Below, one piece after another: positions 1 through 64,000 of a stretch of 64,000 nt of DNA; the first letter of the stretch is position 1; every line of letters starts with the position of its first letter. A program made the translations under genes and the position numbers. The DNA comes from a virus: IMG/VR virus record IMGVR_UViG_3300025913_000025, positions 43,420 to 107,419 of that record; one strand, written 5' to 3'. The notes beneath the pieces were generated by a model, which was not told where the DNA came from, made no database searches, and worked only from the letters and a program-made list of their open reading frames with translations.

Positions 1-69
1 GAAAGCGAAGTGAAGGCGACCGAGTCGGCTCAGGTCGATGACTTCGAAGATGAAGATGAGGACGACTGA
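1..69 (+). CDS. 3' end of an unknown gene (partial)
   Basis: Only the last 22 codons lie inside the window. The visible tail is very acidic, ending DFEDEDEDD before TGA. It sits just upstream of the head-tail connector gene, so it may be the end of a head gene (capsid, protease or scaffold), but nothing in the visible part identifies it. Confidence 0.6.
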   Translation, partial: ESEVKATESAQVDDFEDEDEDD

Positions 70-83
70 CCGGATCAAACCGG

Positions 84-563
84 TCAGAACAACTCGCCTT
101 GAGTGCGCCGCTCCGATTGCTTCGGGCGGCGTTTCTTTTTGGTCGCTTCCAGACCAGGTCCCGGCATCGACACGGGGACAACATACTCACGCCATGCCTT
201 GCGGAGCCGGTTCCGAAAGATCGCGCCCAGAATCGCCTTTGGCATCTTGTGGAGCTGGAGCTCGACCATTCGGTCGAAGACTTCGACGATCGCCTCGGCG
301 CTCTTGCCTTCGGTGATGACTCGCGTCACCTGCTGGATGTTCTTGAAGATCCAGTAGTCGTCGAGCAGCAGCAGCGAGAGTTCCACGCCGGCCGCATTCG
401 CCGCGGCCTGCCGCGCGCCGCGCGCCAGGTTTATGTTCGCCACGGTCTCCAGCAACGAACAGAGCGTGCCGGTGTACGGCGATTCATCCGTGGCTTCTTT
501 GGCGAGGTAGAGGAAGTCCGGAATCGGACCCTGCGGTTTCCGCCGTGGCCGTTTCTTCGTCAT
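84..563 (-). CDS. hypothetical protein, basic ends
   Basis: This 159-residue protein is not recognised. The start ATG has a good upstream GAGGGC ribosome site. Both ends are rich in Lys/Arg (TKKRPRRK at the N-terminus, KKKRRPKQ near the C-terminus) and the middle is helical and hydrophobic. It runs against the surrounding late genes, which marks it as an insert in the head module. A rival 183-codon frame on the other strand is judged a shadow because it has no ribosome site and an Arg/His-rich composition typical of antisense frames. Confidence 0.6.
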   Translation of the reverse strand: MTKKRPRRKPQGPIPDFLYLAKEATDESPYTGTLCSLLETVANINLARGARQAAANAAGVELSLLLLDDYWIFKNIQQVTRVITEGKSAEAIVEVFDRMVELQLHKMPKAILGAIFRNRLRKAWREYVVPVSMPGPGLEATKKKRRPKQSERRTQGELF

Positions 564-653
564 TGCGCCCTCGGCAAAAAGAAATCCCCGGGCCGACCGA
601 ACCCTTGGAGAAGAAGAGTTCGGCCAGCCCAGGGGAAAGAATCCGCGTGAAGT

Positions 654-920
654 TCAGTCTGGATCAACATGGTTCCCGTGTAGCATGAAGCAGGTTTGAT
701 CGCCCGGATTCAATTCAAGCGAATGTTCTTCTCCGCGTTCCAACCAGCCCATTTCTTGCTCAGTCACAAATACCTGCGATGCTTCGGTCGTCTTGGCCTT
801 CATCAGCCAGAAGCCGATCGTGCCCCAACGGAAACCGGGGATTCCGACCAAATGCCAAGACTCATCGTCCACGTCGATCATTGCGCCGAAGGTGTACTTT
901 CGGAAGTTTGCGAGACGCAA
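654..920 (-). CDS. hypothetical protein
   Basis: An 88-residue unknown protein with plausible globular composition (aromatic and acidic residues, WHLVGIPGFRWG-type segment). The longest frame begins with TTG; an internal ATG at 881 is an alternative start. It is the second of two minus-strand genes placed between the partial gene at the window edge and the connector gene. No family recognised. Confidence 0.45.
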   Translation of the reverse strand: MRLANFRKYTFGAMIDVDDESWHLVGIPGFRWGTIGFWLMKAKTTEASQVFVTEQEMGWLERGEEHSLELNPGDQTCFMLHGNHVDPD

Positions 921-1045
921 CTCTCAACCCCCTCTTGGATTCGACGCAAGCCTATGGAACAATAGGCACATCGGGTTTCGGATCAACGTAAGATAACGAA
1001 GGCCGAATTCGATGGAAATCATAAGCCAGTGAGACGAAGTAGTCA

Positions 1046-2373
1046 ATGGCAACTATCGATCTCATTACCCCCGATACTTTCGCGAGCGGATGGGCGACCG
1101 CCGACGTTGCGCTCAGCGATGCCGATCAGAACTACCTACCGCTTCTTATCACGGCCGCGTCCGAAGGGATTCAGCGCTGGCTCAATCGGTGGATCAACGT
1201 CCGCGACTACATCGAGATCCGGCAGCCGATCCCCGGACAATGGGACAAGCCGGACCCCGATTATATCGGTTTGAGCTGGTTCCCGCTCCGGCCCTCCGCG
1301 CTTAATCCGAGCTTGAGTTGCCGGACCAACCGCTCGTCCGCAGTGTTCATCTCGAACCAGGGGAACACGAACGTTCAGGATGCCTGGTTCTCACTCTACA
1401 CGATCGGCGAGCCGGACTTCGGCCTTCCTACGCCGGCAGGGATCACGGTCTCCTCTGTCTCGAGCGGCATCCAGACCGACAACACGTTCCCCTTCTTTGG
1501 AGTCCCCCTCGCGACCGGGTTTTCAGTGGTCGCCTCTGGTACCGGGGGAACGATCCCGACCGGGACCTATCAGGTCGCCTACTCGAATCTCAACGGTGCC
1601 GGGGAGTCGGTACCGTCTGCGACGAGAAGCGTTGCCGTGACGCTCGGTCAACAACTCATCGCCACGTTCCCGACCCTGATCCTCAGGCGCTCTCGAGGAA
1701 CCTCTACGTTTCGACGACGAACGGCAGTTCGGCGACGATGACGGTCCAGAACTCGGCGCCGATCACCGATACCCGATACGCCGCGAACGCGCTAGTCTCA
1801 GGAGCCGCTCCGCAGACGGCGAACTATGCCACGCTCGGCCAGCTCGCGACCGCGATCAACAACTTGGGCAACGGCTGGACCGCGCAGATCCAGGGACCGA
1901 CCACGACGTTCGGCGAGTGGTCAACCGCCGATGTCTGGGCTTCGTGCGGAACGCAGGTGGGTTGTCTTTCGACTGGATTCACGCAGGGCCTCGATGTGTT
2001 CATGACCCGCATGGTCGGCGTTCAAACCGATGTCGCAGGCGGGGCCGTCTGGTTGCCAAAGGGCGCGACTCAGTATGGATCGGGACCGGGCAACGTGACT
2101 CAATGGCCGGGCAGTTGCGATATCGTGATGGGCGGTTCGAACTGGAACGGACCGGTCTTGCTGAAGTATGCAGCCGGATTCACGACTGTCCCCGCAGCGA
2201 TTCAGGATGCGTGCGTCGAACTCGTGAAGGCCATGTTCGAGCGCAAGGGGACCGACACCACGCTCAAGAGTGAGAACACGGACCGGTACAGGCGCGAAGC
2301 GCTCGAGATGATTCCTTATCTTCCCGGACCGGTGAAGAAGGCGCTTTCGCTCTGGCGATACATCCCTGTCTGA
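1046..2373 (+). CDS. head-tail connector-like protein, broken by one frameshift
   Basis: The N-terminal part (LITPDTFASGW, then ITAASEGIQRWLNRW) resembles gp6-type head-tail connectors that sit under the portal. The C-terminal part (DACVELVKAMFERKG, helical) also fits that fold. A fibronectin-like beta segment lies between. The reading frame breaks near 1680-1700: frame 2 is open to 1741, and the protein-like continuation is one frame back and runs to 2373. Adding one C to the CCC run near 1682 would join them as 442 residues (FPTPDPQALSRN). No canonical slippery heptamer is present, so a sequencing or assembly indel, or a real mutation, is likelier than programmed shifting. Confidence 0.6.
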
Positions 2374-2385
2374 GAAGAGGGTCCG

Positions 2386-5300
2386 ATGTCGACGCCGACA
2401 ATTTGGCAAAGCCCGATCAATGGTGCGCAGGCCGCGCTCGCCGCGAAGTATACGGTCGGGCTCGGATCAATGGTGATCACGAAGGGATACGGCGACGTGA
2501 TCCGGCAGAAGCTCCTCGATCTGGGCTTGCCGTCGATCTCGCCGTCAGCGCCGCTCGCGTACACGATCACGTCGAAGACTCAGCCCTCGACGCTTGCGAC
2601 CTACGAAGCGATCTATCAGGCAACTGGACTCACTGATGATACTCTGAGCGGAGTCAGCACGATCGAGGGTTCGATCGACCAGGCGTTCTCGATCGGCAGC
2701 AAGTTCGCGGTGAATCTGACTGCCGGCCAGATCGCGTTGATACAGACAGCGATCAACGCCGTCGAGACAGGCAAAGCGCCCCTCATCGCGCCCACGTTCA
2801 CTGGCCAGGTTTCTGTTCAAGCGCCGACCGCGTCGACCCTCCTTCAGAGGTGGTTGGACAGCAACGGTTCCATGGTCGCCACGATTGACAACGCCGGGTC
2901 CAATCTCGGAACGGCAGAACTCACGATCCTCGGTATCGCCAACGCCGGGATTCAGGACCTGGGTGGCCAGGTCGTCAACGTCAAGAATCCCGCCTATGGC
3001 TGCACTGGCAATGGCACGACGGATGACGCGCCCGCGCTCCGGCTGGCAATCACCAAAGCGGCGGCAATCGGCGGGACCGTGTTTTTCCCGAATGGAACGT
3101 TTCTGCTCAAGAGCCAGATCACGATTCCCAGTAACGTGACATTTCAAGGCGCCGGTCCCGGCAGCGTGATTCAGGGCGATGGGACATTTCAGGTCCTATT
3201 CGACGTCACCGCAGTCAGTAACGTCCAGTTCGTTTCGCTGAAACTGAACGGCGGAGCCAGCGTCGGCATTTACATCGATACCTCGTCACACATCAGCGTA
3301 ACGAATTGCGAGATCGATAACTTCACCCGCGTTCGCGACACGCTCTACACGTCGGGAATCCTGCTCAACGCGGCAAGCAACGTCCTGATTCGCGGCAATA
3401 AATTCTCGGGATGCGGGTACAACGCCGGACCGGGAACGGCCGCGAACGGGACCATCGTTTTCAAGGACAACGCAACGACTGACTGCACGAACGTCACGGT
3501 TTCCGAGAACGCGATTTTCAACGCCGGACTCTTCGCGATTTGCGGATTCGATATCTCGGAATGCAAGATTCTCGATAACTATATAGATCAAGGAAACATC
3601 GGCAATACAGACTACAATAACGGATATGGCATCCTTGCATACGACGCGCAACACGCATTGCCGGGTCGGAACTTCGTCAAGAACAACCTGATCCGAGGCA
3701 ACTTCGTCACTACCTGTTATGGGACCGGGATTTACTGCGTCGTCGGAATCGACAACACGATCGCGCACAACATCGTTGTCAACAGCGCTCTGACGATGGA
3801 TTCGTCCAGCCTGCGGCAAGGCGGAATCGTCGCCAATGAGTCCGTGCGGACCATCATCGACGGCAACCACGCGATCAACATCGGCGGCGCCCAGCTCAAT
3901 CTCGTGTCGGGGATCGCGAGCCTCGTGGGCACGGGTGACATGGTGACGAATAACACGATCGATAATGTTCCCACATCTGGAGGCGACGGATTCTATTGCG
4001 GGGGCACCGGCGAGGTAGTCACCATTACGGTCGGCGGCACGGTGGCCGATAACACAATCACAAATTGCGGTCAACATGGCTTGCATTTTGATATCACTCC
4101 CGACAAGACCGGGCTCATCATCGAAGGGAACAGCGTCACGTCGGTCGCTGGAGTCGGGATGCGATGCGGCCAGTTGATCCGATGCCTGATCAAAGGGAAC
4201 TCGATCACCGACTTTGGCGACGGCCAACAAGGGTTTCTGAGTGCCGGCACAGGCAGCGGCACCAATCGATGTGTGTTCGAGGGTAACATCGTCGTCACGA
4301 CCGTCTCGAATTCTGGCCGGGCGTTCTCGTTCGCGAACGCGCGAAACCAGTTTATCAACAACGTGGTCATCGGCGCGGGGATCCTTGCGACCGGGTTCTA
4401 CGACACCACCAACCTGTCCTCTGAGCCGAACATCTATTCCGGGAACCGGTGCATTGTCGGGGTGACGAATCCGTTCAGTTTTCTCGGTCAGGTGAGCTGC
4501 CTGAACGGAAACTACAACACGGGGGCCGGCGCGCCGGTCACGACTCCGTTCATTCTCGGCGAGGATTACTACGACTCCACCAACGAAGTCTGGTACACGT
4601 CCAAGGGCACGTCCTCAGCGGCGGACTGGGTTGCTTACGTTTCGGCGATCGCGCCCACGCTCACCGGGCAGGTCATCGTGCAGGCCGCGGCGGCATCGAC
4701 CTTGCTCCAGCAATGGAACGACAATGCTGGAAACCCGATTGCGGCGATCAATAATTCCGGCGCGGTCGGAGTCGGCACCGCACAGCTCGGCATCGGCACC
4801 GCGAACCCCTTGCGTCCGCTTCATATCATGGCGGCGGACATCGGCGCGGGAACGTACATCGCGCTCGACAACACCGATACGACCCACAATAACAACGGAT
4901 CGATTATCGCGTGGACAACGACCACAACCGGCGTTGGAGGAGCCGCGTTTAAAGGCTATGCGTCAATCACGGGAAAGATCCTCACGCACGATCAACCGAC
5001 GCTGGCCAGCACTCTTACCTATCTCACGGCGAACGGTTCCGGTGCATTCAATACATACTTGATGGACCAGTTCGGCGCTTTCACGATTCCGGGGAACGTC
5101 TACGCGACGGTGCGCGACAATGGAGGCGCCGATTTCGACGTTAAGCATCCCACCTACGGATGCAAATGCGATGCGATGAGCGCCATTGCAACGGGCATCA
5201 CGCTCAACTCACCTACGATCACGATGACCGTGCCGACCTCGGGAGATGTCGGCACGGCAATCTCGGTTCCCGGCGCGGGCACTGCGGGCGCTACGCTGGC

Positions 5301-7362
5301 GACGACGATAAGTGCTGTAAATGGCACCCTGATTACGCTCGCGAGTCCCATCGTTACGACCGTCAGGACCGCGATCATTACCTACGGCGCCAGCTCTTTG
5401 ACAGCCGTGGCAACCAATGTAGTGGCCGGATCGACTCTGAGCGTGGTGGTGCCAACTTCGGCCGACGCCGGCAAGACGATTTCGATTCCCGGCGCTGGCA
5501 CGGCGGGCGCCGCACTGGTCACCACGATCAGCACTGTATCGGGCACCACGATCACGCTTGCCGCGAATTGCCTTGCGACCATCGCCTCGGCCACTGCGCT
5601 GTACGGCACCGACGACACGACGCACTTCCGCAACGCGATCACGGCGGCGGCGGCGGTAAGCGGAACCGTGCTCGTGCCAACCGGCAACATGCTCATCGCG
5701 TCTCTGATCACCTTGCCGTCCAACATCGCGGTCATGGGCACCGGGCCGGGATCAATGATCACGGGAACCAGCGGACTCGAGGTGCTGATCTCGCTGAACG
5801 GCTCGACAGGCGTACGGATACGCAACCTCACGCTCAACGGCGGTGCCAGCGTGGGAATCTTCGCGACGGCGTGCAGCAACTTCCTGATCGATAACTGCGT
5901 CATCAATAATTTCAACCGCGTCCGCGATACGCTCTATACCTCGGGAATCCTGCTCAACGCAGCAACGATCGGCTGGATCCAGAAGTGCCAGTTCGCGAAC
6001 AATGGCTACGGCGGCGCTGGCGCGATCACCAATGGCGCGATCGTCTTCAAGGACAACCCGACGACCGATTGCACATTCATCAATGTAGTGTTCAATGAAA
6101 TCGTCGGAGCGGGCCTCTACGGAATCTGCGGCTTCGACGTGTCCGACTGCAAGTTCATTTCAAACACGATCAATCAGGGCAACGTTGGGACCACCGACTA
6201 CAACAACGGTTACGGAATCCTGGTCTACGACGCGCAGCACGCTTCAGGACGCAATTATGTGTTTCGGAACGTCGTCGCGTTCAACAACGTCTCGAACTGC
6301 TACGGGACGGGCATCTATCTCGTCGTCGGTATCGACAACATCATCGCCCACAACATCGTGAAGAGCGTCGCCTTGACGATGGATTCGTCGAGCCTGCGGC
6401 AAGGCGGAATCATCGCCAACGAATCCGTCAATACGATTATCGATGCGAATGAAGTCGATACCGTGGGCGGCGCACAGGTTAACCAGGTTGCCGGGATCGC
6501 GTCACTGATCGGCACGAATGACGAGATCACCAATAACCGGATCGCAAACGTCACGGCAACAGCCGGAGACGGAATCAACGTGGGCGGATCGGGTGAAGTC
6601 GTCACGTCCACCGTGGGCGGCAGGTACAGCGGAAACTCGATCAAGACCGTTGGCCGATACGGAATGAACTTCGACACGTCCACGGCTAAGGTCGATCTCG
6701 TCGTCGAATCAAACTACGTGCAGAGTTGCGGCTCGATCGGCTACTTTATCAACAACGTTCAATACAGTCAGTTCAACCACAACAAGGTACGTGACTTCGG
6801 TGCTGGGTCTCAGGGCTTCTTGATCGGGTCGTCCTCCTCGACGACCAACGTCTCGCTAAACGGCTGCGAGGCCGAGATTACGAGCACGAACTCGGGACGT
6901 GGGTTTCAGATCGCAACCGGTCCCAACACGGTCAATAGTTGCGTTGCGTCCGGCATCGGCGCGGCGCTCAGCGTGGGCTTCCTCGACCAATCGAACACGA
7001 CACCGCCTGTCGTTTGGACGGGCTATAGCTACACGCGCGGAACGGTCACGACGCCGTTCAGTCGATCCGGTCAGCAATCATGCCTAGACAGCATGTACAA
7101 TTCGGGCGCCGGCGCGCCCGCGACCACTCCCAGAGTCGTCGGCGAGAAGTATCTCGACACAACCAATAAGCAATTCTACATTGCCGTTGGCACGAGCGCC
7201 GCGACGGACTGGGCACCGTCCGACACTCCGCTTCTCACGGGTACCGCGGCTCCGGCAACGACGCCGTTCCGGCTCAACCTGATGTTTCTCGACACGACCA
7301 ACAAGAAGGCCTACGTGTCCATGGGAGTGGCCTCGTCGGCAGACTGGGTGTTACTCAATTGA
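2386..7362 (+). CDS. giant tail fibre/spike with two beta-helix domains
   Basis: At 1658 residues this is the largest gene here. It starts 12 bases after the connector gene with a GAGGGTCCG ribosome site. Residues about 209-749 and 1074-1609 are two copies of the same right-handed beta-helix (pectate-lyase-like) domain; both contain RVRDTLYTSGILLNAA, DYNNGYGIL and TMDSSSLRQGGI. Between them lie two short beta repeats (about 934-1001 and 1007-1073) sharing ISVPGAGTAGA or ISIPGAGTAGA. A short trailer, (Y/F)LDTTNKxxY...SSADWV, occurs three times. Such proteins bind, and sometimes cut, cell-surface polysaccharide. No catalytic residues can be named. Its position inside the head-completion genes is unusual. 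Confidence 0.75.
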   Translation: MSTPTIWQSPINGAQAALAAKYTVGLGSMVITKGYGDVIRQKLLDLGLPSISPSAPLAYTITSKTQPSTLATYEAIYQATGLTDDTLSGVSTIEGSIDQAFSIGSKFAVNLTAGQIALIQTAINAVETGKAPLIAPTFTGQVSVQAPTASTLLQRWLDSNGSMVATIDNAGSNLGTAELTILGIANAGIQDLGGQVVNVKNPAYGCTGNGTTDDAPALRLAITKAAAIGGTVFFPNGTFLLKSQITIPSNVTFQGAGPGSVIQGDGTFQVLFDVTAVSNVQFVSLKLNGGASVGIYIDTSSHISVTNCEIDNFTRVRDTLYTSGILLNAASNVLIRGNKFSGCGYNAGPGTAANGTIVFKDNATTDCTNVTVSENAIFNAGLFAICGFDISECKILDNYIDQGNIGNTDYNNGYGILAYDAQHALPGRNFVKNNLIRGNFVTTCYGTGIYCVVGIDNTIAHNIVVNSALTMDSSSLRQGGIVANESVRTIIDGNHAINIGGAQLNLVSGIASLVGTGDMVTNNTIDNVPTSGGDGFYCGGTGEVVTITVGGTVADNTITNCGQHGLHFDITPDKTGLIIEGNSVTSVAGVGMRCGQLIRCLIKGNSITDFGDGQQGFLSAGTGSGTNRCVFEGNIVVTTVSNSGRAFSFANARNQFINNVVIGAGILATGFYDTTNLSSEPNIYSGNRCIVGVTNPFSFLGQVSCLNGNYNTGAGAPVTTPFILGEDYYDSTNEVWYTSKGTSSAADWVAYVSAIAPTLTGQVIVQAAAASTLLQQWNDNAGNPIAAINNSGAVGVGTAQLGIGTANPLRPLHIMAADIGAGTYIALDNTDTTHNNNGSIIAWTTTTTGVGGAAFKGYASITGKILTHDQPTLASTLTYLTANGSGAFNTYLMDQFGAFTIPGNVYATVRDNGGADFDVKHPTYGCKCDAMSAIATGITLNSPTITMTVPTSGDVGTAISVPGAGTAGATLATTISAVNGTLITLASPIVTTVRTAIITYGASSLTAVATNVVAGSTLSVVVPTSADAGKTISIPGAGTAGAALVTTISTVSGTTITLAANCLATIASATALYGTDDTTHFRNAITAAAAVSGTVLVPTGNMLIASLITLPSNIAVMGTGPGSMITGTSGLEVLISLNGSTGVRIRNLTLNGGASVGIFATACSNFLIDNCVINNFNRVRDTLYTSGILLNAATIGWIQKCQFANNGYGGAGAITNGAIVFKDNPTTDCTFINVVFNEIVGAGLYGICGFDVSDCKFISNTINQGNVGTTDYNNGYGILVYDAQHASGRNYVFRNVVAFNNVSNCYGTGIYLVVGIDNIIAHNIVKSVALTMDSSSLRQGGIIANESVNTIIDANEVDTVGGAQVNQVAGIASLIGTNDEITNNRIANVTATAGDGINVGGSGEVVTSTVGGRYSGNSIKTVGRYGMNFDTSTAKVDLVVESNYVQSCGSIGYFINNVQYSQFNHNKVRDFGAGSQGFLIGSSSSTTNVSLNGCEAEITSTNSGRGFQIATGPNTVNSCVASGIGAALSVGFLDQSNTTPPVVWTGYSYTRGTVTTPFSRSGQQSCLDSMYNSGAGAPATTPRVVGEKYLDTTNKQFYIAVGTSAATDWAPSDTPLLTGTAAPATTPFRLNLMFLDTTNKKAYVSMGVASSADWVLLN
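3010..4632 (+). repeat. beta-helix domain, copy A of internal duplication
   Basis: First copy of the duplicated fibre domain. It aligns along its whole length with the second copy at 5605-7212, at both protein and DNA level, including the same order of short landmarks. Confidence 0.85.
5605..7212 (+). repeat. beta-helix domain, copy B of internal duplication
   Basis: Second copy of the fibre domain. Compared with copy A it is preceded by two tandem beta modules (about 5185-5390 and 5404-5604), which split the junction motif (KNPAYGC in A, KHPTYGC in B) from the rest of the helix. Confidence 0.85.
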
Positions 7363-7790
7363 GCTACGGCGATCCCTACAACACGACGGTCTACAACGCG
7401 CCGCAGCCGGGATCGACGCTCACCCCGAGCGGTCGGTATGGCTATGGTCCGAGCCGGTACATCTATCGGAACCAGGTCGATCTCTACGCCCGGATTGCGG
7501 CGAAGGATCGCGAGAAGGCGACGATCGGTGCGCTCTACGAACTGGTGGCGTCTTCCGTGCCATGCTCGGTCCAGCCCGGGGATATCATGACCAGGTACAC
7601 CCCCGATGAAAAGATCGAGCAGTTCATCCCCTACGAGATTTACTTCCGGACGAACCCGGCGCAGGGTCAATACAACATGGTCAACTGGATCGACGACTCG
7701 GGCGCTTCTCACGATATCGCCGTGATCGGTACGCGATCGTTGGCAGGCCGCGGCAACGTCTGGGCGATCACGGGAGAGGAGCGGATCTGA
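7359..7790 (+). CDS. head closure / head-tail joining-like protein
   Basis: 143 residues from a TTG that overlaps the fibre stop codon, suggesting coupled translation. The C-terminal half (VPCSVQPGDI ... IDDSGASHDIAVIGTRSL ... WAITGEERI) has the beta-barrel rhythm of phage head-tail adaptor proteins that close the head after packaging. The family match is by pattern only. The next gene overlaps by one base (TGATG). Confidence 0.5.
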   Translation: MSYGDPYNTTVYNAPQPGSTLTPSGRYGYGPSRYIYRNQVDLYARIAAKDREKATIGALYELVASSVPCSVQPGDIMTRYTPDEKIEQFIPYEIYFRTNPAQGQYNMVNWIDDSGASHDIAVIGTRSLAGRGNVWAITGEERI

Positions 7791-8368
7791 TGTCGACTGC
7801 CGGACCTAATGGAGTCGGATCGGTCGGAACGAGTAATGTGATCGGAACGATCGATTGGACCGGCGCACTCAATGTTTTCGCACCAGACGGAGTCTATGCG
7901 ACGGCAGTTCTGAATTCGAGCGAGGTGAGTTACTACCTGCATGGGGCCTCGTTTGGTTTCTCGATTCCTCCGGGCGCGACGATCAACGGGATACAACTGG
8001 ACATTCTTTGCCAGGGAACAGGTACCGCACTCATTCAGGATCACTCAATTCGCCTTTATCAAGGCGGAGTTCTCACGGGAACCGATAAGGCCGTGGGGAC
8101 CACATGGCCAGTTTTTGGGGCCGAGGCATACAGGTCCTACGGAGGACCGGCCGATCTGTGGGGTGCATCATGGGGACCTTCGGACATAAACGACGTAACT
8201 TTTGGCGCGGCGATTTGCGCGATCAACAATGCGCCATCGGGCGGAATAGCTTATGTCGATTACTTTCGAATAACTGTCACATTCACGAGCACGAACCAGG
8301 TCTCTCAGCAAGTGACCGTTGCAAGACCTCCTCAAGCCGCTTATGATTGGACGCAGAAGCCCGACTAA
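7790..8368 (+). CDS. virion-associated beta-sandwich protein (putative)
   Basis: 192 residues, rich in Gly, Ser, Thr and aromatic residues with alternating beta pattern (ASFGFSIPPGATINGIQLDI, YVDYFRITVTF). This pattern is common in phage surface or decoration proteins and lectin-like sandwiches. It is translationally coupled to the gene before it through a TGATG overlap. No specific family recognised; a structural role is inferred from place and composition. Confidence 0.55.
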   Translation: MSTAGPNGVGSVGTSNVIGTIDWTGALNVFAPDGVYATAVLNSSEVSYYLHGASFGFSIPPGATINGIQLDILCQGTGTALIQDHSIRLYQGGVLTGTDKAVGTTWPVFGAEAYRSYGGPADLWGASWGPSDINDVTFGAAICAINNAPSGGIAYVDYFRITVTFTSTNQVSQQVTVARPPQAAYDWTQKPD

Positions 8369-8427
8369 TCTTACGGCGAACCGCGAGAGCGGAACGTCTT
8401 TACCTGATAAGAGTTGAGGTTGCCCTC

Positions 8428-8895
8428 ATGGCCAGACTTCTCGGATCCTGCTTTGTGGCTCCCACGTCGGTTGTGGGAGGCACTCCGCAAACCCTCATTC
8501 AGATGGTCGCGCCGACGAACCAGCGCGGGGCCGTTTATCAGTTCGCGTGGTCGTTCGACGGCACGAACTCGGCCAATACCCCGGGTACCCAGATCATCTT
8601 GCGCCAGACGACGGCCGGCACGGCGACCAACACGGCTGTTGCTCCCAAGAAGATCAACGATCCCAGTGGCGTCGGCGAGACGCTTCAATTCACCTATCAG
8701 ACGGCCTATACCGTCGAGCCGACCGCGAGCGACGTGATGATGGAATTCACGCAACCGGTCTTCGGCGGCCTTCTGAGCCAGGCGTTCGCGCCCTGGAGCT
8801 CGGAAATCATGATCCCGGGCGGCACGCGGCTCGGCTTCAAGTCGTCGTGCGCGCAGACGGTCAACGCGGGTCTGACGGTCTGGTACGAAGAGTGA
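8428..8895 (+). CDS. structural protein of unknown role
   Basis: 155 residues beginning MARLLGSCFVAP. The ATG was chosen over a longer upstream frame because a GAGTTGAGGT ribosome-like stretch precedes it. The sequence is beta-rich and Thr/Gln-rich (TPGTQIILRQTTAGTATNTAV). It looks like a small virion protein such as a decoration or head-fibre protein, but it is not assigned to a family. Confidence 0.55.
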   Translation: MARLLGSCFVAPTSVVGGTPQTLIQMVAPTNQRGAVYQFAWSFDGTNSANTPGTQIILRQTTAGTATNTAVAPKKINDPSGVGETLQFTYQTAYTVEPTASDVMMEFTQPVFGGLLSQAFAPWSSEIMIPGGTRLGFKSSCAQTVNAGLTVWYEE

Positions 8896-8971
8896 TCGAT
8901 CCGGCCATTGGGCTTCCAGGTGGGCGCGCTGGGTTCCGGTGCGCCTGCCTTGCACTCAGGGAGAGAACGCC

Positions 8972-9154
8972 ATGGCGGACGAAAACGAAAAGGTCGAGGC
9001 GCCCGAGCCGAAGCACGAAGATACGCCGCTCGGGTTCAAGCGCGAAGAGATCCGATGCGGGAACTGTGGCCAGCCGGCCACGCTCTTGACGCCGCTCAAT
9101 CCCAAGGATGGGCAGGTCGAGCGCGTGCTCCCGCATTACGGTTGCCGCGATTAG
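8972..9154 (+). CDS. small zinc-ribbon-like protein
   Basis: 60 residues with an acidic N-terminus and a CGNCGQP knuckle plus a late Cys (HYGCRD). Start ATG is preceded by a GGGAG ribosome site. The two to three cysteines could hold a metal alone or as a dimer. It converges with, and overlaps by four bases, the minus-strand gene that follows. Confidence 0.55.
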   Translation: MADENEKVEAPEPKHEDTPLGFKREEIRCGNCGQPATLLTPLNPKDGQVERVLPHYGCRD

Positions 9155-9618
9155 GCATTAGCCGCGACGTGTGGCTTGCGGAAATAGTCCTCGAGCGCGA
9201 TCACGGCACGGCGGATCAGGTCCCGTTGCTCGGCGCTGATGTCGAGCACAAGCCCTGCATAGTGATCGACGTTGTAGCGGTCGTCGAGGCTGACGCCGAG
9301 CCGACGAATCCGGGTCTGGCAATCGTTGATGAGATGAAAGTAGATTGTGCGGATGATTCGCGCGTGCATGTGCAAGGATTTGGGAAGGAAGAACTTGGCA
9401 TCGTAGATGAAGGGTCCGTTCAGGTTCACGCGGATCTTGTCCTCGTGGGGAACCATGTAGACGAACATGACGCCCCCGGGATGAAACTGGCGATCGAGAG
9501 CAAAGAGCTTCTCCAAGAATCCTTCGCCAGCCGGTTGATTCGCTAGATCAAGTGCGGCACTGGCGATCCCCATGAAGAGGTGGCGTGACGGCTCGTGATA
9601 CCTGATTGACGTTCCCAT
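9151..9618 (-). CDS. hypothetical protein inserted against the late operon
   Basis: 155 residues starting MGTSIRYHEPSRHL. The start is well supported by AGGAGGGGG about eight bases upstream, so a longer frame toward 9894 is rejected. The protein is helical, with many His and Asp residues and no recognised motif. Opposite orientation and its own strong ribosome site suggest an independently expressed insert. Confidence 0.65.
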   Translation of the reverse strand: MGTSIRYHEPSRHLFMGIASAALDLANQPAGEGFLEKLFALDRQFHPGGVMFVYMVPHEDKIRVNLNGPFIYDAKFFLPKSLHMHARIIRTIYFHLINDCQTRIRRLGVSLDDRYNVDHYAGLVLDISAEQRDLIRRAVIALEDYFRKPHVAANA

Positions 9619-9669
9619 CCGCGTTCCCCCTCCTGAAAGAAAGATCGACATCATCGCGATCAACCACCC

Positions 9670-11379
9670 GTGAACATTACAGTTCGGCGCGGAAAACGGC
9701 AACGCTCGTCGATACAATCGACGCCATTCACGGTTGAAGTGTCCGTGGAGGTTCCGGGCCGGACCATCATCACCGGGGTCCCTCCGGCGCCGGTGCGAAG
9801 GCACGGCTCGACCAGGTCGTTGCGGAACAAGATCGGGCCCCTCGTCACCCCGACGACTCCGCCGAGAATCATTCTCAATCCAGCTCGCAAGCAAAAGCCG
9901 GCCGCGCCGATCGCGCGGATCGTCAGAACTCCGTGGCCAAACGTCACGCCGATTCCCGCCAGCGCCAAGCCAATCCCGCTATTCGTTCGGGCGATCGCGC
10001 GACCGCTTCGCCCGGGACGGACGGCGACCACGCTGATCACGCGGCGGGATCACGGCAACGGATGGCCGAGTCCGCAACCGATCATCGCCAGGCGTCACAC
10101 GGCTCGACGGCGTGTCGGCAAAGCAACGGTCGTCTCGAGTCCGGGGACGCCCTATCCGTTCACGCGCGCGGTTATCGGGAGGCTAGCCAAGCACAAGCCG
10201 TTCAGGCGAACGATCCAGGTCCTCAAATCGACGTTCTTCCCGACAACCCAGCTCCCGAAGATCACGATCGGCAGCCGGCCAGCGCGACCGCGGAAGCATG
10301 GCAGGATCGCAAACGTCGTCAATCCCCGCGTCTTCTACGCCGCGATTAGCCGGCCGACAGTCATTGTCGGTACCCGGGCGATCGGCAAACGCCGCGTCGG
10401 TGCGGCGAGCTTCCATCGCTCGCGCGGAGTGCCGACGTTCCGGCCGAACCTATCTGTGTTCAAGGCGCAGCCCCACGGCAAGCCAGCCAAGCCTCCGGTT
10501 GTGCTCAAGACCAAGCGACATAGCGAGTATCCCGTGAAGCCCAAGAGCTTCTCGGTTGCACCTCGACCAGCCAGGAAGCCGATCGGCTCGAGCCTGCTCC
10601 AGTCCGCGAAGGGCGGCCAGGTTGGACCTTTGACCAGGCCGACGCCAATCGTGCGAGCGCGACCGGCGCCGCTCCCGCTCCGCGGCCGAGCACGGATCCT
10701 CAAGGGTGGCCAGAATATCGCGGCCCAGACTCCAATCCCGTCCAGGCTCAGCTTTCATCGAGCGAAGCCGAAGCTCCGGCGCGGTAGCGCGCTCTCGACG
10801 TTCACCCGCGGTCCTTCTCCGCTCGGGATGAACCCGCGACCGCGCCACGTGATCGGAGTTCGTCCGGCTGAGAAGCGCAAGGTCGGCAAGGCCACAGTTC
10901 CCGTCTCGACACCCCTCGGAGCGGCGGGAATGGCGATCAGTCTTCCCAACGCGATGGCGGTCTGGTTACTCCAGCAACCGGCGTTCGTGAACGCGTTCGC
11001 CTGGGATGCGCTGACACACGACTGCGTTTCAGCGGATTGGGACGATCCGGGAGACGCGTATCCCTACTTCGTCTACCGCGAACCGCTCGGCCATCGAGAT
11101 TACATTTCGGACGGAAGCTTCGAAGAAGACGGACAGATTGAAATCGCTGTCTTGCATCCGGAGAAGGAGACGGCGCGGGTGCTGGGTACGATCGTGGGAA
11201 GCATTTTGAAGGACGCTCCGTTAGAATTTCTGGGGGGATCCGTCTTCTACTTTCGTTGGGTCAACCCCGGATTCCCTCCAGTCGCAGAGCCAGGAACCCA
11301 GCAAAACACGTGGGTTTGGCGACGGGTTCTCATCTTTGAGTACAAGATTGACGGGTATGATTTGCCCGTTCTCACATAA
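9670..11379 (+). CDS. tail terminator-like domain fused to a long basic Pro-rich region
   Basis: 569 residues from GTG. The last ~150 residues (from MAVWLLQQPAFVNAF) resemble DUF3168 tail-completion proteins, which cap the tail tube: small helix start, YPYFVYREPLGHRDYISDG, then strands, helix and strand. The first ~410 residues are strongly basic and Pro/Arg/Lys-rich with degenerate repeats such as RRRVGKATVVSS, GKRRVGAASFHRS and EKRKVGKATVPVS. Such a tail is not usual for this family, whose members are near 130-150 residues. The basic part may bind DNA or a surface, or be cut off; its role is unknown. Confidence 0.6.
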   Translation: MNITVRRGKRQRSSIQSTPFTVEVSVEVPGRTIITGVPPAPVRRHGSTRSLRNKIGPLVTPTTPPRIILNPARKQKPAAPIARIVRTPWPNVTPIPASAKPIPLFVRAIARPLRPGRTATTLITRRDHGNGWPSPQPIIARRHTARRRVGKATVVSSPGTPYPFTRAVIGRLAKHKPFRRTIQVLKSTFFPTTQLPKITIGSRPARPRKHGRIANVVNPRVFYAAISRPTVIVGTRAIGKRRVGAASFHRSRGVPTFRPNLSVFKAQPHGKPAKPPVVLKTKRHSEYPVKPKSFSVAPRPARKPIGSSLLQSAKGGQVGPLTRPTPIVRARPAPLPLRGRARILKGGQNIAAQTPIPSRLSFHRAKPKLRRGSALSTFTRGPSPLGMNPRPRHVIGVRPAEKRKVGKATVPVSTPLGAAGMAISLPNAMAVWLLQQPAFVNAFAWDALTHDCVSADWDDPGDAYPYFVYREPLGHRDYISDGSFEEDGQIEIAVLHPEKETARVLGTIVGSILKDAPLEFLGGSVFYFRWVNPGFPPVAEPGTQQNTWVWRRVLIFEYKIDGYDLPVLT

Positions 11380-11390
11380 AGGGGCGGTCG

Positions 11391-11798
11391 ATGGCTAACA
11401 AGCTTACCGGCAAGGCGTCTTACGTCTTGCTCAACAACACCCAGATCCCGATCACGAAATACTCGCCGAAGGTGACGCGGACCCTCGCCGACTCCACCGA
11501 CTCGACGGATTATGACGCCACCATCGACATGATCAATATGTCCCAGCTCCCGGTCACGTTGAGCCAGGAGCTCTCCGTCGAAGGGAAATGGAACCTCGCG
11601 AACACGAATCAGGCGCTCTTGACGATGTGCTACAGCGGCATCACTGCCGTCCCCGTCGTCCTCGGATTGAACGCTGGTGCGCTGTTCGGCAGCGGTCTCT
11701 TCGATATGTCGGACTTCAGCGCCGACTCGCCGATCAACGATACGATCACGTTTACATGTACGTTGCGCAGCAACGGGAAATTCACTCCGGGAAGCTAA
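11391..11798 (+). CDS. major tail tube protein (putative)
   Basis: 135 residues with a GGGGCGG ribosome site. The all-beta pattern, place between a tail terminator-like gene and the tail chaperone, and Thr/Asp-rich strands (DSTDSTDYDATIDMI, SPINDTITFTCTLRS) fit a siphovirus tail tube subunit. The length is at the short end for the family. Identity rests on synteny more than on motif. Confidence 0.6.
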   Translation: MANKLTGKASYVLLNNTQIPITKYSPKVTRTLADSTDSTDYDATIDMINMSQLPVTLSQELSVEGKWNLANTNQALLTMCYSGITAVPVVLGLNAGALFGSGLFDMSDFSADSPINDTITFTCTLRSNGKFTPGS

Positions 11799-12715
11799 TC
11801 CTGTTGGCGCGAGTTTACTCGAAGGAACTCGCGCCGCCCTTCTTGATCCAACTCATGAAGGTACTTTCGTTGTTCCGAAGGATAGCCCCATTTGAGGTTG
11901 TTAGCGCGGTTGTTGAGCGGACTCGGATCAGGGCAATGTCTCGCTTCCATGCCCTCGGGGCACGGGCCGACAAAAGCCGTCAAAATGACGTGAGACAACT
12001 GAAGCCGACGTTTATATCCATCATCGCGGCGAAGTCTCACCGCAACGTGACCGTTGGTCATCACGGTCAGTTTCACAGGTTTGTGCGTTCCACCAAGAAC
12101 GATACCCGGTTTACGACCGCGCCCTGAACCTTTTTCGCCATAGATCGGATTCCAGTAGGAACGGACTCGGCCGTGTGATGATGCTTCGAATCCTGGCCAT
12201 TCGGGAATCTCAACCCAGCGTTCCTCACTGGCATCGACGTTCTGGAGGAACTGAGTTGCGATAATCGAACGGCCGCCGAGAACGGCCGCCGACTTCTTTC
12301 TTAACGGAGTAACGATCGCTTCTTCAGGAGTCCAGCCGAGTTCGATTCTCTGACGCAAGCTAAGCGCTTTCACCACGCATCGAGGATCTCTCGACCATGC
12401 CTGAAGATGTTTGGTCTCACCGAAGGCCGTAACCAGTCTTAGCTGAGTGTAGTTCGCATACTGTTGAACGCGAGGAATCCAGGTGCAGTTATCTGGCGAG
12501 TATCCCTTCGAGTTGTCTTTTCGCTCGATCGTCAGATCGTCGGCGTACCCGTTTGCTCTGGCCCAATCCAAAAAAGCTTGGCGGCTATTCCGCCATTCAT
12601 CACAGATCGTGAGTCCCTTAGATCCGTACCACCGAAACGATTTGCAGTTTCGATTGCCGCAACGCTGTTTCATTCCATAGTAAATTCCTATGAGTCGATC
12701 GCGAGCGATGGTCAT
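11795..12715 (-). CDS. HNH homing endonuclease with NUMOD4 domain
   Basis: 306 residues. The first ~90 residues (GMKQRCGNRNCKSFRWYGSK, then DLTIERKDNSKGYSPDNCTW) form an HNH-like unit seen in phage proteins. Residues about 165-290 hold NUMOD4 (ERWVEIPEWPGFEASSHGRV) and an HNH_3 core (LSHVILTAFVG ... EARHC ... LNNRANNLKWG). Two nuclease-type units in one chain is notable. It has its own AAAGGGG site and lies opposite the late operon between tail tube and chaperone genes, as typical for a mobile endonuclease. Confidence 0.8.
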   Translation of the reverse strand: MTIARDRLIGIYYGMKQRCGNRNCKSFRWYGSKGLTICDEWRNSRQAFLDWARANGYADDLTIERKDNSKGYSPDNCTWIPRVQQYANYTQLRLVTAFGETKHLQAWSRDPRCVVKALSLRQRIELGWTPEEAIVTPLRKKSAAVLGGRSIIATQFLQNVDASEERWVEIPEWPGFEASSHGRVRSYWNPIYGEKGSGRGRKPGIVLGGTHKPVKLTVMTNGHVAVRLRRDDGYKRRLQLSHVILTAFVGPCPEGMEARHCPDPSPLNNRANNLKWGYPSEQRKYLHELDQEGRREFLRVNSRQQD

Positions 12716-12825
12716 TCGCGTCCCCTTTTGCTTTGAATCAGGATGAGTTTCGAGTATCGTGATACGAACGCCTGGGATCTTAGCACACTGACTACTCTGT
12801 TTGCTACCTTTATTCGGGGTTGCCC

Positions 12826-13383
12826 GTGAACAACGATCTTCCGACGATGAACAGCCAGCCCAAGCCGATCGTGTGCGGGGGTAAGACCTACATGGCCTAC
12901 CCGCTCACGTTCGAGGACATGGGCGAGGTTCAGAACTGGCTCGATGAACAGCAAGAGATTCGCGTTCAGAGCATGCTCGAGCGCGCGGTCGAGCGTGGCG
13001 TCCTCCCTACTGAGATTCTCAAGTACATGGCGCGGAGCGCGATGGACGTTGCCGCGCGGAACCGGTTGATGCTCGGGAGCCAGGAAGCTTCCGAGGCGCT
13101 CGCGAGCCTGGATGGCTCGGTGTTCGTGATGTGGTATTCGATCCACAAGGGCGATCCCACGTTTACGATCGAGGACGCGAAGGCGATCATCAAGGACAAG
13201 CTCGGCCACGAGTTCGCTCAGAAGGTTCAGGAAGTCGCCGATATCGTAGGACCCCAAGACCCAAAATCGACAGCGCCGGAGAGTGGATCACCGACGCCCG
13301 GCGCTGCACCGATATCCCCGTCGACTGGTGGCGACTCTATTCCAAGCTCATCCGCGAGGGCGAGAAGACCCGCCAGCAGATAA
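12826..13383 (+). CDS. tail assembly chaperone, gpG-like short form
   Basis: About 185 residues from GTG (a TTG six bases upstream and an ATG at 12847 are alternatives). It has the phiHK97/lambda gpG pattern: short N-terminal beta part, then helices (GEVQNWLDEQQEIRVQ, LASLDGSVFVMWYSI). Such chaperones coat the tape measure protein during tail assembly and are absent from the virion. The last ~38 residues past the slippery site are Pro/Ser-rich and look like the expected unstructured tail of the in-frame product. Confidence 0.75.
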   Translation: MNNDLPTMNSQPKPIVCGGKTYMAYPLTFEDMGEVQNWLDEQQEIRVQSMLERAVERGVLPTEILKYMARSAMDVAARNRLMLGSQEASEALASLDGSVFVMWYSIHKGDPTFTIEDAKAIIKDKLGHEFAQKVQEVADIVGPQDPKSTAPESGSPTPGAAPISPSTGGDSIPSSSARARRPASR

Positions 13384-13526
13384 GCCAGATGACCATGCAG
13401 GATCTGCGGCTCTTGACGCACGAGACGCCACCGACGGGCATGGGCGGGAAGATTGAGTCTGCGGCTGAACTGTTCGCGGCCTGGGAAAAGAGCAAGGCGG
13501 AGGCGAATTCGTGGCATTCGATCTAG
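12826..13526 (+). CDS. frameshifted tail assembly chaperone, gpGT-like fusion
   Basis: If ribosomes slip -1 at CCCAAAA, reading passes from ...VGPQDPK into IDSAGEWITDARR and continues to 13526. This adds an 87-residue T-like domain (IPVDWWRLYSKLIREGEK, MTMQDLRLLTHE). In lambda the rare GT form recruits tail tube subunits to the tape measure. The T part ends just inside the tape measure start, the usual arrangement. Confidence 0.75.
13260..13306 (+). promoter_or_regulatory. programmed -1 frameshift signal
   Basis: The heptamer C CCA AAA fits the X XXY YYZ rule in the gpG frame. Four bases after it begins a perfect 9-bp stem, CAGCGCCGG at 13271-13279 pairing with CCGGCGCTG at 13298-13306, loop 18. 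Slippery site, short spacer and stable stem together match known -1 signals. Confidence 0.8.
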
Positions 13527-15145
13527 GCTCGGGAGTGATCCGCATCGCGGCGGATATGAAGCCGCTCCTGGCCACGCTCGGCGCGGCCCGCTACCAGCTC
13601 GCGCGGTTCGTCGCTGGCACGCGGACGCTTGCTGAACTCTCGGGGTTCGTTGGCGCCTTCGGGACCGTGGGCGCTGTCTATGCGCTCACCAAAGGGTTCA
13701 TTGACGCCAATCAGGCGGCGGCCCATCTCGAAGAGACAATGAACCGGATCGAGGTTGTATTCGGAAGTTCGGCGCGAGTGATCCTCGAATTCGCGGATCA
13801 AATGGCGGCGAAGTTCGGTTATCTCAAAAAACCGATCCTTGAAGCGGCATCCGCATTCGGTGAGTTCGGCCTAGCGGCCGGAATGACCAAGAAGGAGGCC
13901 GCGCAGTTCTCTCAGGCCATGGCGCGAGCCGCCATCGATGCTCAGAGCTTTTTCGACGTGCCGATTGCGACGGCGACTCAGAAGATTCTTGCGGGTCTGG
14001 CCGGCATGCCGCGCCCGCTCCGCGAATGGGGATCGTTGCTCAACGCGACCCAGGTCAAGCAAGAAGCCCTTCGGCTCGGCCTTGCGAAGACGACAGGTAC
14101 GATCAGCGAACAGGACAAGGTTCTCGCGCGGTCGATCCTGATCCTCAAGGATCTCCAGATCGTCGAGGGAGACGCGGCCCGGACTATCAACAGTACGCAG
14201 CGACTCACCGATTCAGCGATCGGGCGGATTGGGAACGCGTTCACGAATCTTGGAATGGCGCTCAAACCGCTCTGGCACGGGATCATGAAGGGACTTGATA
14301 ACAGCGCACAGGGATTCCAGGCGTTCATCAACCGGAACATGAGTGCCATCACGTCCTGGTCCGAATGGGTCGTGAGTACCGTCTCGAAATTCGTGAGGTT
14401 CTTCCAGCCGGTTTGGAATGCACTCTCGGACGGCTGGAACCGATTCTGGGCAGCGCTAGTTGCTGAGACAAACAAGACGATGGGCGCGATATCTCGAGCA
14501 TTCGGTAAGGAAGGCGAGACTAGCGCGGACATGGTTCACTCCTTAGCCGATGGAGTTACCTATCTCGCCGATGCGGTTATCGGCCTGATCGGAGTCTGGG
14601 GCCAGTTCCGGGAAATGTTCGCCGATACGCTCGTCGTCGGTTTGGACCTTCTTTACGGAATCGCGATTGCCGTCGAAGGAATTGCCTACGCATTCAAGGG
14701 GATAGCCCAATTTATCTCTGATACGATCGAGTTGATCGCGGTCCTCAACAATTCGATCATGGACGTCGTCGAGGCAGTAGGCGAAAAGCTCGTCGGAGTC
14801 GCTCCCAACCTCGATCAATTCCGGATGCAAGAGCGCGACGCAGGGAAGGGCAACAAGAAGGCGAAGCGCCGAGGTATCGGCGAGATTGCAGCCGATGTGA
14901 AGGCGGCTGACTTTGCAAAGGACAACGACGCGCGCCGCGAACTCAATGAGCCGGAGGAAGGCAAGAAGAAGGGTTCGGTCTTCTCCTCCTTCGAGGAGTT
15001 CTACAAGAAGCTCCAGGCGGGATCAGGTGAAAAAATCGCCAAGGAGCAACTCGGTGAACTCAAGGGAGCAAACGAGAACCTCATGGCGATCGTCAATGCC
15101 ATGAAGAATGCCAAGAACCCGATCGCCGTTGCAGGGGGACGTTGA
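13511..15145 (+). CDS. tail tape measure protein
   Basis: 544 residues from GTG inside the end of the T frame. It has the tape-measure character: long Ala-rich helices, a phage minor-tail N-terminal region (ANQAAAHLEETMNRIEVVFG, ILEAASAFGEFGLAAGM), central hydrophobic segments (about residues 345-420), and a charged, Lys-rich C-terminus. It sets tail length and is expelled at infection. It is short for the family, so a short tail is expected. Confidence 0.8.
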   Translation: MAFDLGSGVIRIAADMKPLLATLGAARYQLARFVAGTRTLAELSGFVGAFGTVGAVYALTKGFIDANQAAAHLEETMNRIEVVFGSSARVILEFADQMAAKFGYLKKPILEAASAFGEFGLAAGMTKKEAAQFSQAMARAAIDAQSFFDVPIATATQKILAGLAGMPRPLREWGSLLNATQVKQEALRLGLAKTTGTISEQDKVLARSILILKDLQIVEGDAARTINSTQRLTDSAIGRIGNAFTNLGMALKPLWHGIMKGLDNSAQGFQAFINRNMSAITSWSEWVVSTVSKFVRFFQPVWNALSDGWNRFWAALVAETNKTMGAISRAFGKEGETSADMVHSLADGVTYLADAVIGLIGVWGQFREMFADTLVVGLDLLYGIAIAVEGIAYAFKGIAQFISDTIELIAVLNNSIMDVVEAVGEKLVGVAPNLDQFRMQERDAGKGNKKAKRRGIGEIAADVKAADFAKDNDARRELNEPEEGKKKGSVFSSFEEFYKKLQAGSGEKIAKEQLGELKGANENLMAIVNAMKNAKNPIAVAGGR

Positions 15146-16137
15146 TGCCGCTCCGACTGAACTCCACGACCAGCAAGCCAGCCGGTCCCACGAGCAGCGA
15201 GAATGAGGACTTCAGCCTCGACATCAATGGCGTCACATGCGCAATGGATCTTCGCGGTGGTGGCGACAGCGTCATCACGGAACAGGTCACTCCGGACGGC
15301 CCGCAGGCGCAAGTTATCCTGAAATGCTTTTGGGAGGATCGGTGGAAGCTCATCAAGGCCCTGATGGGATCCAACACACTCGACAACTCGAACACGATCC
15401 AGCGCAAGATTCCATTCGCCTATCCCTCGCGCGAAGGTCTATTCTGCACGGCGATTCCCGAGATCCGCGGGTTGAAGCCTTACCGTGACGACATGGGCGA
15501 TGTCACGGGGATGCCCGGATGGATGGCCTACGAGTTCGCCTATCTCACGGCGATTTTCTCGAAGCCGAGTTACCAGGTCGTCGAGGATGACAGCCCGCAG
15601 GACAACGATCTTTCAGGGAAGACGTTCATCACGACCCGCATTCAGGAATCCGGAGAGACTCTGAGTCCCCAGGGAGGGACTTACTTCTTCACCGAGGGAT
15701 CCCAGTCCGGCCAGCCGGTCAAAGACACGAACATCGGCCTGATCTACACCCGGTTCGAAATCACAATGACCCGGCACTTCATGCCCGTCGTGCCGATTTG
15801 GGACACCCTTGCCTGTCTCGGACGCACGAATCTGAATGGCTTCGATCTCACGATCGGGACATTCTTGCCGGGAACGGTGTTGTTCGCGGGACTGCACATC
15901 GAACCGCGCGCGGAGCCTTCGACCGGCATTGTGCTCTGGGACGTCGATTACAAGTTCCTCGCGAATGCCGCGAACACCTGGAACACGATCCTTGACCGCG
16001 ACGGGAAGTTCTCGAAGATCAACACCGACGTCTCGGGAAATGGAGCGGTCCCGTTCCCGCAGGTCGATTTCACCCGGCTCTTGAGCGATACGATCGCGAC
16101 CGGACCAGATCCCGCTCCGGGACCGGAGCCAGCCTGA
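15145..16137 (+). CDS. tail protein after tape measure (distal tail/baseplate candidate)
   Basis: 330 residues from an ATG that overlaps the tape measure stop (TGATG) with GGGGGA upstream. Mostly beta with a Pro-rich acidic end (GPDPAPGPEPA). Position right after the tape measure suggests a distal tail or tail-tip component. No motif was recognised, so the call rests on synteny. Confidence 0.55.
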   Translation: MPLRLNSTTSKPAGPTSSENEDFSLDINGVTCAMDLRGGGDSVITEQVTPDGPQAQVILKCFWEDRWKLIKALMGSNTLDNSNTIQRKIPFAYPSREGLFCTAIPEIRGLKPYRDDMGDVTGMPGWMAYEFAYLTAIFSKPSYQVVEDDSPQDNDLSGKTFITTRIQESGETLSPQGGTYFFTEGSQSGQPVKDTNIGLIYTRFEITMTRHFMPVVPIWDTLACLGRTNLNGFDLTIGTFLPGTVLFAGLHIEPRAEPSTGIVLWDVDYKFLANAANTWNTILDRDGKFSKINTDVSGNGAVPFPQVDFTRLLSDTIATGPDPAPGPEPA

Positions 16138-16138
16138 A

Positions 16139-16582
16139 ATGCTGGGACGCAACTTCTCACCGATCCGTCCAGGTCAGCAAAGCGGTTCGCCGTCATTCAA
16201 CCGCGCGCTCACGGCCGGCATGCTCAACGCTCCCCGCGCGGAGCTCGAGCGTCTTGGCCGGCTCCGCGGTGGATCGGGCGTTTCGATCCTCGACACGCCA
16301 GGCGGTCCGCAGGTCAACATCGTCACTCCCGGCCAGCTCTACATTCAGCTCACCGGACCGGCGGCGGGCGACGGCGGGTACCCGTGGGCGGAGTTCGTCC
16401 GGGTCTACCAGCAAGGCTATGTCGCGACCGGGCGCACCGGGGGTAACGATCCCGGAGCGGACGGCTATGATCCGGCCTACGAATCTCAGACCGGGGACAC
16501 GACGTTGACGGCGGACGGGACCACCTATCTGGCGAACTACTCCGTAACCTCGGGAAATTGGTTGTTCGACGGCAAGAACTGA
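16139..16582 (+). CDS. tail-tip protein, paralogue of the next gene
   Basis: 147 residues. From residue ~40 it matches the N-terminal part of the next protein: RLGRLRGGSG against WLSRLRGTGN, ILDTPGGPQ against TMDTPQGPL, IQLTGPA...GGYPW against AVLTGPAN..GGYPW, and GADGYDPAYE against GADFFDPTYE. It begins one base after the previous stop. Likely a small structural adaptor; function unknown. Confidence 0.6.
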   Translation: MLGRNFSPIRPGQQSGSPSFNRALTAGMLNAPRAELERLGRLRGGSGVSILDTPGGPQVNIVTPGQLYIQLTGPAAGDGGYPWAEFVRVYQQGYVATGRTGGNDPGADGYDPAYESQTGDTTLTADGTTYLANYSVTSGNWLFDGKN

Positions 16583-16599
16583 AGCGACGGGAGCTCGCC

Positions 16600-17799
16600 T
16601 TGTTCCGTTCCCTGATCCCGCGCCAGCGACCCGGCTATCCGATCAGTTCTGGCGATCTCAACCGGACCGCGCGCCAGGTCGAGTGGCTCTCACGGCTGCG
16701 CGGGACCGGGAACATTCGGACGATGGACACCCCGCAAGGGCCGTTACTCCAGCAGGTCCTTCCGGCGACCATTTACGCCGTGCTTACCGGTCCGGCCAAC
16801 GGGATTGGCGGATATCCTTGGAAGGAAGAGGTACGGCTTCCGGATGGGACATGGATGGAAACGGGGGTCACAGGTACGAACGTGGCCGGCGCGGACTTCT
16901 TCGATCCGACCTACGAGCGACGGACCGGAAGCCTCACCGTTCCCCAGGATGGGCGGCGTTACCTGATGGGGCGCACGCCGTCGAGTGGGGAATGGATGTT
17001 TGCCTACCGGGTGGTGTGCAAGAGTCAAGACACGCTTTGTTTCATCGCTCCCGGATGCGGTCTCGATTCTCAAGCGTCACGGAACATCGTTACAGTTATC
17101 GACGCCGATGGAAATGTAGTTGGTGAGGGAGGTGCGTCGTTTGGAGTATTCGGAGGGCAAGGTGGCTGGCATACCTGCATCGACGGCATTCCGCCCGGAA
17201 CCTACACTGCGACCATTACCTCGAATCAAGGCCCAATTGCAAGCCAAGGATTCGAGTACAAGGCACCGTGTAGCCCACTCACAGTCACGATCCCTGGCTA
17301 TGGTTGCATGTTTGTTCCGTCGTTCCTTACATACACTGGATTCATTGGCGGTGTTCCTGGATTCCTTCCGCCGACCAACGGAACAACTTTCAGTTACCAG
17401 GACACGCCGGCCGACCTTCAAGGATTCGGGATATTCAACGACCTAATCAGTCCGTTCTGCGCGAAATTCCCTGATAAGGTTTGGTGTAGCCCGGTTTATC
17501 CGCCACTCGATCCTACGACATCGCCATGGAGATTCGCGGTCGGTTTTACCGGATGCTTGGCGACTGCGTACCAAGTGTTTACGCGGCGTGTGAACGGGAT
17601 ATTCTGGGTACTCAATACGCCGCAACCACTTGGCGCGTTAGGCGGCGGCGGAAATTCCGTGAATACATGCTTCCCGTTTAGTATCACGGTTCCAATTTCT
17701 GTTCAGCCGTTTGCGTTTTCGTTGACCGGAACTCAAAACAACGACTCGATTCCGTTCGATGGAACGCTGGGCGGAGTCGAAATAGTGGACTGCCCATGA
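16600..17799 (+). CDS. tail-tip protein with paralogous N-domain and Cys-rich C-part
   Basis: 399 residues from TTG with a CGGGAG site; this start aligns MFRSLIPRQRPG with MLGRNFSPIRPG of the previous protein. Residues ~20-135 repeat the previous gene's domain. The rest is beta-rich with regularly spaced cysteines and a carboxypeptidase-regulatory-like segment (VIDADGNVVGEGGAS, GIPPGTYTATI). This suggests a receptor-facing appendage. Confidence 0.6.
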   Translation: MFRSLIPRQRPGYPISSGDLNRTARQVEWLSRLRGTGNIRTMDTPQGPLLQQVLPATIYAVLTGPANGIGGYPWKEEVRLPDGTWMETGVTGTNVAGADFFDPTYERRTGSLTVPQDGRRYLMGRTPSSGEWMFAYRVVCKSQDTLCFIAPGCGLDSQASRNIVTVIDADGNVVGEGGASFGVFGGQGGWHTCIDGIPPGTYTATITSNQGPIASQGFEYKAPCSPLTVTIPGYGCMFVPSFLTYTGFIGGVPGFLPPTNGTTFSYQDTPADLQGFGIFNDLISPFCAKFPDKVWCSPVYPPLDPTTSPWRFAVGFTGCLATAYQVFTRRVNGIFWVLNTPQPLGALGGGGNSVNTCFPFSITVPISVQPFAFSLTGTQNNDSIPFDGTLGGVEIVDCP

Positions 17800-17990
17800 C
17801 TCCTCGATGCTCGCATTGCCCGATCGCTACGAATGCGTTCTGCCCTGGAATGACGGATAAGGCGGTTTGCGGACATTTTGCATCGTTGCCAATACGAGCA
17901 CCACTAACGATGGCAGAGGCCATCGCGATTTGGTGGAAGCAGTCCGAGGCAATATGGCGTGGAGAGCAACCGCGAGGATGTTGCGGTTGA
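17796..17990 (+). CDS. small Cys-rich protein at the end of the tail operon
   Basis: 64 residues, joined to the previous gene by an ATGA overlap. The N-half holds CSHC, C and C in a pattern that could bind zinc or iron (CSHCPIATNAFCPGM, AVCGHF), followed by a Trp-rich helix and a CCG end. Not assigned. Confidence 0.5.
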   Translation: MTPRCSHCPIATNAFCPGMTDKAVCGHFASLPIRAPLTMAEAIAIWWKQSEAIWRGEQPRGCCG

Positions 17991-17994
17991 TCCG

Positions 17995-19464
17995 TCACTT
18001 TTGGATGCGTGCCCCCAACTGCGCCGTGTAGAACGGCGCGCTCGTGTCCCGCCCGTTGAAGTCCTCGAGACTATTCGTCGCGACCTGCCCAGTGCGGCCG
18101 AACAGGGTCAAAAGCAACCGCTCCCCCCGGAGCTGACGCCCAGACTGATCACCGTTGACCGGATAGCTCGACGCTGAACCGGGCATCGGCAGCGCGTAGC
18201 CAACTCCGGACTGAACGACCGGCTCGAAGACGTCCGTTCGCTCCGTGATCCAGAAATGCCAGAAGACCCCGCGCTCGCCGAAGCTCGTCGGCGATGAGTA
18301 GACCGTCGAGACGATCGCCTGCCCGTTCGGGTTGAGCATCAGATCGACCGTGTGCGCGATCGGATCCACCGGCAGCCGGGATCGCTCCAAGCTCGAGTCC
18401 CAGGTCGTCGCGTCGATCACGATGTTGGTCGGAAGCGACGTCTCAGGCGTGTTGGCCGAGATGACCGGCCGGCGAGTGATCGTATAGAGGATCGGCGGCT
18501 CGATAAGCTTCGGCGTGGCGATGGGACCGTTTGTGTAGAAGGCGTCCGAGGCCGGCACGTTCCAACGCGACAGTGACGAGAGCCATGTCTCGATCTCCCA
18601 TTCCGCCACGTTGTCCACAGTGCCGTCGAGGCCTGCAAACCCCCCGCCCGCGACGTCGATGCCCTCGTCGATCCCGTCGAATCCCTGGTCGACATACCCG
18701 TCGCGGTTATCATCGAGACCATTCACTATGAATAGGTATTCCGGGTTGACCGTGATCGGCGTCGAGCCCTGCGCGTCGGTGTAGGTCCGCGTGAGATGCG
18801 AAGCCGCACCGGGCACATCGTCATTGACGAACAATTCGGGGTTCGCCACGGTCATCGGCCCGACCACGGTGTACGACTGCCCGGCCTGCCCGAGCTTGAT
18901 CTTGTCGCCGATTCGGACATTCCAGAACCAGCCGGTTGGATTGTCGAATCCGGCGTGCGTGTCGTTATCGAGGAACGGCGATTGCTCGATCATGAGCACT
19001 TGACCGTAGCTTGGGTTGTTCGGAGAAACCTGACCGCTTGTCGGGATAGTCGGTGGGTAGTAGGGGTAAACCGCGCTCGTCCCGTCCGGGTTGCGCACGG
19101 GATACGGAGGAACTCCGCCGTTGAAGACCATGACGGTCTGCGGCACTGGCCAGACGGTGACGTGACCGCTCGAGTAAGGAGGGCCCGGCTCAATCTGGAC
19201 CCAGCGATTGAACGCCAGGACGGTCGGCGAGTTGGCGTAAGTCGGATCAGGAAGCAAGCGAATTCCTCGTGGAGCGTTGGCCTTGGTGGCGGCGGCTCTA
19301 GCCTGGATCAGTCCGCCTTGCAAGAGCCGTGCCGCTTCCGTGACCTGTCGGTGACGAATCGCCGGGATGATCGACGGCAGCAGCGCGGCCGAGACCAAGA
19401 GAATGATCAGGACCACGACCATCAGTTCAACCAGGGTGAATCCGCTTCGTCTCATCGGCAGCAT
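17995..19464 (-). CDS. prepilin-like protein with N-terminal methylation motif
   Basis: 489 residues. Residues 8-15 are the class III signal GFTLVELM: cleavage after Gly8, the conserved Glu at +5, then a hydrophobic helix of about 20 residues. This is the hallmark of type II secretion pseudopilins and type IV pilins. Residues 251-264 form an Asp-rich loop (DDNRDGYVDQGFDG), probably Ca-binding and common in planctomycete pseudopilins. It is much longer than a normal pseudopilin. It is a bacterial-type gene between phage tail genes and a small regulator, converging on the tail operon, so it is a moron or host-gene candidate. Confidence 0.75.
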   Translation of the reverse strand: MLPMRRSGFTLVELMVVVLIILLVSAALLPSIIPAIRHRQVTEAARLLQGGLIQARAAATKANAPRGIRLLPDPTYANSPTVLAFNRWVQIEPGPPYSSGHVTVWPVPQTVMVFNGGVPPYPVRNPDGTSAVYPYYPPTIPTSGQVSPNNPSYGQVLMIEQSPFLDNDTHAGFDNPTGWFWNVRIGDKIKLGQAGQSYTVVGPMTVANPELFVNDDVPGAASHLTRTYTDAQGSTPITVNPEYLFIVNGLDDNRDGYVDQGFDGIDEGIDVAGGGFAGLDGTVDNVAEWEIETWLSSLSRWNVPASDAFYTNGPIATPKLIEPPILYTITRRPVISANTPETSLPTNIVIDATTWDSSLERSRLPVDPIAHTVDLMLNPNGQAIVSTVYSSPTSFGERGVFWHFWITERTDVFEPVVQSGVGYALPMPGSASSYPVNGDQSGRQLRGERLLLTLFGRTGQVATNSLEDFNGRDTSAPFYTAQLGARIQK

Positions 19465-19673
19465 GGGGTTTTCCTTTCTCCGAGGTGGCTGTTGTGAATG
19501 AACACGCGCTCGCGTTCCGGGCCGTCGATAAAGACGTCCTGGAGGACTGCGGCAAGCGCACCGGGGAACCGGCGCGCTTGATCGATCAGAGCAGGGTTCG
19601 CGATCACGTCCGAGATCAGAGCCGCGAGCAGGACAATGATCAGCAGGTGCCAGATCGCGAATTGACGGACCAT
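19452..19673 (-). CDS. small inner-membrane protein upstream of the prepilin-like gene
   Basis: 73 residues. One hydrophobic helix near the N-terminus (WHLLIIVLLAALISDVIA), then a soluble tail with paired cysteines near its end. Its last codons overlap the start region of the prepilin-like gene by 13 bases, so the two are probably co-translated and may work together. Confidence 0.55.
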   Translation of the reverse strand: MVRQFAIWHLLIIVLLAALISDVIANPALIDQARRFPGALAAVLQDVFIDGPERERVFIHNSHLGERKTPCCR

Positions 19674-19685
19674 CGATGGTGACTC

Positions 19686-20285
19686 CTATTTCCAGTGACG
19701 TTTGAGGAACTCAAGGACGCGCAACCCTTCTGCGGTCACACGGTAAGCGGTTCCGGCACAATAATTACACGCATGCTCATAACCAAATTCGGACGGAAGA
19801 CCGCAACCGTTGCACGCCGGACACGGAACTTCCAGCGCCGGAAAGAAAGGAGCTGGTTGCGGTTGCGCCTCGGTCGGCTTGTCGCGGTCCGCCCACAGAA
19901 CGACGGTCGACTCTGGTTCGGAAGCTGGGGAAACGATTTCAGCGCATGCCGAGTCTTTCCGATACCGTTCGAGCGCGGCCTCCTGGTGTTGAATGAACGT
20001 GATGATGTCTGCGGTCATCATCGGTGGGCGACCCGTGATCTTCGCTACCTCATCAACAACGAGCTTCCATGCCTCCGCGTGACGCTTGTCCGTTTTTTCC
20101 CTCTCCGCGAATGCCATCACAGCCTTGATGTAGCCGATGACTTCGTTGGCCTGGTCGTCGGCGTCGATCAGCGCTGAGTGCGCCACCGCGAACTGCCAAA
20201 CCTTGATCCAGAGTCGCTCGATCGTCTGGAGTTCCTCGTAACGCTCGGCGGGAATCGTACACGTTCTGGCTTCTTCCACAGTCAT
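19686..20285 (-). CDS. hypothetical protein with DnaJ-type zinc finger
   Basis: 199 residues from MTVEEART, with an AGGGAGA ribosome site; a start eight codons upstream is less likely. Residues about 1-140 are helical. The C-terminal part carries CPACNGCG and, about 17 residues later, CNYCAGTAY: a CxxCxGxG pair like that of DnaJ/RING-like zinc fingers. The start overlaps the ArsR-type gene by ATGA, so both form one operon. Confidence 0.6.
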   Translation of the reverse strand: MTVEEARTCTIPAERYEELQTIERLWIKVWQFAVAHSALIDADDQANEVIGYIKAVMAFAEREKTDKRHAEAWKLVVDEVAKITGRPPMMTADIITFIQHQEAALERYRKDSACAEIVSPASEPESTVVLWADRDKPTEAQPQPAPFFPALEVPCPACNGCGLPSEFGYEHACNYCAGTAYRVTAEGLRVLEFLKRHWK

Positions 20286-20584
20286 TCTCCCTTGAGGATC
20301 TGAAGGCATTCAAGCAACTTCTGACCGAGTGGCTCGATCCGGTAGTAGGTCTCCCGCTTGCGATGCGACGAGATCGCGCCCGCCGTGCGGAGCAGGAGCA
20401 GATGATGATTCACCGAGCCGCGCGGCATGTCGGCCAGCGAGTGAATCGTTTTCAGCGAGCATAGCCCACCCGCCAACATGATCAGGATTCGGGCTCGGGC
20501 CGGCACCGCAAGAAGCGAGAGCCGTTCCGCCGAGACGATCAAATCGCGATCGGTGATTTCGGACATATTCTCATTCACGGACAT
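20282..20584 (-). CDS. ArsR/winged-helix transcriptional regulator
   Basis: 100 residues. A clear winged-helix-turn-helix: ALSVPARARILIML-type helix (LLAVPARARILIML), recognition region (HSLADMPRGSVNHHLLLLRTAG), and a wing (ISSHRKRETYYRIEP). No metal-binding Cys pair typical of ArsR itself is seen. A second ATG six codons in, after TATACT, may be the real start. It heads the minus-strand group with the zinc-finger gene and could control it; the AT-rich region upstream fits its own promoter. Confidence 0.75.
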   Translation of the reverse strand: MSVNENMSEITDRDLIVSAERLSLLAVPARARILIMLAGGLCSLKTIHSLADMPRGSVNHHLLLLRTAGAISSHRKRETYYRIEPLGQKLLECLQILKGE

Positions 20585-20900
20585 AGTATAGAGTCCTGAG
20601 TAACAGGAAAGAAAGCATTAGAATCATAGAAGTTTTATGAGTTTCGTGAAAAAAGTCAATGGTCATGTTTGACTTCGCTGGACGTCCGGGCAAGAATGGT
20701 GACGGCGACAGCAAGCAGACTCGAAAGACTGAATCACGCTTCTGCGGTTGGATCGAGAGACTTTTTACGGCGGAGGTGGGCCATGAACTGCCCGGCAAAA
20801 ACCGGGCGAACCTGGAGGGTTCTCGAGGATGTCTGATTTGATACCAGGGTCCGGTGACGGTTAAAACCGGTCTCCTTCAACTTGCCTGCAAGGGCCGAAC
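20585..20900. other. mostly non-coding divergent promoter region
   Basis: About 315 bases between the minus-strand regulator and the + operon. The first 80 bases are AT-rich (TATACT on the minus strand just before the regulator start), as expected of promoters. A small hairpin GCCCGG/CCGGGC lies at 20790-20807. A 17-codon frame at 20783-20836 follows a strong GGAGGT and might be a leader peptide. Confidence 0.4.
20659..20841 (+). CDS. possible small protein (doubtful)
   Basis: A 60-codon frame, MVMFDFAGRPGKNG onward, with reasonable composition but no convincing ribosome site. It overlaps the putative 17-codon leader frame. Listed because nothing else fills the region; it may be spurious. 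Confidence 0.25.
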   Translation: MVMFDFAGRPGKNGDGDSKQTRKTESRFCGWIERLFTAEVGHELPGKNRANLEGSRGCLI

Positions 20901-21047
20901 ATGGTCGTCGGGTTTCTCGTTTTGACTGTACTGATCCATGTCGTCAACTTCCTCAAATCAATGCAGTCGATCGAGTCCGAAAGCCGCGCCATCAACCATA
21001 AACTCGATGCGATCTGCAAGAAGCTCGAAATCAAGGAGGGCCCCTGA
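20901..21047 (+). CDS. 48-residue single-span membrane protein
   Basis: Begins MVVGFLVLTVLIHVVNFLKS: an N-terminal transmembrane helix followed by a charged helix (SESRAINHKLDAICKKLEI), the layout of small phage membrane or Rz-like proteins. Its stop overlaps the next start (TGATG) and AAGGAGG just inside its end serves the next gene, so it is the first gene of this operon. Confidence 0.6.
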   Translation: MVVGFLVLTVLIHVVNFLKSMQSIESESRAINHKLDAICKKLEIKEGP

Positions 21048-21538
21048 TGGCAAATCCCGTCCACGATCCCGAAGTCTGTCCAAGCGAGCTCGTGTCCTGG
21101 CATCTGGACGCCTGCAACGAGGCCGGCTGGCATTGCGCCGACTGCGGTCTGAAGATGCCGGGAGAACCTCCAGGATATCGACCGGACCTGGACCGATCAG
21201 CGATCGGAGCGAAGGTCGATTCGGTCGTCAACTGGCTTCACGAGTCCGAACTGATCTACGTCTCGAACAGTTCTGAAGGCGAGTCACTGACCGGCAAGGT
21301 CGCCGAGGAATGCAAGCGGACGAGCACCTACGATCAAATGTCGATCATCATCATGATCGCCATGAACAAGGAGAACGCCGACTACTGGAAGAAGCTCGGC
21401 GAGGACGTGCTGGCCGGCAAGGATCCGCGCCGTCGATGCCATTGCGGCAAGCTCGCTAACACGTTCGTCGGCGAGGAGGCATTCTGTTCCTGGGCCTGCC
21501 AGGACAATAACTCCAAGCAGGGCCGGCTTCCCTGGTAG
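21047..21538 (+). CDS. hypothetical zinc-binding protein
   Basis: 163 residues with two cysteine clusters: an N-terminal CxxxxxxxxHLDxC...CADCG group and a C-terminal CHCGK...CSWAC group. A helical region lies between (residues ~60-120). Ribosome site AAGGAGG. Likely a metal-binding structural protein; function not known. Confidence 0.6.
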   Translation: MANPVHDPEVCPSELVSWHLDACNEAGWHCADCGLKMPGEPPGYRPDLDRSAIGAKVDSVVNWLHESELIYVSNSSEGESLTGKVAEECKRTSTYDQMSIIIMIAMNKENADYWKKLGEDVLAGKDPRRRCHCGKLANTFVGEEAFCSWACQDNNSKQGRLPW

Positions 21539-21546
21539 GAACGAGC

Positions 21547-21939
21547 ATGCCGCGAAAGCCGAAGTTTCCCGTCGAGATAGGGGGGAAGTTCCACACTGTT
21601 CGGATTCCCAACTGGCATCCCGCCAGGCTGAACGAGCTAATCGGTCGGCATCGGATGGCAATATCAAGGCGTAAGCGTTCAGATCGCGAGATCGTGGCCG
21701 CTTATGTCTTAATGGCTGGTGCGATTGAAGCTACCGGAAAACGTCGCGTCAACCTGCACATCACCCTTAGCCCACGACAACGGGCTGCTGACCCAGACGC
21801 GTACTGGAAGAGTCTTCTCGACGCCCTGGTTCATTGCAAGGCATTGCGAAACGACAATCGCCAATGGGTCGAATTGATGCCGGTGGAATTCGATCGCGCT
21901 TCGACCAAGGCGACCACTATCGTCTTAACGGACGTCTGA
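21547..21939 (+). CDS. RusA-like Holliday junction resolvase
   Basis: 130 residues, the usual RusA length. The family signature is visible: Asp82 and Asp84, Lys88, Asp92 and Asp103 in ADPDAYWKSLLDALVHC ... LRNDNRQWV, matching the D-x-D-N-x-x-K-x-x-L-D-x-L ... D-D pattern of the metal site. The enzyme cuts branched DNA made in phage recombination or replication. It lies in a short operon of unknown genes; a second resolvase-like nuclease (DUF1064) occurs at 30.2 kb. Confidence 0.75.
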   Translation: MPRKPKFPVEIGGKFHTVRIPNWHPARLNELIGRHRMAISRRKRSDREIVAAYVLMAGAIEATGKRRVNLHITLSPRQRAADPDAYWKSLLDALVHCKALRNDNRQWVELMPVEFDRASTKATTIVLTDV

Positions 21940-21990
21940 CGCGCAATACCGGGGGACTGCGTGCTGGTCCCGGCCTGAAGGAGTAACGTT

Positions 21991-22347
21991 ATGAGCGACC
22001 CGAGCTTCTCCGAAGCATTCAAGGCAGCAGCAGACATCGAAGCCGCCTGTCCCATCACGGCCGGCTCTGCACTCGCACACCATGCCGGATGGACAACTGA
22101 GTGGCCGACTGAGCCGGGACACTACTGGCTCTATGGAGTCTGGTATATCGCCAGTTCTCCGCGCCCGTCGCTTTGGCTGATCAAGGCGGAAATGTTGTAC
22201 GGATACCTATACCTAAGCGGTGACTGCGGTAACGTGTATGAGGGCCAGGTCGGTCCCCATCGCTGGGCTCGGGCCACGCTTCCCGAGGTGCCGGCCGCCG
22301 AGGTCGAGAGGGAGATCAAGGAGACCGATGGCGATGACCGAAAGTGA
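21991..22347 (+). CDS. hypothetical protein, Trp-rich centre
   Basis: 118 residues with a perfect AAGGAG site. The central segment (TEWPTEPGHYWLYGVWYI ... VGPHRWARATLPEVP) resembles small phage proteins that start with a GxYWxxG-type strand, but no named family could be assigned. The acidic C-terminus overlaps the next gene. Confidence 0.55.
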   Translation: MSDPSFSEAFKAAADIEAACPITAGSALAHHAGWTTEWPTEPGHYWLYGVWYIASSPRPSLWLIKAEMLYGYLYLSGDCGNVYEGQVGPHRWARATLPEVPAAEVEREIKETDGDDRK

Positions 22348-22600
22348 ATTCTGGCGAACCGTGAATTGCGTTCCAGTCGGGGAACTGGTCGCCGTAGAGG
22401 CAAAGTACGGTGGCATCGGTTCGGCGGTCGTATCAGTTGCGACTCAGGAGAGTTTCGAGGGATGCCGAGTCATGCTTTCGGTCGGCTCCGGTCAGCACGA
22501 GCGAATCTTACTGCCGGCTGGCCATGCTCGGGCGCTGGCCTACCTCCTACTCGCTGCGGCTGAACGCACGGAGAAGTCGGCACTACCTCCGAGTCGTTGA
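22328..22600 (+). CDS. hypothetical protein
   Basis: 90 residues; MAMTESEFWRTV start with AAGGAG a few bases upstream (the second ATG at 22334 has better spacing). Composition is alpha/beta with a helical end (HARALAYLLLAAAERTE). Overlaps the previous gene by 20 bases and ends the operon before two hairpins. Confidence 0.55.
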   Translation: MAMTESEFWRTVNCVPVGELVAVEAKYGGIGSAVVSVATQESFEGCRVMLSVGSGQHERILLPAGHARALAYLLLAAAERTEKSALPPSR

Positions 22601-22640
22601 CTCCGCGATCTTCAACGGTCCAGTTCAGCATCAAACACCG

Positions 22641-22674
22641 CGGCCCGGACGCACCTTGCGATGCGCCCGGGCCG
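22641..22674. terminator. GC-rich hairpin between converging operons
   Basis: Arms of 13 bases (CGGCCCGGACGCA / TGCGCCCGGGCCG) pair with one mismatch around an 8-base loop. No U-run follows, so it may act as a bidirectional pause or as part of a tandem terminator with the next hairpin. Confidence 0.45.
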
Positions 22675-22750
22675 AATGCGTTGGATGACGGAAGTATCTG
22701 ACGCGACCGCTTCTCCAACAATCTCGTGGGGCATAACTCCCGATTGATCA

Positions 22751-22775
22751 CCCCGCACTTGAGGGCGGGGCCTCT
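22751..22775 (+). terminator. rho-independent-like terminator
   Basis: CCCCGC pairs with GCGGGG, followed by CCTCTTTCGT. It lies after the + operon and before the oppositely directed operon. Confidence 0.5.
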
Positions 22776-22873
22776 TTCGTGGACCGTCGAGCCGATCAGT
22801 TAAGCTCACGGCGTTGGCTCGGAGCGCCGGGAGCGACGATGCTTCCAAGGCGACTTAATGATGCCGATCGCCG

Positions 22874-23161
22874 TCAGATCACCTCATCCCCGAATGGCTC
22901 GGGATACTCGTTGAGGATTTCCCCCACGCGGTCAAAGAATTTCGAGTCCTTCTCATACCGCTCCAGCAGTTCCTCATCGAGCCGCTCGGCTTCCGCGGAC
23001 GTAGGATCACGGCCATCGATGTCCGTTATGACGAACCGAAGTCCATCGACGCCCGGGGCTTCATCGCACCCCGTAAATCCCGGCGCGCCGGAATAGCCTT
23101 CGCTGATCGAATCCCATTCCACGTCCACGCAGAGCTTCTGGCCGTTGTGTTCCACGATCAT
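22874..23161 (-). CDS. hypothetical acidic protein, paralogue of the gene at 25.8-26.1 kb
   Basis: 95 residues, strongly acidic. The segment around residues 16-70 parallels that of the other gene: both have a short strand, a Pro/Gly loop, a (F/V)xF-like strand, then DGRDP or RGIDP and a long acidic helix. Last gene of an operon whose members overlap or nearly touch. Function unknown. Confidence 0.6.
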   Translation of the reverse strand: MIVEHNGQKLCVDVEWDSISEGYSGAPGFTGCDEAPGVDGLRFVITDIDGRDPTSAEAERLDEELLERYEKDSKFFDRVGEILNEYPEPFGDEVI

Positions 23162-23370
23162 CGCCGTGCCTTCTTCCTGGCGTCTCGTTGCCGCTTACGC
23201 CGTTTCGCCAGGTCGTCGTGATCCCGAACGCACGCCTTGGTTCTTCCGCCGTGGGAGCGACTTCGCCGTTTCCAGTCTAAGCCGGTAATGAGATTCTCGG
23301 CGCTCGCGTGTGGCATCAGGGCCGGAATTGCGAGTGCGATTGCCGCGAGCGCGGCCGTGTTCTTGTTCAT
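23158..23370 (-). CDS. small secreted basic protein
   Basis: 70 residues. A textbook signal peptide (MNKNTAALAAIALAIPALMPHASA) with cleavage after ASA, then a very basic tail (KRRSRSH, KRRKRQRDARKKARR). Exported cationic peptide; role unknown. ATGA overlap with the next gene in the operon. Confidence 0.55.
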   Translation of the reverse strand: MNKNTAALAAIALAIPALMPHASAENLITGLDWKRRSRSHGGRTKACVRDHDDLAKRRKRQRDARKKARR

Positions 23371-23798
23371 TTCTTGGCCTCAGAGAGAAAGAACTTTCGA
23401 CGGCAATGCGGACATACGACCGCTTCGCCGACCACAATGTCGCGACGAACAGCCTTGCCATCCTCGATGACGAGCTTCCAGCGATCGGAAATGTCGTCTC
23501 CCTGCGCGAGCACTTCGCCGGTAAATCCGAAGTCGGGGAACTCCTCACGCATGAAGGCGAGAATCAAGTTGACGGACTCAACGATTCCGTAGAACTTCTC
23601 GCCGCCGTCCCACTGGATTCCCGAGAAGTCCTTCGTGAGCTCCCACTGGATGTAGGACGTATCCTTGATTCCGTACTGACGCCATTCGCCATGATCGTCT
23701 GAGTCCTCACCGAGCATCTCGTTCAGACGTTTGATCTGCGCGATGCTCGGTTCATTCACGAACTTCAGAATGCCATCGAGTTGCGTCGAATAGCCCAT
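23367..23798 (-). CDS. hypothetical protein with C-terminal zinc knuckle
   Basis: 143 residues from MGYSTQLDG, chosen for the AAAGGAGA site. It begins with a pattern seen in small conserved proteins (QLDGILKFVNEPSIAQIKRL), then acidic/Trp segments; the end has CPHCRRKFF, a single CxxC knuckle that may pair in a dimer. No assigned family. Confidence 0.6.
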   Translation of the reverse strand: MGYSTQLDGILKFVNEPSIAQIKRLNEMLGEDSDDHGEWRQYGIKDTSYIQWELTKDFSGIQWDGGEKFYGIVESVNLILAFMREEFPDFGFTGEVLAQGDDISDRWKLVIEDGKAVRRDIVVGEAVVCPHCRRKFFLSEAKK

Positions 23799-23802
23799 CT
23801 GA

Positions 23803-24234
23803 TCATCTCCTTTGAGGTTCATTCGGTTCGATCGTCAAATCGTCCTCAGTCAGTCGCCTCGGTCGATCACCACCGTCGATCAGCCAGACCGTGATCCCAG
23901 CTCCCAGGCACTTCCGCACGCAGTCCCGAGTTCCCCGCGACCTGGCGAGAGTCCGATGCACGGCAATCGCGTAGGCGGCTCCCAGCCGGACCATTTCCGA
24001 GTTCCTGATCGGACCCCCTTTCTTCCCAAGGTGCCAGTCCGCAGGATGGGGCTCATGCGGGATCCCCATCGCCTCACAGGCGTAACGGAAGGAGCGATCC
24101 ACCCCGGTTGGACAGTCACCGTGGACGATCACGACGTCGGTCCCGAGCTTGGCGCGGATGCCGGCGAGTACGTGCGCGGCGATGTCGGCACAGGTCCAAT
24201 GGCGATCGCCGGTGATGATGATGCGGGTGGGCAC
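23803..24234 (-). CDS. DUF2493/YspA-like SLOG family protein
   Basis: 143 residues. The N-terminal strand and loop RIIITGDRHWT, the glycine motif VIVHGDCPTGVDRSF, and the later HPADWHLGKKGGPIRN are the typical signature of the DUF2493 (SLOG) family, which binds nucleotides or nucleotide-derived ligands. Members are frequent in phages and mobile elements; some SLOG proteins take part in nucleotide-signal defence. Role here is not known. Confidence 0.75.
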   Translation of the reverse strand: MPTRIIITGDRHWTCADIAAHVLAGIRAKLGTDVVIVHGDCPTGVDRSFRYACEAMGIPHEPHPADWHLGKKGGPIRNSEMVRLGAAYAIAVHRTLARSRGTRDCVRKCLGAGITVWLIDGGDRPRRLTEDDLTIEPNEPQRR

Positions 24235-24239
24235 GAAGA

Positions 24240-24479
24240 TTACTTCCGTGGAATAGGGGTCAGACTGACGGCGTGCTTCATGCCCGCATCGAAGACATCT
24301 GCCTGCACGTAACGCACGCTCACACCGCGATCACTCCAGATAAAGATTGGCTGATTCACGGCAAAGTCATAGGATGGATCGCCACCGCGCACCTTGAGAT
24401 TGTCGCGGATCATCGTTTCGACCTCAGTCATCGATAGGTTGATGATGCAAATCTGGGTTTGCGCGTATTGTTTTTCCAT
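24240..24479 (-). CDS. hypothetical protein
   Basis: 79 residues from MEKQYAQTQI; the start overlaps the stop of the gene before it in the operon (ATGA-type). Alternating beta/alpha pattern with a YDFAVNQPIFIWSD segment. No recognised motif. Confidence 0.5.
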   Translation of the reverse strand: MEKQYAQTQICIINLSMTEVETMIRDNLKVRGGDPSYDFAVNQPIFIWSDRGVSVRYVQADVFDAGMKHAVSLTPIPRK

Positions 24480-24784
24480 CAATCTGGCTCCTGGATTGGC
24501 TTGGCAGCGAACATCGCCTTGAACTCTTCCAGCGTCACCACCAGATCGGTAGTGGGATACAGGCCGATGTTTTTCAGTTCCCATCCAGTTGTATTGCCGT
24601 CGTTGTCGAGTTGTTCGATCCGCGCCATAAGCGACCCGTCAAAGTCTTGGTCATAGCCTGTCACGCGGAACGCCATCAGGACGATTGTCCCGACGGGCTC
24701 TGGTTCCACCGGGTTCCGCTTGATGATGGACGATTCGACGCGAAAATTCTCTTCCTCCACCGTGATCTCGCGAACAGGCCTCAT
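24479..24784 (-). CDS. hypothetical protein
   Basis: 101 residues from MRPVREITVEEEN. The ATG at 24784 was chosen because GGAGGA lies seven bases before it, inside a slightly longer frame. It overlaps both neighbours by four bases. Beta-rich and acidic; not recognised. Confidence 0.55.
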   Translation of the reverse strand: MRPVREITVEEENFRVESSIIKRNPVEPEPVGTIVLMAFRVTGYDQDFDGSLMARIEQLDNDGNTTGWELKNIGLYPTTDLVVTLEEFKAMFAAKPIQEPD

Positions 24785-25056
24785 CGAAATTTCCTCCATT
24801 GCCCAGGCTTGGTAATGAAACAGGAATCAACTCCGTTGTGCGGATTCTCGAACTTGATGAGCGGGTATTCGCCAAACATCGTCAACTCGAAACCGACGAA
24901 CACTCCAACAGCCCCGGAGTGAGGGTGATCCCCGCAAACAATGACGCGGTCACCTGCTTTGATTGAATCGGCGTTGACGAACAGAGGCGTGAAGCCGTCG
25001 TAGAACGCTTTCTCCGCAGCAGTCAGAGGGCCGCGAGATGATCGTTTGCGTTTCAA
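24781..25056 (-). CDS. hypothetical protein, basic N-terminus
   Basis: 91 residues from TTG (KRKRSSRGPLT). This start overlaps the stop of the gene before it and has GGAGA upstream, so a longer frame is rejected. The middle (KAGDRVIVCGDHPHSGAVGVFVGFE) looks like a small SH3/KOW-type barrel. Function unknown. Confidence 0.5.
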   Translation of the reverse strand: MKRKRSSRGPLTAAEKAFYDGFTPLFVNADSIKAGDRVIVCGDHPHSGAVGVFVGFELTMFGEYPLIKFENPHNGVDSCFITKPGQWRKFR

Positions 25057-25424
25057 TGTGTTGAATCTCCAGCAGCAACCGGCACCTCGATCGCCGTTGC
25101 CTTGCAGAAGTAGCAACTGAGCTTCAGGAGGCCAGAACCCGCGCGATAAGAAGCCCACACGGTCTGCGTGTCCCAGCCGTCGTTGCAACACGTCAGACGA
25201 ACATCAGGCTTCGCCCCGGCATACTTGACTACCAGCGCGGGAGTTGAACATTCGACACAGGATAGGACCAGCGATCCAGGCTCGCGATCGGAGTCAACGA
25301 ACATTGGTGCCCGAACGTGGCACCGTGAATGGAGAAACATTTCGTGCGCGTTCGGCTCGTGATCGCAGCCGGCCGCGCAGCCCGCAGGCACGAAGCGGTC
25401 GAGAGACTCTTTGGTCAGTTCCAT
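25053..25424 (-). CDS. hypothetical Cys-rich protein
   Basis: 123 residues with four cysteine pairs or groups (CAAGC, CVEC, CC, CYFC), suggesting one or two zinc-ribbon folds. Otherwise no motif. Tightly packed in the same small-gene operon. Confidence 0.6.
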   Translation of the reverse strand: MELTKESLDRFVPAGCAAGCDHEPNAHEMFLHSRCHVRAPMFVDSDREPGSLVLSCVECSTPALVVKYAGAKPDVRLTCCNDGWDTQTVWASYRAGSGLLKLSCYFCKATAIEVPVAAGDSTH

Positions 25425-25430
25425 TGATCG

Positions 25431-25790
25431 TTACGCTCCCCATGAAACACCGAGACGATCCAATTCCGCCTCCGACCGCTTCGGTTCGGTTGTCTCGCCG
25501 TGAATGAACTCGACGTCGATCACCGAGCCGGATTCCAGGGAATCGAAGTGTTCGAGGATGTACTCGTGGGCTCGCTGCATCGTGACATCCGTCCAGTCCC
25601 GTGAATTGTAGTTTGCCTTGGTGCTCGTCAACGACACCATGATGAGGACCGTCGCTTGGATCGAGGGGTCGCTACCGTAGCCCGCGCGGCTGATCAAGTA
25701 GCGGTCCTGTTCGTTGCCCGGTTTCAACTTGGTAGCTAGAACGGAGGTGAATGTGTGCTTATCGCGAATCTCGAACGTCTTACTGATCAC
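25431..25790 (-). CDS. hypothetical protein
   Basis: 119 residues, mixed alpha/beta, with a helix and acidic end (MQRAHEYILEHFDSLESG). The start overlaps the previous gene (ATGA). Nothing diagnostic. Confidence 0.55.
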   Translation of the reverse strand: MISKTFEIRDKHTFTSVLATKLKPGNEQDRYLISRAGYGSDPSIQATVLIMVSLTSTKANYNSRDWTDVTMQRAHEYILEHFDSLESGSVIDVEFIHGETTEPKRSEAELDRLGVSWGA

Positions 25791-26149
25791 GGCCTCCCCC
25801 TTTCCGCAATCGCCGTCTCCATCCGCCCCTCTTCATGCTCCGCGATGGCTGTGTCAATGCGGTCCTGATCCCAATGAGCGTTGAGATACAGGCTCTCCAT
25901 CCGTGATTCCAGTTCGGCCCGGATGTCGGCATCGATCGACTTGGCTTCAATCCAGGAGCCGTACTCAGCCGACACTTCAGGATCGATCCCGCGAATCCGC
26001 GCGACCTTGAATCGAACGTCCTCGAACCCGCCCGGGAAGCGCGGCCATTGCGCCGCGCCGCCTTCGGGCGGGAGCGTCTCGTAGCTCACTTCGAACTCGA
26101 TCTCGAGTCCCTCGTCTTCATCAGTGTGGGTGTACTCGATGTTCGGCAT
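25787..26149 (-). CDS. hypothetical acidic protein, paralogue of the gene at 22.9-23.2 kb
   Basis: 120 residues from MPNIEYTHTDEDEG, with a CTGGAG ribosome site; a frame 13 codons longer lacks one. Strongly acidic. Shares with the other gene the order strand, Gly/Pro loop, VRFKVARI strand, GIDPE, acidic helix. Function unknown. Confidence 0.55.
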   Translation of the reverse strand: MPNIEYTHTDEDEGLEIEFEVSYETLPPEGGAAQWPRFPGGFEDVRFKVARIRGIDPEVSAEYGSWIEAKSIDADIRAELESRMESLYLNAHWDQDRIDTAIAEHEEGRMETAIAERGRP

Positions 26150-26202
26150 GGAAAGCTCCAGAAGGAAGGAAGGAAGCAAAGGATTCACCTGGACGGCGCA
26201 GG

Positions 26203-26463
26203 CTACGATTCGACTCCCGAGCCGACCGGCTCGGCGACCTTCTTCGACTTCCTCGATACCGACGGCGCGGGAACGGCGCTCGACTGGCAGTTCCGCTTGT
26301 GAAAGTCATTGATCAGGTGCGAGAAGATTTGAGTCACCGAGAGCGGCGTTTCGAGGTTCGGCGCGAGAAATTTGCTGATGTCCGTCAACTTCTGGATGTT
26401 GTCGGGATTGGCGCGGAGGTTGAAAAACTCGTGATCTGCAAGGGACTTTCTGGAAACACCCAT
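26203..26463 (-). CDS. first gene of the minus operon, hypothetical
   Basis: 86 residues from MGVSRKSLADHEF with GGAG upstream. Helical start (DNIQKLTDISKFLAPN, SVTQIFSHLINDFHK) and a basic, Ser/Pro-rich tail. The size, basic character and place nearest the promoter are compatible with a small DNA-binding regulator, but no fold is clear. Confidence 0.5.
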   Translation of the reverse strand: MGVSRKSLADHEFFNLRANPDNIQKLTDISKFLAPNLETPLSVTQIFSHLINDFHKRNCQSSAVPAPSVSRKSKKVAEPVGSGVES

Positions 26464-26529
26464 CTTCTGAATCTCCAAAGACTTGGATTGTTCCGCGACC
26501 ACGCATTGACCGCGATGTAGAACATACTC

Positions 26530-26558
26530 AGTTTAACCGCGTGTGTGACACAACGCAA
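26530..26558 (-). promoter_or_regulatory. promoter of the minus operon (putative)
   Basis: Read on the minus strand: TTGCGT, 17 bases, TAAACT, 67 bases before the first start codon. The spacer holds a perfect 11-base palindrome, TGTGTGACACA (26542-26552), a likely operator. Confidence 0.5.
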
Positions 26559-26581
26559 TCAGAAAGAAAAATTTCCAGTCC

Positions 26582-26614
26582 CCGATTGCCGCAAACGAAG
26601 TTCTCGGATAGAAT
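26582..26614 (+). promoter_or_regulatory. promoter with palindromic operator, for the Mom-like operon
   Basis: TTGCCG, 17 bases, TAGAAT (26586-26614). The -35 box is covered by the palindromic element CCGATTGCCGCAAACGA (26582-26598), which recurs at 35762 and 49029. The divergent minus promoter lies 24 bases away. Confidence 0.6.
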
Positions 26615-26777
26615 CCGAACCGCAGTCGACGTGAGACTCGGTACGCTGTTCCCAAGATGCAGGCGGAGTCATCGGGAATGGTGGGGTCTGGTGGTGCAAG
26701 CTACGCCAGGCTTCAGGGTTTCATACTGCCCCGTAAACCACGCCGGCCCGAGGCTCGCATGGGAGCTGATCGGGTAG

Positions 26778-26812
26778 GGGGGACTTGAATGCCATCGGTC
26801 CCCCTTTTTTCT
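26778..26812 (+). terminator. intrinsic terminator in the leader of the Mom-like gene
   Basis: GGGGGAC pairs with GTCCCCC around a 13-base loop, followed at once by TTTTTTCTTTCTTT. It lies between the promoter at 26586 and the gene at 26847, so it would end transcription after about 190 bases unless read through. Confidence 0.7.
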
Positions 26813-26846
26813 TTCTTTGTTCCTTGTCTCGGAGATTGGCAAACGG

Positions 26847-27434
26847 ATGGACGATCGCGCCGAAAGCATTAGGGTGATGTATCCACTCTTCCAGGTGGAG
26901 GAAGGCGGTCCAACTCCGACCTCGGCGCTTACGGCAAAGTCTCTTCGGATCGAAGGTATCCCGTTCACCTTGGCGAAGGAACTGAACCGGAAATGGCATT
27001 CGCGACTTCCTCGCATGGGTACGGGCTTTATCAAAACACAACCATTTCCCTGCTTTGCGGCAACAGACAAAGGGGGAAGGATTTACGCAGTAGCAATCTG
27101 GTCGAATCCCGTTGCGAGGAATCTTCCGCAAGACAACTGGCTCGAACTGAGACGGCTGGCGGCTTCTCCCGAGGCACCAAAGAATACATGCAGCCGAATG
27201 CTTCGCGTGATGGCAATCCTCTTGAAAAAGCAACGCCCCTGGCTTGTGCGTTTGGTCAGCTACCAAGATGTCGACGTTCATTCAGGATCGATCTATCGCG
27301 CGGCGGGATGGGAGCGGACGACGATCAGTCAACCGGGCGACGAGTGGGACAGGCCGGGACGAGCGCGCCCCAAGGCTCAATCGGCGAGTTCTAAACAACG
27401 ATGGGAGAAGGACATTCAGAGCGGAGCGAACTAG
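26847..27434 (+). CDS. Mom-like GNAT-fold protein (putative DNA modification)
   Basis: 195 residues. Landmarks match the Mu Mom family: RKWHSRLPRMGTG early, a strand of type IYAVAIW, NWLELRRLAASP at about 97-108, a long helix (SRMLRVMAILLKKQRP), SYQD at 138-141 and HSGSIYRAAGWE from 145. In Mom these build an acetyltransferase-like fold that turns adenine into a carbamoylmethyl form, protecting phage DNA. Motif likeness is good but the enzyme chemistry here is unproven. The gene starts an operon with a Zn-ribbon/HTH regulator and sits behind a terminator. Confidence 0.65.
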   Translation: MDDRAESIRVMYPLFQVEEGGPTPTSALTAKSLRIEGIPFTLAKELNRKWHSRLPRMGTGFIKTQPFPCFAATDKGGRIYAVAIWSNPVARNLPQDNWLELRRLAASPEAPKNTCSRMLRVMAILLKKQRPWLVRLVSYQDVDVHSGSIYRAAGWERTTISQPGDEWDRPGRARPKAQSASSKQRWEKDIQSGAN

Positions 27435-27812
27435 ATGACCGAGACGGTCGGATTCATCGATTCCGTTTGCAAGAAGTGCGGGAAGCGGATCGGCTGGCAT
27501 GGTCGTGTGGTCGACATGCCTTGCTGTCCCCGTTGCGGAGCGAAGCCGGACGCGGCGGCGCTCGAGCACGACCAGGCCGAAGTGGACAGTTTTCGCGAAC
27601 TGCTCCGGGAGATGAAGGAGCGAGTTCCGGGCTGGAGTCAATGGCGGCGGGCGCGCGTCGCGGCGGGACTCACGCTTCGCCAGGCGGCGAGGATCCTCGA
27701 CGTGACTCCGACGTTGCTTTCGCTGATCGAACAGGCTGAGGCGAGCCCGTTGCCATCGCTGGTTGGCCGAATGGGAGCGTGCTACAGCGGGGAAAAGATG
27801 GAGCGGACATGA
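27435..27812 (+). CDS. Zn-ribbon plus XRE-type HTH regulator
   Basis: 125 residues, starting right after the previous stop. N-terminal zinc ribbon: CKKCGKR ... CCPRCGAKP. C-terminal XRE helix-turn-helix: ARVAAGLTLRQAARILDVTPTLLSLIEQ pattern (helices about 73-105). A good candidate for the protein that binds the operator in front of its own operon. Confidence 0.7.
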   Translation: MTETVGFIDSVCKKCGKRIGWHGRVVDMPCCPRCGAKPDAAALEHDQAEVDSFRELLREMKERVPGWSQWRRARVAAGLTLRQAARILDVTPTLLSLIEQAEASPLPSLVGRMGACYSGEKMERT

Positions 27813-27844
27813 GTGGGATTGCGGCGAGCGTGGCAACGTTTTAA
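27809..27844 (+). repeat. remnant of a DUF1064 gene 3' end
   Basis: An 11-codon frame, MSGIAASVATF, overlapping the regulator stop. About 24 of 27 bases match the last codons of the DUF1064 nuclease gene (GGIVASVAPF, ending at 30653). It marks the upstream border of an exchanged cassette. Confidence 0.6.
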
Positions 27845-27863
27845 CTGAATAAAGGAGCGATCG

Positions 27864-28130
27864 ATGATTGATTACGAAAGCGTTCAAAGAGGGGATATTC
27901 TCCGCATCGTCGGTGCGGGCGCGCCTGGTTACGCGGAGAAGGGCGATCTTGTTCGCGTCATCGAGGTCTCGCGCAACTCCGTAACAATCGAGGACAAGCA
28001 CGGAAAGCCGTGCGATTTTCTCTACAACTGTGGGGCGGCGAGGCTTGAGCCGACCGAGTGGAAGAACGATTTTCCCGCCCCTGACCCCGCCACCGTCCCC
28101 GTCACCGACGACGATGGGGAGGCCGACTGA
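27864..28130 (+). CDS. hypothetical protein, cassette member 1
   Basis: 88 residues with AAAGGAG upstream. Beta-rich SH3-like body (VQRGDILRIVGAG ... DLVRVIEVSRNSVTIEDKHG). The end, VTDDDGEAD, is shared with the otherwise different protein at 30669. Flanking DNA on both sides is also shared with that locus. Function unknown. Confidence 0.6.
   Translation: MIDYESVQRGDILRIVGAGAPGYAEKGDLVRVIEVSRNSVTIEDKHGKPCDFLYNCGAARLEPTEWKNDFPAPDPATVPVTDDDGEAD
28101..28130 (+). repeat. cassette 3' border, copy 1
   Basis: 30 bases ending in TGA that match 28 of 30 bases at 30960-30989 and encode VTDDDGEAD in both places. Confidence 0.7.
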
Positions 28131-28417
28131 TGCTCCGCGCATTCTGGCGAGCCGTGGCTCTGTTCGCCTATCGCCGGTGGGCTAAGGGCGAACCATGTAA
28201 GCCGTGGGGCGTCCCGGGCAATCGTGATCCCGATAATCCCTGCCTTGTCTACGCGCCCCGCAAGCGGCAATGGAACGATTTCGTGGACTGCCAGGGAGAT
28301 GGTCATGCGCTCTGCAAGGAATGTTGCCACCTGGATCGTAGGCCCGAGCCGGATGGTCCACCGAGTCACGAAGAGATTCGCAAATTCGTTCGCGGTGTTG
28401 GAGGGCGGCCGTTATGA
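28130..28417 (+). CDS. hypothetical Cys-containing protein
   Basis: 95 residues, TGATG-coupled to the previous gene. Begins with an amphipathic helix (MLRAFWRAVALFAYRRWA) and has CxxxxxxxxxxCKECCHLD in the middle, a likely metal site. Not assigned. Confidence 0.55.
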   Translation: MLRAFWRAVALFAYRRWAKGEPCKPWGVPGNRDPDNPCLVYAPRKRQWNDFVDCQGDGHALCKECCHLDRRPEPDGPPSHEEIRKFVRGVGGRPL

Positions 28418-29226
28418 CGACTGAACTGAGCATCCTCGGGCGCGCCGGTGATATCAAGCTAACCTGGGACAAGGATGATCCTGAGTCGGTCGCGAAGGCA
28501 CGCGCGGAAATCGCGCGACTCAAGCAAGCCGGCTATATGTTCTACATCGTGGACGGTTCGCCGGCCGATGAGATTGCTGCTGGCAACGGCGAACTCACGG
28601 CGCGATTTGCGAGTGAGGCCGAACTGGTCGCCGCCAGATCTGAGCTTGCGAAGCTTAGGCAGTCCTACGAAGCGGCCAATATTCGCGCCGCCAACCTTCA
28701 GGACCCAGACATCGACGCGATCGACCAGCAGCTCGCCGAACTCGAGACGGTCAACCGTCGGGTGCGAGCAAAGAGCGACCGGGCCGCTTTGGTGGCCAAG
28801 ATCCGCGCCGACCGCAAAACGGCCGATTCACTCACGACTCAGCTCGACGTTATCGACGCCGACCGAACACGCCGGCTCGAGGAAGCTTCGGCCAAGCTTC
28901 CCGTCCCCGGCCTGAGCCTCGACGGCGACACGGTGACGCTCAACGGCGTTCCGCTCGTGCAAGCCTCAACCGCCGAGCAGATCCGGACCGGCCTGGCAAT
29001 CAGCGCGGCGCTCAACCCCAAGCTCCGTGTGGCCCTGATCCGCGACGGCTCCCTCATCGACGAGCAAGGACTCAAGGCCATTCAGGCATGGGCCGAGGCT
29101 AACGACACCCAGGTTTTCCTCGAGCGAGTCTCGGCCGGCGCTCCCGTCGGCGTCGTCATCGAGGACGGCGAGGTCAGCGAGATCGCCGCGCCGGCCAAGC
29201 CGGAATTGGCAGCGGCGGGGCGATGA
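28414..29226 (+). CDS. coiled-coil protein with the C-terminal lobe of SMC/RecF-like ATPases
   Basis: 270 residues. Residues ~12-50 (KLTWDKDDPESVAKARAEI ... AGYMFYIVDG) are a small module known from unnamed phage proteins. Residues ~70-165 are a long coiled coil. Residues ~170-245 (LNGVPLVQASTAEQIRTGL, NPKLRVALIRDGSLIDE, TQVFLERV) resemble the C-terminal ATPase lobe of phage SbcC/RecF-like proteins, including a degenerate signature region and a Walker B-like strand ending in RDG. No Walker A is present, so it cannot be a complete ATPase. It may be a degraded or regulatory form. Confidence 0.6.
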   Translation: MTTELSILGRAGDIKLTWDKDDPESVAKARAEIARLKQAGYMFYIVDGSPADEIAAGNGELTARFASEAELVAARSELAKLRQSYEAANIRAANLQDPDIDAIDQQLAELETVNRRVRAKSDRAALVAKIRADRKTADSLTTQLDVIDADRTRRLEEASAKLPVPGLSLDGDTVTLNGVPLVQASTAEQIRTGLAISAALNPKLRVALIRDGSLIDEQGLKAIQAWAEANDTQVFLERVSAGAPVGVVIEDGEVSEIAAPAKPELAAAGR

Positions 29227-29249
29227 GCCCCACGCAAACGGAGGGTCGT

Positions 29250-29411
29250 ATGTCTCTGACACCCCAGATCGACACCGCCCACACCGGCCGCTTTGACCAC
29301 CTTCGCTGCGGGACCTGCGGACGGCCCTGGGACGAGCACACGGCGGATTGCACGCGGCATCAGTTCAGGCCGACGGAGAAGGCACCAGAGAAGGAGACAC
29401 CCAAATCATGA
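29250..29411 (+). CDS. small zinc-ribbon protein
   Basis: 53 residues from MSLTPQIDTAH with GGAGGGT upstream; an ATGA-coupled start at 29223 is an alternative. One CGTCGRPWDEH knuckle and a CTRH segment could form a small zinc site. Confidence 0.5.
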   Translation: MSLTPQIDTAHTGRFDHLRCGTCGRPWDEHTADCTRHQFRPTEKAPEKETPKS

Positions 29412-29662
29412 GCACCTGGCGAGACAAGGCCCGGCCAGTCATCACTCAGGCAATCGCCGATGGTCGGGCTCTGGGCCTCGATGGGCCGGCGCTAAATCGA
29501 TTCATCTCGGGTCGTTACCCGTTCGGTAAGCACGAGTGCCACCCGTACAAAATATGGCTCGACGAAGTGCGGGCCCAGCTCAAGGAGGAAGCCAGACGCG
29601 CAGCCTGGGATAAGGCGATCAAAGAGTCGCAGGCAATCAGTATGGAGACCGCCACATCATGA
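29408..29662 (+). CDS. conserved small phage protein
   Basis: 84 residues, ATGA-coupled to its neighbour. The pattern WRDKARPVITQAI ... GRYPFGKHECHPYKIWLDEV is one I recognise from many small phage and prophage proteins of unknown function: an N-terminal helix, YPFG and HPYKIWLDE. Confidence 0.6.
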   Translation: MSTWRDKARPVITQAIADGRALGLDGPALNRFISGRYPFGKHECHPYKIWLDEVRAQLKEEARRAAWDKAIKESQAISMETATS

Positions 29663-30165
29663 GCGCCGTTACCAAGCCGGACTTGATCCGCTCCGAGTGC
29701 GGGCGGTATCTCACCGAGCGGAGCGTGGCCATCAACGAGTGGCGAGCGATCTACGCCGCCGATGGGACGCTCTTGGGCAAGACGACGTATTGGAGCAGCC
29801 GCTACACCGACTCCCGGATCGGCTTCGAATGCGGATTCGGGAAGCTCTCTGTCAATTTCTCCTATCCGCGATACCCGAAATGGTTCCGGCGCCGATGGGT
29901 CTTGTGTTTCGACCTGTCAATCGAGGATCTTTCCGCGCTGGTCGAGAGATTGGGCTGCAAGGTGATCGTCGGGTTCAAGGTCGGGATGACAGTGTGGTCG
30001 TCCATCGGATTTCGCGCGACATCGAAGCAGCTCCGCGCGGTCGATGCCGAACTGAATCGGCTGGGCGTGAAATGGAACGGACCACCAGCTAGGGGCGGTC
30101 AATGGGAGATCGAGTGTCCGCGAAATGCCAAGAGTAAAGGGGCGATGGAGACCGAGGCATCATGA
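29659..30165 (+). CDS. hypothetical protein
   Basis: 168 residues in the same ATGA-coupled chain. Beta-rich first half with Trp/Tyr/Arg clusters (FSYPRYPKWFRRRWVLCF), helical second half. No motif recognised. Confidence 0.55.
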   Translation: MSAVTKPDLIRSECGRYLTERSVAINEWRAIYAADGTLLGKTTYWSSRYTDSRIGFECGFGKLSVNFSYPRYPKWFRRRWVLCFDLSIEDLSALVERLGCKVIVGFKVGMTVWSSIGFRATSKQLRAVDAELNRLGVKWNGPPARGGQWEIECPRNAKSKGAMETEAS

Positions 30166-30653
30166 ACATCGCCTCCCGCGAGCACGCCGTCGCCCTGGGC
30201 CTCGCCGACGTGTGGGACCGCGAGATGAGTGGGCGCGGCCAAATTCCGGAATTTCGGAATTTCGGAATTTCGAGCGGCGCGGCCCAGCGCGGGGGGCGGC
30301 GCCCAACCGTCAAGAACGAGCTTGGGCAGAACAAGACCGAGGCTCGCTACGACGGCCACCTGGCGGAGCTGAAGGCGCAAGGGCGGATCTCTGACTATGG
30401 GTTCGAGGCGTTTAACTGGCGACTCGCGGGGCGGACCTGGCTGCGGATCGACTTTGCGGTCTGGTTGCCGGATGGCAAGCTGATCGCAATAGATGTCAAA
30501 GGTTTTATGGAAGAAGATGCTGCGGTCAAGGTCAAGATCTTGGCCGAGATCCGCCCCCGGCTGCCGGTCTATCTCGTGAGCTACCAGCGTGGCGCCTGGA
30601 CGTACCGCGTGTGCGGTCGGGGCGGGATCGTGGCGAGCGTGGCACCGTTTTAA
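30162..30653 (+). CDS. DUF1064-type phage nuclease (resolvase-like)
   Basis: 163 residues. The PD-(D/E)XK-like residues of DUF1064 are visible: Glu60 in KTEARYDG, Asp97 in RIDFAVW, Asp111 and Lys113 in AIDVKG. The family is thought to resolve branched DNA. Residues ~28-37 come from a triple GGAATTTC repeat (30248-30271), an odd low-complexity insert near the N-terminus. The last codons are duplicated at 27809-27844. Confidence 0.75.
   Translation: MNIASREHAVALGLADVWDREMSGRGQIPEFRNFGISSGAAQRGGRRPTVKNELGQNKTEARYDGHLAELKAQGRISDYGFEAFNWRLAGRTWLRIDFAVWLPDGKLIAIDVKGFMEEDAAVKVKILAEIRPRLPVYLVSYQRGAWTYRVCGRGGIVASVAPF
30248..30271 (+). repeat. (GGAATTTC)x3 microrepeat inside a gene
   Basis: Three exact copies of an 8-base unit in frame; with the preceding AAATTCC they form the palindrome AAATTCCGGAATTT. 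Length 24 keeps the frame intact. Confidence 0.8.
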
Positions 30654-30668
30654 AGGGAGGGGGAGAAC

Positions 30669-30989
30669 GTGGAAGAGATTCACGAAGGCCATTCATTGCT
30701 GGTTGTTGTTTCCGCAAACGAGTGGATCGGTTGCGAGATTATCGGATCCACACTGGATAGCTCCGGCGATATCCCATTGAGCGTCTCTGACCTGGCTGAA
30801 GACGTGTTGCCTTCCGGCATGGATCCGGGACTCTATGTCTGGACTGGACGAATCAGCATTTTTCCTCTCGCCCAGCGTTTCGACGGCAAGCTGCGCCCCG
30901 CCAGAATCGACGACCTCGCCTACTTCGGGATGCGCGGCTTGGACCCCGTCCCCGCCACCGTCACCGACGACGACGGGGAGGCGGACTGA
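30669..30989 (+). CDS. hypothetical protein, cassette member 2
   Basis: 106 residues from GTG after GGGAGGGGGAG. Its body is unrelated to the protein at 27864 by eye, yet it has the same ending, VTDDDGEAD, and the same flanking gene end upstream. A few lines (LVVVSANEWIG, DVLPSGMDPGLYVW) look globular. Function unknown. Confidence 0.55.
   Translation: MEEIHEGHSLLVVVSANEWIGCEIIGSTLDSSGDIPLSVSDLAEDVLPSGMDPGLYVWTGRISIFPLAQRFDGKLRPARIDDLAYFGMRGLDPVPATVTDDDGEAD
30960..30989 (+). repeat. cassette 3' border, copy 2
   Basis: Matches 28101-28130 at 28 of 30 bases, ending with the stop codon in both places. Confidence 0.7.
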
Positions 30990-31105
30990 GGACGGCTGCG
31001 AGGGCGAAGGCCAGGCCGGCTCACCACCGGTCCTCAGGGTCAGTTCCGGGGCGCTCTCCTGGAGATTTCTGCGCAAGGATTCCACAACGGAAAGGATGTG
31101 CAACA

Positions 31106-31300
31106 GTGCTGGTCCTGAGCCGAAAACTGAACGAACGCATCATCATCAACGGCAACATCGCCGTCGCCGTGGTCGAGATCCGGGGCGACAAAGTGCGTCT
31201 GGGGATCGAGGCGGACAAGGCAATTTCCATTCATAGAGAGGAGGTGTTCAACAGGATTAACGCAGCCAAAACCGGGGAATCCCAAGGAGAAAACAGTTGA
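31106..31300 (+). CDS. csrA: carbon storage regulator CsrA
   Basis: 64 residues from GTG. Nearly the whole family signature is present: MLVLSRKLNERIIINGNI, VEIRGDKVRLGI, then A...SIHREEV and a polar tail. CsrA dimers bind GGA motifs in mRNA leaders and change translation or decay. A phage copy may retune host or phage messages. The next gene (HNH) begins close behind and may be co-transcribed. Confidence 0.9.
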   Translation: MLVLSRKLNERIIINGNIAVAVVEIRGDKVRLGIEADKAISIHREEVFNRINAAKTGESQGENS

Positions 31301-31401
31301 TTGGCGACATTCATCCGAATACGGTAAGACGAGTCGAAGGCGTGCTGGAAACACAGCCTCCGACCCTAACCACAATCGACACCTGTTGCGAGGTGCAAGT
31401 C

Positions 31402-32058
31402 ATGGCTGCGCGGAATCGTACCGCTTCCACGTTCTACGTCAACCCGAACGATCCAGCCACCTGGTTGAAGCCAGGCGAGCCACTGTTTGCTGGAGGGTTT
31501 GACTGGTCGTGGTGTTACGTCGTCTATCGCGCGGTGCCCGGTCATCCGGGTTATTGCATTGGCACGAATGGTTCGCTTTGGACGTGTCGGGCATACAGGG
31601 GGCTGGGCTACGGCAAGGGAACCGAATCCTACCTGTCTGCGAACTGGAAGAGGAAACATCCATTTATTGACAGGGACGGATACGAGGTCGCCAGTCTCTC
31701 GGATGGACCGCGCTCACAAAGCATGAGAATTCACGCTCTCGTTTTGAGCGTTTTTGTCGGGCCGCGAAAGCCCGGCCAAGTGTGCCGGCATCTGAACGGA
31801 GTCAGATCGTGCAATCGCCTTAGTAATCTTGCGTGGGGGACACCATTGGAAAACTGCCAAGATCGAGAATCCCACCAACATACAGCACGAGGCGAAAAGT
31901 CCGGCCAAGCCAAACTTACTCGACAAGACGTGATCGAGATTCGGCGGCTCAGGACCGAATCAAAGTGGACGTTTATGAGGATCGCGAAATTCAAAGGTAT
32001 CAGCAAGCGGCAAGCTATGAGGGTTTATTACAGGCAATCGTGGAATCACGTTGCATGA
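31402..32058 (+). CDS. HNH endonuclease with DNA-binding tail
   Basis: 218 residues from ATG with GAGGTG upstream; a TTG overlapping the csrA stop would add 35 residues. NUMOD4-like start (GHPGYCIGTNGSLWTC), HNH_3 core (HALVLSVFVGPRKPGQ, CRHLNGVRSCNRLSNLAWG) and a C-terminal helix-turn-helix (LTRQDVIEIRRLR ... ISKRQAMRVYYRQSW). A free-standing mobile endonuclease. Confidence 0.75.
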   Translation: MAARNRTASTFYVNPNDPATWLKPGEPLFAGGFDWSWCYVVYRAVPGHPGYCIGTNGSLWTCRAYRGLGYGKGTESYLSANWKRKHPFIDRDGYEVASLSDGPRSQSMRIHALVLSVFVGPRKPGQVCRHLNGVRSCNRLSNLAWGTPLENCQDRESHQHTARGEKSGQAKLTRQDVIEIRRLRTESKWTFMRIAKFKGISKRQAMRVYYRQSWNHVA

Positions 32059-32107
32059 TCACCATCAACCGCGAGCAGCGGGCCCAGGACGCGAAAGGGG
32101 GTGGGGC

Positions 32108-32446
32108 TTGAGCGAGCATACACCGGGACCTTGGGTCGTTGATGCAACCAAGGCAACCGGACCCTACAGCGTCCTGACCCAATCCGAAGCGATTCCGCAA
32201 AAGGATTGCATTGTCTGTTCATTCGGCGAATCCCGACGACGCGGAGACCGGGCGCGACTCGAAGCGGACGCTCGTCTGATCGCCGCCGCGCCGGACTTGC
32301 TGACGGCTGCAATCAAGGTGCTTACTTCCGATCTCGGATCGGTTTTACATCTGGATTCATGTGGTCGAGCGATCGGCATTGAATGCGACTGCGGAATCGA
32401 AGACTTGGAACGAGCGGTCTTCAAGGCCACCGGCAATCCCAAATAG
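32108..32446 (+). CDS. conserved phage protein, HTPGPW/ADARLIAAAPDLL type
   Basis: 112 residues from TTG after AAAGGGGGTGGGG. It begins SEHTPGPWVV and contains ADARLIAAAPDLLTAAI, two landmarks of a widespread phage and prophage protein of unknown function. The C-terminal part has Cys residues (CDCGIEDLE). Confidence 0.65.
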   Translation: MSEHTPGPWVVDATKATGPYSVLTQSEAIPQKDCIVCSFGESRRRGDRARLEADARLIAAAPDLLTAAIKVLTSDLGSVLHLDSCGRAIGIECDCGIEDLERAVFKATGNPK

Positions 32447-32460
32447 CGGAGACTGTTGAC

Positions 32461-32766
32461 ATGCGCGGCGTGAACACCAGGCCCCATCCGAAGCGGTACG
32501 ATCGGCGTCGGCACGGCTTCCGGCTGACGTGTCGGCATTGCTTCGCGGACAACGTGGATTCGATCCCTGAAGCCAAAGCTCAAGGATGGGACGTTCACGG
32601 TCTGATCAGCGATTTCCGCGATGCGCCGTGGACACACATTGGTATCTGCCCGGATGCTGGATGCCGCGCAGAAGAAGACGGGACGGCAGCGGATACGAGG
32701 CGTGAAGTGAGCGCGCGGGAACGGGCGAAAACGCTGAGCTTTGCTCGGATTGACCAGGCAGATTAA
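32461..32766 (+). CDS. hypothetical zinc-binding protein
   Basis: 101 residues. CRHC near residue 25 and CPDAGC about 40 residues later suggest one zinc site. Basic N-terminus (RPHPKRYDRRRH). Weak ribosome site. Function unknown. Confidence 0.55.
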   Translation: MRGVNTRPHPKRYDRRRHGFRLTCRHCFADNVDSIPEAKAQGWDVHGLISDFRDAPWTHIGICPDAGCRAEEDGTAADTRREVSARERAKTLSFARIDQAD

Positions 32767-32793
32767 CCACACAGAACGAACAAAGGAGAAGCC

Positions 32794-33714
32794 TTGACCA
32801 TCCTTGCCGACTTCATTACTTCCGTCACAGCGACCGCGTTTCGCGGATCCAACACCGAGCAGTCCGACGCGGTGAAGGCGACCGAGAAAGCCTTTCGCGT
32901 TCATCTCGACCGCTCGTTCTGGGACCGCTACCTCGGCGCGCGTCCCCAGGTCGATCGACCCCCGGTCGGCTCGTTCGCAATGCCGCGCGAGGCCGCCGAT
33001 GAGTTCCGGGCGATCGTCCACGCGAATTCGTTCCTGGCCTGCCGGACCACGCAAGTTAACATTCGCGGCCCGCGGGATGCCGTCGAGACGATCATTGACG
33101 TGACAGGAGCACGCCGGCTGCACATGAAGCCAACGCCATTCATGGGCTTCGCACGGGCGCCGATCGCGGACTTCAAAAAGGAACCGGGCGAGGCACCGCT
33201 CCGGCTCGTGAGGAATGTCGCACGGGCGTTCGGTCAGTTTCTCGATCAGGGCTTTATCGCGGGCACCGGCGACAGGCAGCCGCTCGGAATCATCAACTCC
33301 GCGGCGGCGATCACGGTTCCCCGCGCCTTGAAACATCAGGATGCGGTCGGCACGATCCGGGATGCGTTCTCGCTCTACAAGGAGCCAGACAATTCGTGTC
33401 TCTGGCTGGCGTCGAGCTCGATCAAGTTCTGGGATCTGCTGTTACTCTTCGGCGACATCCCGTACGCCTTTACGGATCTGATGCCGACACTCCTGGCCGC
33501 GAACTGCCTGATGCTCGTCGATCCGCGCGAGTACCTCTCCGCCGTGCGATGGGACCTGGTTGACGTTGCGGCGGCCGTCTCGAATGGCATCGATGTCTCG
33601 CTGATGTTTTCGTTCTACGCCACGGGTGCGCCGCGCTGGGCTGCGCCGAAGGTTCATGAGAATGGCGAACTGTACGTGTCGCCGTTCGTCGGGCTGGCGG
33701 CGGAGGCGATGTGA
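32794..33714 (+). CDS. HK97-fold major capsid-like protein in the early region
   Basis: 306 residues from TTG after AAAGGAG. The pattern fits HK97-type capsid proteins: FGQFLDQGFIAGTGDRQPLG at about 146-165, then IINSA...ITVPRA, a helix, LWLASSSIKFWDLLLL, a loop leading to LLAANCLMLVDPREY, and a strand-rich end. The motif (A/E)GxGxxQPxGil is diagnostic of the P-domain region. It lacks a long N-terminal scaffold (delta) region. It sits among small regulators and nucleotide-type enzymes, 32 kb from the head-tail genes, so it may be a spare capsid, a decoy or something repurposed. Confidence 0.6.
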   Translation: MTILADFITSVTATAFRGSNTEQSDAVKATEKAFRVHLDRSFWDRYLGARPQVDRPPVGSFAMPREAADEFRAIVHANSFLACRTTQVNIRGPRDAVETIIDVTGARRLHMKPTPFMGFARAPIADFKKEPGEAPLRLVRNVARAFGQFLDQGFIAGTGDRQPLGIINSAAAITVPRALKHQDAVGTIRDAFSLYKEPDNSCLWLASSSIKFWDLLLLFGDIPYAFTDLMPTLLAANCLMLVDPREYLSAVRWDLVDVAAAVSNGIDVSLMFSFYATGAPRWAAPKVHENGELYVSPFVGLAAEAM

Positions 33715-34475
33715 AAGACCTGGCTGATCAAAGCTTCCTGTTTGCCGGCCGCCTACTTGTCTGGTTCTCATGCGGGGCCGCATCGGCGGTTGCTGCGAAA
33801 CTAGCCGTCGAGCAATACGCCGATCAGTATCCTATCGAGGTCTGCTATTGCGACACGCTCGCGCACGAGCATCCCGACAACAGGCGATTCCTCAAGGACG
33901 TAAGCGATTGGATTGGCCAGGAGATCAAGATCCTCAAGAGCCATCGGTACGACACAATTTACGATGTCTTCCGCGGCGAGCGGTATCTGAATGGCCCGAA
34001 CGGCGCCCCCTGTACCCGAGCGCTCAAGCGAGTGCCTCGGGAACGATATCAAGATCCGTGGGATTACCACGTCTTCGGCTACACGATGGAAGAGGCAAAG
34101 AGGATCAACGACTTCGAGTCGGACAATCCTAGCCTCCAAACGATCTGGATTCTCCGCGACAACAAGATCGGCAAATCGGAATGTTACCGAAGGCTTCGTC
34201 AGGCAGGAATTGAACTGCCGACGATGTATAAGCTTGGTTACAAGAACAACAATTGCATCGGTTGCGTGAAGGGGGGGGCTGGATACTGGAACAAAATCCG
34301 CCGCGATTTCCCTGAGTATTTCTGGCGAATGGCGGCACTGGAGCGCGAGTTAGGATTCTGTTTGTTGCGGATCAAAGGCGAACCGGTTTACCTGGACGAA
34401 CTCGATCCCGAGGCCGGGCATTTTGACGAAGAACCCGATATTGAATGCGGCCCGCAATGCGTAAGCCGGGTTTAA
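33711..34475 (+). CDS. PP-loop protein (PAPS reductase-like), 1 of 2
   Basis: 254 residues from GTG overlapping the capsid-like stop. PP-loop near the start: SCGAASA at 20-26. Further family features: a YCDT strand end, PCTRALKRVPRE, and a C-terminal Cys pair and aromatic helix (NNNCIGCVKGGAGYWNKI). These enzymes activate or reduce sulfur compounds, or thiolate or otherwise modify nucleic acids; which applies is unknown. Confidence 0.75.
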   Translation: MKDLADQSFLFAGRLLVWFSCGAASAVAAKLAVEQYADQYPIEVCYCDTLAHEHPDNRRFLKDVSDWIGQEIKILKSHRYDTIYDVFRGERYLNGPNGAPCTRALKRVPRERYQDPWDYHVFGYTMEEAKRINDFESDNPSLQTIWILRDNKIGKSECYRRLRQAGIELPTMYKLGYKNNNCIGCVKGGAGYWNKIRRDFPEYFWRMAALERELGFCLLRIKGEPVYLDELDPEAGHFDEEPDIECGPQCVSRV

Positions 34476-34491
34476 ATCAAGAGGTCTGAGT

Positions 34492-35499
34492 ATGGCCGAG
34501 AATCTCGATGATGAACTATCCCGACTGATTGCAAACGTCGATATTTCGACGCCCGAACGACTCGCGAGATTCGAGAAGTGGCGAAACGAAGACGGATCGC
34601 GGCAAGGTTTGCAAGGCTTGCGCAAACGGTCTTCTCAGTCGGCCCCGCGATCGGTTGTCGAAGCCATCGACCAGGCGAAGCGAATCCTCGACGACGCAAT
34701 CGCCGAGTTCGAGCCCGTTGCGATCTACGCTGGATTTAGCGGAGGATTCGATTCGCTCGTCTCGACGCACTTCGCGATCCAGCACAGTCCATCGATCCGG
34801 CCACTCCACATAAACACGGGCATTGGAATCGAACGGACGCGCGAGTATGTGCGTTCGACATGCGGGGAATTCGGATGGTCGCTGCGGGAAGAAAGAACGA
34901 CGGAGAACTATGAGAAGCTCGTCCTCGAGCAAGGATTCCCGGGACCGCCGCATCACGGGAAGATGTACAACCGGCTCAAGGAACGACCGATTCGACGCGT
35001 GGTCGCTGAAGCCAAAACTGGTTGCTCGCGCACCGATACCGTGATGATCATCACCGGGATTCGGGCGGACGAATCGAAAATCAGGACTGGATACAAGCGG
35101 ACAACCTCGAAGGTCGGCTCGCAAGTCTGGGTGAATCCGCTCTACTGGTCGAGTATCGACGTGTTCCGCGAGTACCGGGAAACCCACAAGCTCCAGGCAA
35201 ACCCGGTCTCCGCGAAACTGGGATTCTCCGGCGAATGCCTTTGCGGTGCGAATGCAGAGATCGGGGAACTCGATCGCATCGAGTTCGTGTGTCCCCAAAC
35301 CGGGGCGTATCTCAGAGACCTGGAACGTCGTGTACGTGAAGCCGGGTTTCCGTGGGGATACGAAGGACGGCCACCGGAATGGTGGCTCGATAAGAAGCGA
35401 GGACAAGGATTGCTTGGGGACTGGTTTGAAGACGAGGAAGACAAGGCGTGCGTCCCTGGCCCGATGTGTAACTCTTGCGAGAAAATCAGGTCCGAATGA
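34492..35499 (+). CDS. PP-loop protein (PAPS reductase/DndC-like), 2 of 2
   Basis: 335 residues. SGGFDS at 83-88 is the PP-loop; INTGIGIERTREYV follows the next strand; ITGIRADESKIR is a second family landmark; four C-terminal cysteines (CLCG, CNSC) may hold an iron-sulfur cluster, as in DndC and CysH relatives. It directly follows the first PP-loop gene. A joint role in sulfur or DNA/RNA modification is inferred. Confidence 0.75.
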   Translation: MAENLDDELSRLIANVDISTPERLARFEKWRNEDGSRQGLQGLRKRSSQSAPRSVVEAIDQAKRILDDAIAEFEPVAIYAGFSGGFDSLVSTHFAIQHSPSIRPLHINTGIGIERTREYVRSTCGEFGWSLREERTTENYEKLVLEQGFPGPPHHGKMYNRLKERPIRRVVAEAKTGCSRTDTVMIITGIRADESKIRTGYKRTTSKVGSQVWVNPLYWSSIDVFREYRETHKLQANPVSAKLGFSGECLCGANAEIGELDRIEFVCPQTGAYLRDLERRVREAGFPWGYEGRPPEWWLDKKRGQGLLGDWFEDEEDKACVPGPMCNSCEKIRSE

Positions 35500-35714
35500 G
35501 CAACGAGATCACCCCGCTCGATCCCGAGCTGTTTCCCGAATCCCGACCGACCGCAGGCACTTCCTACAAGGTGCTCGCCGATCCCTCGAAGGGCCGCGTG
35601 TTCGTCCAGTTCTCTGACCCGATCCCAGGCATGGTTTTGACTTACGAACAGGCGATGGCCATGTCCGACGCGCTCACGAAGCAGGCATTTGCGCTCCGTG
35701 GAATCAGTTCTTAG
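35496..35714 (+). CDS. hypothetical small protein
   Basis: 72 residues, ATGA-coupled to the PP-loop gene. Short alpha/beta sequence (VFVQFSDPIPGMVLTYEQAMAMS). No motif. Ends the operon before a promoter. Confidence 0.55.
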   Translation: MSNEITPLDPELFPESRPTAGTSYKVLADPSKGRVFVQFSDPIPGMVLTYEQAMAMSDALTKQAFALRGISS

Positions 35715-35733
35715 AAATTTCCTCGCGTGCATC

Positions 35734-35778
35734 TTGTCACACCGCGAGAACTTGTTAGTATTCGTTTGCGGCAAACGA
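35734..35778 (+). promoter_or_regulatory. promoter and perfect palindromic operator
   Basis: TTGTCA, 16 bases, TAGTAT (35734-35761), immediately followed by the perfect 17-base palindrome TCGTTTGCGGCAAACGA (35762-35778). A transcript would start inside the palindrome, so a bound protein should block initiation. Same element as at 26582 and 49029. Confidence 0.65.
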
Positions 35779-35795
35779 GAAAGCGGAACAGAACG

Positions 35796-36017
35796 ATGAA
35801 GCTTTACACTCTTCGGGAAGCGGCCGATAAGCTCAAGATCCACCGGAACACGGTCGCGGATCTGGTGCGATGCTGGCGAATTCCGACACACTCCATCGAG
35901 GAACACTATCGGGGCCGAGCACGCGGGCTGACGAGTGCCGCGGTTAACCTGATGGCGGAACGGCTGAAACCCAGAAAGCGAGAAACGGATGGAGCAAGAA
36001 CAGACACCGACGGCTGA
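35796..36017 (+). CDS. MerR/excisionase-type HTH protein
   Basis: 73 residues from MKLYTLREAADKL. It shows the helix-turn-helix of small excisionase-like proteins: YTLREAADKLKIHRNTVADLV, then RIPTHSI and a basic wing. Length, place after a regulated promoter and gene order before Gam/RecT fit an Xis-like or early regulator. Its end overlaps the next gene by 29 bases. Confidence 0.65.
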   Translation: MKLYTLREAADKLKIHRNTVADLVRCWRIPTHSIEEHYRGRARGLTSAAVNLMAERLKPRKRETDGARTDTDG

Positions 36018-36669
36018 CGCAGGCGAAGCGCTCACGCCTGAGATCGTCGAGGAGATCATCAATGTTCCGCAGACGCGGACCGAGATGATCGACGAAGACG
36101 GGTTCATCTGGGTCCTCGAGACCGGCGAAGTCATTGGCCACGTGAAGGAACGCGAGGTCGTTGAGGACCGATTCAAGATCGAGTCCACCGAGGCCGCCGA
36201 ATGGGTTCTTCAACTCCGCTCCGAAGCGGAGGGGAAGGTTCTCGGCCTGGTGGCGAGGAAGGCCGCGCTGATCGAGCAGATGGACAAGGTGATCGCGAAG
36301 TCCATGCGGAGGATCAGTTATTGGGACTTCCGGTTCCGTGATGAACTGATCGCCTGGGCCCGCACTCAACTGAAAGGCAAGGAGAAGACGCTTCAACTCG
36401 CGTGGGCGTCGATCTCGTTCCGAGAATCGCGGGGATCGAACGTCATTGTCTCGGACGAAGAGGCCTTGCGATACGTCGAGACCTACGCGCCCCAACTGGT
36501 CAAGGTCAAGCGGTCGGTCGGGATCAAGGAAGTTCTTGAAGCGAAGAAAATCGCCGAGTCGATCACCGATGAGAAGCAAGGCGAGCTTGGGTTCATGAAG
36601 CACACGGGACCGTCTGAGACGGTCAAAATCTCCACCGGAATCTCAATCGAAAGGGACAACAGGTCATGA
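35989..36669 (+). CDS. Gam-like host-nuclease inhibitor
   Basis: 226 residues. After an acidic start, a coiled coil (AAEWVLQLRSEAEGKVLGLVA ...) is followed by RRISYWDFRFRDELIAWAR, KTLQLAWASISFRESRG and a helical end: the pattern of Mu Gam, a dimer that coats DNA ends and blocks RecBCD-type nucleases. It overlaps the RecT-like gene by four bases, a usual partnership in phage recombination operons. Confidence 0.7.
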   Translation: MEQEQTPTADAGEALTPEIVEEIINVPQTRTEMIDEDGFIWVLETGEVIGHVKEREVVEDRFKIESTEAAEWVLQLRSEAEGKVLGLVARKAALIEQMDKVIAKSMRRISYWDFRFRDELIAWARTQLKGKEKTLQLAWASISFRESRGSNVIVSDEEALRYVETYAPQLVKVKRSVGIKEVLEAKKIAESITDEKQGELGFMKHTGPSETVKISTGISIERDNRS

Positions 36670-37799
36670 CAGAGTTAGCCGTTCAAGCGACTCCGGCAGC
36701 GCCGCCGATGCAGTTGCGGCAACTGAACGCCATCGAGACGGCGGCAATGACACTCGATTCGTTGTGGTGGCTCGCACAGCGGGTTGCCGACGGAAAGTTG
36801 TTCCCGGGACTCACAAACGACGCGGCCGTCTTCACGCTTATGTGTATCTGTCAGAGCGAGGGGCTTCATCCGATCGAGGCCCTCCGGCAGTACGACATTG
36901 TTGAAGGTCGGCCGGCGATGAAGGCCGCGGCAATTCAGGCCAAGTTCCTCAGTCGCGGCGGCCGGATCAAGATCCTGGTTCGCACGAACGAAGAGGCGCG
37001 GGCCGTCTTCACTCATCCCCAGCTCTGTCCCGATGGATGGGAGAACAGCGTCTCGTTCGCCGACCTTCAGAAGCGAGGGATCACGAACGGCCGCGATGGG
37101 GTGAAGACCAATTACAAACGTTCACCGGCTGAAATGCTCTGGGCACGCTTGGTCTCCAATTCGATCCGAACAATCGACCCCGGAATCGTCGTGGGGATCA
37201 CGAGTTCCGAGGAACTCCGCGACGAGCTCGACAATGATCGCGATGTCCGGTTCGCCCTGCCGATGCAGACGGCGCCGGTTGAAATTTCGGCAACCTCGGA
37301 AGCGGTCACTTCACAGACGCTCGAGGCTCGACTCCCCGGGCAAGACGCGCCGGGCCCGGATTCGCGGACCTATGCGGATGCCGTGAATTCAGCGATCGTC
37401 GCGACCAACCGGCAGATCGAGGAACTGGCGCAGGTCAACGGCGTGGAGGTTCCGCTCAAGATCGCCAAGCCGTCGCCGCATAAATTCCTCTTCAACCAAC
37501 TCATCCAAAACGCCCTGCATCCCGGACCGATGCCGACGAAGCTCGGCGATGCGATCGTCCAACTCGACCAGGCTTACAAGGCGCGCCGGGACTGGGTGCG
37601 GATCACGCTCGGGGCGTTCTTCGCGGAGCAAATGGAAGAGGCGCAGGCGATCGTGGCGAAGCAGGTTCGCGAGCGAGGCGAGAAGGAGGCGCCGAAGACC
37701 GCGGAACCGAAGACGGAGGCAGCGGACGCGGCACCGAATCAGGGATCGCTTCTCGATCTAAATGACGACGTGCGGGGCGAGGGGCCGGACGACGTTTAA
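36666..37799 (+). CDS. RecT-like single-strand annealing protein
   Basis: 377 residues. The core (~residues 30-185: LFPGLTNDAAVFTLMCICQ, EALRQYDIVEGRPAMKAAAI, GGRIKILVRTNEEARAVF, RSPAEMLWARLVSNSIRTIDPG) matches phage proteins annotated as RecT-type recombinases. It would anneal DNA strands after end resection, with Gam protecting ends. The C-terminal third is polar, ends acidic (DDVRGEGPDDV) and may contact partners. Confidence 0.7.
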   Translation: MTELAVQATPAAPPMQLRQLNAIETAAMTLDSLWWLAQRVADGKLFPGLTNDAAVFTLMCICQSEGLHPIEALRQYDIVEGRPAMKAAAIQAKFLSRGGRIKILVRTNEEARAVFTHPQLCPDGWENSVSFADLQKRGITNGRDGVKTNYKRSPAEMLWARLVSNSIRTIDPGIVVGITSSEELRDELDNDRDVRFALPMQTAPVEISATSEAVTSQTLEARLPGQDAPGPDSRTYADAVNSAIVATNRQIEELAQVNGVEVPLKIAKPSPHKFLFNQLIQNALHPGPMPTKLGDAIVQLDQAYKARRDWVRITLGAFFAEQMEEAQAIVAKQVRERGEKEAPKTAEPKTEAADAAPNQGSLLDLNDDVRGEGPDDV

Positions 37800-37816
37800 C
37801 CGGAGACCGATAGCTC

Positions 37817-38353
37817 GTGAATCTTGTGACGTTGAAAGAATTAGCCGAAGAATTCGGCGTCGAGCGGTCGAGTCTCAGAAAATGGATCGTCAAGAACGAA
37901 TTCGCTTCATGCTCCGTTCGCTCCAACGATTCACGCGGTCAACTCTCTCTGGCATTCACGGAAGACATTGCTGAACAGATCCGCGAAAAGAGACATGCGC
38001 AGGGCTTTTGTTTCGAGAAACAATTCCCTGCGGCTGTTTCTAATATTGGCATGTTCTACGCAATCCAGGTCGCGCCCGACCTGCGTCCTGAGCGCATCAA
38101 GCTTGGGTTCGCTACAAATCTCGTTGAGCGTTTGGCGGCCCATCGAACCGCATCGCCGACCGCTTCGGTTCTTCTGGTCTTTCCTTGCCGTAGAACGTGG
38201 GAGTTCGCGGCCATTGACGCAATCACAGATTGCGACTGTATCCCGCTCTCGAATGAGGTGTTCGATTTTCAATCCTTAGAAGAATTGGCAGTCAGAGCGA
38301 CTCGGTTCTTCAGCCTCCTGCCCGATCCAAACCGAAAGACTGAACCATCATGA
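37817..38353 (+). CDS. HTH plus GIY-YIG (T5orf172-like) protein
   Basis: 178 residues from GTG. N-terminal HTH (LKELAEEFGVERSSLRKWIVKN) and C-terminal GIY-YIG-type domain (GMFYAIQVAP ... RIKLGFATNLVERLAAHRTASP). This pairing occurs in phage regulators and small nucleases. The catalytic Tyr-Arg part is recognisable, the terminal Glu less so. Confidence 0.65.
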   Translation: MNLVTLKELAEEFGVERSSLRKWIVKNEFASCSVRSNDSRGQLSLAFTEDIAEQIREKRHAQGFCFEKQFPAAVSNIGMFYAIQVAPDLRPERIKLGFATNLVERLAAHRTASPTASVLLVFPCRRTWEFAAIDAITDCDCIPLSNEVFDFQSLEELAVRATRFFSLLPDPNRKTEPS

Positions 38354-38532
38354 ACCGCAAACCCGGCACGTTGTATCACCGATTCTGGCGCGCGTTCCAA
38401 CGCGAGCAAATGAACGCGCGACATCAGCGCCGCGCCAATCGTCGCAAGCTCAAGAGGAGTGCGATCGACAGCGAGAGATTGCTCCAACGCCTCCTTGCGG
38501 ACGTCCGCGCTAATCCCGCGACACACCGTTGA
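38350..38532 (+). CDS. small basic protein
   Basis: 60 residues, ATGA-coupled. Rich in Arg and Lys throughout (RHQRRANRRKLKRS), perhaps nucleic-acid binding. Nothing else can be said. Confidence 0.45.
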   Translation: MNRKPGTLYHRFWRAFQREQMNARHQRRANRRKLKRSAIDSERLLQRLLADVRANPATHR

Positions 38533-38712
38533 TCCAAGCCGCCGTCGGAACGATGAGCGGGCCCTAGGCCGGCGACGACTCGGGCCGTCCGGTTCGCAAA
38601 CCTGATTCGCCACAGGTACATGACGCAAGATGGCAACTTGCCGAACCCAACGGCACCGACGGCGGTTTGCGTTTTCCAAGTTCCGTCCCTTCTGAAACGA
38701 AAGGTCCAGCCG

Positions 38713-39525
38713 ATGAGCCAGGTTGATGAACTGCGCCAGTGCGTGACCGCGTTGCGAGGACTCGCCCAGGGACAATCAGCCAAGGACATTCTGGACCGCC
38801 TGGAGAAGTACCAGGCCGTTCAGGTCGCCGCTTACGACGTGGCCTTACTCAAGCAGCAGCGCGACGCGGCGATCGAGGACAACCGGCATCTGGCAAAGCG
38901 GGTTCAGCATTACACGGACGCCGAAAAGCTCTGTCCGATGACGACAAGCAAGGAGCAGGTCATCGGCGCCATCAAGAGGTTCGACCCGTTCACGAAGACT
39001 CCGAGCGACACGGCGGCGTTCCTGAACTCGATCGTGCCGATGGTCGAGCGGATCGAGATCGTTTCTGCCGAGACATTGTCCGAGGAGCACGCGAGAATCG
39101 CGGAGCTCGAAGCGGTCCGGGAGAATTTGCTCGAAGCCATCGGGAACATGGAGCGTGAGCTTGCCGAAGCGCGCGGAGTGGAGATTTCGGACTGGGCAAT
39201 CCAGGACATCAAGAATCAGCGCCGGGGAAGCGCCAAGGAGATTGACGACGCGGCCGAGATTCCGGTCGCGAAGACCAGCGAATTCCCTCCGTCGCTTCTG
39301 CGGGATCAATCGTCGGTTCAAGACACGACTCCTGCGCACAGGGATGAACCCTCGCCGGCCGCCGCTCCCAAAGAACTCCAGAAGTCACCGGCCCGGATGC
39401 AGCTCTGGGAACTGGCGATGCTCCGGATACTCGATCCCGGACTTCTCAGTGAGAAGGGTTGGTCCGAACTCGCCGGCTTCCTGCACGAGCTTTTGATCCG
39501 GCAGGAGCACGCCGATGGGATCTGA
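38713..39525 (+). CDS. coiled-coil protein of the replication region
   Basis: 270 residues from MSQVDELRQ with AAAGG upstream; a longer upstream frame lacks a site. Long coiled coils (residues ~30-70 and ~115-165), a Pro/Ser-rich linker and a C-terminal helical part. No enzyme motif. Overlaps the HAD gene by 11 bases. Confidence 0.55.
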   Translation: MSQVDELRQCVTALRGLAQGQSAKDILDRLEKYQAVQVAAYDVALLKQQRDAAIEDNRHLAKRVQHYTDAEKLCPMTTSKEQVIGAIKRFDPFTKTPSDTAAFLNSIVPMVERIEIVSAETLSEEHARIAELEAVRENLLEAIGNMERELAEARGVEISDWAIQDIKNQRRGSAKEIDDAAEIPVAKTSEFPPSLLRDQSSVQDTTPAHRDEPSPAAAPKELQKSPARMQLWELAMLRILDPGLLSEKGWSELAGFLHELLIRQEHADGI

Positions 39526-40006
39526 TCCCAAGCGGACGCCGATCATTTTCTTGGACATCGACGGCGTCTTGAATTCCGGGTTCCTGCATCCCAAGCTTCA
39601 TTACGCGACGATTGATCCAGTGCTCGCGCGGCGACTTGGAATGATCCTGGAGGAGACTGATGCGCGGATCGTTCTGATATCGGCCTGGCGCTACCTGGTC
39701 CACGGAGGATCAATGACGCTCAGCGGACTCCGGGCTCTTTTCCTCTCACATTGGATCGATGGTACGAAGATCATCGACATCACGCGCAAGGACGCGACTA
39801 AGACCCGCTCTGACCGCGGACCGCAGATCAGCGAATGGCTCTCGGCAAATCCTGAGCGCGTTTCCCGCTACCTTGTGATCGACAACATGGATCTCGAGGT
39901 CACGGCCTGCGGGCATCCGCTCATACTGGTCGATGGAAGTATCGGACTCACCGACAGCAATGTCGCGCAGGCGATTTTCTTTCTGAAAGAAGGGGTTCAT
40001 CCATGA
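39515..40006 (+). CDS. HAD-family phosphatase-like protein
   Basis: 163 residues. Motif I FLDIDGVLN (Asp14, Asp16), motif II VLISAWR, and a late acidic strand YLVIDNMD. This is the short cap-less HAD type that includes the HAD domain of RNA-repair proteins. It could be a polynucleotide or nucleotide 5'/3'-phosphatase. The ATG has AGGAG upstream. Confidence 0.75.
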   Translation: MGSDPKRTPIIFLDIDGVLNSGFLHPKLHYATIDPVLARRLGMILEETDARIVLISAWRYLVHGGSMTLSGLRALFLSHWIDGTKIIDITRKDATKTRSDRGPQISEWLSANPERVSRYLVIDNMDLEVTACGHPLILVDGSIGLTDSNVAQAIFFLKEGVHP

Positions 40007-40266
40007 AGACGCTTGAGGAGTTCTGGAAGGAATGGCGCGACGACGTTCTCGAGGACAAACTGTCTCCCGAGATGATCGAGATCGCAAAGGGCGCGTTCTT
40101 CGGCGGGGCCATGGCAATGCTTGCGAGAGCCTCTGAGCTTCAGCCTGGAGATACGTTACCCTCCAGATACATCACGGAGTCCTATGGAGAAATCTCGGCC
40201 TACACGGTCGTTTTGGCGCGACGAATCGCGGATGATAAATTCCGTGACCAGCTCGAGACGATCTGA
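40003..40266 (+). CDS. hypothetical protein
   Basis: 87 residues, ATGA-coupled to the HAD gene. Acidic N-terminal helix, then a Gly/Ala-rich helix (GAFFGGAMAMLARASE). No family recognised. Confidence 0.5.
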   Translation: MKTLEEFWKEWRDDVLEDKLSPEMIEIAKGAFFGGAMAMLARASELQPGDTLPSRYITESYGEISAYTVVLARRIADDKFRDQLETI

Positions 40267-40330
40267 CTGACGACACGCCAGGCCGTCCCCCTCGACTCCG
40301 ATGCCCTGTCCCGAACGAGCGCGTTCCCCA

Positions 40331-41341
40331 ATGCGATGGTTCCGGTTTTACCACGACTGGCCGTTCGATCCGAGGATCCGCGGACTGCGCCCCGAATTGT
40401 TTCGGGCCTGGGTCGAGATCCTCTGTCTGGCGAGTAAGCAAGAGCCCCGGGGAACCCTCCCTCCGGTGCCCGAAATCGCGCTTGCTTTGAGGATGAGAAA
40501 GGATCATGTGGAGCGTTACATCGGCGACTTAGTCGCTCTTGATCTCCTTCAAAGAAGCGACTCAGGAGCGATTGAAGACCCTCACTGGTCCTCTTTACAA
40601 GCCGATAGCGATACCTCTACCAAACGTGTAAAACGCCACAGGGAAAGGACTTCGGGCGACTACAAAACTAGCCGTGAAACGGTCTCACGAAACGGCCATT
40701 CGCGCGCGCCCGCGTCTGAGATTAGAGATAGAGAAAGAGGAGAGGAGAGAGAATCCCCCCTCCCCCTTCACGTTTCGACGCCAGCGGAAAAACCAGACCG
40801 GGAGCCGTTCGATCCGGGAGACGACGGGGACGAAATCGCGACGGTTCCCGAGCCTCCCAAGCGCAATCCGATCGATCAGGCTGATCTCGACAAGGCAATC
40901 GCGCTGCTCAAGGCCGATCACCGGACCTTCGACGTCGCCGCGCATCTGTCCAGGTACCACGCATTGCCGATCAACATGCGGATCGAGGGCTGGCAATGGC
41001 TTCTGGCCGCCGAAGTGATGACCGGCCCGGGCCTCGACGATAGCAAGCGCGGGAGCTTCCCCTACCTGATCGGGGTCGCCAAGACCAAAACGCCGAGAGA
41101 CCGGGTTCCGGCGATCCGCAGCATGGCGAACCGCGGGCCCCTGCCGCGCGGCGCGCAGCCATTCCCCGAACCCGCGCAGGATTTCCACACGGCATCTGCA
41201 GAGGATCGAGAGCGGCTGAACCGGCTCTATGAGAGCTCTCGGAGGATCAACCAGAAGAAAAACGAGGAGTTTCAAAGGCAACGGGCTGAAGCTCTGAGAT
41301 CTCACGACCGTCTCGGCGCTCCGTCGGGGGACGCGGAATGA
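40331..41341 (+). CDS. replication initiator/helicase-loader-like protein
   Basis: 336 residues from MRWFRFYHDWPFDP; an ATG ten codons upstream is possible. The N-terminal winged-helix part (RGLRPELFRAWVEILCLAS ... LPPVPEIALALRMRKDHVERYIGDL) is the start of many phage replication proteins that open the origin or load DnaB. A charged linker and a helical C-domain follow. It overlaps dnaB (ATGA), supporting a partner role. Confidence 0.65.
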   Translation: MRWFRFYHDWPFDPRIRGLRPELFRAWVEILCLASKQEPRGTLPPVPEIALALRMRKDHVERYIGDLVALDLLQRSDSGAIEDPHWSSLQADSDTSTKRVKRHRERTSGDYKTSRETVSRNGHSRAPASEIRDRERGEERESPLPLHVSTPAEKPDREPFDPGDDGDEIATVPEPPKRNPIDQADLDKAIALLKADHRTFDVAAHLSRYHALPINMRIEGWQWLLAAEVMTGPGLDDSKRGSFPYLIGVAKTKTPRDRVPAIRSMANRGPLPRGAQPFPEPAQDFHTASAEDRERLNRLYESSRRINQKKNEEFQRQRAEALRSHDRLGAPSGDAE

Positions 41342-42729
41342 GCTCCCGCGAGGCGCTCCCGGCAGAGAACGGCAAGGCCGACTTCAAGTTCCGGATGCCG
41401 CCCCATAGCATACCGCTCGAGCAAGGAGTTCTCGGCGCACTCATGATCGATAACTCCCTGATGCACGTAATCGCGCAAGTGCTTACTGTCACGGACTTTT
41501 ATCGTGATTCGCATCAGGTGATTTACGGCACGATCAAACGTCGCTACGAGGCGAACAAGGGATTCGATCTCCATCTTGTCTGCGAGGACCTGGAACGATC
41601 GGGGGAGCTCGCCGGGATCGGCGGAAGCCACTACCTCTACGAAATCGTTAGCGGGGAAGGTGCGTTGACCTGGCATGCTCTGGAGTATGCGGCGATCGTC
41701 AAGGATAAATCGATCAAGCGGCAACTGATCGTTGCGGCAAACCGGCTACTTCATGAGTCTTACGCCGAAGCTCATGACAGCCAGGTCGTTCTTGGGATGA
41801 CTGGTCGGGATCTTCTCGAAATTCAGCATCAGATGACCGGCTCAAGCCTGAAGACAGGCGAGCAAGTCACGGAAGAGGCGATCAAGTACATCGATCGCCG
41901 GCTTGCGGGCGAGGTCACGGGGATCATGACGGGATTCACCGACATCGACGATGCGACGGATGGCTTCCAGGACGGGGAGATGATCGTTCTCGCGGCTCGG
42001 CCGTCACAAGGGAAGAGCGCGCTCGGGATGAACATTGCCGAGAACGTGGCGCTTCAGGGCGGAGTGACGACGCTCTTTATCTCGCTCGAAATGAAGTCGC
42101 GATCCCTGGGGCTCCGGCTTCTGGCTTCGAACTCTCAGATCGATTCCAAACTGTTCCGGAAGCCGGACAGTCTCAGCGCCGATCAATTTTCGGCGATCGA
42201 CCAGGCCCACGCGTTCGTCAGCAGCGGTCGGCTCTGGATCGATGACAAGGGAGGTCGCACGGTCGATCAAATTGCGGCCCAGTGCCGTTCGCTGAAGATG
42301 ACCGAGAACCTGGGATTCGTGGTGCTCGATTACCTCGGGCGCGTCCAGCCGTCCTACCGGCGCGATGAGAACCGGACGGCCGAGGTCGGCAGGATCTCGA
42401 CGGCAATCTCGGACCTGGCTAAAGAGCTCAATATCCCATTCCTGATTCTCCACCAGCTCAACCGTGCGAGTGAGAACCGCGACGACCGACGCCCGCGGAT
42501 CTCCGACCTGCGTGATAGCGGAGTCATCGAGCAAGATGCGGACGTCGTGATGCTCCTTCACCGAGCTTGTGTCTACAACCCGGAAGACCGCCCGGGTGAG
42601 GCCGATGTCAACATCGTCAAGAACCGCAACGGCGAGCCAAGACCGGTTCGTCTGGCCTTCCTGAAACACCTCACCAAGTTCGGCAACCTGGCCTATTCCG
42701 GGACCGATTATTCTGGGGACTGGAGTTAG
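41338..42729 (+). CDS. dnaB: replicative DNA helicase DnaB
   Basis: 463 residues, the normal length. DnaB N-terminal domain (PHSIPLEQGVLGALMIDNSL), RecA-like core with Walker A ARPSQGKSAL (GKS at 225-227), Walker B-type strand FVVLDYLG, and DLRDSGVIEQDADVVMLLHR near the end. It unwinds DNA at the phage fork as a hexamer. Directly downstream of the initiator-like gene. Confidence 0.92.
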   Translation: MSSREALPAENGKADFKFRMPPHSIPLEQGVLGALMIDNSLMHVIAQVLTVTDFYRDSHQVIYGTIKRRYEANKGFDLHLVCEDLERSGELAGIGGSHYLYEIVSGEGALTWHALEYAAIVKDKSIKRQLIVAANRLLHESYAEAHDSQVVLGMTGRDLLEIQHQMTGSSLKTGEQVTEEAIKYIDRRLAGEVTGIMTGFTDIDDATDGFQDGEMIVLAARPSQGKSALGMNIAENVALQGGVTTLFISLEMKSRSLGLRLLASNSQIDSKLFRKPDSLSADQFSAIDQAHAFVSSGRLWIDDKGGRTVDQIAAQCRSLKMTENLGFVVLDYLGRVQPSYRRDENRTAEVGRISTAISDLAKELNIPFLILHQLNRASENRDDRRPRISDLRDSGVIEQDADVVMLLHRACVYNPEDRPGEADVNIVKNRNGEPRPVRLAFLKHLTKFGNLAYSGTDYSGDWS

Positions 42730-42753
42730 CTTTTTTCCTGGGAGGAGGCATCG

Positions 42754-43197
42754 ATGATTCGCGATCCGGTTGGTTTCATGAAGCGGATGGCCAAGCATCT
42801 TCTCGAGTGCAAGCCGGGCCGCGAGGCACAGACGATGCGAATGGTTGCCTTGCATCTGAGCAGCTACGCGGAGGCGCTCAATGCGGAGGCTATCGCGCGG
42901 ATCGAGACGTCGATCATGGATGCACACGTCAAAGAGATGCGTAAATCGCTCAGCAGCAAAGACTTGATACTCGAGGGAATCATCCTGTCACCTCAGATCG
43001 GCGACCCGCGGATTGCCACGATTCCCCCGCGCACCGAGCTTGGTAACTGCATGGATTGTGGGCAGGCAGTATGGATTGTTGAGATCGATGATGATATTCG
43101 GGAGAAATACAACCCAAAACCGGTTTGTCCGGCTTGCATAAGACAGAGGTTCCCCGGTATAGTCCTGCTCGGCGGCGACGTTGAGCCGCGCGGTTGA
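42754..43197 (+). CDS. hypothetical zinc-ribbon protein
   Basis: 147 residues, strong GGGAGGAGG site. Helical first two thirds; then a clear four-Cys ribbon, CMDCG ... CPACIRQ (about 95-127). Probably a structural zinc site for protein or nucleic-acid contact. Confidence 0.6.
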   Translation: MIRDPVGFMKRMAKHLLECKPGREAQTMRMVALHLSSYAEALNAEAIARIETSIMDAHVKEMRKSLSSKDLILEGIILSPQIGDPRIATIPPRTELGNCMDCGQAVWIVEIDDDIREKYNPKPVCPACIRQRFPGIVLLGGDVEPRG

Positions 43198-43230
43198 CGC
43201 ACGATACGTTTGCACGCGAGTCAGACTGGT

Positions 43231-43545
43231 ATGTCTCAATACGTAGGTCCATGCGCTGAAACGTACCTCAACTTCCGTCCCAAGGAGGTCTACACCTCGA
43301 CTGAAATTGCTGCGCTCTTGGGAATGAGTCCCGGCGCGACAGTGCGGGCGATGGACTCGGGAGCGATTCCTTCACGGAGGATCCCTGGTTCGCGACACAG
43401 GAGGACTGACCACGCGGATCTTGTAAAATGGCTCCGCAACTCGCCCGCTCGGCAAAAGACCCTGGAGCGCCTGGAGTGGGCGGAAAAATTGATGTCGCGC
43501 GCGAATTCCGCAGTCACCTTGGAGACGACCGATGGGCAATCGTGA
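43231..43545 (+). CDS. excisionase-like HTH protein
   Basis: 104 residues from MSQYVGPC (TTG seven codons upstream is possible). VYTSTEIAALLGMSPGATVRAMDSG followed by IPSRRIPGSRHRR is a MerR/Xis winged helix with basic wing. Second protein of this type in the window. Could regulate the late or middle genes. Confidence 0.65.
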   Translation: MSQYVGPCAETYLNFRPKEVYTSTEIAALLGMSPGATVRAMDSGAIPSRRIPGSRHRRTDHADLVKWLRNSPARQKTLERLEWAEKLMSRANSAVTLETTDGQS

Positions 43546-43888
43546 GACCGTCGAATTGAGCCTGGAGACGCTGGCCGAACTCGACGGCGGCATCGTCAAC
43601 GCGATCGTCGCGGACCTGCAGACCAAGGCCGCGATCGATTGCATGAACCGGCCCGAGGAAAGCAAGCCTCGGACCATCAACGTTCAGCTCGAATACACTC
43701 CCGTCTTCGAGCGCGGCGAGTGTGTCGACGTCAACGTTCAGGTGCTCGTGAAGGCGGCACAACCCGTCAGCCGGACCCGGGTGTACCGGGTTGGAGTCAA
43801 GCGGAACGGCCGGCTGTTCTTCGCGCCCGAGAACCCCGACGACATCGGCCAGCGGGGACTCGACTTCGACGACAAGAAGGACAAATGA
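43532..43888 (+). CDS. hypothetical protein
   Basis: 118 residues with GGAGAC upstream; overlaps the HTH gene by 14 bases. Helical start, then two strand-rich segments (TINVQLEYTPVFERGECVDVNVQVLVKA). It lies just before the DUF2303-like gene, as similar small genes do in other phages. Confidence 0.5.
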   Translation: MGNRETVELSLETLAELDGGIVNAIVADLQTKAAIDCMNRPEESKPRTINVQLEYTPVFERGECVDVNVQVLVKAAQPVSRTRVYRVGVKRNGRLFFAPENPDDIGQRGLDFDDKKDK

Positions 43889-44646
43889 TGGACCTGAAAG
43901 CCGCGATCGAATACGTGGTGGGGCTGGCTATATCGAAGCCGATCGAGATTCACTCATCGGCCACCGAGAAAATCTTCCTTCACGACGGCGAGTCAGTGAC
44001 CGTCGAACTTCCGATCACGCCGCGGCGACACGTCGCGCGAACGCTCGACGACATCATCGCGCTTGCCAACCTGTTCAAGGCGGACGGGTACACGCCGGTC
44101 GTCTGGTACGACGAAGGCAAGGTCTGCGTGGTGTTCGACGACGTTGAGTCGCGCCAGAATTTTGCCGCGATGCCGCTTCATAGGTCGGCGGTCTTTGATA
44201 CGGTCAACTCGCTGGCCTCGGGAACATGGTTGAACCAGGTCCATTTTATCCGTCTGCTCCGCGTCGAGCTTCACGGCGCGCAGACGCCGGTGCAACTCCT
44301 GAACCTGGTCCGCGACGTTGTGTTCGAGAATGGCACGATGACCAGCCAGAAGATCGGTCGGCAGGATGAGTCGGTCAGCCGCGCGATCAAGGCCTCGGTC
44401 ACGACGCAGGCCGGTGACATCCCCGAGGAGATCACGCTTCAACTGCCGATCTACTCCAACCCGAACGAGACGGATTCTTACCCGGTCCTCTGCGCGATCG
44501 ACATCAAGCCGAAGGAGGGACTGTTCCAGTTGATCCCGCTTCCGGATCGGATTCAGGCCGCGGTCAACGCGAAGATGAACCAGATCCGCGGGCGGCTGGC
44601 CGAGGGCCTCCAGGAAGGAATTCCATTCTATTACGGTGCCCCGTGA
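43885..44646 (+). CDS. DUF2303-like phage protein
   Basis: 253 residues from ATGATG overlapping the previous stop. RTLDDIIALANLF, then a strand-rich middle and an end of DUF2303 type (VLCAIDIKPKEGLFQLIPLPDRIQAAVNAKM ... GIPFYYGAP). DUF2303 proteins are found near phage recombination genes; their job is not known. The match is by pattern only. Confidence 0.55.
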   Translation: MMDLKAAIEYVVGLAISKPIEIHSSATEKIFLHDGESVTVELPITPRRHVARTLDDIIALANLFKADGYTPVVWYDEGKVCVVFDDVESRQNFAAMPLHRSAVFDTVNSLASGTWLNQVHFIRLLRVELHGAQTPVQLLNLVRDVVFENGTMTSQKIGRQDESVSRAIKASVTTQAGDIPEEITLQLPIYSNPNETDSYPVLCAIDIKPKEGLFQLIPLPDRIQAAVNAKMNQIRGRLAEGLQEGIPFYYGAP

Positions 44647-45014
44647 CGACCGTCGTGAAGGTCACACGCGCGAACCGGGATGAGCTCCGAGCGAATCCCC
44701 TCTTCACCTGGGTCGGCCGCCCATGCGGTCGTCTCGGGATGAAAGGTTCGCTGTTCGGGAATCCCTGGGTCGTCGGCATGATGTGGAACGGGCAGATTAT
44801 CACGGCGGGCGAGGCCGTGAGGAAATTCGACCGCTTGCTCGAACCCGGAAATCCCGACATGAAGGCCGCGGCGATCCGCGCGAACCTGTATAAGCTCCGG
44901 GGCCGCGTGCTAGGATGTGTGTGCTGTGACTATGATGGCCATGGTGAGCCGTCCAAACCTTGTCACGCGGTCAGCCTGGCAAGGGCAGTCGATGCGATGG
45001 AGCTCGAAGACTAA
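44643..45014 (+). CDS. DUF4326 family protein
   Basis: 123 residues from a GTGA-coupled start. The family landmarks are clear: SLFGNPWVVG, then a helix EAVRKFDRLL, LRGRVLGCVC and a C-terminal KPCHAVSLARA. DUF4326 occurs in many phages; a nucleotide-related role has been guessed but is unproven. Confidence 0.75.
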   Translation: MTTVVKVTRANRDELRANPLFTWVGRPCGRLGMKGSLFGNPWVVGMMWNGQIITAGEAVRKFDRLLEPGNPDMKAAAIRANLYKLRGRVLGCVCCDYDGHGEPSKPCHAVSLARAVDAMELED

Positions 45015-45035
45015 CAGAACACGGGAGGAACTCCG

Positions 45036-45386
45036 GTGCATCTCAACGTCGAGATCAGCGCGATCGCCGAATCGATTCGCGAAGCCGCCCGTCCCGATCG
45101 GGACAAATCCATCCCCTCCGAACAACTCTATGGACCCATCATCCGCGCGATGGCGCGGCTTGCAGACAAGTTGATGCGATTGAACATGATCGGCAAGTCC
45201 GAGCGGACGATGCGTCTTATCCAGAACCTCCGCGCGGGCATTTACCAGGACAGTGTTCATCCGCGGCTGATCTCTTGCTACGCAGAAGCCACGATTGCTG
45301 AACTCTCCTGGATCGCCAGTGAGATCCGCACTCGCGAAGAGGCGATGTCGCCGACGCTCGGCGGCGCTGAGCTGGCCATCGGATAA
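45036..45386 (+). CDS. hypothetical helical protein
   Basis: 116 residues from GTG with GGGAGG upstream. Mostly amphipathic helices (SIREAARPDRDKS, RAMARLADKLMRLNMIG, CYAEATIAELSWIASEI). Last gene of the long early operon, followed by three hairpins. Confidence 0.55.
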   Translation: MHLNVEISAIAESIREAARPDRDKSIPSEQLYGPIIRAMARLADKLMRLNMIGKSERTMRLIQNLRAGIYQDSVHPRLISCYAEATIAELSWIASEIRTREEAMSPTLGGAELAIG

Positions 45387-45398
45387 CCGGGATTCCGA

Positions 45399-45472
45399 CC
45401 AATGATTCATGGCCTCACGGCCACGAATCATTGGATGCTCGAAACGTGAACCGGTCGCTTTCCGAGACCGGT
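45399..45472. other. two long inverted repeats
   Basis: CCAATGATTCATGGCC (45399-45414) pairs with GGCCACGAATCATTGG (45419-45434) over 16 positions with one mismatch and a 4-base loop; ACCGGTC/GACCGGT form a second stem at 45450-45472. No U-run follows. They may be terminator, RNA-processing or protein-binding sites. Confidence 0.6.
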
Positions 45473-45547
45473 GAGCATGGCTTCTCGGGGACAAGAGACG
45501 ACCCCCGGGGCGAGGAAGGCCATTCAGCCGGCCGACCTTGGTTTGTG

Positions 45548-45588
45548 ATGGGGCGCCTGGCCTGCAACCGGGCGCCCCATTTCTTTCT
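45548..45588 (+). terminator. intrinsic terminator
   Basis: ATGGGGCGCC and GGCGCCCCAT are a perfect 10-bp stem with 13-base loop, followed by TTCTTTCT. It ends the early operon just before the methyltransferase ribosome site. Confidence 0.7.
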
Positions 45589-45597
45589 GGAGGCAAG

Positions 45598-46914
45598 ATG
45601 TGGATCAATCTCCCGCCGACGTCATCAACGCCATCTCGGTCTGCTCCGGAGGAGCCGGCCTCGAGCTTGGAGTTGCGCTCGCTCTGGGACAACTGCGCAC
45701 TCGATGCTACGTCGAACGGGAAGCCCATGCGATTTCGTACCTTCTTCGGCTTATGGACGCGGACATCCTGGCTCAAGCTCCTGTATGGACGAATCTCCGA
45801 ACCTTCGACGGCAAGCCGTGGCGTGGAAGCGTGGATTGCCTCATGGGCGGTTATCCCTGCCAACCGTTCTCGCTCGCTGGCAGAAGACTTGGACGAGACG
45901 ATCCAAGACATTTGTGGCCGTCGATCCATCGAATCCTTGGCGAAGTCGAACCGGCACTCTGTTTTTTCGAGAACGTGTCCGCCCATCTCAGCCTCGGATT
46001 CGACGAGGTCGCCCGAGACCTTGAAGGATTGGGCTATCAGGTTGCGGCTGGCCTCTGGACGGCGGCGGAAGTTGGCGCGAGCCACAAGCGAGAGCGCCTG
46101 TTCATCCTGGGCTACGCCGATCGCTTCGATTGCCACAGGCGCAGGGCTTCATGGCTCTCAGTCGCCAAATCTACAGACGCAGGTGTCGCTCTGGCCGACG
46201 CCAATAGTCCACGGGAACGCCAACAAGCCGTCAGAGGGAACCGAGAGCGGAACTGGACTGCGAACGGCGGCGGTTCTTTGGACAACGCCGATGGCGCAGG
46301 ACGGAGAATCACCCGAGACGTGGTTGGCCAGGCGGGAGATGCTGAAAGCGGCCGGCCAAAACGGGAACGGCTGCGGCACGCCTCTGGCGATCGCTGCGAT
46401 GATGTGGCCGACACCGACGACAAGCCGCAATCACAACAAGCCCGGCGAGCGAACGCACGGAGGAGCGGGATTACCGGGAGCGGCAACCAACTGGCCGACA
46501 CTAATGGCAAGGGACGGCAAATCCAGTCAGGTGAGCGATGCCACTCTGAACAAGGGTGGTCGCCCGTTGAACGAGATTGCGGTCAATTGGTCTACACCTC
46601 GCGCAACGGACGGCGAGAAGGGCGGACCGAATCAGAGCTTCGGAGCGGGCGGGACACCGTTGCCGACTCAAGCTTGCCAATTTTCCCGCCAGGTCCCGGA
46701 GAGTTCGACCGATGGCGTGACATCCTTGGCGAAGACGAAACGCTCGCTCCGGCTGTCTCCAAGATTTACCTGTTGGCTAATGGGCTGGCCATTGATCGGG
46801 CGAGATTACTCCGTCTGTTCGGAAACGGAGTGGTCCCTTTACAGGCTGCGGTTGCGTTCTGCTCTCTCTGGTCTGCTCTCCGGCAACCCGCCGAGCAACC
46901 AAAGACCCAGTTAG
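45598..46914 (+). CDS. overlapping frame with WPTP repeats
   Basis: Starts at ATG two bases before the methyltransferase GTG, using the same GGAGG, and stays open for about 438 codons. Its second half has repeated W-P-T-P units (LWPTPIVHG, LWTTPMAQDG, MWPTPTTS, NWSTPRATDG) and near the end LSPRFTCWLMGWP. Phage proteins with WPTP units and a WLMGWP-type end exist near methyltransferase genes, so this may be a real protein or the trace of a second coding frame. Translation is unproven. Confidence 0.45.
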   Translation: MWINLPPTSSTPSRSAPEEPASSLELRSLWDNCALDATSNGKPMRFRTFFGLWTRTSWLKLLYGRISEPSTASRGVEAWIASWAVIPANRSRSLAEDLDETIQDICGRRSIESLAKSNRHSVFSRTCPPISASDSTRSPETLKDWAIRLRLASGRRRKLARATSESACSSWATPIASIATGAGLHGSQSPNLQTQVSLWPTPIVHGNANKPSEGTESGTGLRTAAVLWTTPMAQDGESPETWLARREMLKAAGQNGNGCGTPLAIAAMMWPTPTTSRNHNKPGERTHGGAGLPGAATNWPTLMARDGKSSQVSDATLNKGGRPLNEIAVNWSTPRATDGEKGGPNQSFGAGGTPLPTQACQFSRQVPESSTDGVTSLAKTKRSLRLSPRFTCWLMGWPLIGRDYSVCSETEWSLYRLRLRSALSGLLSGNPPSNQRPS

Positions 46915-46931
46915 GGTTCTGCTTCGACTGA
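45600..46931 (+). CDS. DNA cytosine-5 methyltransferase
   Basis: 443 residues from GTG with CTGGAGG upstream. Dcm motifs in order: motif I ISVCSGGAGLELGVAL, motif IV GGYPCQPFS (Cys87 nucleophile), motif VI ENV (124-126), motif VIII KRERLFI, and motifs IX/X late (IYLLANGLA ... RLFGNGVVPLQAA). The variable region (about 195-370) is unusual, with repeated ADT/ADA units. The whole gene is overlapped by another open frame. Modifies cytosine in DNA, probably to evade host restriction. Confidence 0.88.
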   Translation: MDQSPADVINAISVCSGGAGLELGVALALGQLRTRCYVEREAHAISYLLRLMDADILAQAPVWTNLRTFDGKPWRGSVDCLMGGYPCQPFSLAGRRLGRDDPRHLWPSIHRILGEVEPALCFFENVSAHLSLGFDEVARDLEGLGYQVAAGLWTAAEVGASHKRERLFILGYADRFDCHRRRASWLSVAKSTDAGVALADANSPRERQQAVRGNRERNWTANGGGSLDNADGAGRRITRDVVGQAGDAESGRPKRERLRHASGDRCDDVADTDDKPQSQQARRANARRSGITGSGNQLADTNGKGRQIQSGERCHSEQGWSPVERDCGQLVYTSRNGRREGRTESELRSGRDTVADSSLPIFPPGPGEFDRWRDILGEDETLAPAVSKIYLLANGLAIDRARLLRLFGNGVVPLQAAVAFCSLWSALRQPAEQPKTQLGFCFD

Positions 46932-46955
46932 CCCACGCAACGAATGGGGTAGCAT
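46928..46955 (+). promoter_or_regulatory. weak promoter candidate before the CAP gene
   Basis: CTGACC, 16 bases, TAGCAT. The -10 box equals that of the better promoter at 48499. It precedes the CAP-domain gene by about 70 bases. Confidence 0.35.
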
Positions 46956-47026
46956 CATCGATGTTCGTTGGCTACCATCGGCCAAACGTCAACCGTGATT
47001 CTCTCAAACGACAACGGAGTCAACGA

Positions 47027-47731
47027 ATGCGACGTGTCTTTCTTCTCGCCGCGGTGATCCTCGGAATGGCCGCCCCGGCGCAAGCGCAATGCGGACTGCT
47101 TGGCCGGATCTTCCATCGCCGTTCGCAGGCGCAGGTATCCGCTTGCTACAGCACACGAGCGACGGCTTGCTACAGTTCCGCCCAGGTCCAACCGACCTAC
47201 GCCGCGCCGGCAGTCTACGAGCAGACGTTCCAGGTCGTCACACCGACACCTCAGGCGCTGGCCGTCCCCCAGAAATCGCTTCCCTTACCGACCGCTCCAG
47301 CCAAGAGCACACCGCAGGCTTCGCCCCAGGCCTCCCCGCAGGCGCCGCCGAAGGTTCCCCCGAATTCGCGCCATCGCGGGCATACGGAGCTAGCTCCCCC
47401 TATTGCACCTGCGCCGGTTCCGGTCGTGGTCGTGACGGATCCTTACGGCTTTCACGTCTATCTGAATGACTACCGCGCGCGAGCAGGCCTTCGGCCGCTT
47501 CGTTACTCGGCGCACCTCGCCGGCTGGGCTTATCAGAATAGCCTTCGAGGATTCGGTCATTTCATTCGCGTGGGCCGGCGTCAGAACGCTGCGGCGGGAC
47601 AGGCGAACGCGCAGGCTGTCGCCGCCCAATGGATGAACTCCCCGGCGCATCGAGACGCGATGCTCGACCCGACGGTCACAACCTACGGGATCGCGGTCGC
47701 GAACAATGCCTGGACACTAAATCTTGATTAG
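47027..47731 (+). CDS. secreted CAP-domain protein
   Basis: 234 residues from MRRVFLLAAV with GGAG upstream. Signal peptide ending AAPAQAQ, then Tyr/Ala/Gln- and Pro-rich linker (repeated QASPQA), then a CAP/SCP domain (residues ~135-234): YLNDYRARAGLRPLRYSAHLAGWA, GHFIRVG, AAQWMNSPAHRDAMLDP, YGIAVAN. CAP domains occur in secreted bacterial proteins of varied function. The linker style is like planctomycete exported proteins, suggesting a host-acquired moron. Confidence 0.75.
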   Translation: MRRVFLLAAVILGMAAPAQAQCGLLGRIFHRRSQAQVSACYSTRATACYSSAQVQPTYAAPAVYEQTFQVVTPTPQALAVPQKSLPLPTAPAKSTPQASPQASPQAPPKVPPNSRHRGHTELAPPIAPAPVPVVVVTDPYGFHVYLNDYRARAGLRPLRYSAHLAGWAYQNSLRGFGHFIRVGRRQNAAAGQANAQAVAAQWMNSPAHRDAMLDPTVTTYGIAVANNAWTLNLD

Positions 47732-47758
47732 GACATCAAGACATCATGATAACACAAC

Positions 47759-47793
47759 GAGGGACGTGACGACCGACAATCGTCACGTCCCTC
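47759..47793. terminator. perfect 14-bp hairpin
   Basis: GAGGGACGTGACGA pairs with TCGTCACGTCCCTC around seven bases, right after the CAP gene. No U-run on either side; probably a terminator or boundary element. Confidence 0.6.
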
Positions 47794-47822
47794 TAACCCT
47801 ACCCTCTTGAAAGGAGATGGGC

Positions 47823-48371
47823 ATGGTTCGGAAGCATTATCCAGATTTGAACTTCGTTAGGGAATGCTTTGAGGAAAAAGACGGGAGATTGTTTTGGAGA
47901 ACACGGCCGCTTAATCACTTCAAAAGGGAACGGCTTCATCGATCATTCAACACGCGGTGGGCAGGCAAAGAGGCTGGAAGTTGTGGCGTTGATTTTGGAA
48001 AATACGAACGTGTGTCTGCGCACGTTTTGGGTGTTTTTATTTTGCGGTCGACAATTGTTTGGGCTTTCCACAACAACCGCTGGCCAGACGGTGAAATCGA
48101 TCACAAAGACAGCAACACGTTGAACGACAACATCAGCAATCTTCGCCAGGCAACGAAATCACAGAACCAAGCAAATCGTCGTCTTGGACGCAATAGCACT
48201 ACGGGATCCAAGGGCGTTTACAGAGCAGCGACTCCAGGCAAGTGGATTGCCAAAATCGGATTCTCCGGCAGAAAGCGTCACCTCGGAACTTTTGCAACCA
48301 AGGAACTTGCAGAGACGGCGTACATTGAAGCCGCAAAAACCTTCTTTGGCGAGTTTGCAAACCCAGGCTGA
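47823..48371 (+). CDS. HNH endonuclease with AP2 domain
   Basis: 182 residues from MVRKHYPDL with AAAGGAG. HNH_3 core in the middle (VIWAF-type segment IVWAFHNNRWPDGEIDHKDSN, NISNLRQATKSQN) and an AP2/ERF-like DNA-binding end (GSKGVYRAATPGKWIAKIGF, RHLGTFATKELAETAYIEAA). A mobile endonuclease; fourth such element if the GIY-YIG protein is counted. Confidence 0.85.
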   Translation: MVRKHYPDLNFVRECFEEKDGRLFWRTRPLNHFKRERLHRSFNTRWAGKEAGSCGVDFGKYERVSAHVLGVFILRSTIVWAFHNNRWPDGEIDHKDSNTLNDNISNLRQATKSQNQANRRLGRNSTTGSKGVYRAATPGKWIAKIGFSGRKRHLGTFATKELAETAYIEAAKTFFGEFANPG

Positions 48372-48441
48372 TCACTCATCTCGTGATCGATCCTTGAACC
48401 AACTCCCCCGATTCGCTCCGGCGAGCGGACTGTTTGGACGG

Positions 48442-48475
48442 AACGCCGTGGCTCCGGTCACGGCGTTTTCGTTGG
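48442..48475 (+). terminator. intrinsic terminator
   Basis: AACGCCGTG and CACGGCGTT form a perfect 9-bp stem with 8-base loop, followed by TTCGTTGGTT. It insulates the following promoter from the endonuclease gene. Confidence 0.65.
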
Positions 48476-48504
48476 TTGTGAAATCGACGGAAACAGCGTA
48501 GCAT
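48476..48504 (+). promoter_or_regulatory. sigma70-like promoter
   Basis: TTGTGA, 17 bases, TAGCAT, directly after a terminator and about 50 bases before the next start codon. Confidence 0.6.
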
Positions 48505-48555
48505 GGAACACCACAAGCTATGTTTCCGACACGACATGCGTTGAGGAGGTCGCAC

Positions 48556-49026
48556 TTGGGCACCAACGATGTAAGGTTCTATCTCACCGCGATCGTGAGT
48601 GTCACGACTCTGGCCGTGGTCTCGGCGAGCGTGCTCACCCTGGCCGGCGTGAACGAGAGCGTCACAGCGTCGATCGTGGCCCCGGTGGCAGGCTTCTCGG
48701 CGATGATCGTGATCCAGTTTCGGTCGGCCGCCGCGACCAACGCCAAGGTGGAAAACGTTGCCGAGAAAGCGGATCTTGCCGCCGACAATGCGCGCAAGCT
48801 CGCTGCGACGGTGGCGGTTAAAACCCAGGAGCATTCCGACCAGCTCGCCGAGATCAAGCAGACGGCCCAAGAAGTCAAGGCGACGACCGAGGATTTGAAG
48901 GTCAAGGCGGAGCAGATCCAGGCCTCGGCGGACTCCCATGGCGCGGGACTCAACAACCTGGCAGTCGTGCTGCAGGTTACACCGCCGCCGATTTCCGAGA
49001 AATCAGAAAATAGCGGAACAGCCTAG
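48556..49026 (+). CDS. two-span membrane protein with coiled coil (holin-like candidate)
   Basis: 156 residues from TTG with GAGGAGGT. Two hydrophobic helices (FYLTAIVSVTTLAVVSASVLT, VTASIVAPVAGFSAMIVIQF) followed by a coiled coil and Pro/Ser-rich end. This could be a holin or other membrane scaffold; the long coiled coil is unusual for a holin. Similar layout in the gene at 52651. Confidence 0.55.
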   Translation: MGTNDVRFYLTAIVSVTTLAVVSASVLTLAGVNESVTASIVAPVAGFSAMIVIQFRSAAATNAKVENVAEKADLAADNARKLAATVAVKTQEHSDQLAEIKQTAQEVKATTEDLKVKAEQIQASADSHGAGLNNLAVVLQVTPPPISEKSENSGTA

Positions 49027-49028
49027 TC

Positions 49029-49057
49029 TTGTTTGCGGCAATCGAATCGGGTAGTCT
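49029..49057 (+). promoter_or_regulatory. promoter with palindromic operator
   Basis: TTGTTT, 17 bases, TAGTCT. The operator-like element TTGTTTGCGGCAATCGA (49029-49045) covers the -35 box and spacer; it differs at two positions from the perfect palindrome at 35762. Confidence 0.55.
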
Positions 49058-49063
49058 GAGCTT

Positions 49064-49257
49064 ACTTCAATCGCCCTCGACCCCGCAAAATACCTCGCCC
49101 CTGGGTTTCTGGGGCAATACGACGAGAAGCGCCGGGACTCTCGGAGAGATCGGCCGGTCAACTAAGAAACGATCTCATCCCGGCAATTCCTTATTCCCCG
49201 CAGAAAGGGGAACATGATGCGAGACGCCCGGTTCCGAAAGGTGCCGGGCGTTCTCGT
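49064..49257 (+). ncRNA. candidate small RNA
   Basis: Between the operator promoter and a terminator lie about 195 bases without a convincing gene but with several short stems, for example GCCCC/GGGGC at about 49099-49117 and TTCCCC/GGGGAA near 49195-49213. A transcript would begin near 49064. It could also be an untranslated leader read through into the next gene. Confidence 0.35.
49225..49257 (+). terminator. intrinsic terminator
   Basis: CGCCCGG pairs with CCGGGCG, loop 12, followed by TTCTCGTTT. It is preceded by AACATGATGC, as is the terminator at 53269. Confidence 0.55.
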
Positions 49258-49268
49258 TTGGTGATAAG

Positions 49269-49297
49269 TTGACCGATCGGTTCCCCTGTCGTACTCT
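49269..49297 (+). promoter_or_regulatory. sigma70-like promoter
   Basis: TTGACC, 17 bases, TACTCT; best -35 box in the window. It lies 35 bases before the secreted-protein gene and just after a terminator. TTCCCCTGTCG in the spacer recurs at 51061. Confidence 0.6.
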
Positions 49298-49332
49298 GAG
49301 GTTGCGATTCTATTCAACCGAAAGGGACCATC

Positions 49333-50181
49333 ATGCGATTCACGATTCGCGAATTTGCATGTTCGCGCCGCTGGTTCGTATACCTGCTGGCACTCGCGCT
49401 ACTCGGAGCATCGGGACACGCGGGAGCTGTCGAGCCAAAGGCCGGCATCAGAGGACCGGCCAAAGCGGGAGCGGGCGAACAGATCACGCTTCAGTTCACC
49501 GCCGTTGCCAGCGACGGCGCGGTCTACCTGAAGTATAAAGGCCCAGGCCTAGTTACTCCCCAGGTGCTTTATACGCAGAATGCGGACGGCACTTACACTC
49601 CGGCTGGAGCGGTCGCCAGCGCTCTTGTGCCCGGGACCTATCAGTTTGCCTTGATCACGAGCGGGACTCCCGACGGAGCGAAGAAGCCGGACGTTGCATA
49701 CGACTCCTGGAACGTGGTGGTGTCGGCTCCAGGTCCTCCGACGCCTCCCGATCCGGTACCGACGCCGACCCCGACCCCGACGCCCACCCCGACTCCAGGC
49801 CCTCCGACGCCAACGCCGACCCCGGCACCAACTCCGATCCCCGCGACGACCGAGCTCTACGCGATTGCTTTGTACACCGGTGACAACACCGATGCGAACG
49901 AGCTCAAGTTCGCGCAGGTGCGCGACGATCCGAGCCTGAAAGCGACGCTTACGGCGCTCAAGGTCGAATGGCGCGCGTGGGACAACGGCAACGCAATGAT
50001 CGACACTCTTAACCTCCGGCCCTACTTCTCGCGGCTCGGAAAGACGCCGGCAATCCTGATCTATGACGCGAACGGGAACGTCTATGACGCGAGCGGACAC
50101 AACACGTCCTCGGCGATTTCGGCACCGATGACAACAAGCGAAATCGTGTCAGTCTTCAAGAAGATTCGAGGTGTTCAATGA
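49333..50181 (+). CDS. secreted protein with Pro/Thr linker and thioredoxin-like end
   Basis: 282 residues with AAAGGGA upstream. Signal peptide (FVYLLALALLGASGHAGA), an Ig-like beta domain (~35-130), a linker of (TP)n and PGPPTP repeats (~135-170), and a C-terminal alpha/beta domain (LYAIALYTGDNT ... TPAILIYDANGNVYDASG) of possible thioredoxin-like fold lacking a CxxC. Such layout is usual for planctomycete exported proteins. ATGA-coupled to the protease. Confidence 0.65.
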   Translation: MRFTIREFACSRRWFVYLLALALLGASGHAGAVEPKAGIRGPAKAGAGEQITLQFTAVASDGAVYLKYKGPGLVTPQVLYTQNADGTYTPAGAVASALVPGTYQFALITSGTPDGAKKPDVAYDSWNVVVSAPGPPTPPDPVPTPTPTPTPTPTPGPPTPTPTPAPTPIPATTELYAIALYTGDNTDANELKFAQVRDDPSLKATLTALKVEWRAWDNGNAMIDTLNLRPYFSRLGKTPAILIYDANGNVYDASGHNTSSAISAPMTTSEIVSVFKKIRGVQ

Positions 50182-51050
50182 GCCTGATTTTTGAAGGACA
50201 TGACCAATCGCTCGACCTTCCGTTTGTCGATCAGAAAATGCCTGACGGCACAATCGAACGGCGATTCCTGGCGAGACTTCCGACGCCACGGGACCATCCA
50301 ATGATGGCACTTCCGGGTATCGAAGCGGATCCCGCGCTTGTTCCGTTGCCAAAGAGCCAATGGCCGAGCCTCGCCTTCAATCGGGTCCATGAGGAAGTGC
50401 CCATTCTGGACCAGGATGGCAAAGGAGCGTGCGAGGCATTCGACTGGACGTCCTCCTTCATGCTTCTCCGGGCCCGCGCCGGCGCGCCCTACGTTGCGCT
50501 TTCGCCGTGGTTTCTTTACTCCTTGATCAACGGCGGTTTTGACGGCGGATCGAATGCAGGCGATGCCCTCCAAGCTCTTTTGACCACAGGAATTTGCGCC
50601 GACGCGCTCGTGCCAGGCCAACCGATTCGTCCGGCTGGAATCAGTGCCGCCGCAAGAGCCGGTGCGGCGCGGTTCAAACTCAAGGAGGCGATTCAACTTA
50701 CGGCTGGCAACGGCGACGACACGATCGGCCAGGTTCTCGTTGCAGCCGCGATGGGATGGAATATCTCGTGCGACGTTCAGGCAGGTGGCGCGTACAACAC
50801 GAGTTCGGACGGCACGACGGCCTTTCTCGGAGGTAGGACGAACCACGCTCAAACGATCGGGGAAGGAATCCGTTTCGATTCCCAGGGAAATCCCCAGTTC
50901 CGCCACAGAAACTCATGGGGAACGTCGTGGGGACAGGGCGGATTCGGCTGGTTGACGACGCGGCACATTCTGGCATCGCAGGAACTTTACGCGATCCGCT
51001 CGACCATCGAGGATCCCCAAGACCCGGACATGCCGCCACGGCTCGCGTGA
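50178..51050 (+). CDS. papain-like (C1) cysteine protease
   Basis: 290 residues. The catalytic set is visible: Cys85 in LDQDGKGACEAFDW (Gln oxyanion residue four to six before), His223 in TNHAQTIGEG, Asn245 in RNSWGTSWGQGGFGWL. No own signal peptide; it follows, and overlaps by four bases, a secreted protein. Domain fits the C1A fold found in some large phages and bacteria. It may cut host surface or virion proteins; a lysis role is possible because no wall hydrolase is seen here. Confidence 0.85.
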   Translation: MSLIFEGHDQSLDLPFVDQKMPDGTIERRFLARLPTPRDHPMMALPGIEADPALVPLPKSQWPSLAFNRVHEEVPILDQDGKGACEAFDWTSSFMLLRARAGAPYVALSPWFLYSLINGGFDGGSNAGDALQALLTTGICADALVPGQPIRPAGISAAARAGAARFKLKEAIQLTAGNGDDTIGQVLVAAAMGWNISCDVQAGGAYNTSSDGTTAFLGGRTNHAQTIGEGIRFDSQGNPQFRHRNSWGTSWGQGGFGWLTTRHILASQELYAIRSTIEDPQDPDMPPRLA

Positions 51051-51068
51051 TCCGGTACAATTCCCCTG

Positions 51069-51093
51069 TCGCGCCGGGTTGTTCTCGGCGCGA
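51069..51093. terminator. hairpin after the protease gene
   Basis: TCGCGCCG pairs with CGGCGCGA, loop 9. It is preceded by TTCCCCTGTC, shared with the promoter spacer at 49281. No U-run; terminator or leader structure. Confidence 0.4.
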
Positions 51094-51131
51094 TGGCATG
51101 CTTCTGGGCTTACCGCAGAATGGAGCTATGA

Positions 51132-51701
51132 ATGCTGTCCGCCTTCCCCCAAGAATTTCCGACATCCGCAGTTCAGGACATCATCGCGACGATCGAGGCC
51201 GGCAACTTCACGACGTCACACGGCGCGCTGATCGAGGATCTCTATGAGATCATCGGATACTTCCTCGGCCAGATCGGCGTGAACCAAAAGAAAACGTTCG
51301 GCCAGGCCGTCACCGGGCCGGCACCGCAATTGATGCGGGACAAGGACGCTATCCCACACCTGAAGGCCTTGCTCGCCTCCGAGGACAATACGCCGGCCAA
51401 GCGGGTGACGGCCTTCCCGCCCGAACTGTATGCACAGCTCGTCACGTGGGCGGTTAAGCTCCTGCTCCAGTTGATCAGCCATGGATCGGGATCGGTGATC
51501 CCCGGTCCGGCCGATCCGAACGCGCCCGCACTTGTTCCTGGCCAGCTCCCTCCGGAGATCAAAGAGGCCAACGAGAATCAGACGCACATCGCGCCGGGGG
51601 CTGTCTACGGTCAACCGACCGCCCAAGAGCAATCCGTACCGCTTCCGGCCGCGGAAGAGGACAAACCACCGGCCAATCCCAACCAGCCGGTCACGGAGTA
51701 A
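51132..51701 (+). CDS. hypothetical protein with Pro-rich tail
   Basis: 189 residues. First half helical (SAVQDIIATIEAGNF, ALIEDLYEIIGYFLGQIG, ELYAQLVTWAVKLLLQLIS); second half Pro/Gln/Glu-rich and disordered. TGGAG upstream. No family recognised; could be a small virion or lysis-associated factor. Confidence 0.5.
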   Translation: MLSAFPQEFPTSAVQDIIATIEAGNFTTSHGALIEDLYEIIGYFLGQIGVNQKKTFGQAVTGPAPQLMRDKDAIPHLKALLASEDNTPAKRVTAFPPELYAQLVTWAVKLLLQLISHGSGSVIPGPADPNAPALVPGQLPPEIKEANENQTHIAPGAVYGQPTAQEQSVPLPAAEEDKPPANPNQPVTE

Positions 51702-51769
51702 GTTCCTTTCGACAAAGAGATTCCGGCCGCGTGTCGCCGGGACAAGAGGCACCGAAGAGGGTCCCCACG

Positions 51770-51991
51770 ATGACGACGCTGATTCTTTGCCTGGCGCTCA
51801 CCGGCCAGTGTTCCGCGGCGGGTTGCTCTGCTCCCCAGGCGGCTTACTACGTCGCCGCTCCGGCCGTGACGTTCTATCAGGCTCCAACCGCCTACACGGT
51901 CGCCGTGACGACGAGGACGACCGTCTTCGCCGCTCCCGGTCGCCCCGTGCGCCGGGTGATCGGGCGATTACTCCACCCCTTCAGGCGTTGA
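51770..51991 (+). CDS. small secreted Tyr/Ala/Thr-rich protein
   Basis: 73 residues from MTTLILCLALTGQC with GAGGGT. Signal-peptide-like start, then CSAAGCSAP and repeated Ala/Tyr/Thr stretches, basic end (RRVIGRLLHPFRR). This style matches small planctomycete exported proteins. Function unknown. Confidence 0.5.
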   Translation: MTTLILCLALTGQCSAAGCSAPQAAYYVAAPAVTFYQAPTAYTVAVTTRTTVFAAPGRPVRRVIGRLLHPFRR

Positions 51992-51995
51992 AATC

Positions 51996-52024
51996 GCGAC
52001 CGCCAGTCCTCGCCTGGTGGTCGC
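51996..52024 (+). terminator. hairpin terminator
   Basis: GCGACC-GCCAG pairs with CCTGG-TGGTCGC with a small bulge; TTTCCTGGTT follows. It begins five bases after the preceding stop codon. Confidence 0.5.
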
Positions 52025-52150
52025 TTTCCTGGTTCTCTCCTCCGTCGTGCTTTGTACCTTTCGGCGGCGGAGGGGAGGACTAAGGGCCCTCCTCGGATAG
52101 TGAAAGGTGCGCAGACGTTCGATCAGTTCCTTCTCTTGGAAAGGTTCAAC

Positions 52151-52447
52151 ATGGACAAGCTCAAGCTCGTGATGTCGGCCAGTCTCGACGAAGCCGGCCC
52201 GCAGACCAACGTGCAGACGATCATCAGCCAGATTACGAGCTTCCTCGAGTCGCTCGGTGGCCGGGTGATCGCCTCAATCAACGTGCAGGCCCTCGAGACG
52301 ATTGCCGAGGGGGCGTTCGTGTCCGGAGGACCGGCCGCCGTGATCCCGGCGCTGGTCAACGGTGTCAGTCAATGGTGCTCGAGCCCCGTCGAGTGCTGGG
52401 CCATCGTCTTCGCGCTCAAGTTCGCCGAGACGTTGCTTCCCGTCTAA
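52151..52447 (+). CDS. hypothetical protein
   Basis: 98 residues, MDKLKLVMSASLDE, with AAAGG upstream. Helical, with hydrophobic segments (TFLESLGG-like, AAVIPALVNGVSQW, CWAIVFALKFAETLL). May be a small membrane or helical assembly protein. Confidence 0.5.
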   Translation: MDKLKLVMSASLDEAGPQTNVQTIISQITSFLESLGGRVIASINVQALETIAEGAFVSGGPAAVIPALVNGVSQWCSSPVECWAIVFALKFAETLLPV

Positions 52448-52455
52448 CAGCCTTT

Positions 52456-52490
52456 CCCCGGCGCGTTGTCCAGATCATCGCGCCGGGGTG
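52456..52490 (+). terminator. perfect 10-bp hairpin
   Basis: CCCCGGCGCG pairs with CGCGCCGGGG, loop 13, followed by TGTTCACC. It lies eight bases after the preceding stop. Confidence 0.55.
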
Positions 52491-52504
52491 TTCACCCACG
52501 GAAT

Positions 52505-52533
52505 AGTCAAAGGCGGCGCGGTCAATTATATTG
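52505..52533 (+). promoter_or_regulatory. promoter candidate
   Basis: TAGTCA, 17 bases, TATATT, after a terminator and before two small genes. Confidence 0.4.
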
Positions 52534-52550
52534 TCCCGAAGGAAACTCTT

Positions 52551-52649
52551 ATGTGGTTCACGGTCCGAAGGGTTTTCGGCCAACCCGAGGGCATCACACG
52601 TGCGGATCTTCAGCGCGAAGCGCATTCACTCCTTCCAAGGGAGTCATGA
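52551..52649 (+). CDS. 32-residue peptide ahead of the membrane protein
   Basis: MWFTVRRVFGQPEG start with AAGGA upstream; ends one base before the next ATG, and its last codons supply the AGGGAG site of the next gene. Suggests a leader or coupled small protein. Confidence 0.4.
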   Translation: MWFTVRRVFGQPEGITRADLQREAHSLLPRES

Positions 52650-52650
52650 A

Positions 52651-53232
52651 ATGACAATTTCGCTCGCTTCTGGGCTTGCCCGGGAGCATCGCGAACTGCC
52701 CAAAGACTTGTCACGCGGGCATTTCGAGCGATGGCAAAGTCTTCCCTGTTCGACTCGCGTCCTTTACGCGATCTCAGCAGTCCTGTTTTCGACCTCCATC
52801 GGCGAGGGTCTAGTCTCCATGCAAACAAGCGGCCTTCCCGGGCTGATCATGGCGTTGACGGCCCTATTCACGGCGATCGGGACGTTTTGGCTCGGGAATA
52901 GACGGTTGACGATTTTCGAGCAGAATCAGCGACCGCTCGCAGCTCAAGAGAGGGCACGCACGCGCCACGTGATCGAGGAACGGGACAAACAAATCGCCAA
53001 GCTTGAGGGAAAGCTTCTCGTCACGGAACTTTCGCTCAAGAGGTTGACGGAGCGATTCACCTACCTTGACGATAAGGTGGATGATTTCGAGCGTCACCAC
53101 AATACCGCCGCAAAGGTGATCGATGGTCTCGAGCAGGCGTTTCGGAAAAACGGCATCAGTGACCCGGAAGCCATGGCGCTTCTCGCCGCCTGGCACACCT
53201 CGACGCCACCGATCCGCCACAAGAACGAGTAG
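52651..53232 (+). CDS. two-span membrane protein with coiled coil
   Basis: 193 residues from MTISLASGL. Two hydrophobic helices (VLYAISAVLFSTSIGEGL, LIMALTALFTAIGTFWLG), then a long coiled coil (EERDKQIAKLEGKLLVTELSLK ...). Same layout as the gene at 48556. Candidate for a holin, spanin-type or membrane scaffold; no direct proof. Confidence 0.55.
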   Translation: MTISLASGLAREHRELPKDLSRGHFERWQSLPCSTRVLYAISAVLFSTSIGEGLVSMQTSGLPGLIMALTALFTAIGTFWLGNRRLTIFEQNQRPLAAQERARTRHVIEERDKQIAKLEGKLLVTELSLKRLTERFTYLDDKVDDFERHHNTAAKVIDGLEQAFRKNGISDPEAMALLAAWHTSTPPIRHKNE

Positions 53233-53233
53233 A

Positions 53234-53247
53234 AAAAGCATGCTTTT
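53234..53247. repeat. 14-base palindrome
   Basis: AAAAGCATGCTTTT, directly after the stop codon of the membrane protein. Could be a weak hairpin or protein site. Confidence 0.5.
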
Positions 53248-53268
53248 CTCCCCCCGGATGAAAACATG

Positions 53269-53308
53269 ATGCCCGGCACCCTCAGCAAAGAGCGCCGGGC
53301 ATTTTTGT
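53269..53308 (+). terminator. intrinsic terminator
   Basis: ATGCCCGGC and GCCGGGCAT form a perfect 9-bp stem, loop 16, followed by TTTTGTTA. It ends the + strand moron region; the opposite operon ends 33 bases further on. Confidence 0.75.
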
Positions 53309-53341
53309 TACCCGGAAGGGGATGGAAGCGGTTTCATGAAA

Positions 53342-53953
53342 CTATTCGCTGATCAGGTTGGGCTCCGACGGTTTCTGGTCTCGAAGATAGGAAATTGCGA
53401 CCTTCAACGCAATCTTGGGATCGGCCTTGGCTCGACATGAGAGCGAGTAGAACCCAGTCGCGGTTTGCCGCAACACCGCCCAGCCGTCGATCGTCGGTTG
53501 ATATTGTAGATAAACTGTCGGAAGCTCTGCTAACTCGGCGACACGCCGCATCAACGCGTCGATCGATTCATCTTCGCCACCAGCCGCGCGCCATTGATCT
53601 TCGATGCACCCAAGCGTGTCCTCGGGATTAACGACGATCGATTTTCCAACGAGCGTGACGGAGATTGGCCGGTTGAGCGCATAAGCGGCTCTTTGAGCCT
53701 CGACGGCGCCTTCGGAAAATGACGCGTTGCCGAGGTTATAGGGCAACACGTCTGGGCTGTCCTCTTCGGCCTGATTGCAGGCGTTGGCCCATCCCTCGCT
53801 AATCGACAACGGGTTGCAATCCGGATTAATGGTGTGCCGACAACCACGCCAAAGGATCACAGCAGGCTCTCTATAAAGCGTCGCGTTGTAGCAGGCAACT
53901 GCGATCAACTCGCCGGCCGTGAGTTGGCGCGGCGATTCGTCGAAAGTAAGCAT
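53342..53953 (-). CDS. hypothetical protein, last gene of the minus operon
   Basis: 203 residues from MLTFDESPRQL; GGAGG lies four bases before this ATG, so a start 12 codons upstream is rejected. Alpha/beta with a Cys-containing start and a helical end (KADPKIALKVAISYLRDQ). No motif. Confidence 0.55.
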   Translation of the reverse strand: MLTFDESPRQLTAGELIAVACYNATLYREPAVILWRGCRHTINPDCNPLSISEGWANACNQAEEDSPDVLPYNLGNASFSEGAVEAQRAAYALNRPISVTLVGKSIVVNPEDTLGCIEDQWRAAGGEDESIDALMRRVAELAELPTVYLQYQPTIDGWAVLRQTATGFYSLSCRAKADPKIALKVAISYLRDQKPSEPNLISE

Positions 53954-53990
53954 TCGTCCTCCGATGAGATGAATTGCGTGAACGTCCAAA

Positions 53991-54419
53991 TCAACTCTGC
54001 GAGAACTTCGGCCGGCGATCTCGCGCCAGGTCCGCCAGGCTCATGACGATCGAATCAAACAGGCCGCGCTCGCTCAGGAGCGGCCCCGTGCCGTCCCATA
54101 AGCCCCGCCAGGGGAACGGGATGAAATCGACGAACCGGCCGCGTCCGTCGAAATAGACCGCCTGCCAGTTGGGCGCGTCGGCCGGATCCTGCAGATAGAA
54201 ATCGACGTGCCCCGCAGGCGACGTCGCGCGGATGAACAAGCCGCCACCATCCTGGAATCCCGCGAACCGGTACTGACTCGAGGGGATTCGTGAGAGCAGC
54301 CCGACCGCGGCGCGGACAATGTCAGTCGTGCTCGTTGGAGCTCCAGCGCCGGCCGGCCACGCGGGAAGAGGATACTCCAGGTCAGCAAATGCGAACTGAG
54401 GGGAAGCCAGGCGAATCAT
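53991..54419 (-). CDS. hypothetical protein
   Basis: 142 residues from MIRLASPQF with TTTGGAG upstream. Strand-rich, many aromatic residues (VDFYLQDPADAPNWQAVYFDGRG); perhaps a small beta domain. Not recognised. Confidence 0.55.
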   Translation of the reverse strand: MIRLASPQFAFADLEYPLPAWPAGAGAPTSTTDIVRAAVGLLSRIPSSQYRFAGFQDGGGLFIRATSPAGHVDFYLQDPADAPNWQAVYFDGRGRFVDFIPFPWRGLWDGTGPLLSERGLFDSIVMSLADLARDRRPKFSQS

Positions 54420-54447
54420 AGGAAGCTCCAAAGAAAGGAAGCGGAGT

Positions 54448-55227
54448 TCAGGGTAACGGGAATAGCTCGTCTTTCGATGCCGCGAGATACTTGATCTCAT
54501 CGTGCGCCAGAAAGGCGTTAAGCGCCATCTCGGTTTTGGCGTAGAACTCGAGATTCAACGGTTTGGGCGATCTCTTGCCTCTCCTCCTGATCACGAGGTT
54601 ACGGAGCAAGACGGCGCCAGCGTCTCCAGGGCCAGTCATGATTCCAGAGGCGAGCACGCGAAGAAATTCGGCCAAACGTTTGTGGTTCGTCGTGTAATAG
54701 GCTCGAGCGACGACGGCCCGGATCGCGGCGTGCCGAAACATTCCGGCGTCTCCAGGGAACTTTTCCGCGAACCGGATTGCGTCAATGTGCTTCTCGACGA
54801 ATGCGATCAGTTGACCGCGTGTCGGGTCGGTCATGCTTCCATCGAGTCCGTACATCATTCGCCGGCCGATAGCCACCTCTAGGGATGATGTCTCGAGACC
54901 GCCGATCGTCAACGCGTCCGAGATCGATCGGGCGCGCCCAGAGTCGATCACCTCCATAGCTCGGACAGGAAGCCCCCGCGTCACGTTCGATTCGATTGTG
55001 CATTGGGACTCGATGACTGCCAGAAGACGATGCTGGCCATCGCAGAGCTCGCCTTGCGTATCGAACTGAATCCCCTGGCCGGTCAAAAGCCACTCCCCCG
55101 CCTTCATGGCGCGTGCAAGGAGGGCCACGTAACCGCGCCGTATCGGCCGGTTCCGACCATTGAGAAGCAGGTAGCTCGCGGCTTTCCGGGGAGTAATTTT
55201 CTCCACTCGCGTAACGATCTTCGCCAT
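54448..55227 (-). CDS. ParB-N-like DNA-associated phage protein
   Basis: 259 residues. Residues ~30-70 carry the landmark AGEWLLTGQGIQFDTQGELCDGQHRLLAV, typical of a ParB-N-like family in phages and plasmids; then a variable helical region with HAAIRAVVARAYY. The ParB-N fold binds a nucleotide and DNA or cleaves nucleic acid. Ribosome site CGAGGAT. Role here unknown. Confidence 0.7.
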   Translation of the reverse strand: MAKIVTRVEKITPRKAASYLLLNGRNRPIRRGYVALLARAMKAGEWLLTGQGIQFDTQGELCDGQHRLLAVIESQCTIESNVTRGLPVRAMEVIDSGRARSISDALTIGGLETSSLEVAIGRRMMYGLDGSMTDPTRGQLIAFVEKHIDAIRFAEKFPGDAGMFRHAAIRAVVARAYYTTNHKRLAEFLRVLASGIMTGPGDAGAVLLRNLVIRRRGKRSPKPLNLEFYAKTEMALNAFLAHDEIKYLAASKDELFPLP

Positions 55228-55266
55228 GAAAACATCCTCGCAGAAGAAAGAAAGGGGTCAGTCTGA

Positions 55267-55680
55267 TCAGAACTTCGTGCGGGTCTTCTCGAACCGCTTC
55301 AGCGACAAAACGACCGCCGTAAAGATCACCTCGGGATAGTGAACCGGGATCACTCCTGACTCGCCAAACCCCATGATAGACACGGGGACCGGCTCAGGTT
55401 CGACGCGAACCCCGGATTTTGCGATCTCTTCAGGTCGATGGTCGAGCATCCAGCGTGCGCCGGGCTCGCAGTTGTAATACAGGCCCTCGACGGCTCCAGA
55501 TCGATCGGACGTCTTGAACCGGAAGTCAACCCACTCCCGGTCATTCAGCCGCGCCCGGAGGATCCAATCGCCGTCAAAGAGAACTTCAGGGTTGAGCTCG
55601 CGATGGTACGCGGAAATCAGCAGAGTTTTTGCATCTTGGAGCGCCGCCTGAATCGGCACCGAGTAGACGAACGTTGACAT
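55267..55680 (-). CDS. hypothetical protein
   Basis: 137 residues, MSTFVYSVPIQ start with GGAAG/GAGG upstream. Beta-rich (DGDWILRARLNDREWVDFRF), Pro/Val stretch, then a basic helix at the end. No family. Confidence 0.55.
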   Translation of the reverse strand: MSTFVYSVPIQAALQDAKTLLISAYHRELNPEVLFDGDWILRARLNDREWVDFRFKTSDRSGAVEGLYYNCEPGARWMLDHRPEEIAKSGVRVEPEPVPVSIMGFGESGVIPVHYPEVIFTAVVLSLKRFEKTRTKF

Positions 55681-55718
55681 AGAAACCTCACGGAAGGAAG
55701 TAAGCGAACATCTACAGG

Positions 55719-56114
55719 CTATCCGATCTTAGCCCCGCTTGCCTGCAAATAACTTACCGATGACTCGATAATCGCGGCGACAATCCAGCCGACGGTGAGC
55801 GCCGGAATGGTCGAAATGGCCATCGGCAGATTTTCGACGACGTCAAAATCCTTCGTGCGCCGGACCGCCGAAAGGCTCCAGGGTCCTTGCGCACGGTCGG
55901 CGCCCTCCACTCGAAAGACTAGGTCGCCCAGGTCGGGGAGTTGAAGGGCAACCGTCACGTCGCGACCATCCACGGCCACAAATGACGCCAGGATACCGAG
56001 GGGGAGCTTGTAGAGGATTCCGCCCGCCTGGACGCAGAGCAGGCGCACGGCCCGCGTGCGCTCCACCTCAGGGGTGTCTGTTCGCGTGGGAAAGTTTGGC
56101 TTGAGGGAACGCAC
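55719..56114 (-). CDS. hypothetical protein with a hydrophobic C-terminal segment
   Basis: 131 residues from GTG; the TTG three codons upstream is too close to GAGGAG. Beta-rich middle; near the end a hydrophobic stretch (AISTIPALTVGWIVAAIIESS) could be a membrane helix. Function unknown. Confidence 0.5.
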   Translation of the reverse strand: MRSLKPNFPTRTDTPEVERTRAVRLLCVQAGGILYKLPLGILASFVAVDGRDVTVALQLPDLGDLVFRVEGADRAQGPWSLSAVRRTKDFDVVENLPMAISTIPALTVGWIVAAIIESSVSYLQASGAKIG

Positions 56115-56160
56115 GGCAATCAACTCCTCGCGGTGTTCTAGCGCGGCTGGTTAAACGACG

Positions 56161-56472
56161 CTACCTCGCGTGCCACCCACTCGGCGCGTATCGGTTGGGC
56201 GCGTACCAGGTCCCGGGAGAGCCCGGAGCCAAAGAGTCCGCACGACTGATCGCCCGAGCGAAAGCCGGGTCCTCACGCCATTCGGCGCGGATCAGGTCTG
56301 CTGCCTTGCGCATGGCATTGCCCGTATCCCAACTTTGCCAGCCACAGGTGCGCCCACACCACTCGACAAAGCGCATCGCCTCCATCATCCCGACTAGGCC
56401 GTCGCGCGATTGCTGCTTGCGGTACAGCGAATCCCAAGCGTCGTGAAGAATCGCAAACAGTGGATATGTCAT
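56161..56472 (-). CDS. hypothetical protein
   Basis: 103 residues from MTYPLFAILHDAW with GAGGGC upstream. Helical and Trp-rich (DAWDSLYRKQQSRDG, FVEWCGRTCGWQSWD). Nothing diagnostic. Confidence 0.5.
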   Translation of the reverse strand: MTYPLFAILHDAWDSLYRKQQSRDGLVGMMEAMRFVEWCGRTCGWQSWDTGNAMRKAADLIRAEWREDPAFARAISRADSLAPGSPGTWYAPNRYAPSGWHAR

Positions 56473-56563
56473 CGACAAGCCCTCAGTATCGTCGCTATCG
56501 TTCCGCCCCGAACGTATCGGGGGCAATGGGGCCACGGCTGGAACCGTGGAACAAACCTCTTCC

Positions 56564-56839
56564 TCACCATGCAAGGATGATTGCCGATTTCTCGCCGCTC
56601 CCCACTCGAAGAATCGGGAGCGAGCACGGAAGCGAGACAACGAGTCCCGTTCCTGCGAACTCGAATTGCTGGCCCGGTCCTTCGGCGGAGCTCCGCTCCT
56701 TCAACCGCTCGAGGTCAACCCTCACGAGCTGTTCCCCGCCTGCGGTCACAAGCGCGATCGAGTGACGGAAGACGAGCACTTGATGGGCTGGCGGCGAGAT
56801 TCGGCTTGTGTTCAAGGTAAAAGGGCCCTCCGTGGCCAT
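56564..56839 (-). CDS. hypothetical small protein
   Basis: 91 residues with AAGGGAGGG close before the ATG. Beta-rich (GPFTLNTSRISPPAHQVLVF). Follows the previous gene in the operon by eight bases. Not recognised. Confidence 0.45.
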   Translation of the reverse strand: MATEGPFTLNTSRISPPAHQVLVFRHSIALVTAGGEQLVRVDLERLKERSSAEGPGQQFEFAGTGLVVSLPCSLPILRVGSGEKSAIILAW

Positions 56840-56847
56840 CCCTCCCT

Positions 56848-57831
56848 TCAGGACTGAATCGCGAGATCAGCGACGTAGGCGGCGCCGGCCTTAACCGCAG
56901 CCTTCCCCGTTGAGCATTCGTGCAGAACCACGCGCTCCGGAGAGACCGAGACGACGTATCCGTACCACCTCGAGGCGCTCTTCTTGCCCGATCCGGTGTA
57001 GTAATCCGCTCCGAACTCGATGGCTTCGCCAACGAGCAGAGTCGGCAGAACGTAGAAATAGTCGCCCTTCGCCTTTGCGGCGAACGATCGCGCCAGGCCG
57101 CCAGGTGAACCCGGGTCGACGGTAATCGTCGCAAACCAGTTCCGGCCGCGCTTGTGAGTCTGCCAGAGTCCGTCCGGAACTTCGGTCAACGCGCCCGCGT
57201 CAACGTCGAAATCGATGTCGCCTGGACGCAGGCCCAGAGCGGCGCGGCGCTCGGCCTCAGACTTCTCGGCCGCTTCCTTGGCGCGCTTCGCGGCTTCGAC
57301 CTTCGCAGCGAATCGGGCGGTGGCTTCTTCCTTGGCTTTCTCGTTCGCCGCTTCGAGCTCGGCCGCCCAGGCTTTCGCCTCCGGGCTGTTCTGCACTTCG
57401 GGATCGCAACAGTAGAACCATGCTGGCTCGTTGGTCTCGTAATTCTCACCTTCCCCAAGGTAAAACACACCGCGGCGGGTCGCGCGCTTCTCGAGCACCT
57501 CGAGCGTTCGCTGTCGGTTCTGTTCACGCTCCGCGGCTTTCTTCGCGAGCTTCTCCGCGGCGTAGGCGTCGATCGCGCCGAGCAGCGTTTCGACCGACGG
57601 CACGTCATCGTACTTGGGAGGTCCGGCGAAGTCGTGATCGAACGTGCTGGCGATGGTCAGGTCCAAGAGCGCGTTGCCGTTCGCGTCGATCGACGCCAGA
57701 GAAACGAGCTTTGGATAGTTCGGATCGGTGGGTTGCAGTTTGACCACCTGGACGGCTTCGCCAGACTGACCGGCGAGAATCGCGGCCTTCTGGCCAGCCT
57801 GAGACAGTCGGTACTTGATGGATGCGGACAT
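56848..57831 (-). CDS. coiled-coil protein of the minus operon
   Basis: 327 residues from MSASIKYRL with AGGAGC. An N-terminal beta part, a long Ala/Glu/Lys coiled coil (residues ~85-205, with a short CC-containing break at FYCCDPE), and a C-terminal strand-rich part. No enzymatic motif. It could be a scaffold or DNA-binding protein. Confidence 0.55.
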   Translation of the reverse strand: MSASIKYRLSQAGQKAAILAGQSGEAVQVVKLQPTDPNYPKLVSLASIDANGNALLDLTIASTFDHDFAGPPKYDDVPSVETLLGAIDAYAAEKLAKKAAEREQNRQRTLEVLEKRATRRGVFYLGEGENYETNEPAWFYCCDPEVQNSPEAKAWAAELEAANEKAKEEATARFAAKVEAAKRAKEAAEKSEAERRAALGLRPGDIDFDVDAGALTEVPDGLWQTHKRGRNWFATITVDPGSPGGLARSFAAKAKGDYFYVLPTLLVGEAIEFGADYYTGSGKKSASRWYGYVVSVSPERVVLHECSTGKAAVKAGAAYVADLAIQS

Positions 57832-58009
57832 TGGGAAAGCTCCTAGCGCGATTGGCCGCGCTGTGCCTGGCCCCATTTGGGACCGTGAAACGAGCCGCCT
57901 GGCTCGATACCTCGCGCCGGTTTGGTGTCCGGGTTCTCCACGCGAGGGTTAAGGTTGTCTCTTCGATCTCACACCACAACTACGGCGATCGCAGACGTGT
58001 GTGACAGGT

Positions 58010-58141
58010 TTAACGCGGGAATAGTTGGTGAATCAGGATCGTGGTCAGGTCGCGGACCAACGAATGTAACACCGCCGCAATACCGACGATCAGCCAGAAC
58101 ATGCGCTTGCGATCGTCTGGCGGGAGGCTCCAGAAGTTCAT
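58010..58141 (-). CDS. 43-residue membrane protein
   Basis: MNFWSLPPDDRKRM, then a hydrophobic helix (FWLIVGIAAVLHSLV) and a short polar end. Its ATG overlaps the stop of the DUF3560-methyltransferase gene (ATGA), and GGGAGG lies before it, so co-translation is likely. Confidence 0.5.
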   Translation of the reverse strand: MNFWSLPPDDRKRMFWLIVGIAAVLHSLVRDLTTILIHQLFPR

Positions 58142-60291
58142 GCGTCCTCCCGGGTTCTGTTCTCGATGACGACGAGCGCGGAGTTGACCGAGGTTCCAGA
58201 CGCCTCAAAGCTCCCCGGGGGTAGCTCGATGTACTCTCTCGCGATCGCGCGGAGAGTCGCGGATTGCCGCGGGCCGTTGGCGCAGATCGCAACGAGCCGG
58301 CCGCCCGGCGCAAGAAACGTTGCGGCGTGCTGGATATGCTTGATGTCGGCCGCTCCGCCAAAAGGCGGGTTCATGACGATCCTGTCAAACCGACCAAAAG
58401 CCTCGGTCGTGAGCGCCAGAAAGTCGGCGCAGGTCACGGACACACGGTTGCCGAACGAATCGCAGAGTAGCTCCGCGAGTTGATGGTTGATCTCCACAGC
58501 AGAGAGATAACCCCACGGGATCTCGCGGAGGATCGCGCCGGTTCCAGCGCTCGGCTCGAGCACGCGATGGCGGGGCTCGATGTCGGCGAGCTTGACGACC
58601 CGCCTGGCGAGCCCTTCGGGAGTCGGGAAGAGTTGCGGCGCGGAAACGACCTTGACGCCGGCCTTGAGGCTATCGGCCAGTTGTGCGAACGGGTTCTCTT
58701 CCTCGGCCTTCACCTCGGCGCGGAACGCAATGCTCCGCGCGGCCTGGCGTTCCAGGCTGGGAAGGTCGCGAGTCACGGGCGCGATGGCTGGTTTCTCTCT
58801 CTGGTCGGGTGGCGGGGGATCTTTCCGCTTCTGGTCGATCAAGTAAACCGGTTCCGGGTTTTCACCTCGCCAGAGCGCGCGGACTCGATGACGGCCGAAC
58901 TCCTCGGTACCCTTGATTTCCCGCGTCGTCTTATGGTCCTTCCAGGTGCGATCCCATTCCGCTTTGGTCAGCTCGACGACCCGCACAACTCGTGATACCG
59001 GGTTGACGGTGTGAGGAAGGACCGTAAGAACGGCCTCCGGATAGTTGCAGAGCGGCGCGAGCTTGGTTGCTGCCTTGACGGCTGCCACGTCCTCCGGCGC
59101 GGGCGGTTGATGCTCCTTGATTCGCTCGATGGGGACCACTCGCGGATAACTCTTGTTGTTCGTAGAAACCGAGTTGATCGCCCCACCGGACTTGTTTAAT
59201 TTCGTGATGGTGAGCCAGAGTCCCGAAGCGAGGATCTTGCCGCCAACGGCCAGGTCAAAGCCCTCGGCCTTCAGTCCTCCGGATTCCTCCAACATCGCGC
59301 GTTCGTAGGCGATCCGGTTGTCGTAATGGTCGATCCACTGCCGCCGGCGCGTGTAGGGTGGCGAATACGCAGCGACAGCGTAGGTAACAACCTCCTCGAG
59401 CGTGCGCGGCGCGTAGAGATTCGGATAATCATTGGTCAACGCACAATACGCGGTCGGGCTGCCGTCGAAATCCGGTTTGTCGCCCTCCTTGCGCGGGAGG
59501 TTCAACCAACATGCGTTGGCGGCTGCGAGCGCCATTTCGCGCTGTTTGGCCGGGTCTTGTTCGTTCGCAACGGCCGTCCAGAGCCGAAGGTTTCTCTCAG
59601 ACTCCGCGATGCTGCGCTCAACCTTCCTCTTGTCGGCTTCGATCCCTTTGATTCGCCGATGGCGGACGCCCGGGAGCTCCTTGTACTTCGCGTGGCTGAG
59701 CGCGCCGGCCGCGCGATCGGTCCAATACTTCGACGTCTTCCACAGGTCGACGGCCCGGCGCATGCCGTTCTGGATCCGCTCCGCGTCCTTCCGGGCGCGC
59801 CGCTCGGAATGGTGGCCAACAAGAATCGGTTGCCCGAAGGGAATATGATCCGCGATCGCATCGACCGCGCGCCGAGCGGATTCGGCCTCTTGCAGTCGGC
59901 GCCCGGAATAGTCCTCAAACCGCTCGGAGCGCTCCTCGGCTCGTTCGACAAGCGTTGTGTCTTCGTCCCCGATCTCACCGACGAGTTCCAAGAGCAGATC
60001 GTTCCGCTCCGGGGACCAGGCGGGCGCGACGAACAATTCTTGCTTCGGCGCCCAGCAGAACCCCGCAGCCTTCACCCGAGCGTAGAGGTCTGGGCTGAGT
60101 CTCGAGAGCGGATAGAGCCGCAGTTTGTTATCGGCGGGGTCGTAGGTCGCGGTCGCGCCCGCGAGGACCGGCCGGACGTCTTCGGAGTCCTCGGTTGCCG
60201 AGTCTTCCATGTCGAGCTCTTGCGGTTCGGTATTGTCGGTCGCGAGGTCAGTCATCATTTCGTCCTCGGGCGGTAGTGCTTCGGTTTGCAT
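58138..60291 (-). CDS. DUF3560 and DNA/RNA methyltransferase fusion
   Basis: 717 residues. Residues ~50-110: a small module (YDPADNKLRLYPLSRLSPDLYARV ... GFCWAPKQELFVAP). Residues ~120-250: DUF3560 with FEDYSGRRLQEA and IPFGQPILVGHHSERRARK. C-terminus: class I methyltransferase, motif I LEPSAGTGAILREIP, motif IV NPPFGG (641-646), typical of N-6-adenine-type enzymes. The same fusion is known from mobile elements. It may methylate phage DNA or act against restriction. Confidence 0.8.
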   Translation of the reverse strand: MQTEALPPEDEMMTDLATDNTEPQELDMEDSATEDSEDVRPVLAGATATYDPADNKLRLYPLSRLSPDLYARVKAAGFCWAPKQELFVAPAWSPERNDLLLELVGEIGDEDTTLVERAEERSERFEDYSGRRLQEAESARRAVDAIADHIPFGQPILVGHHSERRARKDAERIQNGMRRAVDLWKTSKYWTDRAAGALSHAKYKELPGVRHRRIKGIEADKRKVERSIAESERNLRLWTAVANEQDPAKQREMALAAANACWLNLPRKEGDKPDFDGSPTAYCALTNDYPNLYAPRTLEEVVTYAVAAYSPPYTRRRQWIDHYDNRIAYERAMLEESGGLKAEGFDLAVGGKILASGLWLTITKLNKSGGAINSVSTNNKSYPRVVPIERIKEHQPPAPEDVAAVKAATKLAPLCNYPEAVLTVLPHTVNPVSRVVRVVELTKAEWDRTWKDHKTTREIKGTEEFGRHRVRALWRGENPEPVYLIDQKRKDPPPPDQREKPAIAPVTRDLPSLERQAARSIAFRAEVKAEEENPFAQLADSLKAGVKVVSAPQLFPTPEGLARRVVKLADIEPRHRVLEPSAGTGAILREIPWGYLSAVEINHQLAELLCDSFGNRVSVTCADFLALTTEAFGRFDRIVMNPPFGGAADIKHIQHAATFLAPGGRLVAICANGPRQSATLRAIAREYIELPPGSFEASGTSVNSALVVIENRTREDA

Positions 60292-60364
60292 GGGTTGGAG
60301 TCCTGGAACTGGAGGTCAAGGCTAGGTGAAGCCCAGCGCCTTCCGGATGGCGCGGAGAACGGAG

Positions 60365-60595
60365 TCAAGATGGGCGCTCTTCAAGCAAGCAATATGCGTA
60401 ATGCAAACAAAGCTTGCTGCCGAATAGGCCCACGAGACGATTCCCGATTCTGTACCATTTATTCGACGCATCGCCGGAAAGCGCGATTCTCAATTGTCGG
60501 TCTTGCCAAACTGGATCGGTACAGTCGGACCGTGCGGCAATGTACTGTCCGGCGTAATGGTTGATTTCTGGCGTCAATTCAGCGACCGGGAACAT
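60365..60595 (-). CDS. hypothetical small protein
   Basis: 76 residues from MFPVAELTPEI with AAGGAGA upstream; longer frames lack a site. Mixed sequence with Trp/Tyr and Cys in the C-terminal third. Another short gene nearby also begins MFPV (62440), which may reflect a repeated leader. Confidence 0.5.
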   Translation of the reverse strand: MFPVAELTPEINHYAGQYIAARSDCTDPVWQDRQLRIALSGDASNKWYRIGNRLVGLFGSKLCLHYAYCLLEERPS

Positions 60596-60661
60596 AGACG
60601 ATTCTCCTTGCAGGTCAGAACGGGCGCCCCTCCGAAGGGCGCCCCAAGGCACGTGGATAAC

Positions 60662-61414
60662 TCAGACGGCAACCGCAGCGGGTTCCACCTCGCTCGGCTC
60701 GTCAACAGCGGGAGTCGTGTTGTAACGCCAACTGCGCAGGCATCGCGCGGCTTGCTCGGTGGCTCGATGGGCTTTCACTAGGTTTGCGACACACGGAAAA
60801 ATCGAACAGACGTGGCCCTTATCGAGCCCAAAAAACACGTCCGCGGGTTTACCCCATCCGCCGCAGTCGTGAAGGATGATGTCATGAATCTGCCGATACC
60901 TGGACCATGCGCCGATCGTCCCCTCTGCCAAGCCCTCTTCCTCGGTGAACAGGTAGAACACGCTTTCGGCGGTTCCCTTGGTACCCGATGGAATCTCCCT
61001 CCACCGCTTGTCATGGCGCCGGGAGTCCGCCGCGCTCACCTTGTTCTCGCGCAGCGCGTACCAACGCGGTTTATCCGGATCGTGTTTCAGCGTGGCCAGG
61101 AACCGAACCCGCTTGGCGTCGACGTCGCGCGGCCAGTGCTGCGCAAGCCAGTCAATCGCTTCGGCGTGGCGATAGGCGTTGGGATCCTCAAGGTAGGTCG
61201 CAAGACTCGCGAGATAGTCTTCAAAGCATGCTTTCGGCGCGACGGATTCGGGCCCGTGCTGGGTCAAGCCGTCGCCGAACGTGGCGAAGATACCGGCCCA
61301 TGGCGCGAGTCCGTTGAGACGATGGAATTCGTCGCGAAGTTCGTAGGTGCTTTCGTGGATTGTGTAGGCGGACTTCGGGTCTTTGAGACTCGGAAAGGTG
61401 ATGCGTCCAGCCAT
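60662..61414 (-). CDS. hypothetical protein
   Basis: 250 residues with CCAGGAG upstream. Helical, rich in Trp, His and Asp (IDWLAQHWPRDVDAKRVRFL ... SRYRQIHDIILHDCGGWG). No motif recognised. A long antisense frame over it is a shadow. Confidence 0.55.
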   Translation of the reverse strand: MAGRITFPSLKDPKSAYTIHESTYELRDEFHRLNGLAPWAGIFATFGDGLTQHGPESVAPKACFEDYLASLATYLEDPNAYRHAEAIDWLAQHWPRDVDAKRVRFLATLKHDPDKPRWYALRENKVSAADSRRHDKRWREIPSGTKGTAESVFYLFTEEEGLAEGTIGAWSRYRQIHDIILHDCGGWGKPADVFFGLDKGHVCSIFPCVANLVKAHRATEQAARCLRSWRYNTTPAVDEPSEVEPAAVAV

Positions 61415-61473
61415 CGGTGGAACTCCTGGAAAGGTTGCGGTTTGGAGTCAAGCAACGCAATGCAAGTCGAGGA

Positions 61474-62130
61474 TCATAAATCCCCGCGTGCTGGTCCGGC
61501 TTCGATCGGTCCCCGTCTGGGATTCCAGTCAAATCCGTTCGTGAGATAGAGCTTCTTCTTCGCGGTCTCGAACGGTTTAAGCCATTTGAGAAGCTTCGGG
61601 CAGGTGCTCAGATCGACCGGATCGGCAGTAAAGTGTGATTCGGGATGTCCGGATGCTCGGGCCCCTCCGCCAACGATAAACATGAAATGATAGAACTCGT
61701 ACCCTGGCAGATTGAGATAGACACGAAACCGATCGCCTCGAGAGTTCGCAGGTGCGACTGAGATTGTGTTCGGATACTTGAACTGAACGGCCGTTGATTG
61801 GCGGCCGAGCTCAGTTTGCGCGGTCGCAATCGCTTCGCTCAGTAGGTTGAAATGTCCGACAACTTCGGGCACCAAAGGCAGATCGAGCGAGTGACTTGAC
61901 CATCCGAGACGCGCAATCGATTCTGCCCGGCAAGCCATTGCTTCCGGACCGTAATCAGCATGCACATACTCCTCAACCGGGAACCGAACGAGCGTGGCAC
62001 GGACGCGATGAACGGGCGGGACCTTATGATCGCCTAGCCGCCAATGAATCACATCGCGCGAGCCGTCTTCGCGGACGATCACGGAGCTCGCCTTGCCGCA
62101 ACCGCCGCATTGAATGTAACCGGGCATCAT
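61474..62130 (-). CDS. hypothetical protein with N-terminal zinc knuckle
   Basis: 218 residues from MMPGYIQCGGCGKAS, CCAGGAG upstream. One CxxC at the start, then alpha/beta sequence with a strand pair (RFRVYLNLPGYEFYHFMFIVGG). Not assigned. Confidence 0.55.
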   Translation of the reverse strand: MMPGYIQCGGCGKASSVIVREDGSRDVIHWRLGDHKVPPVHRVRATLVRFPVEEYVHADYGPEAMACRAESIARLGWSSHSLDLPLVPEVVGHFNLLSEAIATAQTELGRQSTAVQFKYPNTISVAPANSRGDRFRVYLNLPGYEFYHFMFIVGGGARASGHPESHFTADPVDLSTCPKLLKWLKPFETAKKKLYLTNGFDWNPRRGPIEAGPARGDL

Positions 62131-62212
62131 CCGGACTCCTGGAAAGCGTGAGGTTTGCTGTCAAGCAACGCAAAGCCGCGCGCCGACGGTCAAGCCGGCG
62201 CGCGGAAGTGGA

Positions 62213-62440
62213 TCAGGCAAGGCGCGAGCGGTCCCGGCAGTAGACCGCGGCTTCATTCTCGAGCACGGTACCGGCCAGCAGAGCCGCGCTTGATTGTGCT
62301 GTGCTTCGGCCGAGCTCGGCCACTCTGAAGACGGCACGGGAAAGCAAGACGGGTTCTAACGCCCCATCCCGCTTGTCCTTTCGCCAGATACAGACGGTCG
62401 GAATCGGCGCGACGCGTTGAACGGAAGAGACTGGGAACAT
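62213..62440 (-). CDS. hypothetical small protein
   Basis: 75 residues from MFPVSSVQRVAPIP with GGAG upstream. Short beta part (TVCIWRKDKRDG), then helical Ala-rich end. Unknown. Confidence 0.5.
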   Translation of the reverse strand: MFPVSSVQRVAPIPTVCIWRKDKRDGALEPVLLSRAVFRVAELGRSTAQSSAALLAGTVLENEAAVYCRDRSRLA

Positions 62441-62487
62441 GGCACTTAGCTCCGAAGGAAGGAAGAAAAGGAACCCCGATAGCACGC

Positions 62488-62706
62488 TCAGACGTTGCCC
62501 CACCCGAAGTAATCAACCAGCAAATCGCTATCGCTCAGCGCTTGGAGCTCGGCCAGGTGCGCCGCGGCTGTCTCACCCTCCGGGACCGGGACAAGACAGG
62601 TCGACTCGGTCCCGTCGGCCGGATTGTGCAGGGTGTCTACGATCTCGAGCTCATGAAGAGGCACGCCGTTGACGGTCACTTGCCGAACGTGGAAACGTGA
62701 GGACAT
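62488..62706 (-). CDS. hypothetical small protein
   Basis: 72 residues from MSSRFHVRQVTVNG with GGGAGC upstream. Strand-rich start and acidic end with DYFGWGNV. Overlaps nothing; ordinary member of the operon. Confidence 0.5.
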   Translation of the reverse strand: MSSRFHVRQVTVNGVPLHELEIVDTLHNPADGTESTCLVPVPEGETAAAHLAELQALSDSDLLVDYFGWGNV

Positions 62707-62753
62707 TGGTAGCTCCCAAGGAAGGACAGGGAAACGAGTTAAGGCGGAGGTCG

Positions 62754-62981
62754 TCAACTCTCGTCGACGTTCGGAATGGTGGCTTCAGACTCGGTCAACG
62801 CGCTGATCTCGAGTGCGATAGCGCGCAGCCGCGCGTGAAATGCCCGGTTCCGCGCGATCGACTCCGCAAGGCTATTGAACGTTCGGCCGGCGCCGGCCCG
62901 GAATTCGGCCTTGAGCGTCTCACGCTCAGCCAGGAGAGCGCAAATCTGATCGTAGGCGTCTTGAGTGACGAAGTGTTGCAT
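62754..62981 (-). CDS. hypothetical helical protein
   Basis: 75 residues, CTGGAGAG upstream. Almost entirely helical (CALLAERETLKAEFRAG ... RLRAIALEISALTES), probably a short coiled coil. Lies directly after the clamp-like gene. Confidence 0.5.
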   Translation of the reverse strand: MQHFVTQDAYDQICALLAERETLKAEFRAGAGRTFNSLAESIARNRAFHARLRAIALEISALTESEATIPNVDES

Positions 62982-63000
62982 GTTCTCTCCAGCGTTAGAC

Positions 63001-64000
63001 TTAGCTTGCCAGGGATGTAATGAGCCAGGTTGCGGAACGGCCAGCCGGGCCCATCGAGAACCGATGGTGCGAAGAATCCGGCCGGACGGTTGGAGTCTCG
63101 GCCGGAAGTTCGGCAGGACTCTCGGTCAAAACGAGCGTGGCGGACCGGCCAGCGCGACCAACCCGGTAGGCGCCCGTCTCCAGGGGCTTTAATTCGACCG
63201 TGGCGCCGTCGGTGGCAAGGTCTACGGTAGATTCCAGGTTCGCCCCTGCGGACTCGTCCTGCGCGGTCTCAACGGCCGTCGGCGCGGCTTCGAGCGGGAT
63301 TGACGATCCGGAGTCGAGCTCCGTCTCTTCCTCGGTCTCTTCCTCGGTCTCTTCCTGCGCGGGCCCGCCCTTGCGCTTCTCGCGCTTGGCTTGGAGTTCC
63401 TCCGGAGAGAGCGCCCAATCCGGAGGGCCTTCAAACGGCATAACGGCAACCGTCCAGGCGCCGCGGTGTAGCATCGTCGCGGTTCCGACGGTCCCGAACT
63501 CGAGAGTAACGGTCCGCTCTTTTGCCTTGACGGCAGGTGAGACCGCGTCAAGCAAGTAATCGACCGAAAGAGTGAGCTGTCCCGTATCCCCTGGCACTTC
63601 GGCCGGAAGCTCAGTTGTGATCGGGAGGGCGCCCCATTGGCCACGCAAGGTTAGGGTTTGCGCGGTGGATGACCAATCCAGGATAATCGACGGGTACGCG
63701 TCTTTGTCGGTTTTCTTCCACGCGGTCTTGAGCGCGGAAAGCGCTTTCTGAAGTCGCTTGGAGTCGACCGTAACGTGTTGGCGCGGCGCGTCTTCCTGGA
63801 TTGCCTTGCGCCAGTCTGGATACTTCGCGTCTGTCTCAAGGAAGATGCTTTCATTCCGTTCGAGCGTGGAAACGGAAAGGACCGTCTTTTCGCCGCGGAC
63901 CGTTGAGCCGAGCAGCACATCCCCACTCGCGGACTTGAGAAACGATTTCAGCGCGCGGAGGGTATCTCCTGGCAACGTGGCCGAGAGCGGCGCGGTAGGG
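63001..64000 (-). CDS. sliding clamp (DnaN)-like protein with acidic extension, 5' end cut off
   Basis: The frame is open to the window edge, so the start is missing. Visible clamp features: AKYPDWRKAI, VDSKRLQKALSAL, then QLTLSVDYLLDAVSPAV, VTLEFG and VAVMPF, matching the order of the later DnaN domains (AKYPDW; ...SxxYLxxxL; VxVMP). After MPFEG come about 135 extra residues including an acidic repeat (EEETEEETEE) and a Thr/Ala/Pro-rich tail not seen in clamps. It could load on DNA as a clamp or copy one. Confidence 0.65.
   Translation of the reverse strand, partial: PTAPLSATLPGDTLRALKSFLKSASGDVLLGSTVRGEKTVLSVSTLERNESIFLETDAKYPDWRKAIQEDAPRQHVTVDSKRLQKALSALKTAWKKTDKDAYPSIILDWSSTAQTLTLRGQWGALPITTELPAEVPGDTGQLTLSVDYLLDAVSPAVKAKERTVTLEFGTVGTATMLHRGAWTVAVMPFEGPPDWALSPEELQAKREKRKGGPAQEETEEETEEETELDSGSSIPLEAAPTAVETAQDESAGANLESTVDLATDGATVELKPLETGAYRVGRAGRSATLVLTESPAELPAETPTVRPDSSHHRFSMGPAGRSATWLITSLAS

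Follow-up and report, generated by a model that had tools for sequence, protein, structure and literature searches.

The window analysed here covers the final 64 kb of a virus record of 107,419 bases (G000:C1:43420-107419). A second capsid-like gene is located among recombination and replication genes in its interior, and the features at this locus are as follows.

30162, upstream of the capsid-like gene: resolvase-like gene
31106-31300, upstream: CsrA homologue (PF02599, 77.9 bits), phage-borne and in the replication region
31297, upstream: HNH gene
32051, upstream: phrog_1273 gene
32782-32788, + strand: Shine-Dalgarno-like AAAGGAG, five bases 5' of the TTG start
32794-33714, + strand: second capsid-like gene, 306 aa, TTG start (record position C1:76213-77130)
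32794-32934, + strand: N-arm region, residues 1-47, with helices at 2-17, 25-37 and 40-47 in the predicted model
33085-33156, + strand: truncated E-loop, residues 98-121
33262-33288, + strand: GTGDRQPLG landmark, residues 157-165
33403-33462, + strand: shortened A-domain loop, residues 204-223
33711-34475, + strand: PP-loop (PAPS-reductase/SspD-like) gene (phrog_424, E=2.3e-44; SspD, 50 bits)
34492-35499, + strand: second PP-loop (PAPS-reductase-like) gene (PF01507, 41.7 bits)
36666, downstream: RecT-like gene
41338, downstream: DnaB gene

The capsid-like gene is an uninterrupted open reading frame of 306 codons. Its GC3 value is 0.79, its codon score is positive in all six sixths of its length, and its coding signal matches those of the helicase and RecT genes in strength. 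This signal, the Shine-Dalgarno site and a four-base GTGA overlap with the first PP-loop gene (33711-33714) establish that the region encodes a real protein. The overlap also implies that the two genes are probably co-translated. In G+C content and strand the gene is like its surroundings, and no promoter-like site stands out beside it. Judged solely from gene position, expression would be early. The two adjacent PP-loop genes (33711-35499) differ from one another, and the first is similar to SspD, a protein of phosphorothioate defence. Relatives of this first gene in Tunturi_2 and P8625 are also found in recombination/replication regions, where they have no capsid-like neighbour. Farther along the window, positions 58138-60291 (- strand) encode a 717-aa protein that combines DUF3560 with a methyltransferase-like region at its C-terminus (mad2 match in PADLOC).

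By its profile matches, the encoded protein is a divergent HK97-type capsid homologue. The Pfam Phage_capsid family (PF05065) scores it 26.2 bits, which passes the gathering cut-off of 24.2, and phrog_10 matches it weakly (E=4.8e-4). TIGR01554 gives 21.4 bits, which is under the equivalog cut-off of 27.5, compared with 172.2 bits for the phage's own capsid protein. A profile built from about 45 other capsid proteins, with the capsid-like protein left out, scores it 76.1 bits (E=1.5e-22 among the 1,296 ORFs of the genome). Only the real capsid protein scores higher among these ORFs, and none of 1,000 shuffled sequences was reported by the profile as a chance control.

The core of the HK97 fold has been retained, including the N-arm, the P-domain spine, the GTGxxxPLG landmark and the C-terminal SPFV strand. 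Specific positions that are still present include GTGxxQPLG, W204, P223, D243, Y247 and G278. The N-arm can be aligned with that of the phage's own capsid and with that of L009, a close homologue of this capsid (for example, HLDRSFWDRY / HLDPTFKERY). Structure prediction, which had been proposed as a check, yielded an AlphaFold model with an HK97 fold and an E-loop stub (pLDDT 83.6, pTM 0.81). The alignment behind this model contained capsid proteins and biases it towards a capsid fold, so the fold result is supportive without being independent of those proteins. A PDB search with the model gave 214 matches at E<=0.001, the best 50 of which are all capsids or encapsulins. Encapsulins are the best matches, and a GTA capsid and phage capsids are also present. 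In a viral structure library, the fold matches are major capsid proteins. One compact 217-aa HK97-fold match in this library is, judged by its length, probably orf22 of Lactococcus phage Q54 (L066:12449-13102), a 217-aa protein of unassigned function whose gene adjoins a protease-capsid fusion gene. No capsid profile match was obtained for orf22.

We compared loop lengths and near-invariant positions in alignments with 67 homologues. The protein begins at the mature N-arm and the delta domain is absent, because the reading frame opens just nine codons 5' of the TTG start (maximum open frame, 315 aa). Only 24 residues lie between the anchors of the E-loop, compared with 47-55 in the 67 homologues, and the remaining stub appears in the model as strands 98-101 and 108-111. 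Likewise, the A-domain loop is 20 residues long compared with 30-62 in the homologues. Of 33 near-invariant positions, 16 are kept, compared with 26-33 in every homologue. These two loop losses did not feature in the original prediction, which had otherwise correctly described an HK97-type gene in the early region with the GTGDRQPLG landmark, no N-terminal delta region, a location far from the head genes and an overlap with a PP-loop gene.

The ordinary capsid gene of this uncultured phage is located before position 1 of the window, at G000:C1:35288-36862, and encodes 524 aa. It is the other of the two PF05065 matches in the genome, and the Phage_capsid model scores its full-length product 121-123 bits. 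Ahead of it are genes for the terminase (C1:22747), the portal (26661) and a protease-like protein (33192), such that the head cluster spans C1:22747-36862 and the capsid-like gene lies about 40 kb from the own capsid gene. Neither a head protease gene nor a separate scaffold gene adjoins the capsid-like gene, whose neighbours are replication and PP-loop genes. The presence of a normal capsid gene removes the alternative of a sole capsid in a rearranged map. Thus, the capsid similarity and the additional capsid gene on which the original prediction staked itself have both been found.

Several other features of the head cluster were observed. A TnpB/OrfB_IS605-like gene (PF07282, PF01385) is present between the terminase and portal genes at L003:5389-6594 (G000:C1:25389-26594). 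Two NUMOD4/HNH homing-endonuclease-like genes immediately follow the own capsid gene (L003:16980-17600 and 18313-19122), and they occupy the site where relatives have a second capsid gene. A third, weak profile match (12 bits over 26 residues) falls within a head-cluster ORF at C1:31597-32343 (L003:11630-12346, 238 aa). The matching 26-residue stretch, SEHVRFLTNQIVLR, resembles a capsid strand lost from the capsid-like protein, although this match is probably due to chance.

Relatives of the capsid-like gene were sought by single-protein scans, and none was found in 2.9 million viral contigs, approximately 85,000 genomes and 50,697 phage records. The exact string GTGDRQPLGI was not found in the viral contigs, and a scan that used the neighbouring PP-loop gene as the query also returned no relatives. 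For the own capsid protein, no relatives in prophages were detected. A literature search, which covered mostly papers available without subscription, turned up no account of a gene of this kind. A specific kinship with the own capsid gene was considered but is unsupported, as the two proteins share 19% identity over 171 residues (36 bits) and the tree gives no firm placement.

From structural knowledge of the HK97 fold, a chain that lacks the delta domain, the E-loop and the A-domain loop should not form a shell alone. With both its E-loop and its A-loop truncated, the protein is unlikely to be an alternative capsid in the sense of a sole shell protein, although a change in head size through mixed capsids is possible. 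Most likely, the protein cannot self-assemble and has been kept for a purpose other than building a shell. We tentatively favour, at something short of even confidence, the view that it is a non-assembling capsid mimic that acts by interference or as a decoy. This reading draws on the losses, the location of the gene and two precedents. The capsid homologue Ccm, which is 24% identical to its counterpart, occupies pentamers and redirects the assembly of the helper phage, but forms no capsids alone (PMC8569155). Moreover, capsid proteins directly trigger the CapRel defence (PMC9712102).

Under this proposal, the protein would be an ancient, fast-evolving relative of the own capsid that has been kept under selection in a recombination/replication operon. 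It has retained the HK97 core and lost the parts needed for unaided assembly, namely the delta scaffold domain, the E-loop and the A-domain loop. Co-expression with early genes would place its action away from the virion, where it most likely would bind capsid subunits or whatever recognises them. The outcome might be interference with the capsid assembly of rival phages or satellites, or the protein might be a decoy for a capsid-sensing host defence. The more specific version, in which an early-expressed soluble mimic poisons rival assembly or absorbs such a defence, is rather doubtful at present.

A minor structural subunit encoded by a gene that has left the head cluster, comparable to the T4 gp24 vertex protein or to the second of two tandem capsid proteins in related phages, is the most serious competing explanation, and we consider it unlikely. 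It is brought to mind by relatives of the terminase, which led to six uncultivated phages (G025, G027, G028, G029, G037 and G038; L166, L167, L168, L169, L180 and L187) that have a tandem pair of capsid genes, A and B, within the head cluster. The A protein has a long N-terminal extension that B lacks. This pair reflects a capsid duplication, possibly with hexamer/pentamer specialisation, as with T4 gp23 and gp24. In the tree, A and B each form a group (support 93/87 and 94/86), and the two groups are sisters. The own capsid protein and L009 together are in turn the sister of A+B (96/94), and HNH endonuclease genes rather than a B gene lie beside the own capsid gene. The best tblastn matches of the capsid-like protein in three of the tandem phages are B, and equal-sized profiles score it 33 bits (B6) and 24 bits (A6). 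However, unrelated capsid sets, which were chosen for their similarity to the capsid-like protein, score it 46-64 bits. Constrained trees that group it with B fare no better (AU p = 0.394) than those with the own capsid (0.484) or A (0.393), and its terminal branch carries about three changes per column compared with a median of 0.35-0.61. All B proteins have a full E-loop of 50-55 residues, and the location of the capsid-like gene in the replication region also argues against a moved structural subunit. No dispersed or E-loop-less capsid copy was found in the related phages searched, whose records may be fragments.

Another explanation is that the HK97 fold has been repurposed as a partner of the co-translated PP-loop enzyme, for example as an encapsulin-like small shell or scaffold. 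The GTGA overlap couples the two genes, and encapsulins lead the PDB matches, whereas for a control model of the ordinary capsid L009 the first matches are to GTA and phage capsids. However, a short chain that has no long loops will match encapsulins trivially through its size, and the TM-scores are only about 0.5. Encapsulins also have an E-loop and assemble, and many phages have a PP-loop gene without a capsid-like neighbour. For these reasons, we consider such a partnership quite improbable.

The gene might instead be what is left of a captured capsid gene that is now functionless and decaying, which would fit the loss of half of the near-invariant positions and the failure of the scans to find relatives. 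Against this stand the intact frame, the good Shine-Dalgarno site and the strong codon bias throughout, as well as losses that are in-frame and located at two loops. When drift was simulated at 0.3 changes per base without indels, only 1.5% of copies were free of stops. The observed divergence is, in amino-acid terms, about ten times that of the simulation, and no stop or frameshift is present. Therefore, the gene has been under selection for most of its history, although not necessarily up to the present, and a relic is a slightly poorer prospect than the enzyme partner. An origin from a satellite, as the original prediction had raised, or a contig chimera is very improbable: dispersed capsid-like genes do mark some satellites (Ccm; cf-PICIs), but the gene shares the G+C content and strand of its surroundings, is linked to ordinary phage genes on either side within a replication region, shows no satellite hallmark in its annotated neighbourhood, and has no relative in the contigs, genomes and phage records scanned.

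If the capsid-mimic proposal is true, its significance would lie in the fact that capsid proteins are both triggers of CapRel and targets of interference by Ccm, which would make a capsid look-alike a natural site for counter-defence or inter-phage warfare. The protein would also test how far the HK97 fold can shrink before assembly fails. The tandem-capsid phages are useful in their own right, as a lineage in which the capsid protein is duplicated.

Among known systems, SaPIbov5 Ccm is similar in that it is a second HK97-fold homologue of approximately 20-25% identity that is encoded away from the phage head genes; however, it is satellite-encoded and has a delta domain and a helical E-loop, both of which the protein described here lacks (PMC8569155). 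Such encoding by a satellite is absent in the present case, in which the gene has replication genes around it on a phage contig of 107 kb. The tandem phages likewise each encode two paralogous HK97 capsid proteins, and their B proteins also lack the long N-terminal extension, but B adjoins A in the head cluster and has a complete E-loop and core, and the sequences give no clear grouping of B with the capsid-like protein. The T4 vertex protein gp24 is a paralogue of gp23 and a component of the virion. It too is a second capsid paralogue within one phage, but it has the full fold and its gene adjoins that of gp23, whereas the gene described here is dispersed and its product stripped. With the capsids of PF05065 and TIGR01554, the protein shares the core fold, the GTGxxxPLG landmark and the C-terminal SPFV strand, and it differs from them in having neither the delta domain, the E-loop nor a full A-domain loop and in scoring under the TIGR01554 cut-off. 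Finally, encapsulins are its top fold matches and are also compact HK97-fold chains without a delta domain, but identity is only about 12% at a TM-score of about 0.5, and encapsulins keep the E-loop that is reduced here to a 24-residue stub.
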